This document shows positions 1 through 36,617 of a DNA stretch of 36,617 nucleotides, one piece after another. The notes under the pieces were generated by a model, which made no database searches, was not told the DNA's origin, and worked only from the letters and a program-made list of their open reading frames with translations. Each line of letters begins with the position of its first letter. Position 1 is the stretch's first letter. Both the position numbers and the translations under genes were made by a program. Source of the DNA: a bacterium (lineage in GTDB: Bacteria; Latescibacterota; UBA2968); contig JAPUJS010000024.1 in assembly GCA_027296045.1 (NCBI GenBank), positions 1-36,617 of the forward strand, written 5' to 3'.

Positions 1-523
1 GTCGGAATCTACCTTCGGCAACGGCGGCTTTCAGGTTTTCGTTGGTGGCAGCGACGATGCGCAGGTCGGAGGTGAGGTTTTCGGTGCCGCCGATGCGGCG
101 GAAGGTGTGGCTTTCCAGGACATTGAGGATTTTGGCCTGGAGGTCGAGCGGCATCAGGCCGATTTCATCGAGGAAAATGGTGCCGCCGTCTGCAATTTCA
201 AACAGGCCTTTTTTGCGGATCTTGGCGTCTGTAAAAGCGCCTTTTTCATAACCGAAGAGTTCGGCTTCGAGCAGGTTGGCGGGAATGGCGGTGCAGTTGA
301 TCGAAATGAAAGCTTTTTTGGCGCGATGGCTCCGGTGGTGGAGGTTTTGCGCAATCACTTCTTTGCCGGTTCCGCTCTCTCCGGTGATCAGCACCGTGGC
401 GGGAGCATCGGCAATTCGGTCGACCAGTTCAAAGACCGCCTGCATGGCCTGGCTTTTGCCTATAATATGATCGGTTCCCCGAGACGATGGGTCTACCGGG
501 TTTTGAGAACTGGGTTTTTCCAT
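1..523 (-). CDS. Sigma-54-dependent transcriptional activator, AAA+ domain (partial, runs off left edge)
   Basis: Reverse-strand translation from ATG at 523: MEKPSSQNPVDPSSRGTDHIIGKSQAMQAVFELVDRIADAPATVLITGESGTGKEVIAQNLHHRSHRAKKAFISINCTAIPANLLEAELFGYEKGAFTDAKIRKKGLFEIADGGTIFLDEIG... Walker A GESGTGKE, GAFTDA loop, Walker B GTIFLDEIG. Missing from the ORF track because no stop lies in the window. Confidence 0.93.
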   Translation of the reverse strand, partial: MEKPSSQNPVDPSSRGTDHIIGKSQAMQAVFELVDRIADAPATVLITGESGTGKEVIAQNLHHRSHRAKKAFISINCTAIPANLLEAELFGYEKGAFTDAKIRKKGLFEIADGGTIFLDEIGLMPLDLQAKILNVLESHTFRRIGGTENLTSDLRIVAATNENLKAAVAEGRFR

Positions 524-720
524 AGAGGGGAGAGCATACGGAGTTGCTTTTTTAATGTAGGCAGCAGAGATTACAGGAGAAAGCAGACAAGTGCATGCGT
601 CCTCTCTCTGCCAAACACCTGTTATGTGCCACTAGGTATGGTATTTAAGTTTAATAGGCTATCTCCCGAATATCCGATCGGTTCCCCAATGCCCGACGTG
701 TTGTGAACGACAGTTTGTCC

Positions 721-1593
721 TTAATTGGAAAGCGCCTGCTTCATGGTTTCGCCCATATCCGCAGGGCTTTTACACACATGGATGCCGACGGCTTCCAGGG
801 CAGCCATTTTGTCCTCTGCCGATCCCTCTCCTCCCGAAATAATGGCACCCGCATGGCCCATCCGGCGGCCCGGTGGGGCGGTTTGCCCTGCGATGAAACT
901 GACAACTGGTTTGTCGAAGTTGGCTTGAATATAGTTTGCGGCTTCTTCTTCGGCCGAACCGCCGATCTCCCCGATCATGATGACGGCTTCGGTCTCCGGA
1001 TCATCTTTGAACAGTTTGACGCAATCGATAAAATTGGTGCCATTGACCGGGTCGCCTCCGATCCCCACACAGGTGGATTGACCGAATCCGGCTTCTGTGA
1101 GCTGGTAGACGGCTTCGTAGGTCAGGGTGCCGCTTCGAGAAATGACTCCGATACTTCCGGGATGGTGGATATCGCCCGGCATGATGCCAATTTTACACTT
1201 GCCGGGAGAGATCACACCGGGGCAATTGGGCCCGATCAGTCGGGCCGGGGTATCGGCCAGGAAATGCTTGACCCGAACCATATCGAGAACTGGGATATTT
1301 TCGGTGATGCAGATGACCAGGTCCAGGCCCGCATCGGCGGCTTCCAGAATGCCGTCTGCGGCAAAGCGTGGCGGGACAAAACTGACAGATGCGTTGGCGC
1401 CGGTTTCTTGAACCGCATCGGCAACGGTCTCGAAAATCGGGATCCCTTCAAAGTCCTGGCCACCCTTTCCGGGGGTGACTCCGGCCACGACCTGGGTGCC
1501 ATATTCAACCATTTGGGTGGTGTGAAAAGACCCTTCTCCGCCGGTAATCCCCTGTACGACGAGACGGGTATTTTGATCAATCAGGATACTCAT
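721..1593 (-). CDS. sucD: Succinyl-CoA synthetase (ADP-forming) alpha subunit
   Basis: 290 aa; [45 protein letters not shown]..., [11 protein letters not shown], active-site region [21 protein letters not shown]. Confidence 0.97.
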
Positions 1594-1607
1594 GACAGTT
1601 CCACAAT

Positions 1608-2294
1608 TTAGAGGGGTTGGGGCTCAATACGCTCTTCTAGCGTTCCGTCGGTTTTACCAATGACAATCCGGTGTGCCAGATGGACAAAAAGCCCGGTTTC
1701 TACGACACCGCAAATAGACCGGATCTGGGTTTCCAGAGCGGGCGGATCGTCGATGCGACCAAAAGGGCAGTCCAGGATCAGATTGCCGTTGTCTGTCTGA
1801 AAAGGCGTGTTCTCCTGCATTCTTCTCAAGACCGGGTCACAACCCAGGTCGGCCAGGCGATTTCGAGTGGCTTCCCAGCCAAACGGGACGACCTCGACGG
1901 GCAGGGGAAATGCGCCCAGGCGATCTTTGAGCTTGGACTCATCGGCAACGATAATTTGCACCCGGGTGGCCGAAGCGACGATTTTTTCCCGCAACAGGGC
2001 ACCGCCTCCGCCCTTGGTCAAATGGAAGGCCGGGTCCACTTCGTCTGCCCCATCAATGGTGAGGTCAATTTGGGTGACCTGGGAGAAGTCGGTTAACGGG
2101 ATGCCCTCTTCTTCGGCCTGCATTCTGGACTGCTCGGAGGTGGGAATGCACCGGATGGTCAACCCTTGGCGGATTCGTTCTCCCAGTTTTTGGATGGCAT
2201 AAAAGGCCGTAGAGCCGGTACCCAGCCCAACGACCATGCCATTTTCGACGTATTCGGTTGCCCGTTCGCCGGCCAATTGTTTGGGATTGGACAT
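1608..2294 (-). CDS. rpiA: Ribose-5-phosphate isomerase A
   Basis: 228 aa; [64 protein letters not shown]. Confidence 0.96.
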
Positions 2295-2503
2295 GGGTAA
2301 AATTTGCAGTAGGTACTTGATATATCTAAAGAAACGTGAATTGAGTAAGCCAGAAGATAAGCATTAAACTGCCTTTTAGCAACGATTTTCAGGTCTTTTG
2401 TCCGGGGCGACATTCTTCACTTGAAATTTGGCTTCTTTTTGGATATACATATAGGGACACGTTTGAAGCCAGACTTTTCATTCTGAATCTAAGGAAGATG
2501 CAT

Positions 2504-3352
2504 ATGGCCTACACAACACTGGAAGATTTTTTTGGAGATATCGTGGGAAAAGCCCGTCGGGGACAGGACGTCTCGGAGGCAAGCCTGACCGGGGCGGCAA
2601 ACTTGACCTCCAGCCAAATGGGTCAGATTGAATCGTATGCGTTGACACCCGAAGACGATCGGATCCGGGCCTTGGCCGAGGTGCTCAATCTAGATGGGGA
2701 TAAACTGGTGGAGGTGGCTCGAGGCTGGGTGCCCGAACGGCCCAATGAGCCTTATGAAGACGATACGACGGCTGTGGACCGTCTGATTTTGGATGCTGGA
2801 ATGGAAGTCAATTGTTATATTTTAAAATGCAAAAGGTCCGGAGAGGGTGCGGTCCTTGATCCGGGGGGGCAGCCCGGTCGTATTTTGGGGTTGATTGACC
2901 AGATGCAGGTCCGGATCACCCATATTTTGCTCACCCATGGCCATGGCGATCATGTAGGGGCTTTGCAGGCTGTTGCAGACCATACGGGGGCACCGGTTTA
3001 TGGCTGTGAGCGGGATTTTGGTCTGATGCGGGGTTTGCAGCGCCTGGTTGCCGAGTCGGTGGATGAAGGCTGGGGAACCCAGGTGGGCCAGTTGGAGGTC
3101 GAGGCGGTCCATTTACCGGGGCACACACCCGGGGGCATCGGCTATGGCACGGGTGGGGTTTTCTTTTCCGGCGATGCCCTGTTTGCAGGCTCTCTGGGAG
3201 GTGCCCGGGGCGCTGCGTATACGGGCCAGATTGAGGCGGTGTGGACAAAGGTGCTGTCCCGGGATGGAGCGGTCCGAATTTTCCCCGGCCATGGGCCTTT
3301 GACAACAGTCGCCGAAGAACGGGCGCACAATCCCTATTTTGTGTCGGACTAA
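2504..3352 (+). CDS. MBL-fold hydrolase (glyoxalase II-like) with N-terminal XRE/HTH-like region
   Basis: THGHGDHVGAL, LPGHTPGGIGYG, FFSGDALFAGS, FPGHGPLTT metal-binding motifs; N-terminus SEASLTGAANLTSSQMGQIESYALTPEDDRIRALAEVLNLDGDKL resembles an XRE-type HTH. ATG 2504 has better SD spacing (aaggaag) than ATG 2498. Confidence 0.85.
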   Translation: MAYTTLEDFFGDIVGKARRGQDVSEASLTGAANLTSSQMGQIESYALTPEDDRIRALAEVLNLDGDKLVEVARGWVPERPNEPYEDDTTAVDRLILDAGMEVNCYILKCKRSGEGAVLDPGGQPGRILGLIDQMQVRITHILLTHGHGDHVGALQAVADHTGAPVYGCERDFGLMRGLQRLVAESVDEGWGTQVGQLEVEAVHLPGHTPGGIGYGTGGVFFSGDALFAGSLGGARGAAYTGQIEAVWTKVLSRDGAVRIFPGHGPLTTVAEERAHNPYFVSD

Positions 3353-3354
3353 AA

Positions 3355-3386
3355 AAACGGCCGAACCGAGTTTCGGTTGGCCGTTT
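3355..3386 (+). terminator. Hairpin terminator after the MBL hydrolase gene
   Basis: AAACGGCC-g-AACCGA-GTT-TCGGTT-GGCCGTTT directly after the stop codon; A-tract on one side, TTT on the other. Confidence 0.7.
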
Positions 3387-3417
3387 CAGACACCATGTTT
3401 GAAGGATCGGGAAGGTT

Positions 3418-3717
3418 CTAGAACGTCTCGGCAGGATAGGCCAGAAGGGACACTTCCTCTTCCGAGAGCAGGATTGGGGATTCCTGATCGTTGAGGGGAA
3501 GCGACAGCGAGTTGTTCTGCTCCGTTTGCTCATGAGCGGTCACCTCGCCCCAGCGACCAATGGCCCGACAGATGTTTTCGACCGCATGTTTTCGCCGTTC
3601 CAGTTGGGAGAGCAAATCCCGAAGGTATTCAATGCGGTCGGTCAGGTCTTTCGCCTCTTCCAGGGCAGCTTCCAGGGTTTCCTGGTACAGGGCCGAGTGA
3701 TCGTTTATTTCTACCAT
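3418..3717 (-). CDS. Small predicted coiled-coil protein, function unknown
   Basis: MVEINDHSALYQETLEAALEEAKDLTDRIEYLRDLLSQLERRKHAVENICRAIGRW...; SD-like AAGGA upstream of ATG 3717; the track start at 3777 lies inside a palindrome and is less likely. Confidence 0.6.
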   Translation of the reverse strand: MVEINDHSALYQETLEAALEEAKDLTDRIEYLRDLLSQLERRKHAVENICRAIGRWGEVTAHEQTEQNNSLSLPLNDQESPILLSEEEVSLLAYPAETF

Positions 3718-3762
3718 AACTAAGGTTTCCTTATAAGGACCCCGACGGTTTGGGTTTGAGAC

Positions 3763-3794
3763 AAACAAATAGAACATAAGCGTTCTATTTGTTT
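3763..3794. promoter_or_regulatory. Perfect 13-bp inverted repeat upstream of the 3418-3717 gene (candidate operator)
   Basis: AAACAAATAGAAC-ataagc-GTTCTATTTGTTT in an AT-rich intergenic region. Confidence 0.5.
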
Positions 3795-4054
3795 AAAGTC
3801 AAGGCCAAAAAGGGGTTCCAGACCAAACGACTTTAAAAATTCTGACAGAACTTAAGCCGTGAATTTCTGCAACCTTCACGGTTTTCAGGCATTTAAAATT
3901 ATAATGCGGACGATTTTGGGGCGTTGGGTGAGAAGGTCAGGTGTTGTATTTTGTATCTATTTTGGTTGTTGATTTGGTCTGGTTGTTGTAGATTTTATCT
4001 GGCGCCAGTCGCCCCTATTCTTAATATATGGTAAGTTGAGTAAAGGCCGGCACC

Positions 4055-7000
4055 TTGGACCCTATGCATAAGGAGCACAGGATGGCCCGTTGGAAACGGT
4101 TTTGGACGATGGCAGTTTTGTTGGGTTTGCTGGGAAGTTCAGCCGGATATGCTCAGGAGTATTTTGGGAAAAATAAGGTGAATTATACCGGATACGATTG
4201 GCATTATATTGAGAGCGAACACTTTATTATTTATTTTGATGTAGGCTCTCAGGATCTGGCCGAATTTGTGGCCAAAGAATCTGAACGCTCGCTGGTGCAA
4301 ATCGAGAAGACCCTGAAATATACCATGAAGCAGCGCTATCCCATTGTGATTTATAACTCTCACAATGGGTTTTCTGTGACCAATATTACCGGGGGTGAGG
4401 GCTCGGAGTTTACCGGGGGGTTCACCGAGTTTGCCCAGGGTCGAGTGGTCATTCCATTTACCGGATCGTATGAAGATTTGCGGCATGTGATTCACCACGA
4501 GCTTGTCCATTCCGTGACCATCGAGTTGTGGACCGGGGGTGGTTGGTTGGGATCGTTGGTCACCCAGACGGCCACTTTGCCGCCGTTGTGGATTGCCGAA
4601 GGGATTGCCGAATATGTGTCGCAAGGCGGCTGGGTCAGGCAGCACGACAATTTTATGCGGGATGCGACCATTACCGGGTATGTACCGACCATCGAAATGA
4701 TGTCGTATAGCTATTTTGCCTATCCCGGAGGCAACTCGGTCTTTTATATGGTCGAACAAGAATACGGGAAGGACAAAGTCGCTGAATTCATCTCTTCCTT
4801 CAAAACGGCCAAAACGCCGGACAAGGCGCTCAAGGCTTCTCTGGGGTTTGGGCTGGAAGAGTTGGACGAGAAATGGCATTTGTGGTTGAAACGGCAGTAT
4901 TGGAATGAAATTAATATGCACAATACGCCAGGAGAGATTGCCAAAAACCTGACGGATCGAGAAGAAGGGCGCAATGCCTACAATGTGGCGCCCACGTTTT
5001 CGCCACAAGGCGATAAGATCGCCTATTTGTCGGACCAGGAAAGTACCTTTGATATCCACCTGATGTCGGCCATCGACGGCAAGGCCCTGGGCCGGTTGGT
5101 CGAGGGGGAAAAGTCGTCTGACTTTGAATCCATGTTTGTGCTGAGACCCGGATTTACCTGGTCTCCCGACGGGAGGCAGATTGCGTTTGCTGCCAAGTCG
5201 AACAACAAAAATACGCTGTATATCCTGGAAGTGAAAAAGAAGAAAATTCGAAAACGGTTCAAGTTTGACCTGGATGGGTTATTTGAACCGACCTGGTCCC
5301 CGGACGGCAAGCGGATCGCCGTGGCGGGGATCAAAGACGGGTGGTCGGACATTTTTATTGTGAACCTGGACGACGATTCTCTCACCCGTGTGACCTCTGA
5401 CCCCTATGACGAGCGACACCTGGAGTGGTCGCCCAACGGGGAATGGATTGCAATGAGTTCCGACCGGCCCGATACCAATTTGGTTTACGACGGGAAAAAG
5501 GATTTCTCATTTGGGCAATACGATATTTTTGTACTTCGGCCCGATGGCACGGAAATCCGCCGGGTGGTGGCCAACGACGAGGCCGACGACCGGCATCCAG
5601 CCTGGGGGGCAAACAGCAAAGAACTGGCCTATGTGTCCGACCGGACCGGTGTGGGAAATATCTACATTGCCAACCTGGACAGTGTCGGAGTTGTCCATCC
5701 GATTACCAATTTGCTTTCCAGCGCCCAGTATATTGACTGGTCGGCCGACGGGAAGAAGATCACTTTTACGGCCTTTAACAAGGGTGCGCTGGATATTTTT
5801 GTGCTCAAAAATCCTGCCGAAAACCGCAAAAGCCTGGCCGATTTGCCGATGACCCGGCTGGTGAAGCGGATCAAGGGGATTGACGAGAAGACCTTTGTGG
5901 AGCGTCAAAAAGAGCAGATCAAGGCCGAAGAGGAAATGGCTGAAAAGGCCGAAGAAAAAGAGGCCGAGGAAATGACGGCAGAAGCGGGTGACTCCACCTC
6001 GGTTGCCAAAAAAGAAGAGCCCGAGCAGAAGGTGGAGCAGTGGATCTCTGACCAGACGGAACTGGCTGCAGCAGAAGCAAAGGCCAACGGAACGGATGCA
6101 GAGAACGGGGAAGAGGATACCGACGACGGGATGGAACCCTCCGATTCGCCTGGGTTGAAAAACTTGGGCGAACGTGAGTTTACCGTGAAGAAGTACAAAA
6201 TTAAATTTAAGCCCGAACTATTTGGCGCCCAGGCCGGTTTTGATACCTTTTATGGGGTCAGCAGTTTTGTCACCTTGTCGATGAGCGACGTGATGGGCGA
6301 CCACCGGGCCACGCTGTTGACCAGTTTGAATTTTTCGCTCAAAGACTCGTATCTTCTGTTTAGCTACGAGTATTTGAAGCGTCAAACCAATTATACCGGA
6401 CAGTTGTTCCATTTCCGAAGCTATTTCTACAGCAATAATATCTTGCATGCCGACCGCTTTTTTGGCGTGGCAGGTACAGCCGAAAAGCCCTTCAACCGAT
6501 TCAGCCGGGCCGAACTCAGCGCACGGTTTATTTCCATTGACCGGGAACGGTTGAGTTTTACGAACAATCCGTTCATCCGGGGGGGATTCAACGGGATTGG
6601 GGGAGAGCGCGGCACCCGGGTGGATCGTTTGGGCGCGGCCATCGGCGAGATGACCCTGGTCACGGATACGACTCTTCGAAACCTGTTCGGTCCTGTAGAC
6701 GGCCGTCGGGCGCGGTTGTCGTTTGAAGGCAGCGGTGTGGGAATGAAGTTTGCGACCTTCCAGCTGGACTATCGAAAATATATCCGGATGCTGCGAGAAT
6801 ATACCCTTTCCATCCGGTTGGCCGGAGGCACCAGCTATGGAAGGAACAGTTCGGTGTTTTTCATTGGGGGTGTGAACAACCCGGTGAACCCGACTTTTTC
6901 CACCATCGCCCAGGTCGATCAGAGCCGACTGTTTTTGTCCAACTACATTTGGCCACTTCGCGGGGCCGACCTGTTGGAGATGGCCGGCAACTCCTTTGTG

Positions 7001-7315
7001 CTGACCAACGTGTCGTTCCGCTTCCCGTTGATCCGCCAGCTGGCAATGGGGTGGCCGCTTCCGTTCTATTTCCAAAACGTGGAAGGCGAGTTGTTTATGG
7101 ATGTGGGAAGCGCCTTTGAACGCGGCAATTTTGATCCGTGGGAGCAGCGAGACGGCGGGTTCGAGTTGCGGGATCTGGTTGCCGGATACGGGTTTGGAGT
7201 GCGTGTCAACCTGGGCTATTTCCTGTTCCGCTATGATATCGCCTGGCCCACCGATTTTGCCGAATCGTTCCATCCCAAACAATATTTCTCGATTGACTTT
7301 ACCGGGATGTTCTAA
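4055..7315 (+). CDS. Outer-membrane-type fusion: gluzincin-like metallopeptidase domain + TolB/WD40-like propeller + BamA/D15-like C-terminal barrel
   Basis: Signal peptide (RWKRFWTMAVLLGLLGSSAGYAQ); HHELVHSVTIELW plus WIAEGIAEYVS; repeated TolB motifs (APTFSPQGDKIAYLSD, FTWSPDGRQIAFAAKS, PTWSPDGKRIAVAG, LEWSPNGEWIAMSSD, PAWGANSKELAYVSD, IDWSADGKKITFTA); Glu/Lys-rich linker; beta-rich C-terminus ending FSIDFTGMF. Confidence 0.87.
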   Translation: MDPMHKEHRMARWKRFWTMAVLLGLLGSSAGYAQEYFGKNKVNYTGYDWHYIESEHFIIYFDVGSQDLAEFVAKESERSLVQIEKTLKYTMKQRYPIVIYNSHNGFSVTNITGGEGSEFTGGFTEFAQGRVVIPFTGSYEDLRHVIHHELVHSVTIELWTGGGWLGSLVTQTATLPPLWIAEGIAEYVSQGGWVRQHDNFMRDATITGYVPTIEMMSYSYFAYPGGNSVFYMVEQEYGKDKVAEFISSFKTAKTPDKALKASLGFGLEELDEKWHLWLKRQYWNEINMHNTPGEIAKNLTDREEGRNAYNVAPTFSPQGDKIAYLSDQESTFDIHLMSAIDGKALGRLVEGEKSSDFESMFVLRPGFTWSPDGRQIAFAAKSNNKNTLYILEVKKKKIRKRFKFDLDGLFEPTWSPDGKRIAVAGIKDGWSDIFIVNLDDDSLTRVTSDPYDERHLEWSPNGEWIAMSSDRPDTNLVYDGKKDFSFGQYDIFVLRPDGTEIRRVVANDEADDRHPAWGANSKELAYVSDRTGVGNIYIANLDSVGVVHPITNLLSSAQYIDWSADGKKITFTAFNKGALDIFVLKNPAENRKSLADLPMTRLVKRIKGIDEKTFVERQKEQIKAEEEMAEKAEEKEAEEMTAEAGDSTSVAKKEEPEQKVEQWISDQTELAAAEAKANGTDAENGEEDTDDGMEPSDSPGLKNLGEREFTVKKYKIKFKPELFGAQAGFDTFYGVSSFVTLSMSDVMGDHRATLLTSLNFSLKDSYLLFSYEYLKRQTNYTGQLFHFRSYFYSNNILHADRFFGVAGTAEKPFNRFSRAELSARFISIDRERLSFTNNPFIRGGFNGIGGERGTRVDRLGAAIGEMTLVTDTTLRNLFGPVDGRRARLSFEGSGVGMKFATFQLDYRKYIRMLREYTLSIRLAGGTSYGRNSSVFFIGGVNNPVNPTFSTIAQVDQSRLFLSNYIWPLRGADLLEMAGNSFVLTNVSFRFPLIRQLAMGWPLPFYFQNVEGELFMDVGSAFERGNFDPWEQRDGGFELRDLVAGYGFGVRVNLGYFLFRYDIAWPTDFAESFHPKQYFSIDFTGMF

Positions 7316-7405
7316 AAGCAGGACCCCCTTCCCAAAAGCCAGAAAGCAGGAGTCGGTTCTCGCCTTCTCCTGTTTTCTGTGTACCAGGCAAAGAGAGCTT
7401 GGGTA

Positions 7406-7606
7406 ATGTTTCAACGCGAATGGAAACGGTGTCCGTATTGCAGGGAAAAGATTCGGCGAGAGGCCATCAAGTGCCGATATTGCGGTCTGTTTCTGAAAGA
7501 GGACGCAGGGGGTGAGGTGTGCTGGCTATGCCGGGCGTTAATGGCGATTTCCGGACTGATTCTTCTGGCGGGCCTGGGCGTTTTTATTTGGCAAAGTGGA
7601 TATTGA
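7406..7606 (+). CDS. Zinc-ribbon single-pass membrane protein
   Basis: MFQREWKRCPYCREKIRREAIKCRYCGLFLKE... followed by hydrophobic ALMAISGLILLAGLGVFIW. Confidence 0.7.
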   Translation: MFQREWKRCPYCREKIRREAIKCRYCGLFLKEDAGGEVCWLCRALMAISGLILLAGLGVFIWQSGY

Positions 7607-7683
7607 TCTCAGACGATTGTCTGTGTATCTTACAAGGGTGTGAGAAAATCGATGGTATCCCGAACCTTTTTCCCCAGGTGCAT

Positions 7684-7998
7684 ATGACTGCGAAAGCATG
7701 TTATTTGGAAGGGCTGCAAAAGATTGCTGCCCATGAGTTGGATGCAGCAGTAGAGGCGTTTCAAAAGGCGGTGGAAGCCGATGACACCTTTCACATTGGC
7801 TATTTGGGCTGGGCACAGGCTCTGGATCGGCAGGGAAAGGTGGATGAGGCGATTGTGCAGGTGAAAAAAGCAATTGAGATCATGCCCGACGATGCACTCG
7901 CCCATACCAGCCTCTCGCGGTTGTATCAGCAAAAGGATATGATTCCAGAGGCAGAAGCAGAAATGGCCATCTCCCAGCGGCTTTCTGCGAAGGGGTAA
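7684..7998 (+). CDS. TPR-repeat protein
   Basis: MTAKACYLEGLQKIAAHELDAAVEAFQKAVEADDTFHIGYLGWAQALDRQGKVDEAIVQVKKAIEIMPDDALAHTSLSRLYQQKDMIPEAEAE; repeated TPR signature. Confidence 0.75.
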   Translation: MTAKACYLEGLQKIAAHELDAAVEAFQKAVEADDTFHIGYLGWAQALDRQGKVDEAIVQVKKAIEIMPDDALAHTSLSRLYQQKDMIPEAEAEMAISQRLSAKG

Positions 7999-8047
7999 GG
8001 GGAGCCAAGGGAGAAGATATTGTTGCTAAAGCTTGTCCGCGCTTTTT

Positions 8048-9067
8048 TTATGTATCCGAAAGGTTTTTGGGGGATTTTCGCGCCCAGAAAAGCCGGATCA
8101 AACCGGGGCCGCCCAGAATCAAAAAAGAAAGCATCGTGAGGCCGTGCATGACAGTGGCAAATGCAGCGGCCTCTGTTTTTTGAACCCCAAAGAACTGTGT
8201 AAGCGCTTGGGTGCAAAAGAAATGATAGGTCCCTGTTCCCCCTGGGGTCGGAATGATCACGCCTATGGTGCCGATGATCAGCACAACAAGGGCATCCAGG
8301 ACGCCCAGACGGTGGATTTCCTGAAATTGAAAGGCAAACAAGGATGCATAAACGGACATCAGATAGCAGAGATTGAGAAGAACCGTTGAGAAGAAGATGC
8401 CCAGATAGGCTGAGACAGATTGTACGGATCTGATGCCGAGAAGAAAATTTTGAAGCAAGTTTACAAAACGGGTGGCCAGGGGACGGGAAAATCGGCCCAA
8501 AAGGCGTTCAATCGGAGGGAGGGCTCGGGTGCCGTAGATGGACAGAATAATCAACAGAATGAGCAAAGCAACCAGGCCGATCAAGGTTAACAAGCTGATA
8601 TATTCCAGGCCTGGAAATACCCGGGCGATTTTGTCGCGGGAAATCAGCAAGACGACGCCGAAAAGCAGGAAGAAGGCCACCAGGTCCAGGGCGCGTTCGA
8701 TGACAACCGTTGCCAGCAGGGCACTGAGGGAAAGGTCGTGGGCCTGTTTGATGGGGACCAGTCGGGCCACTTCTCCCGCTCTGGGGAAGATGCTATTGCC
8801 GGCATAGCCAATGATCACGGCTTTGACGGCTTGCCAGAGTGTGATCTTCTTCGAGATCGGGGCCAATAAGATGAGCCAGCGCCAGGCCCGGGGGAGATTG
8901 GACAGGTGTATAATGAGGATGCCGACCAAAAGCCAGGCCGGGTTGGCCTGCCAAATGGCCTGCCGGAGCGGGTGCCATTCCACATTTTGAAATGCTAAAT
9001 AGAAAAAAAACAGCGCCAGGCCCAGACTGAGGGCAAGCTTGAGGAAAGTTTTCAACTTAGGGGACAA
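8048..9067 (-). CDS. Flippase-like / lysylphosphatidylglycerol synthase TM-region family protein
   Basis: 339 aa, multi-pass; VEWHPLRQAIWQANPAWLLVGILIIHLSNLPRAWRWLILL, GYAGNSIFPRAGEVARLVPI, VVIERALDLVAFFLLFG, IPTPGGTGTYHFF. Confidence 0.82.
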   Translation of the reverse strand: MSPKLKTFLKLALSLGLALFFFYLAFQNVEWHPLRQAIWQANPAWLLVGILIIHLSNLPRAWRWLILLAPISKKITLWQAVKAVIIGYAGNSIFPRAGEVARLVPIKQAHDLSLSALLATVVIERALDLVAFFLLFGVVLLISRDKIARVFPGLEYISLLTLIGLVALLILLIILSIYGTRALPPIERLLGRFSRPLATRFVNLLQNFLLGIRSVQSVSAYLGIFFSTVLLNLCYLMSVYASLFAFQFQEIHRLGVLDALVVLIIGTIGVIIPTPGGTGTYHFFCTQALTQFFGVQKTEAAAFATVMHGLTMLSFLILGGPGLIRLFWARKSPKNLSDT

Positions 9068-9146
9068 AGAAGCGTCCTGTCTGAAGGGAAGTTTTGGGTT
9101 CTCCGTTCTGCGTTTTACACAACCCGGACCCGAAACTTTTTTGCAA

Positions 9147-10079
9147 TTAGTAGGGCTTGGAAGCCAAATAGCCTAGGTTTTGTAAGAGTGCGTCTTTTTT
9201 GCGCCAATTTTCATAGACTTTTACATGTAGATCCAAATAAACGGGGCTTTCCAGAAATTCTTCGATGTTTTTCCGGGCGTTTTTGCCAATGTTTTTTAGC
9301 ATTTTTCCGCCTTTGCCAATCACAATGCCCTTCTGAGAGTTCTTTTCGACAATGATGTTGGCAAAGATGTAGGTTTTGGGGCGGTTTTCCCGGAATTCTT
9401 CCACTTTTACGGCAATAGCATAGGGCACTTCCTGACGGAGCTGGGTAAAGATTGCTTCTCGAATCAGTTCGGCGACAAAGAAGCGCTCTGGTTGATCGGC
9501 CAGCATGTCTTCGGGGTAGAACTGAGGACCCAGCGGGAGAGCCTGTTCCAGGGTGGTAAGCAGCTCCGGGATCTGCGTGCCTTCAATAGCAGAGACGGCA
9601 AGGATTGTCTGGGGGTTTAAAGACTGTTCTACCACGGTTTTGTAATGTTTTACCTCATCGGGCGTGACCAGGTCGGTCTTGTTGAGGGCAAGGATCAGGG
9701 GAATGCCGGATTTTTGAAAAGCTTTTTGGGTGTCCTCATCAAAGGTGCGTTTGAAATCGGAGGCATCGACAATGCCCAGGAGGACATCGGCGCTTTTGAG
9801 GCCGGCCTGAATTTGATGGTGCATGAGTTCGTGCAACCGGTAGCGGGGGTCAAGCAGGCCGGGTGTGTCCAGAAAGAGCATCTGAGACCTGGACGTGGTC
9901 AGGATACCCAGGATATTGTTGCGGGTGGTTTGGGGCTTGGGAGAAATAATGGCCAGCCGTTCTCCAACCAGGACATTGAAGAGGGTCGATTTTCCAGCAT
10001 TGGGTTTTCCCACAATAACAATGTGTCCGGAGCGGTGGTCGGCAGGTTGAGACAAGAGGTCGTCGGCCATGGCGGGCAT
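9147..10079 (-). CDS. era: GTPase Era
   Basis: GKPNAGKSTLFNVLVGERLAIISPKPQTTRNNILGI, DTPGLLDPRYRLHELM, NKTDL, KH-domain GIVIGKGGKMLKNIGKNARKNIEEFL. Confidence 0.97.
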   Translation of the reverse strand: MPAMADDLLSQPADHRSGHIVIVGKPNAGKSTLFNVLVGERLAIISPKPQTTRNNILGILTTSRSQMLFLDTPGLLDPRYRLHELMHHQIQAGLKSADVLLGIVDASDFKRTFDEDTQKAFQKSGIPLILALNKTDLVTPDEVKHYKTVVEQSLNPQTILAVSAIEGTQIPELLTTLEQALPLGPQFYPEDMLADQPERFFVAELIREAIFTQLRQEVPYAIAVKVEEFRENRPKTYIFANIIVEKNSQKGIVIGKGGKMLKNIGKNARKNIEEFLESPVYLDLHVKVYENWRKKDALLQNLGYLASKPY

Positions 10080-10084
10080 CCTTT

Positions 10085-11029
10085 TTAGAAATAGAGCGAA
10101 GCGGAGATGCGGTAGGTGTTGTCCAGGTGTCCGTTTTCCAGAAACGCCAGGTCCAGGGCGAAGCGGTTATACAGACGCAGCCCTGTCCCGGCGGTGAGGT
10201 GGTCCCCTTCGGCACCCAGTCGGAAGGCCAGTCGATTCTGATACAGATATTCTACCCCCCCGTGCAGGCCCTCGGCATCTTCGAGGCCCGATTTTTCTTC
10301 GCCAAGGTGGGTGCTGAAGCTGAAGGTGAGCTTGCTTTTGAACGACGGCAGGGGTTTTGTCGCACTCACGCCCAAAAGGACGCTGGGCGGAATGCGGTCG
10401 GTTGCGCCCGAATCGAAGGTGATTTTCGTGCGGGTCAGGTTTCGCACAACCATCCCAAGGGTCCAGGCCGGACGGGGTTGGTAATGGACACCCAGGTCGA
10501 GTCCAAACCCCGACCCCGATCCGGCGCTGAGGTTGCGCCAGATCAACTTGAGACTGGCTCCAAGCGACAGGCCCTGTTTGAGGCGGCGGCCATACGATAG
10601 ATACAGGTTGTAGTCTGTGGTTCCTACAACCTGCGAAATGACCGGACGGTTGTCCGGGCCCAGCGGGCGGGTCGGATCTTCGAGTTCGGTGAGTCGGATA
10701 TGGTCTACACCCAGGCGGAGGAGGCCAAGCCCGAAGCCGCCCCAGCGGGAGGAGCTTGCCAGAGTAAAGACATCGTGGTTGATGGTGCCGCCGAACTGTT
10801 CGGCGTGTTGAATCTGGATTTCACGGCCTGTAATATGGACCAGCCCGGCGGGGTTCCAGAAAACGGCGGTGGCATCGTCGCTGATGGCCACAAATGCACT
10901 GCCCAGACCCAAAGAGCGTGCACCGGCACCCAGGAGAAATGGGTCGCCGCCGTATCGAGTGTTCTGGGCTTGTGCGGGAAGGCAGAATAGAGAAAGCCCC
11001 CAGAAGAGGGTCAGGTAAACGAGTTTCAC
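10085..11029 (-). CDS. PorV/PorQ-family outer-membrane protein
   Basis: Signal peptide; GGDPFLLGAGARSLGLGSAFVAISDDATAVFWNPAGLVHI; beta-rich body with terminal aromatic residue (RISASLYF). Confidence 0.85.
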   Translation of the reverse strand: MKLVYLTLFWGLSLFCLPAQAQNTRYGGDPFLLGAGARSLGLGSAFVAISDDATAVFWNPAGLVHITGREIQIQHAEQFGGTINHDVFTLASSSRWGGFGLGLLRLGVDHIRLTELEDPTRPLGPDNRPVISQVVGTTDYNLYLSYGRRLKQGLSLGASLKLIWRNLSAGSGSGFGLDLGVHYQPRPAWTLGMVVRNLTRTKITFDSGATDRIPPSVLLGVSATKPLPSFKSKLTFSFSTHLGEEKSGLEDAEGLHGGVEYLYQNRLAFRLGAEGDHLTAGTGLRLYNRFALDLAFLENGHLDNTYRISASLYF

Positions 11030-11595
11030 CGAGATGCCCCGCTATCGGTGGGTAGGTTGGGAATCAAGATGGCCCGATCTCCGGGTCGTAGGGCCGACCC
11101 AAGCGCTTTGATATCCGGCCCGAAAAGCTGGAGGTGGGGGATGGAGGGGAAGGGCTGAGAAGCCGTCAGGATCAGCGGGGGCGAAAAGTAAAGGCTGGAC
11201 ATGTGTCGGGGACCCTCAATGAGTCGTCCCTGGAAATCCAGCGGCAGGTGTCGCCCCCGGAGGCGAAGCCCCTGATTGCCAGGTTCGGGTGTTTGAGGAT
11301 CTATTCGGTAGCGCAGGGTATATGCTTGTGTTGGGGTTTGAACCGACCCGCCCTGAATGGTGCAGGTATGCAGGAGATGGGCACCCGATTTGAGTTCGAT
11401 TTTGCCGGCCGGGATGTCAACAACCAGGTAGTAGGCCTCGGGATAGGTTGAAACCCAGGCGAGTTCCAGTTCCAGAGCGGTTTTTTGAAACCGGAGGGTT
11501 TGTTGATAGGCCAGCGTATCGGAAGGCGGTATCGATTGGGCAAGAGCGCTTTCTGACAGCAGGAGTGTAAACAGCAAAATGGCGTGTGGTTTCAA
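11026..11595 (-). CDS. Exported YkuD-like protein, possibly catalytically inactive
   Basis: Signal peptide; AYYLVVDIPAGKIELKSGAHLLHTCTIQGGS resembles the N-terminal strand region of YkuD domains; no HGxxxx..HGCIRL motif. 4-bp overlaps with both neighbours. Confidence 0.55.
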   Translation of the reverse strand: MKPHAILLFTLLLSESALAQSIPPSDTLAYQQTLRFQKTALELELAWVSTYPEAYYLVVDIPAGKIELKSGAHLLHTCTIQGGSVQTPTQAYTLRYRIDPQTPEPGNQGLRLRGRHLPLDFQGRLIEGPRHMSSLYFSPPLILTASQPFPSIPHLQLFGPDIKALGSALRPGDRAILIPNLPTDSGASR

Positions 11596-12188
11596 TAAAT
11601 GTATACCCGATTGTCGAGCCCTGTGAGGGTATAGGCCGATTTGAGGTCTTCATCGTTGAGTCGAATACACCCGTGTGTAATATGTCTGCCCAACAGGTGG
11701 GGGTAGAGTGTGCCATGGATTTCGTATCCATCGCCCAGTTTGAGGGCGTATTTCCCGAGGGTGGTGGGGTCCAGTCGGTTGAATGCCCAGGGCAGGACGG
11801 GCGGATTTTCTCCTTGTTCTACAAAAGCCCAGGGAGGTTTGGACCAGATGGGATCTTTGACCTTGCGCTGAATGGTACGAACGCCTTTCGGGGTTTCAAA
11901 ATGCCAGGTTGTGTTGGAACGGGGGTCCAGAAGGATCTTGCCGCTGCCGGTCGCACAGACCGATTCTTGAAGAATACGATCTTTTTGACGAACTTGAAAC
12001 CGGTTGTGCACGGTATTGATGACAATATAAGAATTGTCCGATTGAAGCCGGTTGAGGGCGGCCCGTAAAGCTTGAATTTCCTGTTTCAGGCTGGCAATCG
12101 AGTCAGGGGGAGGAGGGGAATCACTAGCAAATGAAGGGATCCAGAAAAGGAGCGTGATCAAAAAACAAAGCCGGAAGGATTGCAGCAT
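11592..12188 (-). CDS. L,D-transpeptidase (YkuD domain)
   Basis: Signal peptide; SYIVINTVHNRFQVRQKDRILQESVCATGSG, GYEIHGTLYPHLLGRHITHGCIRLNDEDLKSAY with His/Cys/Arg catalytic signature. Confidence 0.92.
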   Translation of the reverse strand: MLQSFRLCFLITLLFWIPSFASDSPPPPDSIASLKQEIQALRAALNRLQSDNSYIVINTVHNRFQVRQKDRILQESVCATGSGKILLDPRSNTTWHFETPKGVRTIQRKVKDPIWSKPPWAFVEQGENPPVLPWAFNRLDPTTLGKYALKLGDGYEIHGTLYPHLLGRHITHGCIRLNDEDLKSAYTLTGLDNRVYIY

Positions 12189-12206
12189 ACGATGGCCCTA
12201 AAAATG

Positions 12207-12239
12207 GGAAAACCGAGAAGACCGGCTTCTCGGTTTTCC
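12207..12239 (-). terminator. Hairpin downstream of the DUF4398-like lipoprotein gene
   Basis: GGAAAACCGAGAAG-accgg-CTTCTCGGTTTTCC, perfect 14-bp stem. Confidence 0.65.
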
Positions 12240-12268
12240 AACAGGGGGACGAAACAGACAAGACCTGA

Positions 12269-12874
12269 TTAGAGTTTTTCAAACCAGGGTTTGTTGTTCT
12301 TTTTCCATTCTTCGATTTTTTGCATGGCCATCTGAACGGCATTTTGCACCTGGGAGAGTTTGCCATCTGCCGAACGAGCCTGGGTGAGCGCATCTTTGAA
12401 CTTGCTGGTGCTGAGGCTGTTTCGGGCATCACCGAGGGAGGCCTCGGCCTGACCCAGATCAGAATTGAGTTGATCGAGGTCTCCGTCGGCACCCTTTCCG
12501 CGCGGGGCAACGCCCAGCGAAGACCGGGCATCGGTGAGGCCAGATGCAACCCGGTTGATGATGGCCTGAGCTTCGTCTCTTGTTTGTTGTTTGTTGGTAT
12601 TGGCCTCAGAAGTAGACCGATCGGCCAGTTGTTTGGCACTCTCGGCCGAGGTTTTTGCCCCTTCATAGTCCTGCTGTTCCACCTTGCTGCGGGCGTCACT
12701 CAAGGCGCTGGTGGCCTGCCGGTAGGTGTCGGGGGCATAGACGTCGGCTTCGGCGGCTTTGGCGGCATCAATCGCAGCCTGGGCCGCGTCCATTTCCTGG
12801 GTGGGTGGTTTGGCACAACTGATCACTGTCAAAGTTAAGGCCAGGATTAAACCGAGATTCAGAACAGATCGCAT
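12269..12874 (-). CDS. DUF4398-like lipoprotein, Ala-rich helical
   Basis: Lipobox LTLTVISCAKPP; TQEMDAAQAAIDAAKAAEADVYAPDTYRQATSALSDARSKVEQQDYEGAKTSAESAKQLAD. Confidence 0.75.
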   Translation of the reverse strand: MRSVLNLGLILALTLTVISCAKPPTQEMDAAQAAIDAAKAAEADVYAPDTYRQATSALSDARSKVEQQDYEGAKTSAESAKQLADRSTSEANTNKQQTRDEAQAIINRVASGLTDARSSLGVAPRGKGADGDLDQLNSDLGQAEASLGDARNSLSTSKFKDALTQARSADGKLSQVQNAVQMAMQKIEEWKKNNKPWFEKL

Positions 12875-13101
12875 CCTCCGCTCCTTATGTTGAGAAAACG
12901 CTAAAATGTTGAATGGGCTTTGCTTGTTGTTTTTTCTTTATTTACAGACGGTCCAGACAAGATACAACTTAAATATGTTGTTGTCAATACAAAATTTATT
13001 GATTCAGGGGCCCGATTTGGATAGAAAATATCAGAAAAAAATAGAAATAAATAATTATTAAAATTGAATTTATGAAAAGAAAAACCAGAATTGATGGATC
13101 C

Positions 13102-13123
13102 GGTCCTGACGGCCTACAGGACC
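13102..13123 (-). terminator. Probable terminator downstream of the zinc-ribbon membrane protein gene
   Basis: GGTCCTG-acggccta-CAGGACC; minus-strand reading is followed by a T-rich stretch (ctggtttttctttt). Confidence 0.5.
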
Positions 13124-13180
13124 CATCTGGCCCCTGGAAGGCTTTGGTCTGCTTTCTGCTTTTTTTTGACCTTATGTCGC

Positions 13181-13870
13181 TCACTGCGTGGCGAGAATCG
13201 CCCCCTCTTTTATTGTCAGGAATTGAGCGGCTTCGTCGAAGGCTGCAAGGCGTCCTCCGTATCGGATGTGCACGCCTGTTTTAAGGCCCTTGATTTGTTC
13301 CCGGTGGAGATCGTTAAACAGGACGTAGACATCGGCGGCCTGGGTGGCGCTCTGGTGGCGGACGGTAATGAAGAGTTCCTCGCCGTTTGGATTGGTGTAT
13401 GTGACGGTCCCATTCCAGACCACAGGGGTTCCTCTAAATTTTTTGAACAGGGTTTTTTTTTCAGCCGGGGTGAGGGCGCTGGCCGGTCCAAAAAGCGCAT
13501 TGACCTCTAAAAAAGATACGTCGGACCGGGACATCAGGGTCCGGTGTGTTTTGTTCCAGGTATAGGTATAGACCAAAATGGCACCGATGATGACCAGGAA
13601 AAGGATCCCTTTGGATTTGCGCAGAGAATCCTGGCGGGTGGGCTGGCCGCTGGCGATTCTTTGCAGACGTCGGATTTCTGCCCATTTCTCTATGTCGGCA
13701 GCGGTGGGTTCTACCATGATAGGGACAGGACTCGTGGACGGCTCCGTTACGCCTTCTACCCCTTCGCCTTCCACAACCCCTTCCACCGGGGTTTCCACAA
13801 ATTCGCCACAAAAGCGACACTTAATGGCTTGATCCTGAATTTCTTCTGCACAGTAGGGGCATCTTTTCAT
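13181..13870 (-). CDS. Zinc-ribbon single-pass membrane protein with extracytoplasmic C-terminal region
   Basis: [27 protein letters not shown]; hydrophobic [18 protein letters not shown]; start chosen at the ATG preceding the zinc ribbon rather than the track start at 13951. Confidence 0.72.
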
Positions 13871-14020
13871 CGGGCTACCCATGAGGTGTGGAGTTGCAGC
13901 ATCGGTTGGGTGTTTGTGTAAATATAGGGGTATTTTTCTCAGGGGCACCATTCGATTTTAATGGTTGCGGGCGGCAAGTCGACAGGATATATTGCGGAGT
14001 GCCTGGCCGGAAAGCAAAAA

Positions 14021-14078
14021 GCCCTTCTCCGCATTCGGACACCTTAATACACTAAGGTTCCTACTCTGGGAGAAGGGC
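14021..14078. other. Nested inverted-repeat element; attenuator-like or ncRNA candidate
   Basis: GCCCTTCTCC ... ACCTTA-atacac-TAAGGT ... GGAGAAGGGC; on the minus strand the outer stem is followed by TTTTT. Confidence 0.5.
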
Positions 14079-14171
14079 ATTGCCCTCGGCTCACCCCGGG
14101 CCAAGGGAATGGGTCATTCTGAAGGATTTTTTTGCGGCAGTGTGGAGAACCCCAGCGAAAGGGGAGCGGGT

Positions 14172-14402
14172 TTGAAAGAGGGAAACCTATTTGGAGTGGC
14201 CATCTTGGCCTTGTTGGGCACCTTACTGGTTCGGCGGTTTCAGGTGCCTGGTCGACTGGTACCACTGGTGCCTGTTGTGCTGGCGATGATCATTGTCTGG
14301 GCGTTTGGAGGGACGTTTTCGGAACAGAATCTCTTGAGCCTTGGCTTGGTCAGTGGGCTTCTGGCATCTGGCTTATTACACATTGTGCTGGGAGGGAAGT
14401 AG
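14172..14402 (+). CDS. Small membrane protein (TTG start inferred)
   Basis: RBS-like ggggag before TTG 14172; KEGNLFGVAILALLGTLLVRRFQVPGRLVPLVPVVLAMIIVWAFGG...SLGLVSGLLASGLLHIVLGGK; the track start at 13965 runs through the structured element. Confidence 0.5.
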   Translation: MKEGNLFGVAILALLGTLLVRRFQVPGRLVPLVPVVLAMIIVWAFGGTFSEQNLLSLGLVSGLLASGLLHIVLGGK

Positions 14403-14464
14403 GGGAGTTTCTGAAACGGTCTTTGTGGAGGGGCGGTGACTTGCCCCTCATTTTTTTTAATTGT

Positions 14465-15319
14465 TTATCGTTTGATGATCAGGTCGTCCCGCCGCAGCAG
14501 TTTCTTGATTGACTGCTTGGGATTGCCGAGGTATTTGACTTCGTCAGCAGTGAGCATTTTGTTAAAAATTGCGATCTCATCCAGTTTGCCGACATATCCG
14601 GTGTGGTTAAATCGCATGACCTGATCGGCCATATTCCAGGTGACTTCCTGATGAATGGGGCCTTTGCGGCCTTTTTCCACCCCGTCGATGTAGAGTGCCC
14701 ATTCTGCGTTGGCCTGACCGCTGTTGAAATTGGACCAGGTGATGACGATGTGATGCCATTCGTTTGCCCGCCAGTTGAGCGGAGACACGGAGATGACACG
14801 TTCGCTGACCATCTGATCGGAAACATCCTGGGTCTTGTTGGGATAACACCCGAAGCGGAGGGCGCGTTCCGGGGCTTTTGAAAAATCGACAAACATGACC
14901 GCATCGTCCCAGGGGAAGGAGTTGTCTTCTTTTTTGCCAATGTGGAAGGGCTCCGGCCAGTCGGCTTCCAGGTCCTGGGTTGGATCGACGCTTAAAAAGA
15001 AGGAAACCGCCCCGGCAAAAGCCTGGTTGCTGTAGGGGAAATTTTCCTTTGCGCGGTAGGTAAGCGCACCCGCACCTTTTTCAAAGTAGATGTAGCCATC
15101 TATTTTTCCGTCCGTCAGGCTGGACTTCACGCCATCGATGACGGCATCGGACGGTCCGGCTGCCAGGGCTGCATCCACGCCTTCGCCGTTGGCAAAGAAA
15201 GTGGCAGAGGCTTTGAGGCTTTCTTCGATCACTTGTTCGGGACTTGCACAGGCAAATACCGTCGAAAGCAACAAAAGGCCCCAGATGGGCTTGACGTGAG
15301 GGGAGAAACAACGGGCCAT
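14465..15319 (-). CDS. Lipoprotein with LamG/concanavalin-A-like jellyroll domain
   Basis: Lipobox-like LLLLSTVFACAS; NWRANEWHHIVITWSNFNSGQANAEWALYIDGVEKG...GYVGKLDEIAIFNKMLTADEVKYL. Confidence 0.82.
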   Translation of the reverse strand: MARCFSPHVKPIWGLLLLSTVFACASPEQVIEESLKASATFFANGEGVDAALAAGPSDAVIDGVKSSLTDGKIDGYIYFEKGAGALTYRAKENFPYSNQAFAGAVSFFLSVDPTQDLEADWPEPFHIGKKEDNSFPWDDAVMFVDFSKAPERALRFGCYPNKTQDVSDQMVSERVISVSPLNWRANEWHHIVITWSNFNSGQANAEWALYIDGVEKGRKGPIHQEVTWNMADQVMRFNHTGYVGKLDEIAIFNKMLTADEVKYLGNPKQSIKKLLRRDDLIIKR

Positions 15320-15691
15320 GGGTCCGAACTCCTTTCTAAGGAACTGCAAGGCTTCAGGGGAAGCGACAGAGGCGATTGGGATTTTTCAATATTATAAAAA
15401 ACTGTTGTTAACGCAAGACTTTTATCAAAAAACAAGATCTGTGCATCGGGCCGGTTGGAAGCATGCACCTCCAGATTGTTTTTTTAAAAAGAAGAAAGAG
15501 ATTGGGGCCAAGAAGGGACAAGAAAAGGTGTGAAAAATCAGATGATTATGGCTGTTTGGCGGTGGGTGAAATGTCTTGACAACCCTTCCCGAATTCTGTT
15601 TCTTGAATAAAATTTCCTCCAAGTGCGTTAACGATTCTCCTTTTTCGTTTGTAGCACCGGGCTTTGAGAGCCCTTTTACCAGGAGCGATTC

Positions 15692-18600
15692 ATGCACAAG
15701 GTTGGCACTGCAATTTTGTGGATCATCACAATATTTATGCTGTCTTCCGTCACCATTTTTAACCCGGGTCAGGTGACGGAGTTTTTTGTTGAGTTGTTTA
15801 ATATTCAACCCAGCATTCCCGAGTTGAAACCCGTGGAGATCTCTGCACGGGATCGGGAGATTCAGTCCATCGCCTTGTCGATCACAGAAGACGATGTGCG
15901 CAAAACCGTGCAGGATCTGGCCGACATGGGCTCCCGGGTGCCAGGGTATCCGGGCCATCAAAAGGCCTTTGAATATGTAAAGCAACAGTTTGAACAGATC
16001 GGCCTGGAAGATATTCGCGTGGAGGAATTCCCGACCACCGTTCCTGTGGACAAGGGCGCTTCTTTAAGGCTGGTCGAAAGTGGCGATTCGGTGCCGCTTT
16101 TTGGATTGTGGCCCAACCACGTTCAGCCGCCTTCTTTGCCGGATGAGGGCGTGACGGGTAAGCTGGTTTATGGCGGCAAGGGCGAGTTTCAGGATTTGAA
16201 CGGCAAACCGATGGACGGCAGTATTGTGCTGATGGATTTTGACTGTGGTCAGAACTATATGAATGCCCGGATGCTGGGTGCCAAGGCCATCCTTTTTTAC
16301 GACAACGGTCGCGTGACCCACGGACAGGCCCTGGATAAATTTTTGCAGGTGCCGGTGGATGTGCCTCGGTTCTGGGTGGAGAAGGATAATGCGACCCGTT
16401 TGCTCCATCTGGCCAACACGACAATGCCGGATGTGACGGTGACTTCGAAAATGGATTGGGAGGAAGTCCCTGCCTGGAATATTTACGGAACCCTGCCCGG
16501 TCGAGATGAATATATCACCGAGCGCCAGGAACGAAAGTGGAAAGATCAGGTCATTTTGCTTTCCAGCTTTTACGATGCCATCTCCGTGGTGCCTGCCCGG
16601 GCGCCGGGCGCCGAAAATGCGTCTGGTATGGCAGCCCTTCTCGAGACGGCCAAGGTCTTAAAACAAAATCCGCCCAAATACTCGGTGATGTTTCTGGCCA
16701 ACGGGGCCCATTTCCAGGGCCTGGCAGGGATTGCCGATTTTCTCTACAAACATTCCAGAGAAAGCGATCATTTTCGCGATTTGATCCCCGACAGTATTTC
16801 TGCCCAGGGTGCCTATGTAGATGGCGAGTTTATTTCACGCAATAGTGAAGAATTTCAGGAACTCATTCCTGGCAGCAAGAAGATCGACTTTCGGTTGTAT
16901 GTGGGGCTAGATTTGTCGAGCGAATCGGCCCAGGTGGCGAGTTTTTCTCACGGAACTTTTAACAACCCGAACTGGCAGACCGACAACTATTTGAACAATC
17001 TGTTGGCACCCTATGCCGATAAATTTGATGCGTATATGGCCAAAGTGTTTCCCGGGGAAGAAGATCGGCATGTGGATGCTATTGCTCCACCCAAGCGGAC
17101 CTGGAAGAACTTTATGCCCATTCGGCTTGGCTTCGACAGCGAACTGGTCACATTTGTGGGCAAAGAGGGGATTACGCTGGCCAATCCGGAAACCATTCGG
17201 AGGTTTGTGGATACCCCCAATGACCGGGTAGAAGTCATGCATATGGCCAATCTGACCCGCCAGGTGCAAACCGTGGTGGGGGCAATGATGAAGACCGGGG
17301 AAGATCCCGACTTCTTCCGGGTCTCCAAGCTGAAGCTTCAGGACCGGGGACACAGCTTGAAGGGGCGCGCACTCTGGTTTGATCGAAATATCGACTTTGC
17401 ACTCCCCAGGGTGCCCGTGTCGGGCGGTCTTATAACGTATCGGCAGCCGGGCAATCCTGTGGTGAGTTGTGCCGGGGTACGAACGATGTTGATTGATAAG
17501 GCCGAGGAGGGGCCGATTTACAATGCCGCCAAAATTAAGGGGTCGGGGCCGGAATACGGACCTCTTAAAGCGGTGAAAAAGACCGGGACATTCGAGTTCA
17601 ATATTATGCGCAACCGGTTTGCCAATCGGATTTTGTCGTACGAGATCGGCAAAGACGGGCGGATCACATCGGTAACCGATATGGGGTCCGAGGGCGATCA
17701 GAAGTTTCCCATTCAGCAGCGCTACGGCTGGTGGGAGAACGAGATGATGACGGTGTTGTTCAAGTGCCGGTCGATCAGTGTGTTTGAGATCATTGACTCA
17801 AGCTATCTGTCAGCACTGGACTTTATGACCATCTTGAATGCCAATGACACCACCCCGCTCGAATACGGCTATGCCTATTTGCCGGGGCAGAGCACCCAAG
17901 AAGGCAATGTGACACGTGCCGCGGTGGCTTTTGCCAAGGTGGACGAATTTACGCACAAAGCGGAACGGCTCAAGGTGTTGATGAGCACCGGCTTGTTCGG
18001 GGTGAAATATCTGTTGATTAATGCGCCTCAAGAATTTTTGGACAACCCGGTGGACAAGTGGGATGTGGACGATGCGATGCTGGAGAAATCCCGGGGGACA
18101 GGCTATGGTCCTGGTGTGATTACCCATCCGTCCTATCAGGCTGCAAGAGATATGTGGGTGATCGACGATGTCCGGATGAAGCAACTTGCCCAATATGGAA
18201 TTGACAACACGCGGTTGCGGCTGTTGCACGAAGGGGCTCGCGAGGCCCTGCATGAGGCCAAACGGCATTTGGAAAATTACGATTATGAAGCCTTTATGGC
18301 CGCTTCCAGGCGTGCCTGGGGGCTGGAAGCTCGGGGATATCCCGAGGTGATGTCCACGGCCAACGATACGGTGCGCGGGATTATTTTCTATTTCATCTTG
18401 CTGTTGCCGTTTTCCTTTTTCTGCGAGCGGCTGTTGCTCGGTTTTTCGGACATTACCCGGCGTCTGGGTGGATTTGCTGGATTCTTTGTGCTGTTTTTCC
18501 TGATTTTGCGCTTTGTGCATCCGGCCTTCAAGTTGAGCAATTCGCCGTATATCATCTTCCTGGCCTTTGTGATTATGTCCCTCGGTGGGGTGGCAATAGT

Positions 18601-20533
18601 GATCGTGGTGTCCAAGTTTGGGGATGAGGTGCGGAAGATGAAAATGGCTTCGGCCGGGACCTATGATGCCGATGTGGGGCGGTTGAGTGCCACGACAGCT
18701 GCGATTGCGCTGGGGATTTCGAATTTGCGAAAACGGCCCCTTCGCACGGGGCTGACAGCGATGACGCTTACCCTGCTCACCTTTACCACGCTGTCGTTTA
18801 CGTCTGTTCAGACGTCGATCCAGTTTTATAAGCTGCCCCGCGATAATGACCCGTCCTACCAGGGGGCTCTGGTGCGCGACCGGTCCTGGCGCGGCATGCA
18901 GGAGTCGGTTCTGAACTATTTACACAGTGCGTTTGAAGGGCGGGCCTCGATTGTTCCGCGTTCCTGGTATTTGTCGCAGGTTCGCGGCGAACGGGCCTAT
19001 GTGAGTTTTTCCCGGGTGACGGAAGCATCGGCCGATCTGGGGCCGAAAGAAACCTATATCGATTTTGATGTAGGTGTGACGACCGGGAAAGACAGCTTTG
19101 TCAACGCGCTCCTGGGGCTCACGCCCGAAGAGCCGTCGGTGACGGGGGTGGATCAATATCTGATGAGCGGGCGCTGGTTCGAGCCGGGCGAAGAGTTTGT
19201 CTGCCTTTTGCCCAACGATTTGGCCGAACTGGTCGGCATCTACCCGGAAGATGTGGGCAAGGCACAGATTGAGTTGCAGGGGCAGCTGTTCACGGTGATC
19301 GGGATTCTGGATTCGGAAGGTTTCAACAAGTTTAAAGATCTCGACGATGAAAAGCTGACGCCTGTCGATACGGTGAAGGAAAAAGACGACCTGGCCGATG
19401 CGCAAGACCAGGACCCCCGGGTTGTGGCTGCCGCGCCGATTGAGACCTTTACCCACCTGGAGTCGACCAACACCCTGATTTTGCCATATGAGTATATTAT
19501 GGATATTGGGGGCACGCTGGCTTCTGTGGCCATTGCAAACTTCAAGGATGATGATGGCCGGCTGAAAGAGAATTTTGTGCCCGATATCGAAGAATTTATG
19601 ACCCGCGTGTCGCTCACCATGTTTGTGGGCTACCAGGACGGAGTGACGGTTTACAGTTCGATCGGATCCACCTCGTTGGCGGGGCTGGGAAATCTGTTTA
19701 TCCCAATCCTGATTGCTGCGCTGATTGTGCTCAATACGATGATGGGCGCGGTTTACGAGCGGTTCCGGGAAATCAGCATTTATTCGGCAGTCGGACTGGC
19801 ACCAAACCATATTGCGGCCCTTTTTCTGGCAGAAGCGGGGGTGTTTGCCACCCTCGGGGCGGTACTCGGCTATCTCATTGGGCAGGTGCTGGTGCTGATA
19901 TTGTACGAACATGGGCTTTTGGGCGGGCTGGAATTAAACTACTCGTCTCTGTCGGCCATTTCGGCCACGTTAATTGTAATGGCCACTGTATTCTTGTCCA
20001 CGTTATATCCGGCCAAGAAAGCGGCCGATATGGCTGTTCCGGATGTGACGCGCAAGTGGGAATTTCCCGATCCGGATGGCGACCGCTGGTTGTTTGACTT
20101 CCCGTTTACGGTGGGCGGTGCCGAAGTGCTGGGGATGTATACCTATTTGACCCGGGTGTTTGAATCGTATGGAGAGGGGTCGGTTGGCGACTTTGTGGCC
20201 GACCATGTTCGATTCACCTCGACCGATTTTCAAGGCGAGCCCCAATATGATATCCGGCTCACCACCTGGCTGGCCCCCTATGACCTGGGGATCAGTCAGG
20301 ATGTGGAGTTGAAGGCAATTCCGACCGGGGAGCACAATATCTACAAGATTGAAGTGATTATTAACCGGTTGAGCGGAGACGTGGCTTCCTGGAAACGGAT
20401 CAATCGGGGGTTCTTGAATGTGCTGCGAAAGCGGTTCCTGGTCTGGAGAACCATCCCTGGCGAACTCAGAGTGCAATATGCAGATGAAGGCCAGCAGATG
20501 CTTTCGGAAGGGGCACAGCAGGCGACTGCTTGA
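15692..20533 (+). CDS. Fusion of M28-like peptidase (PA-domain insert) and FtsX/MacB-type ABC permease
   Basis: N-terminal TM; M28-like ARMLGAKAILFYDNG (PA-like), WNIYGTLPGRDE, GAENASGMAALLETAKVL; C-terminal GISNLRKRPLRTGLTAMTLTLLTF and IAALIVLNTMMGAVYERFREISIYSAVGLAPNHIAALFLAEA typical of FtsX permeases. Confidence 0.85.
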   Translation: MHKVGTAILWIITIFMLSSVTIFNPGQVTEFFVELFNIQPSIPELKPVEISARDREIQSIALSITEDDVRKTVQDLADMGSRVPGYPGHQKAFEYVKQQFEQIGLEDIRVEEFPTTVPVDKGASLRLVESGDSVPLFGLWPNHVQPPSLPDEGVTGKLVYGGKGEFQDLNGKPMDGSIVLMDFDCGQNYMNARMLGAKAILFYDNGRVTHGQALDKFLQVPVDVPRFWVEKDNATRLLHLANTTMPDVTVTSKMDWEEVPAWNIYGTLPGRDEYITERQERKWKDQVILLSSFYDAISVVPARAPGAENASGMAALLETAKVLKQNPPKYSVMFLANGAHFQGLAGIADFLYKHSRESDHFRDLIPDSISAQGAYVDGEFISRNSEEFQELIPGSKKIDFRLYVGLDLSSESAQVASFSHGTFNNPNWQTDNYLNNLLAPYADKFDAYMAKVFPGEEDRHVDAIAPPKRTWKNFMPIRLGFDSELVTFVGKEGITLANPETIRRFVDTPNDRVEVMHMANLTRQVQTVVGAMMKTGEDPDFFRVSKLKLQDRGHSLKGRALWFDRNIDFALPRVPVSGGLITYRQPGNPVVSCAGVRTMLIDKAEEGPIYNAAKIKGSGPEYGPLKAVKKTGTFEFNIMRNRFANRILSYEIGKDGRITSVTDMGSEGDQKFPIQQRYGWWENEMMTVLFKCRSISVFEIIDSSYLSALDFMTILNANDTTPLEYGYAYLPGQSTQEGNVTRAAVAFAKVDEFTHKAERLKVLMSTGLFGVKYLLINAPQEFLDNPVDKWDVDDAMLEKSRGTGYGPGVITHPSYQAARDMWVIDDVRMKQLAQYGIDNTRLRLLHEGAREALHEAKRHLENYDYEAFMAASRRAWGLEARGYPEVMSTANDTVRGIIFYFILLLPFSFFCERLLLGFSDITRRLGGFAGFFVLFFLILRFVHPAFKLSNSPYIIFLAFVIMSLGGVAIVIVVSKFGDEVRKMKMASAGTYDADVGRLSATTAAIALGISNLRKRPLRTGLTAMTLTLLTFTTLSFTSVQTSIQFYKLPRDNDPSYQGALVRDRSWRGMQESVLNYLHSAFEGRASIVPRSWYLSQVRGERAYVSFSRVTEASADLGPKETYIDFDVGVTTGKDSFVNALLGLTPEEPSVTGVDQYLMSGRWFEPGEEFVCLLPNDLAELVGIYPEDVGKAQIELQGQLFTVIGILDSEGFNKFKDLDDEKLTPVDTVKEKDDLADAQDQDPRVVAAAPIETFTHLESTNTLILPYEYIMDIGGTLASVAIANFKDDDGRLKENFVPDIEEFMTRVSLTMFVGYQDGVTVYSSIGSTSLAGLGNLFIPILIAALIVLNTMMGAVYERFREISIYSAVGLAPNHIAALFLAEAGVFATLGAVLGYLIGQVLVLILYEHGLLGGLELNYSSLSAISATLIVMATVFLSTLYPAKKAADMAVPDVTRKWEFPDPDGDRWLFDFPFTVGGAEVLGMYTYLTRVFESYGEGSVGDFVADHVRFTSTDFQGEPQYDIRLTTWLAPYDLGISQDVELKAIPTGEHNIYKIEVIINRLSGDVASWKRINRGFLNVLRKRFLVWRTIPGELRVQYADEGQQMLSEGAQQATA

Positions 20534-20590
20534 TGGTATTTTCAAATGGAAGATTGAAACACGCCAAATCTTTCATTTCTCTTAGGAGGG

Positions 20591-22642
20591 ATGGCATTGG
20601 CAACCGAACCGACGGACGAACAGCAAGAAGATCTTGAACAATATGAAAATATCATGCCCGAGGACGCGCCCTATGAGGATGGGTTTAATCTTAAGACGCT
20701 CTGGGCAACTTTTTTTGTAGGTATTGTGATGTTGCCGGGGGCGATCTATCTGGGGCTGGTGACCGGTCAAAGTATGGCTGGCGCTTCGGAGTGGGTCACC
20801 ATCATCTTGTTCCTTGAGATTGCCAAACGCAGCTTTGTGCGGCTCAGAACGCAGGAGATTCTCATCATCTACTGGGTCGCTGCCGGGCTTTTAGGAATCG
20901 GGGTTCGTTTGGGCACTGGCGCTCATATGTACGGCGGACCCTTCGGCGGTCTGATCTGGGACCAATATCTGTTGCAGTCGCCCGCCGCCCAGGGGATATC
21001 GAGTTATGTCCCCAAATGGGTGGTGCCGCCGATTGATTCGCCGGTATATGCCGACCGGACTTTTATCCACCGCGACTGGCTGTTGCCAGTTGGTATCCTG
21101 TTCCTGGTCATGGTGGTCAATAATACCGCCCGATACTCGTTTGGCTACATCATGTTTCGGGTGACCAGTGATATCGAGCGACTGCCCTTTCCAATGGAAC
21201 CGGTACAGGCCCGGGGTATAACGGCATTGGCGGAAACTTCGGCCAAGGAGGAAGGCTGGCGCTGGCGGGTGTTTAGCACAGGGACCTGCATCGGCCTGGT
21301 CTGGGGGTTGCTCTATGTGGTGGTGCCCACGCTATCCGGGATCTTTTTGACCCAGACGGTACAGGTGTTGCCGATCCCGTTTATTGATTTTACGGCCGAA
21401 ATCAAAACGATTTTGCCTGCTGCTGTTTTCGGGATCGGGACCGATCTGGGGCATTTGATTCTCGGATTTGTACTGCCATTTTGGGTTGTTGTCGGGCAGT
21501 TTATCGGATCTGTACTGGCCAATCTGGTGATCAATCCAATCCTGTATAATTTTGAAATTCTGACACGCTGGTCCCCGGGTATGACAGCCATTCCGGCTAA
21601 TATTTCCAACAAATTTGACTTCTGGATCAGCTTTGGAATTGGAACGGCTCTTGTGATTGCCATTGCGGGTTTTGCGCTGGTTGGGAAGACGGTTATGGAG
21701 CAACGTCGACAGCAGAAAGAGACCGGGCATCGCACGACTCGGTTGAATCTGAAGGATCTGCCGGAGGGCCGAGGAGATGTACCTATGAAATGGCCGCTGG
21801 CATTTTGGGTGCTGGCGTCTTTCGTCACCATTGGTCTGTGTCAATGGTTGGTGCCTGAGTTCCACTGGGCCTGGTTGGTGTTTTTTGCTTTTATTTACAC
21901 GCCGATCTCCTCCTATATCGGGGCACGCATGATCGGGTTGACCGGAAGTCCTTATGGCGCGAGCATTCCCTATCTTCGGGAGGCCGCCATTTTCCTGTCG
22001 GGTTACAAAGGAGTTGGTATCTGGTTTGCGCCCCTTCCACTGCATGATCATGGCACTGCGGTGCGGGCTTACAAACAACTCGAACTGACCAAGACAAAAA
22101 TGGGCAGCTATTTCAAAATGATCATTTTGACAATGGCGGTCATTTTTCTGTGCAGTTTCATGTTTTGGGAATTTATCTGGCGGTTAGGTCCGATTCCATC
22201 GTCGACCTATCCCTACGTGCAGATGTTTTGGCCGTTTGAGGCAACCATGCAGACGATGTGGTTAAAATCGACATTGCCAGAAGACGCGGTTCGAGGCGCA
22301 GCGGGTTTGGAACTGCTTATGGACATCATCAAGTTCAAATATGTTGCTACGGGTTTTGTTTCGGGCGGGGCCGTTTACTTGATCTTATCGATACTGAAAG
22401 TTCCTACGTTGGCATTTTACGGATTTGTGGGTGGGCTTGCCCAGTGGCCTCATTTCGTGATTCTGAATTTTGCCGGCGCTATGCTCGGGCGCTACCATTT
22501 CGCCAAGCGGTTCGGCGAAACCAAATGGAAGGCTTATGCACCCATTTTGTTGGCGGGATATTCTTGCGGGATGGGCCTGATTGGCATGACGTCTATTGCT
22601 GTTGCATTGATCTCTAAGGCTGTCTCCCAGGTGATCTATTAG
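20591..22642 (+). CDS. OPT-superfamily-like multi-pass transporter
   Basis: 683 aa, many TM segments; FNLKTLWATFFVGIVMLPGAIYLGLVTGQSMAGASEWVTIILFLEIAKRSF; LPFPMEPVQARGITALAE. Confidence 0.72.
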   Translation: MALATEPTDEQQEDLEQYENIMPEDAPYEDGFNLKTLWATFFVGIVMLPGAIYLGLVTGQSMAGASEWVTIILFLEIAKRSFVRLRTQEILIIYWVAAGLLGIGVRLGTGAHMYGGPFGGLIWDQYLLQSPAAQGISSYVPKWVVPPIDSPVYADRTFIHRDWLLPVGILFLVMVVNNTARYSFGYIMFRVTSDIERLPFPMEPVQARGITALAETSAKEEGWRWRVFSTGTCIGLVWGLLYVVVPTLSGIFLTQTVQVLPIPFIDFTAEIKTILPAAVFGIGTDLGHLILGFVLPFWVVVGQFIGSVLANLVINPILYNFEILTRWSPGMTAIPANISNKFDFWISFGIGTALVIAIAGFALVGKTVMEQRRQQKETGHRTTRLNLKDLPEGRGDVPMKWPLAFWVLASFVTIGLCQWLVPEFHWAWLVFFAFIYTPISSYIGARMIGLTGSPYGASIPYLREAAIFLSGYKGVGIWFAPLPLHDHGTAVRAYKQLELTKTKMGSYFKMIILTMAVIFLCSFMFWEFIWRLGPIPSSTYPYVQMFWPFEATMQTMWLKSTLPEDAVRGAAGLELLMDIIKFKYVATGFVSGGAVYLILSILKVPTLAFYGFVGGLAQWPHFVILNFAGAMLGRYHFAKRFGETKWKAYAPILLAGYSCGMGLIGMTSIAVALISKAVSQVIY

Positions 22643-22764
22643 AGGCAAATGGTCTAAATTTGGGAACTTTTGTCCGGGTCTCTGCCGTCTAATGGTTGAC
22701 CGATCTGCTCAGGACCATCTTGCGGGCAGGGAAATAGGTACCATTATTTACAAGGAGAAGGGCA

Positions 22765-23265
22765 ATGTTGAAGCGATTTGTGTTCTTTCTACTGGTTTTT
22801 CTGGTCGCTACAGTGGTTGAAGCGCAACCGCCCCGGGGTGGTGGTCGTGGTGGCCCTGGTGGTGGTCGTGGAGGACGTGGGGGCGCTGCGTTCCTGGTGA
22901 ACCGGATGGTTCCGATTGAACAGGTGATGGGTTATCTGGCATTTGACGATAAGATTGCTTTGAAAGACGATCAGTTGCTCAAAATTCGGCAGGCATTGAA
23001 AGAGTTGAATGGCAAGCGGGATGGCCTCCGACAGGAACTTCAGGGGCAGGGAGAGGGTGGCGATATGCAGGCTGCCCGACAAAAGGTGATGATACTTGCC
23101 CGTCAAATGAATCAGGCTGTGGCAGGTGTGCTGGATGCCAAGCAAACGGAAGAATATAAAGGATATATGAAGCGGATGCAGGAACGGGCCCAGCGTGGTG
23201 GTGGTGGTCGTGGTGGCCAGGGTGGCCGTCGGCGGGGTCAAGGCGGGGGTGGCGGGGGTGCTTGA
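22765..23265 (+). CDS. Exported Gly/Arg-rich (RGG) protein with Spy/LTXXQ-like helical core
   Basis: Signal peptide MLKRFVFFLLVFLVATVVEA; RGGGRGGPGGGRGGRGG; helical core; C-terminal RGGGGRGGQGGRRRGQGGGGGGA. Confidence 0.75.
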   Translation: MLKRFVFFLLVFLVATVVEAQPPRGGGRGGPGGGRGGRGGAAFLVNRMVPIEQVMGYLAFDDKIALKDDQLLKIRQALKELNGKRDGLRQELQGQGEGGDMQAARQKVMILARQMNQAVAGVLDAKQTEEYKGYMKRMQERAQRGGGGRGGQGGRRRGQGGGGGGA

Positions 23266-23286
23266 CAGAAACCGCCTGTCTTTTTG

Positions 23287-23318
23287 GCGGCCTGGGATCT
23301 TTCCCAGGCCGCTTTTTT
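23287..23318 (+). terminator. Rho-independent terminator
   Basis: GCGGCCTGGGA-tctt-TCCCAGGCCGC-TTTTTT, perfect 11-bp stem plus T-run. Confidence 0.95.
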
Positions 23319-23418
23319 GGTTGTATGTAGCAGGTGCCCATCGAATCACAGGTTGTCAAGGAGAGAAAAAAGTGTACATTAACAGTAGGATTTTTGAATC
23401 CATTCGGTGGGATTTTCT

Positions 23419-24777
23419 ATGGAGCAAGCACTCAATCACGTTGAGGTACCCTTCACGTTTGCCGTGATCGGGGATGCCCATTTCACACCCCCTGAGGCCA
23501 TCCAGTCTGAGCGATGGCGGGGCGATTCTGGACGGCCTTTGGAGACGGAGGAATATGTCGAGAATGTCACCTATGCCCTCAAGCCCATGCTGGATGCGGT
23601 GCAATCGGCCGACCCTTCTTTTGTGGTGTTGACCGGCGATGTGGTTGAGGGGGCGGGCAGAGACGACCGGGAATTGGAAGCCGGCTTGTCCTTTTTTGAT
23701 GGGTATGGCTTGCCGCTCTTTTTTGCCCGGGGCAATTATGAGCCCGAGGGGACATTCGAGCGGGTGATCCTGCCGTATATGGGGCAACATCTGGGGTGGA
23801 CGCCGGAGGAACGGCACCATTTTTTTGACGTGGCCGGATGTCGGTTTGTGTTCCTCGATGCGGCGTCCTGGGAAAAACGAGGGGGTCAATATGAATGGCT
23901 GGCCGATCTGCTCAAGCGGAGTCAGAAATTGGACCTGGAGCGGATTTTTCTGTTTGGTCACTATCCCATCTGGCCTGTTTACCGTGCGTTTTTTACCGAT
24001 CCGGATTTTCAAGAGGATCTCATTGACTTGATGTCGCAATACCCGGTGGATGCCTATTTTTGTGGACATACGCACAATCAGAGTGTGATCCAGCACCGAA
24101 CCAAGGGGTTGCCCGCCCTGCAATTTATGAGTGCCCCGATTGGTTTGTCCGACGAACTTCCTATTGCGCTGGATCGCGTGCAAGCCCTTTTGCCCGATCC
24201 CGATAATTTGCTGGCGTATTGGCCCGGCTATTTGGAAAATACGGCACCCGGCTGGTTTATGGTGCGTGTGGATCACCAGGCAGCGCGGGTGTCCTGGCAC
24301 CATCTCAATCGGGGGGTTGAAGCAGTTGTGGAGTGGTCGAAAAAGGGGGAAGTGACGTCTTTCTGGCAGATGGTTCACCCCGAAGATGCCCGGTTGATCG
24401 ACCGAGATTTGGGGGCCGTTCGCCGGGCTTTTCTGCGGTTTTGTGCCTGGGGAGGGACTCAGGATGAAGCCCAGGTGTTTTTGAATGGCAAATCCATCGG
24501 TCGTCTTCCCAGGGGAGAATCCTACGCATCCCGCCGGATGGAATTGCCCGCTCCTCTTGTCCAGATGGAAAACCGGGTACGTATCGAAACCCTGGAGGGG
24601 AGGCTGACGCTGGGCAATCTGGTCATCGAAGCCGTACTGCCCGGGGGGCGTTATGTGCGCACCCGACCCACCGGGGAATTGTTTACCTGGTGGAACCGCT
24701 GGGATCGCTGGGGCATGACGGGCGTGAAAAAGTTGAAGGTCGGTCGGCCGCTGATCACGATGTTGTCGTTTCGATAA
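23419..24777 (+). CDS. Calcineurin-like metallophosphoesterase
   Basis: FAVIGDAHF, VVLTGDVVEG, FARGNYEPE, FLFGHYPIW, YFCGHTHN motifs; start at ATG 23419. Confidence 0.88.
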   Translation: MEQALNHVEVPFTFAVIGDAHFTPPEAIQSERWRGDSGRPLETEEYVENVTYALKPMLDAVQSADPSFVVLTGDVVEGAGRDDRELEAGLSFFDGYGLPLFFARGNYEPEGTFERVILPYMGQHLGWTPEERHHFFDVAGCRFVFLDAASWEKRGGQYEWLADLLKRSQKLDLERIFLFGHYPIWPVYRAFFTDPDFQEDLIDLMSQYPVDAYFCGHTHNQSVIQHRTKGLPALQFMSAPIGLSDELPIALDRVQALLPDPDNLLAYWPGYLENTAPGWFMVRVDHQAARVSWHHLNRGVEAVVEWSKKGEVTSFWQMVHPEDARLIDRDLGAVRRAFLRFCAWGGTQDEAQVFLNGKSIGRLPRGESYASRRMELPAPLVQMENRVRIETLEGRLTLGNLVIEAVLPGGRYVRTRPTGELFTWWNRWDRWGMTGVKKLKVGRPLITMLSFR

Positions 24778-24795
24778 ACCAACGAAGGACCTAAG

Positions 24796-26871
24796 ATGAC
24801 AGATCCAAAGCACACCAATCGCCTGATTGGCGAGACCAGTCCCTATTTGTTGCAACATGCCCATAATCCGGTGGACTGGTTTCCCTGGTGCGACGAGGTA
24901 TTGCAGAAGGCGGTGGAGGAAGACCGGCCTATTTTTTTGAGCATTGGCTACTCGGCATGTCATTGGTGTCATGTCATGGAGCACGAGTCGTTTGAAAATG
25001 AGTCCATTGCAGAAATCATGAATGCCCATTTTATGAATATTAAGGTGGACCGAGAAGAGAGACCCGATTTGGATGAGATTTATATGAATGCCGTGCAGAT
25101 GATGACCGGATCGGGGGGGTGGCCGATGAGCATTTTTTTAACGCCTCAGGGGCAACCGTTTTACGGAGGAACGTATTTTCCGCCCGACAATCGGTATGGG
25201 CGTCCCGGTTTTCCCCAGGTGCTGGAATCGGTTGCGCAGCATTATCGAAACCATCGGGATAAAGTGAGCGAAGCTGCCGGCCGGTTGATGGACGGGCTTC
25301 ATCGGATGGCCCATTTGAAGGCACTGCCCGAGGCTCTGGAACCGGGATTGTTTTCGGCGGCCTTTGCTCAGATTGCCGGAAATTTTGATAAAAAAAACGG
25401 GGGATTTGGCACTCAGCCCAAGTTTCCGAATACGATGAACCTGTCGATTTGTTTGCGGGAATGGGTTCGCAGGGCAAACCAGGAAGCGTTGGATATGGTG
25501 GTTTTGACCCTGGAGAAGATGGCCCGGGGTGGCATTTACGATCAACTGGGGGGTGGATTCCACCGGTATTCTGTGGACCACCACTGGCTGGCACCGCACT
25601 TTGAAAAGATGCTGTATGACAATGCCCTCCTGGCACGGCTTTATGTAGAGGCCTTTCAGGTGACCCGGAAGCCTTTGTTCCAACGCGTGGTAGATGAAAC
25701 GCTGGCATATGTCATACGGGAGATGACCCATCCGGAGGGCGGATTTTATTCTACACAGGATGCGGACAGCGAAGGGGAAGAGGGGAAGTTTTTTGTGTGG
25801 GAGTCCGATGAGGTGCAAGCCCTGTTGGGAGAAGAAGATGCCGCTTTGTTTGAGCGGTATTTCGACATTCGTTCGGGTGGAAACTTTGAACACGGGATGA
25901 GTATTTTGAATGTGCCGGAAGACCTGGAAGCACTTTCCCGGTTTTTACAGGTAACGCCAGAAAAGTTCCAAACGGCGATCGAAAAAGGGAAACGCATTTT
26001 ATTTGACCATCGGGAAAAGCGGGTGAAGCCGGGCCTGGACGATAAGATCCAGGTCAACTGGAACGGGTTGATGATTTCGGCATTTGCCGTGGCCTATCAG
26101 GCATTTGGAGACCCCGCCTATCTGGAGGCCGGAAGCCGGGCAGCCCAATTTATTCTGGATAATATGCGGTCCGAAGCGGGCGGTTTGTGCCATATTTGGA
26201 AGGATGGCAAGGCCGGGTTTCATGGCTATCAGGACGATTGTGCGTTTTTGATTGCCGGCCTGATTGATCTGTACGAGGCCAGTTTCGATCTGGCCTGGCT
26301 AAAACAGGCACAGGAGCTTACGGAAACGATGATCGCGCAGTTCTGGGACGAAAAAGAGGGGGGCTTCTTTTATACGGGCACGGACCATGAAGCGCTGATT
26401 GTTCGGTCGAAAAACCCGTATGACAATGCCATTCCGTCGGGCAATTCGGTCGGGGCATTCGTTTTGATGCGGCTGGGCGCGTTGCTCGGGCGAGAGGATT
26501 TTTGGGACAAGGCTGAACGGACCATTCGGCTTTTTCAGCCGTTTTTGAAAGAAATGCCTTCGGGGTTTGGGCATATGGCGTGTGCGCTTGATTTTTTCCA
26601 GCAGCGCCCCGTGGAAGTTGCCATTGTGGGTTCTCTTACAGAGGCAGATACCAGGGCATTGGTGGCGGCTGTGAATCGAAACTGGATGCCCAATCGGGTG
26701 GTAAGCGTATCCGATCTGGAAGGGGGAACGGCGGATTGGATTCCTTTGCTCGTGGGAAAAACACAGGTAGATGGCCGCGCAGCGGCTTATGTGTGTCAAA
26801 ATTTTACGTGTTCTGCTCCAGTGACCGATAGCGAAGAACTGGTACATTTGCTTGAAAGCCCCCCCCCATAA
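24796..26871 (+). CDS. Thioredoxin-domain protein, YyaL/SSP411 (DUF255) family
   Basis: [97 protein letters not shown]. Confidence 0.96.
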
Positions 26872-26881
26872 TATTTCAATC

Positions 26882-26913
26882 AAAAAGCCCCTCCAGGGTA
26901 AGGAGAGGCTTTT
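26882..26913. terminator. Bidirectional hairpin terminator between convergent genes
   Basis: AAAAAGCCCCTCC-agggtaa-GGAGAGGCTTTTT (one mismatch). Confidence 0.8.
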
Positions 26914-26960
26914 TGTCTTATGGTCGGCCGGAATATTTCCAGAAATTTCCAGAAATCTTT

Positions 26961-27542
26961 TTAATAAAACCCTCTGGTCTTGGACGGAGTTTGTGAAAGT
27001 GGGTCCGGCGCAGACTTTTCAGGAACCAGGTCGGCTTCGACGCTGTTTTCTTCGAAGATCTGTCGGGCGACATAGATTGGGAATTTCATTCGGACGGCCA
27101 GGGCAATAGAATCACTGGGGCGGGCGTCGACTTCGGTGCGGGTGCCGTCGGCCTGCTGGAGGGTGAGGACGGCAAAATAAGTCCCGGATTCACGATCGTC
27201 GAGAGGACGCATCTGGTCAATTTGCGCAGATAAAATGCGGGTGCCTGCGGCTTCCAGAACATTTTGGAACAGGTCGTGTGTAAGCGGGCGGGGAAAATCG
27301 ACCTCCTGAAGTTTCCGCCAGATGGCGTTGCCTTCGCACTGCCCAATGAAGATGGGCAGGAATCGGTTGGTCTGTCCGTGATGCAGATAGACAATCCAGG
27401 AAGCGTGTCGCTTCAAGGGATAGGCACCGTAGATTTGGGCCTCGATAAAATCTGGCTGGTCGGGGGCCACCTTCTGTCCCGGCGTTTCTTGAGACAAGCA
27501 GGTGAGAATGGTGAGGAGAATACAGGTCCGGAAAAGCGTCAT
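26961..27542 (-). CDS. Bifunctional nuclease family (DUF151) protein with signal peptide
   Basis: FLPIFIGQCEGNAIWRKL, RPLTHDLFQNVLEAAGTRI, DARPSDSIALAVRMKFPIYVARQIFEE; N-terminus MTLFRTCILLTILTCLSQETPGQ is signal-like. Confidence 0.85.
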   Translation of the reverse strand: MTLFRTCILLTILTCLSQETPGQKVAPDQPDFIEAQIYGAYPLKRHASWIVYLHHGQTNRFLPIFIGQCEGNAIWRKLQEVDFPRPLTHDLFQNVLEAAGTRILSAQIDQMRPLDDRESGTYFAVLTLQQADGTRTEVDARPSDSIALAVRMKFPIYVARQIFEENSVEADLVPEKSAPDPLSQTPSKTRGFY

Positions 27543-27737
27543 CGGACACTCCTTATGGGAAGGGGATGGGGACAATCAACCCGATGGTTGGGAAAATATA
27601 GATTGGGTTGGGATGGAATGCAACCCGAATCTGGATACGGCGCTTTGCAGGTTGACAAAATCTACCAAAATGTCTATTTTATAAAGCTTCCTAAATACCT
27701 GAAGTTTATTGACCTTAATCAAGAAATAGAGGCCGCT

Positions 27738-28616
27738 ATGATTGCCAGTATGACCGGCTTTGGAAAAGGAGAGACCGAAGCGGGCGAATATCGTGCTTCC
27801 GTCGAAGTTCGATCGGTAAACGGGCGCTATGGCGACGTGGTCGTGCATATATCCCGCTCCTTATCCGAATTGGAATCTCGGATCAAGTCGGCGGTGCTGG
27901 AAACGGTATCCCGTGGGCGGGTGGATGTTTCGGTGAATGTGGAAGGACAGCAGACCGAGCAGGGACGCCCCGTGTTGAACCTGGATGTCGTGGATGCCTA
28001 TGGGGAGGTATTGGCCGTTTTGAAAGAGCGGTTGCAGTTGTCTGGAGAGGCCGACCTGGCGGCGGTTGTAACCTTGCCCCATCTATTTAATTTTGAATCG
28101 CAGGGCCTGGATTTGGACGCGGTTTGGGAAGCCATCGCACCTGCTATTCAAGAGGCCGTGTCCGGCTGTTTGAATATGCGAAAAGCCGAGGGCAAAAAAC
28201 TGGCCGAAGATTTTGTGGCTCGCATTGGCATTTTGGAAGATTTGCTCCAGCAAGTGGAGGCGCTTGCCCCGGAGCGGGTGGTGACCATCCGCCAGAAGCT
28301 GGAAGACAAGCTGGCCATGTTGCTCACTCCCGAGCAGGTCGATGAGAACCGCCTGTTGATGGAGATCAGCATTTTGGCCGAGCGCAGCGATGTGACCGAA
28401 GAATGCGTGCGCTTCTACAGTCACAATGCGCAGTTCCTGGAAACGATGAAGCGAAATGAGGCGGTCGGGCGTCGGCTGAATTTTCTGCTTCAGGAAATGT
28501 TGCGGGAAGCCAATACCATTGGTTCCAAGGCCGGAGACGCCGAGATTGCCCACCTGGTGGTGGAGATGAAGGAAGAGATCGAGAAGCTTAAGGAGCAGGT
28601 GCAAAATATCGAATGA
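27738..28616 (+). CDS. yicC: YicC family protein (endoribonuclease-like)
   Basis: MIASMTGFGKGETEAGEYRASVEVRSVNGRYGDV..., ILAERSDVTEECVRFYSHNAQFLETM, GRRLNFLLQEMLREANTIGSKAGDAEIAHLVVEMKEEIEKLKEQVQNIE. Confidence 0.96.
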   Translation: MIASMTGFGKGETEAGEYRASVEVRSVNGRYGDVVVHISRSLSELESRIKSAVLETVSRGRVDVSVNVEGQQTEQGRPVLNLDVVDAYGEVLAVLKERLQLSGEADLAAVVTLPHLFNFESQGLDLDAVWEAIAPAIQEAVSGCLNMRKAEGKKLAEDFVARIGILEDLLQQVEALAPERVVTIRQKLEDKLAMLLTPEQVDENRLLMEISILAERSDVTEECVRFYSHNAQFLETMKRNEAVGRRLNFLLQEMLREANTIGSKAGDAEIAHLVVEMKEEIEKLKEQVQNIE

Positions 28617-28634
28617 GTGTGATCTTTACCGCTT

Positions 28635-29318
28635 ATGGAAAAATACGAACCCTCAACCCTTCGGGATTTGCGTCAACGGTTTCAGGACAACCCAGGGGCC
28701 TTTGCTGTTGTTGTGGCCGGGCCGTCGGGGGCGGGGAAGACATCTATTTGTCAGGAAGTGTTGGTGTATGATCCTGACGTCCGGCGTTGTGTGACCACTA
28801 CCACCCGTCCGAAGCGGTCGGACGAAGTCGATGGCGTGATGCGCCATTTTGTTTCTGAGGAAACCTTTGCCGACCTAGAGGTGCAAGACGCATTTGTTGA
28901 GCAGGCGATCGTATACGGGTTTCGATACGGGGCCACGTTTGAAGAGGTTATCAAAGCCCTGTCCGACAACCGTGTGATGCTGATGGATGTGGATGTGCAG
29001 GGGGTGGAGACGTGGAAGCAAGTTTTGCAAAACCACTGTGTGACCGTTTTTGTTTTGCCACCTTCGCTGGAGGAACTCGAAGTTCGACTGAAGGGCAGGC
29101 AGACAGAGGAGGAAACCTCGCTCCAGATCCGATTGGAAAATGCGATTGGAGAAATGCGCCAGGCGGGGTCCTACGATTATTTGATTGTGAACGACGACTT
29201 GGATCGGTCGGTGGCAGATTTGCTGGCCATTATTCGGGCCGAACGCAGCAAGGCCTCACGAAAAAAAGAGGCATTGTCCAACCTGGGTATTTCGGAATCT
29301 TCCGTTGCCCATCACTGA
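28635..29318 (+). CDS. gmk: Guanylate kinase
   Basis: VVVAGPSGAGKTSICQEVL, VTTTTRPKRSDEVDGVMRHFVSEETF, VMLMDVDVQGVETWKQ. Confidence 0.95.
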   Translation: MEKYEPSTLRDLRQRFQDNPGAFAVVVAGPSGAGKTSICQEVLVYDPDVRRCVTTTTRPKRSDEVDGVMRHFVSEETFADLEVQDAFVEQAIVYGFRYGATFEEVIKALSDNRVMLMDVDVQGVETWKQVLQNHCVTVFVLPPSLEELEVRLKGRQTEEETSLQIRLENAIGEMRQAGSYDYLIVNDDLDRSVADLLAIIRAERSKASRKKEALSNLGISESSVAHH

Positions 29319-29330
29319 AGGAGCACATGG

Positions 29331-29558
29331 ATGGCACAAGTTTTTTTTACAGAAGAGTTTGCTCGAGATGGTTTGAACCCGTATGAGGCGGTTCTTATGG
29401 CCTCCAAGGAATCGCGTCGGCTCAACAAGATTCGCCTGATGAACGACCTGGCCGAGGGGGAAGAAAAGGTCACGACACTGGCCATGAAGCGTCTGGTCAA
29501 CAAAAAGATTGAATTGTCATATGGCGAAGGCGAGGCAGGAGATGCCGCTTCAAAATAG
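29331..29558 (+). CDS. rpoZ: RNA polymerase omega subunit
   Basis: 75 aa; DGLNPYEAVLMASKESRRLNKIRLM...KVTTLAMKRLVNKKIELSY; located between gmk and coaBC. Confidence 0.88.
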   Translation: MAQVFFTEEFARDGLNPYEAVLMASKESRRLNKIRLMNDLAEGEEKVTTLAMKRLVNKKIELSYGEGEAGDAASK

Positions 29559-30738
29559 GCGGATTTTGTTGGGTGTAAGCGGGGGGATTGCCGCCTACAA
29601 GGGGGTAGAGGTGATGCGGCGCTTGCAAAAGGCCGGCGCTGAGGTGCGGGTGGTGATGACAAAGGCCGCCCAGAAATTTGTGCAACCCCTCACGTTTGAA
29701 GCCCTGTCGCACCACAAAGTCTATACCGATCTGTTTCCGTCCGAAGGGGATCCCGATGTCATTCACGTGATGTTGGGAAACTGGCCGGACCTGATCGTGG
29801 TTGTCCCGGCAACGGCCAATCTGATCGGTAAGATGGCCCATGGCCTGGCCGATGATTTGCTGACCTGCACCCTTTTGTCTTCTTCGGCGCCCGTTTTGTT
29901 GGCCCCTGCAATGGAAACCCAGATGTATGTACATCCTGCCGTGCAGCGGAATCTGGCTTTTTTGAAAGAGGCGGGATATGCTCAGGTCGGCCCAGAATCC
30001 GGCGATCTGGCCTCGGGCACCCGGGGTGTTGGACGGCTGTCGGAACCAAAAAAAATCGTGGAAGCCGTTTCCGTGTGTCTGGGCAGAACCCAGGATTTTC
30101 GGGGCAAACGCATTGTGGTCACGGCAGGCAGGACCGAACAGGATATCGATCCTGTTCGGTTTATCACCAACCGGTCGACCGGCAAAATGGGGAATGCGGG
30201 TGCACAACAGTCCTGGATGCGAGGGGCCGAAGTGGTGTTGAGTAGTGGACCGCGCAATTTGGAACCGCCCTCCGGGGTGGAAGTGATCGGGATTCGGACG
30301 GTGGCGGACTTGAAGGCGGCAACGACCACGGCGTTTAAAGATGCCGATGCCCTGATTATGACGGCGGCGGTGCTGGATTTCAGGCCCAAAGAGGTGTCGG
30401 CTGCCAAGATCAAAAAGTTGGGGGCCGGGTTGTCCCTAGACCTGGTACCGAACGATGATTTCCTGGTTTCTCTGGGGAAAAACAAGGGCGATCGGGTGGT
30501 GGTAGGCTTTGCAATGGAAACCGAGCAGGGCTTGGAAAATGCCCGGAAGAAACTGGAAGCCAAGCATCTGGATTTGATTGTGTTGAACAATTTGACCGAT
30601 GAAGGGGCGGGATTTGCGGTGGATACCAATGTGGTCACCCTCATCGAGAGCCAGGGACAGGTGGAAGCCCTGCCGCTGATGTCCAAGCAGGCGGTGGCCG
30701 ATCGGATTCTGGACTGGGTGGGAGATCGCTGGGGCTGA
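29542..30738 (+). CDS. coaBC: Bifunctional phosphopantothenoylcysteine decarboxylase / phosphopantothenate-cysteine ligase
   Basis: RRILLGVSGGIAAYKGVEVMRRLQKAGAEVRVVMTKAA, APAMETQMYVHPAVQRNL, VTAGRTEQDIDPVRFITNRSTGKMGNA, VVGFAMETEQ. Confidence 0.96.
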   Translation: MPLQNRRILLGVSGGIAAYKGVEVMRRLQKAGAEVRVVMTKAAQKFVQPLTFEALSHHKVYTDLFPSEGDPDVIHVMLGNWPDLIVVVPATANLIGKMAHGLADDLLTCTLLSSSAPVLLAPAMETQMYVHPAVQRNLAFLKEAGYAQVGPESGDLASGTRGVGRLSEPKKIVEAVSVCLGRTQDFRGKRIVVTAGRTEQDIDPVRFITNRSTGKMGNAGAQQSWMRGAEVVLSSGPRNLEPPSGVEVIGIRTVADLKAATTTAFKDADALIMTAAVLDFRPKEVSAAKIKKLGAGLSLDLVPNDDFLVSLGKNKGDRVVVGFAMETEQGLENARKKLEAKHLDLIVLNNLTDEGAGFAVDTNVVTLIESQGQVEALPLMSKQAVADRILDWVGDRWG

Positions 30739-30757
30739 ATTGGGGAGGACGGTTTTT

Positions 30758-31438
30758 GTGGAACCTTCGGTAGAACAGGAAGTCCGAGAGATTCTGGGAC
30801 TTGCAAGGCAGTATTTGAAAGCTCAGGTCGATCTGGGTGTGGGTTGGGTGCCGCGAAAAGAGGGGGTGCAAACCGGTGTGGCAGATGACCTGGAAGCCTT
30901 TCACCAATCGACGCTCGATTGTCAGCAATGTCGGCTGGCGCAGGGCAGGCGGACGGTGGTGTTTGGAAGTGGGAATCCAAACGCCGATATTCTGTTTGTA
31001 GGAGAAGCACCCGGGGCCGAAGAAGACCGCCAGGGTGTGCCTTTTGTTGGGGCTGCCGGGCGGTTGTTGACCCGAATGATTGAATCGATAGGATTGAAGC
31101 GCGAGGCGGTCTATATTGCCAACGTGATCAAGTGTCGGCCCCCCGGCAATCGGGACCCCCAGCGCGATGAAATTGAAGCGTGTGAACCGTATTTGATTCG
31201 ACAAATTGAAATGATTCAGCCGGTTGTGATTTGTACGCTGGGCAGGTTTGCGGCCCAAACCCTATTACAGACCACCGAATCGATGGGCCGGTTGCGCGGC
31301 AAGGTTTTTTCCTACCGGGGCATCAAGCTCATTCCAACCTATCACCCTGCTGCACTGTTGCGAAACGAAGGGTGGAAACGTCCGACCTGGGAAGATTTAA
31401 AGCTGCTTCGCAGGGAATATGACGGCACTCAATTTTGA
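30758..31438 (+). CDS. Type-4/5 uracil-DNA glycosylase (Fe-S)
   Basis: CQQCRLAQGRRTVVFGSGNPNADILFVGEAPGAEEDRQGVPFVGAAGRLLTRMI, NVIKCRPPGNRDP, IPTYHPAALLRNE; start taken at GTG 30758. Confidence 0.93.
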   Translation: MEPSVEQEVREILGLARQYLKAQVDLGVGWVPRKEGVQTGVADDLEAFHQSTLDCQQCRLAQGRRTVVFGSGNPNADILFVGEAPGAEEDRQGVPFVGAAGRLLTRMIESIGLKREAVYIANVIKCRPPGNRDPQRDEIEACEPYLIRQIEMIQPVVICTLGRFAAQTLLQTTESMGRLRGKVFSYRGIKLIPTYHPAALLRNEGWKRPTWEDLKLLRREYDGTQF

Positions 31439-31440
31439 GT

Positions 31441-32829
31441 ATGGCGACCCATCAACCCACAGTTCCTATTGAACAGACTTTGGCCGAGCGCACCTTGCCC
31501 CAGGCCCGCGAAGTGGAACGCGCCGTGCTCGGGGCAATGCTCATTGATAACCTGGCTATCGCCCGGGTGGTTGAAGTGCTGGGGGATGAATCCGCATTTT
31601 ACCACACGCCGCACCGCCGGGTGTATGCTGCGATCTTGAAACTGTATGAGCGTGGAGAACCCGCCGATCAGGTGACGCTGTCGGAAGAACTGAGCCGAAG
31701 GGGGCAACTGGACGAAGTGGGCGGGCCGGTCTTTGTTGCCGAACTTGCCGGGGAGATGGCCACGGCGGCCAATGCGGAATACCACGCCAATATTGTTCTG
31801 GAAAAAGCACAGCGACGTCGGTTGATTGATGCGTCCACCCAGACCATTACGGAATCTTATGCGGAAGGCGAAGATGTCCGGGCGATTATTGACCGGGCCG
31901 AGCAGCGGGTTTTCCGCATTGCCGAGGGAGAATTGAGCCAGGGCGTCCGGTCTTTGGAGTCGGCGCTTGGGGAAACGTTCGCCCAAATTGAAAGGGTCCA
32001 CGAACGGGCGGGCGCACTTTCGGGAGTGACGACCGGCTATACCGAAATGGACGAGATTACGGCCGGTTTGCAGGCTTCGGAGATGATCATTTTAGCCTCC
32101 CGCCCCTCGATGGGCAAAACGGCGCTGACGCTCTGTATAGCCCGCAATGCGGCCGTGAAGGGCAATACGCCGGTGTTGTTTTTTTCGTTGGAAATGGGCA
32201 TTGAGCAGTTGATTCAACGGCTGCTCTGTTCCGAGGCCCGGGTGAATTCTCACCGGCTTCGGACCGGCAGGCTTTCCGAAGAAGAGTGGCAGCGGTTGGC
32301 CGCCTGGACGGGGAAGTTGTATGACGCACCCATTTATATCGACGATACGCCAGCGCTGTCGCTTTTAGAGCTACGGGCCAAATCGCGTCGGGCCAAGGTA
32401 GAACACGATATCGGCCTGATTATCATCGACTACTTGCAGTTGATGACAACCTCGAATCAATTCCAGAGCCGAGAGCAAGAAATCGCAGAGATTTCCCGAT
32501 CGGTTAAGGCGCTGGCCAAGGAACTGAAGATACCGGTGGTGGCCTGCGCCCAGCTTTCTCGGGCTGTGGAAGGCCGGGTGGACAAGCGACCTCAGCTGGC
32601 CGATTTGAGGGAATCGGGCAGTCTGGAGCAGGACGCCGACGTGGTGATGTTCCTGTTCCGGCCCGAAGTGTACGGGCTGACCGACGAGGAGGGGAATACC
32701 CAGGAAGGGGTGGCCGAGGTGATTATTGGCAAACAGCGCAACGGTCCGGTAGGCAGTGTGTTTTTGACCTTTGTGGGAGAATATCTGCGCTTTGAAGAGC
32801 CTGAGTTGTACCGGGATTTCCCTCAGTGA
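31441..32829 (+). CDS. dnaB: Replicative DNA helicase
   Basis: LPQAREVERAVLGAMLIDNLAI, ILASRPSMGKTALTLCIARNAA, FFSLEMGIEQLIQRLL, GLIIIDYLQLM, AQLSRAVEGRVDKRPQLADLRESGSLEQDADVVMFLFRPE. Confidence 0.98.
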   Translation: MATHQPTVPIEQTLAERTLPQAREVERAVLGAMLIDNLAIARVVEVLGDESAFYHTPHRRVYAAILKLYERGEPADQVTLSEELSRRGQLDEVGGPVFVAELAGEMATAANAEYHANIVLEKAQRRRLIDASTQTITESYAEGEDVRAIIDRAEQRVFRIAEGELSQGVRSLESALGETFAQIERVHERAGALSGVTTGYTEMDEITAGLQASEMIILASRPSMGKTALTLCIARNAAVKGNTPVLFFSLEMGIEQLIQRLLCSEARVNSHRLRTGRLSEEEWQRLAAWTGKLYDAPIYIDDTPALSLLELRAKSRRAKVEHDIGLIIIDYLQLMTTSNQFQSREQEIAEISRSVKALAKELKIPVVACAQLSRAVEGRVDKRPQLADLRESGSLEQDADVVMFLFRPEVYGLTDEEGNTQEGVAEVIIGKQRNGPVGSVFLTFVGEYLRFEEPELYRDFPQ

Positions 32830-32841
32830 CGGGAGGCGGTT

Positions 32842-34212
32842 ATGGCCAAAGTGCGCACCCGGTTTGTGTGTCAGGGATGTGGGGCGGAAGCTTCCAGATG
32901 GTTCGGGCGGTGTAAGGGGTGCGGGACCTGGAACACCTGTGTGGAAGAAACGGTTGCCCCTCCTCCGACAAAGCAGAAGGGGATTGGATTCGTTTCGGGG
33001 CTGGCCAAAGCCCCCGTGCCGATTACCGAGGTGGACGGGCATCTTGAAGCGCGAATCAAAACCCGGATCGGCGAGTTCGATCGCACTTTGGGAGGCGGAA
33101 TTGTGCCGGGGATGGTGGCTCTGATAGGGGGCGATCCGGGGATCGGAAAATCGACGCTGTTGTTGCAAGGGATTTGCCAGCTGGCCCTGGAAGGGTTGAA
33201 AACTTTATACGTTTCGGCCGAGGAGTCGTTGCCCCAAACCCGAATGCGGGCGCAGCGGACCGGGTCGCTTTCCGACCAGCTCTATCTGGTGTCCGAATCC
33301 AATCTGGAGCTGATTTTGACCTTTATCGAAGACCTCCAGCCGACGGCGGTTGTGATCGATTCGGTGCAGGCGATTTACCATCCCGACTTGCAAAGCGCCC
33401 CCGGAAGTGTGAGCCAGGTGCGGGAGTGTTCTGCCCGGCTGGTGTCTTTGGCCAAGCGTACGGGTGTTGCGGTATTTTTGGTGGGCCACGTGACCAAGGA
33501 AGGGACGGTTGCAGGGCCGCGTGTGGTGGAACACCTGGTGGATACCGTGCTGTATCTGGAAGGGGAACGCCACGGGGCGTTTCGGATTTTGAGGGCCGCG
33601 AAAAATCGGTTTGGGTCGACCAACGAGATTGGCATTTTTGAAATGTCCGATCGGGGGATGCTGGCTGTTGAAAATCCTTCCCAGGTTTTTTTGAGCGACA
33701 GAGATGTGGACCGGAAGGGAACGGTCACGGTCTGTTCGATGGAAGGCACCCGGCCGATTCTGGTGGAAATTCAGGCGCTGGTGGCAGCCAGCAATTTTGG
33801 ATATCCCCAACGGGTTGCGACCGGTTTCGATGCACGAAGAATGGCCATTTTGATTGCCATTCTGGAGAAACGGTCGGGGCTTCAACTGGGTTCCCAGGAT
33901 ATTTTTGTGAACGTTGCCGGTGGCCTGAAGCTCGGTGAACCTGCTGTGGATCTTGGGGTGGCTCTGTCGATGGTGTCCAGTTTTCGAGACCGCCAGGTAG
34001 GGCCTACTACTGTTGCGGTGGGAGAACTGGGATTGGGTGGGGAGGTTCGGCCCGTCAGCCAGATGGACCGGCGGATCAACGAGGCCTACAAACTGGGGTT
34101 TACCCGTTGTATTTTGGCCAAGGCCAATCTGACGGGGTTGAAGGTGCCGGACGGAATGGAAGCCATTGGGGTTGCTGAAATTGATGCAGCCCAGGAAGTT
34201 GCATTTACCTAG
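32842..34212 (+). CDS. radA: DNA repair protein RadA
   Basis: C4 motif CQGCGAEASRWFGRCKGCGTWNT; GGDPGIGKSTLLLQ; RAAKNRFGSTNEIGIFEM; C-terminal Lon-like domain. Confidence 0.98.
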   Translation: MAKVRTRFVCQGCGAEASRWFGRCKGCGTWNTCVEETVAPPPTKQKGIGFVSGLAKAPVPITEVDGHLEARIKTRIGEFDRTLGGGIVPGMVALIGGDPGIGKSTLLLQGICQLALEGLKTLYVSAEESLPQTRMRAQRTGSLSDQLYLVSESNLELILTFIEDLQPTAVVIDSVQAIYHPDLQSAPGSVSQVRECSARLVSLAKRTGVAVFLVGHVTKEGTVAGPRVVEHLVDTVLYLEGERHGAFRILRAAKNRFGSTNEIGIFEMSDRGMLAVENPSQVFLSDRDVDRKGTVTVCSMEGTRPILVEIQALVAASNFGYPQRVATGFDARRMAILIAILEKRSGLQLGSQDIFVNVAGGLKLGEPAVDLGVALSMVSSFRDRQVGPTTVAVGELGLGGEVRPVSQMDRRINEAYKLGFTRCILAKANLTGLKVPDGMEAIGVAEIDAAQEVAFT

Positions 34213-34231
34213 AAGGCGAGCGAGGGTATTT

Positions 34232-34888
34232 ATGATACAGAGCAGATCTGCGGTACGGATTTCAAAGCTTTTGTCCTTGATGTTGCGCCACCGACCGGAT
34301 GAATTCGGCCTGGAGGTCGATGCGTTTGGGTTTGCCGATGTGGAGGCTGTTTTGTCGGCACTCCAGGCAAAGGACGGGGAGGTGACGATGGAGGATGTAG
34401 AGGCTGTGGTGTACGACGGTGAAAAGCAACGATTTGAGATCAAAGACGGTCGCATCCGTGCCCGATATGGTCATAGCTTTCCCATTGACCTGGGCGTAGA
34501 CCCTGCCGAACCGCCTGAATTTCTTTATAAAGGGGTTTCGCCAAAGGAAGTGGAGGGCATCTTGTCCGAAGGGCTGACGCCGATAGATCGACAATTTGTG
34601 CACCTGTCGTTTGAATCCGAAGTGGCCGCTCAAATAGGGGGTGGACGCGGACGACCGAGTGCGGTGATTCGGGTGGCGGCACAGGAAGCCCACGAGGCGG
34701 GTGTTGCATTTTTCGATTGCGGACCAACGGTGTTGACCGAGCAGGTGCCGACTGAATTTTTGACCCTCGAACAGAGACCGGAACGGGAAGCGTATCCGCC
34801 CGCCCCTACTCCCCCCCCGGCGAATGAAGCAGTTGCTTCCCAAGAAGTGACCTATGGACGGAGGCGGAGGTTTTCTTCGAGGCGATAA
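34232..34888 (+). CDS. kptA: RNA 2'-phosphotransferase (KptA/Tpt1 family)
   Basis: ISKLLSLMLRHRPDEFGLEVDAFGFADVEAVL, RIRARYGHSF, EFLYKGVSPKEVEGILSEGLTPIDRQFVHLS; extra Pro-rich and Arg-rich C-terminal tail. Confidence 0.92.
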   Translation: MIQSRSAVRISKLLSLMLRHRPDEFGLEVDAFGFADVEAVLSALQAKDGEVTMEDVEAVVYDGEKQRFEIKDGRIRARYGHSFPIDLGVDPAEPPEFLYKGVSPKEVEGILSEGLTPIDRQFVHLSFESEVAAQIGGGRGRPSAVIRVAAQEAHEAGVAFFDCGPTVLTEQVPTEFLTLEQRPEREAYPPAPTPPPANEAVASQEVTYGRRRRFSSRR

Positions 34889-34993
34889 TATCGGGATGGT
34901 AGGATACCGGCGTTTTCAAGATCGTTGGGTAGACTTTGACTCGGATCCTCCTGTGGTCTTTTCTCCCCAGATATTTTTAAGAGGCCAGCGTGT

Positions 34994-35911
34994 ATGGCGA
35001 AGTCGCGAAAAAAACCATCTCCCATTTCTGCAGTGCTGGAAGTGGCAGCCGATCTTGCGCAACAGCTGCAGGCAGACAAAATTCTGGTGATGGCCGAAGT
35101 GGGCGTGCGTCGCGAGGCAATTTTGGCATTGCATCAGGTGTGTTCGACGCTGGTTGTGACGCAGAACAAACGGTTTTTAGTGGGTATCGAAGACTTCGGG
35201 ATTGGACGCCTGACCTTCGATTTTGACGTCGACGGTATGGCCAATGTCGAATGGGTCCGGCAGGCGATTATTCTGGGGATGGAGGGCGGCTTCATCCAGC
35301 GGGGCAGCCTGGTGATCTGTGTAACACACCTCTTGGAATCCCGCGGGGTGGACTCGGTGGTGGCGGTGGACACAAGTCGGGGGTTTGAAGGATTTTATCC
35401 AGACAGTGTGGTGGCCCTGGCAGGGGATTATCCCATCGAGGTGGTCAAGGCCGCTCTGGATCTGGCGGTGGATATCGGTCAGGAAGGTCGCGAAGGCGAT
35501 CCGATCGGGGCGCTTTTTGTGATTGGAGATTCGGAACGGGTGTTGACGCATTCCAGGACAATGACATTTGACCCGTTTCGGGGCTATTCGGAACGGGAAA
35601 AAAATATCTGCAATGCCGATAACCGGGAGGGCATCAAAGAGGTTGCCCGAATGGACGGCGCTTTTGTCATTCAAGATCACGGCGTGGTTGTTTCGGGGAG
35701 CCGATATATTTCGGCAGACGTACAGGGATTGGTGCTGCCCAAAGGACTGGGGGCGCGACATGTGGCGGCGGCTTCGATTACAAAGCATACCCGGGCCATC
35801 GCGATTGCGGTTTCTCAGTCTACGGGTGTGGTTCGGGCCTTTAAGGAGGGCAAAATTGTGTTGCGTGTCGATCCGTCTAGACGCAGCATTAGCGGAAATT
35901 GGAGGCGATAG
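34994..35911 (+). CDS. DacZ-like diadenylate cyclase (N-terminal pyruvate-kinase-C-like region + C-terminal DAC domain)
   Basis: MDGAFVIQDHGVVVSGSRYISADVQGLVLPKGLGARHVAAASITKHTRAIAIAVSQSTGVVRAFKEGKIVLRV resembles DAC domains (DGA, RHx motifs), placed at the C-terminus after an alpha/beta domain. Confidence 0.82.
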   Translation: MAKSRKKPSPISAVLEVAADLAQQLQADKILVMAEVGVRREAILALHQVCSTLVVTQNKRFLVGIEDFGIGRLTFDFDVDGMANVEWVRQAIILGMEGGFIQRGSLVICVTHLLESRGVDSVVAVDTSRGFEGFYPDSVVALAGDYPIEVVKAALDLAVDIGQEGREGDPIGALFVIGDSERVLTHSRTMTFDPFRGYSEREKNICNADNREGIKEVARMDGAFVIQDHGVVVSGSRYISADVQGLVLPKGLGARHVAAASITKHTRAIAIAVSQSTGVVRAFKEGKIVLRVDPSRRSISGNWRR

Positions 35912-35920
35912 GAAGGGATT

Positions 35921-36106
35921 ATGGAAGCCATTGTGATTGGGGCAGGGCAGGCAGGGACCCACATTGCTCAGGTGCTCTCGATGGACCACCACAATGTGAC
36001 GCTGATCGATACCGATCGGGAACGGATTTTGCGGGCCGAAGAGACCCTGGATGTGCGCACGATTTGCGACCACGGGGCCAGTGAAACGTATTCCTACATG
36101 AGTTGA
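35921..36106 (+). pseudogene. trkA: TrkA-type NAD-binding (RCK N) domain, truncated after about 54 homologous residues
   Basis: MEAIVIGAGQAGTHIAQVLSMDHHNVTLIDTDRERILRAEETLDVRTICDHGAS then unrelated ETYSYMS-stop. Confidence 0.72.
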
Positions 36107-36114
36107 ATTCACCA

Positions 36115-36150
36115 CAGACTAATTTTCCCCGCGTAGGGAAAATTAGTCTG
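36115..36150. repeat. Perfect 15-bp inverted repeat just past the trkA truncation
   Basis: CAGACTAATTTTCCC-cgcgta-GGGAAAATTAGTCTG. Confidence 0.85.
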
Positions 36151-36201
36151 TATTTAATAAATGTTTGTAAACATTATAAATATGGTTCCTCGCTGTTTGG
36201 T

Positions 36202-36617
36202 GTGGGTGACATTATAGACTGGCCGGAATTTCTTTCGAAACTAAGCGCCGCTGGGAACGCGGCCCAACCGAGCCCTGGTAAGAGGATATGGGAACTGCTT
36301 CCTCAGGACATCCAGTCTACGGTCGAGGGCTCAGTGGGTAGTAGCAGCCTTGAAGGGGAATATAAATTCAATATTATCAAAGCATTGAACGAAAATATCT
36401 TGGACAGTTCCGATTTCTATCAAGAGGGATATTTTTCAAGTATTGCGCTTCCTGAGGCAGTCCAGAGGTTGTTGAGTAACCAGGCAAACCTGTCATCCAG
36501 CGATGCCCAAAGACTCAACCGCCTTTTGATAGAATCAGCTTACCCACACGAAATAGAGAAGAGCCAATTAAAAGATACTAAAAATCACAGATTATTGGCC
36601 AACTCTTTGAAGAGCAT
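36202..36617 (+). CDS. Unidentified reading frame open to the right edge (partial)
   Basis: Frame from GTG 36202: VGDIIDWPEFLSKLSAAGNAAQPSPGKRIWELLPQDIQSTVEGSVGSSSLEGEYKFNIIKALNENILDSSDFYQEGYFSSIALPEAVQRLLSNQANLSSSDAQRLNRLLIESAYPHEIEKSQLKDTKNHRLLANSLKS; also open upstream to TTG 36103. Missing from the ORF track because no stop lies in the window. Confidence 0.5.
   Translation, partial: MGDIIDWPEFLSKLSAAGNAAQPSPGKRIWELLPQDIQSTVEGSVGSSSLEGEYKFNIIKALNENILDSSDFYQEGYFSSIALPEAVQRLLSNQANLSSSDAQRLNRLLIESAYPHEIEKSQLKDTKNHRLLANSLKS

Follow-up and report, generated by a model that had tools for sequence, protein, structure and literature searches.

The locus described here is probably the product of two histories: a c-di-AMP/K+ module appears to have been inserted behind an old dnaB-radA-kptA operon, and the KptA encoded there appears to represent a divergent subfamily with a non-standard action. 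The window, by which we mean the whole stretch of 36,617 nucleotides analysed, is one of the 653 contigs of a fragmented genome from the phylum Latescibacterota, and the features considered are listed in the table.

Table. Features at the dnaB-radA-kptA-dacZ locus, in positions of the window
Feature	Position	Strand	Evidence
dnaB, replicative helicase	31435..32829	+	TIGR00665 (DnaB) 529 bits, above cut-off
radA (Sms), DNA repair ATPase	32842..34212	+	TIGR00416 606 bits (cut-off 403)
kptA-like gene, NAD-pocket-altered subfamily	34232 (ATG)..34888	+	PF01885 E 6e-32, 112 bits (cut-off 26); alignments; AF2 model
dacZ, DacZ/CdaZ-type diadenylate cyclase	34994..35911	+	PF02457 E 6e-20; motifs
trkA 5' part (RCK/TrkA_N start, 54 homologous codons)	35921..36082	+	PF02254 E 1.5e-8
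Contig end, foreign or rearranged	36083..36617	.	palindromic repeat 36116-36149

An earlier interpretation of this DNA, made from its letters alone (the sequence-only reading), had noted co-directional and closely spaced genes for RadA, a KptA/Tpt1 enzyme, a DAC-domain protein and TrkA, and profile matches confirm that all four genes are real, trkA being represented by its start. They follow one another at intervals of 19 bp (radA-kptA), 105 bp (kptA-dacZ) and 9 bp (dacZ-trkA), with dnaB ending 12 bp ahead of radA, and sigma-70-like promoters between radA, kptA, dacZ and trkA number 0, with 1.5 expected by chance.

The conservation of this gene order was followed by profile searches of 64 Latescibacterota genomes, 47 of which make up the class in question, and 21 of which, distributed over eight genera in the families f1 and f2, make up the order. 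The kptA gene is encoded in 46 of the 47 class genomes but was not found in the 17 genomes of the phylum outside the class. In the order, kptA and dacZ are adjacent in every genome (21/21, covering all 8 genera and both families), with the gene for the DacZ-type cyclase always located about 1 kb past kptA, and the arrangement dnaB-(radA)-kptA-dacZ is likewise present in all 21, so it cannot be ascribed to chance. The supposition of a conserved neighborhood, which the sequence-only reading would have abandoned had most relatives lacked kptA at this place, thus holds within the order, and more strongly than that reading had stated. Outside the order, no DacZ-type cyclases were found among the 64 genomes, the weak matches there spanning the DAC domain only.

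The upstream part of the cluster is more widely shared. The position of dnaB, the conserved upstream neighbor, is identical in the f1, f2, and f3 loci, and in 15 of the 21 order genomes radA separates dnaB from kptA. No radA was found anywhere in the other six genomes (G001, G002, G015-G018; loci L032, L033, L039-L042; completeness 91-98%), in which dnaB, kptA and dacZ are linked directly. RadA/Sms is nearly universal in bacteria. The single genome of family f3 encodes coaBC-udg4-dnaB-radA-kptA without dacZ, its sole DAC gene being located on another contig, and in family f4 the kptA gene comes after purE, as part of a murF-ftsW-murC-ftsQ-ftsA-ftsZ-purE cluster (loci L046-L051; ftsQ is named by position only). 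The radA-kptA order therefore extends beyond the genomes with DacZ, and kptA can persist where neither radA nor dacZ is close by. These distributions indicate that kptA goes back to the ancestor of the class, being either older than dacZ or independent of it, and the one f3 genome suggests that the radA-kptA pair preceded dacZ. The invariable linkage of kptA and dacZ may itself represent one inherited event, as the genes upstream are equally conserved, and linkage alone does not prove a joint function. The end of a cluster of murF, ftsW, murC, ftsA and ftsZ, next to purE, is in its own right an unusual place for a gene of the RNA-repair type.

As to the cyclase, the window protein scores 173 bits against the NCBIfam DacZ model, below the model's own cut-off of 430, which is haloarchaeal, and 25-33 bits against the CdaA, DisA, and CdaM models (CdaA 25, DisA 26). 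In the DisA model, composed of the DAC, linker, and HhH DNA-binding domains and carrying a cut-off of 201 bits, the DAC part alone is aligned. The DacZ motifs DGA (residues 221-223) and RH (255-256) are invariant among the homologues, and an N-terminal domain is recognized as PK_C in 11 of 18 and as DacZ_P in 17 of 18 of them, the DacZ_P match of the window protein itself being weak (E 8e-5, under the cut-off). A domain of the PK_C/DacZ_P type defines the DacZ/CdaZ class, of which bacterial members are already known (PMC6741144). The proteins described here thus share the DAC domain with its two motifs and the type of N-terminal domain with the DacZ/CdaZ of Euryarchaeota and some bacteria (PMC6741144), but differ in their bacterial host, in the low score, in their linkage to trkA-trkH and an RCK channel, and in being the sole cyclase found in f1. 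Indeed, dacZ is the only c-di-AMP synthase gene found in 16 of the 21 order genomes (all 15 of f1, plus G020), so that an archaeal-type cyclase is the only such synthase found in a bacterial family, while five f2 genomes possess a second, CdaA-like DAC gene besides dacZ (one of these CdaA-like genes was examined). In genus g6 (L099, 1755-2897), the protein found besides DacZ is a CdaA of 380 amino acids whose long C-terminal extension may be YbbR/CdaR-like. A gene for a PgpH-type phosphodiesterase (PF07698) is present in each of the 11 order genomes checked. No DacZ homologues were found in viral contigs, and our literature search, of incomplete coverage, returned no paper naming Latescibacterota together with c-di-AMP. 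An AF2 model of DacZ (pLDDT 33, built on a 2-row alignment) was discarded, and so was a reading of the locus as a defense system, as in PADLOC KptA has no match and DacZ matches the generic diadenylate cyclase model only.

Genes for potassium transport are found 3' of dacZ in several genera, and here the suggestion of a c-di-AMP/K+ locus is supported. These are trkA-trkH in genomes G004 and G020, a damaged trkA-trkH in G002, and a gene for an RCK K+ channel in G001, G002, and G020. A full-length TrkA of a relative (L035) has two TrkA_N and two TrkA_C (RCK) domains. TrkH was found in two of the 22 genomes searched, beside dacZ in both, and its absence from most genomes of the order means that this K+ effector is not universal. 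Binding of c-di-AMP by TrkA has been established in Streptococcus mitis (PMC12453120), and by analogy TrkA or the RCK channel is the likely c-di-AMP receptor here. Like the S. mitis protein, TrkA of this order has RCK domains and would be expected to bind c-di-AMP, but here its gene is linked to that of the cyclase, and the window copy is truncated. Where trkA-trkH is present, dacZ thus adjoins its likely potassium target, making the connection between c-di-AMP and K+ directly testable outside of the Gram-positives. A DUF1854 gene is also found past dacZ in several genera, repeatedly located (L044, 3507-3980; L041, 8794-9393) between dacZ or trkH and a gene for a K+ channel or a putative membrane glycosyltransferase; its NCBI model, matched below cut-off, is that of a protein associated with cyanophycin metabolism.

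The KptA proteins of the class were aligned (46 sequences) with 28 from outside (E. coli, plasmids, phages, viral contigs, and two solved structures), the outside set coming mostly from mobile elements. The Arg-His-Arg-Arg tetrad (R18, H19, R68, and R121 of CthTpt1; R19, H20, R67, and R120 of the window protein) is kept in all 46 and all 28. In contrast, His101 of the NAD+-binding HGT motif, present in 28/28 outside sequences, is found in none of the class (0/46), its place being taken by Lys in f1 and f2, by Gln in f3, where Gln-Glu-Val replaces the motif, and by Met or Leu in f4; the window protein has K100-G101-V102. Thr103 remains in 11 of the 46 and is lost in all 21 proteins of f1 and f2. 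Ile111, which stacks on the adenine, is variable, Arg140 is missing from most class members and from most of f1, and Arg139 is lost in f4; an Arg at the 139 position may persist in most f1 proteins, in a stretch that aligns with gaps. The losses within the class fall mainly on the NAD lobe: of the positions at least 90% conserved outside, 7 of 12 are gone there, versus one of 15 in the RNA lobe (p 0.008 by Fisher's test, uncorrected for shared ancestry). An alignment slip as the cause of the HGT loss can be dismissed, since the LY-x-G anchors on either side and the tetrad align free of gaps. In the Runella enzyme (RslTpt1), an H99A-T101A double mutant retains 4% product formation and a mutant in the equivalent of Arg139 loses activity at low NAD+ (PMC6333775). 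Our literature search, again of incomplete coverage, returned no description of a KptA altered in the NAD pocket.

The KptA fold is retained. The AF2 model of the window KptA (pLDDT 83, core above 90, tail disordered) superimposes on the solved CthTpt1 (6E3A) and TkoKptA (9LD6) with TM-scores, normalized by target, of 0.90-0.93. Compared with these and with E. coli KptA, the class proteins share the whole fold, the winged-helix RNA lobe, and the tetrad, and differ in the replaced HGT, in the unconserved Ile111 and Arg139/Arg140 phosphate cage, and in an added basic C-terminal tail with a (Y/F)GR motif, present in 46/46 class members (approximately residues 203-218 in the window) and in 0/28 outside.

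Omega values in the altered lobe, at 0.07 in genus g4, 0.18 in g6, and 0.10 in g13, indicate purifying selection, and decay of KptA into a pseudogene was rejected, omega being 0.07-0.22 in the core lobes. In the KptA tree all 46 class members are on one side (support 100/98), forming one group against the outside set, and thus a separate acquisition in f4 was also rejected. Class KptA is most likely a vertically inherited, class-wide divergent subfamily. The retention of KptA under selection throughout an entire class, despite the changed NAD+ site, points to a role not needing the canonical reaction, with specific residues available for testing, and bears on the question, regarded as open, of why KptA persists in bacteria that have no tRNA-splicing ligase (PMC6333775, PMC9095486).

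In the scenario we favor, the housekeeping cluster coaBC-udg4-dnaB-radA-kptA would have existed first, and dacZ and the K+ genes (trkA-trkH, RCK K+ channel) would have been placed behind it in the ancestor of the order. DacZ, judging by its family and motifs, would convert ATP into c-di-AMP, a PgpH-type phosphodiesterase encoded elsewhere would remove it, and TrkA or the RCK part of the channel would likely serve as the receptor through which c-di-AMP closes K+ uptake, as in other bacteria. KptA would have come to this position, and probably to a shared transcript, by inheritance, its tie to DacZ being positional. Its tetrad would still grip RNA phosphorylated at the 2' or 3' position, with the NAD+ site remodeled and the basic tail presumably adding affinity for nucleic acids, and KptA would most likely bind phosphorylated RNA, or process it by a changed chemistry, rather than carry out the standard NAD+-dependent removal of 2'-phosphates.

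Alternatively, KptA may be an ordinary active enzyme, in which compensating residues, such as K100 directed to the phosphates, bind NAD+, and which clears ThpR-generated RNA ends of their 2'-phosphates. We consider this unlikely, although the kept fold and the invariant tetrad speak for it. Lys100 could stand in functionally for His101, as in Pierisin an Arg at this position contacts the NAD phosphates (PMC6333775), and a gene for ThpR, a 2',3'-cyclic phosphodiesterase, scores above cut-off in 10 of the 14 genomes checked, the window's own included. However, the residue at the His position is not basic in f3 and f4, and the loss of Thr103 throughout f1 and f2, the variation at Ile111, and the loss of Arg140 from most of f1 also speak against it. 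Moreover, no ThpR match was found in the three genomes of genus g4 that were checked (G003, G005, G008), all with KptA, removing one possible source of RNA ends with 2'-phosphates. Improbable, in our estimate, is a further possibility, that class KptA is a new, NAD+-independent subfamily on the KptA fold, binding RNA phosphates or acting as an enzyme with another co-substrate, and that in this order it is co-produced with DacZ and takes part in c-di-AMP/K+ control, for instance by adapting RNA or ribosomes when ionic conditions become stressful.

The sequence-only reading had KptA possibly acting on nucleic-acid ends or NAD+, rather than on tRNA splicing junctions, and tied to the RadA/c-di-AMP module; in the form weighed here, KptA would use NAD+ on nucleic-acid ends and be coupled to RadA and c-di-AMP in a response to DNA damage. 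The close spacing of the genes (the 19 and 105 bp gaps), the fact that kptA and dacZ are never apart in the order, and the existence of solved complexes of TkoKptA with 5'-p-ADPR-DNA (from PDB titles) agree with such a role, but we find it very improbable. Six of the 21 genomes have lost radA and kept kptA-dacZ, f3 and f4 have kptA without dacZ nearby, the latter in the ftsZ-purE cluster, and the consumption of NAD+ is doubtful because the NAD+-site residues are replaced in all 46 class KptAs. Nor does the precedent of the Bacillus subtilis disA-radA operon (PMC10804225) carry over: a cyclase gene is near radA in both cases, but here dnaB and kptA are also present, radA is dispensable to the arrangement, and the cyclase is of another class, without similarity to DisA beyond the DAC domain. 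What remains of that reading is thus its c-di-AMP/K+ half, supported by the sole cyclase of f1, the PgpH-like gene, and the K+ genes 3' of dacZ, and not the half concerning KptA, its NAD+, and its link to RadA. Least credible of all is the notion of KptA as an RNA-binding protein responsive to c-di-AMP or another nucleotide, its pocket sensing an adenine nucleotide other than NAD+. This would explain the constant pairing with dacZ wherever dacZ exists, and would agree with a pocket remodeled yet constrained, but the same remodeling is found in f3 and f4, which lack DacZ, and hence did not arise for DacZ.

The trkA of the window is truncated. Homology stops after residue 54, and the frame continues in unrelated sequence to a stop at 36106; the 535 bases past the break have a GC content of about 46%, versus 57%. 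The piece is 65% identical to the full TrkA of genome G004, and no other piece of TrkA was found in the window's own assembly. The truncation represents either a rearrangement or an assembly join, and is present either in the organism or in the assembly alone. The palindrome located in this terminal part recurs in more than 10 other contigs of the same genome and represents either a dispersed repeat or an assembly join.
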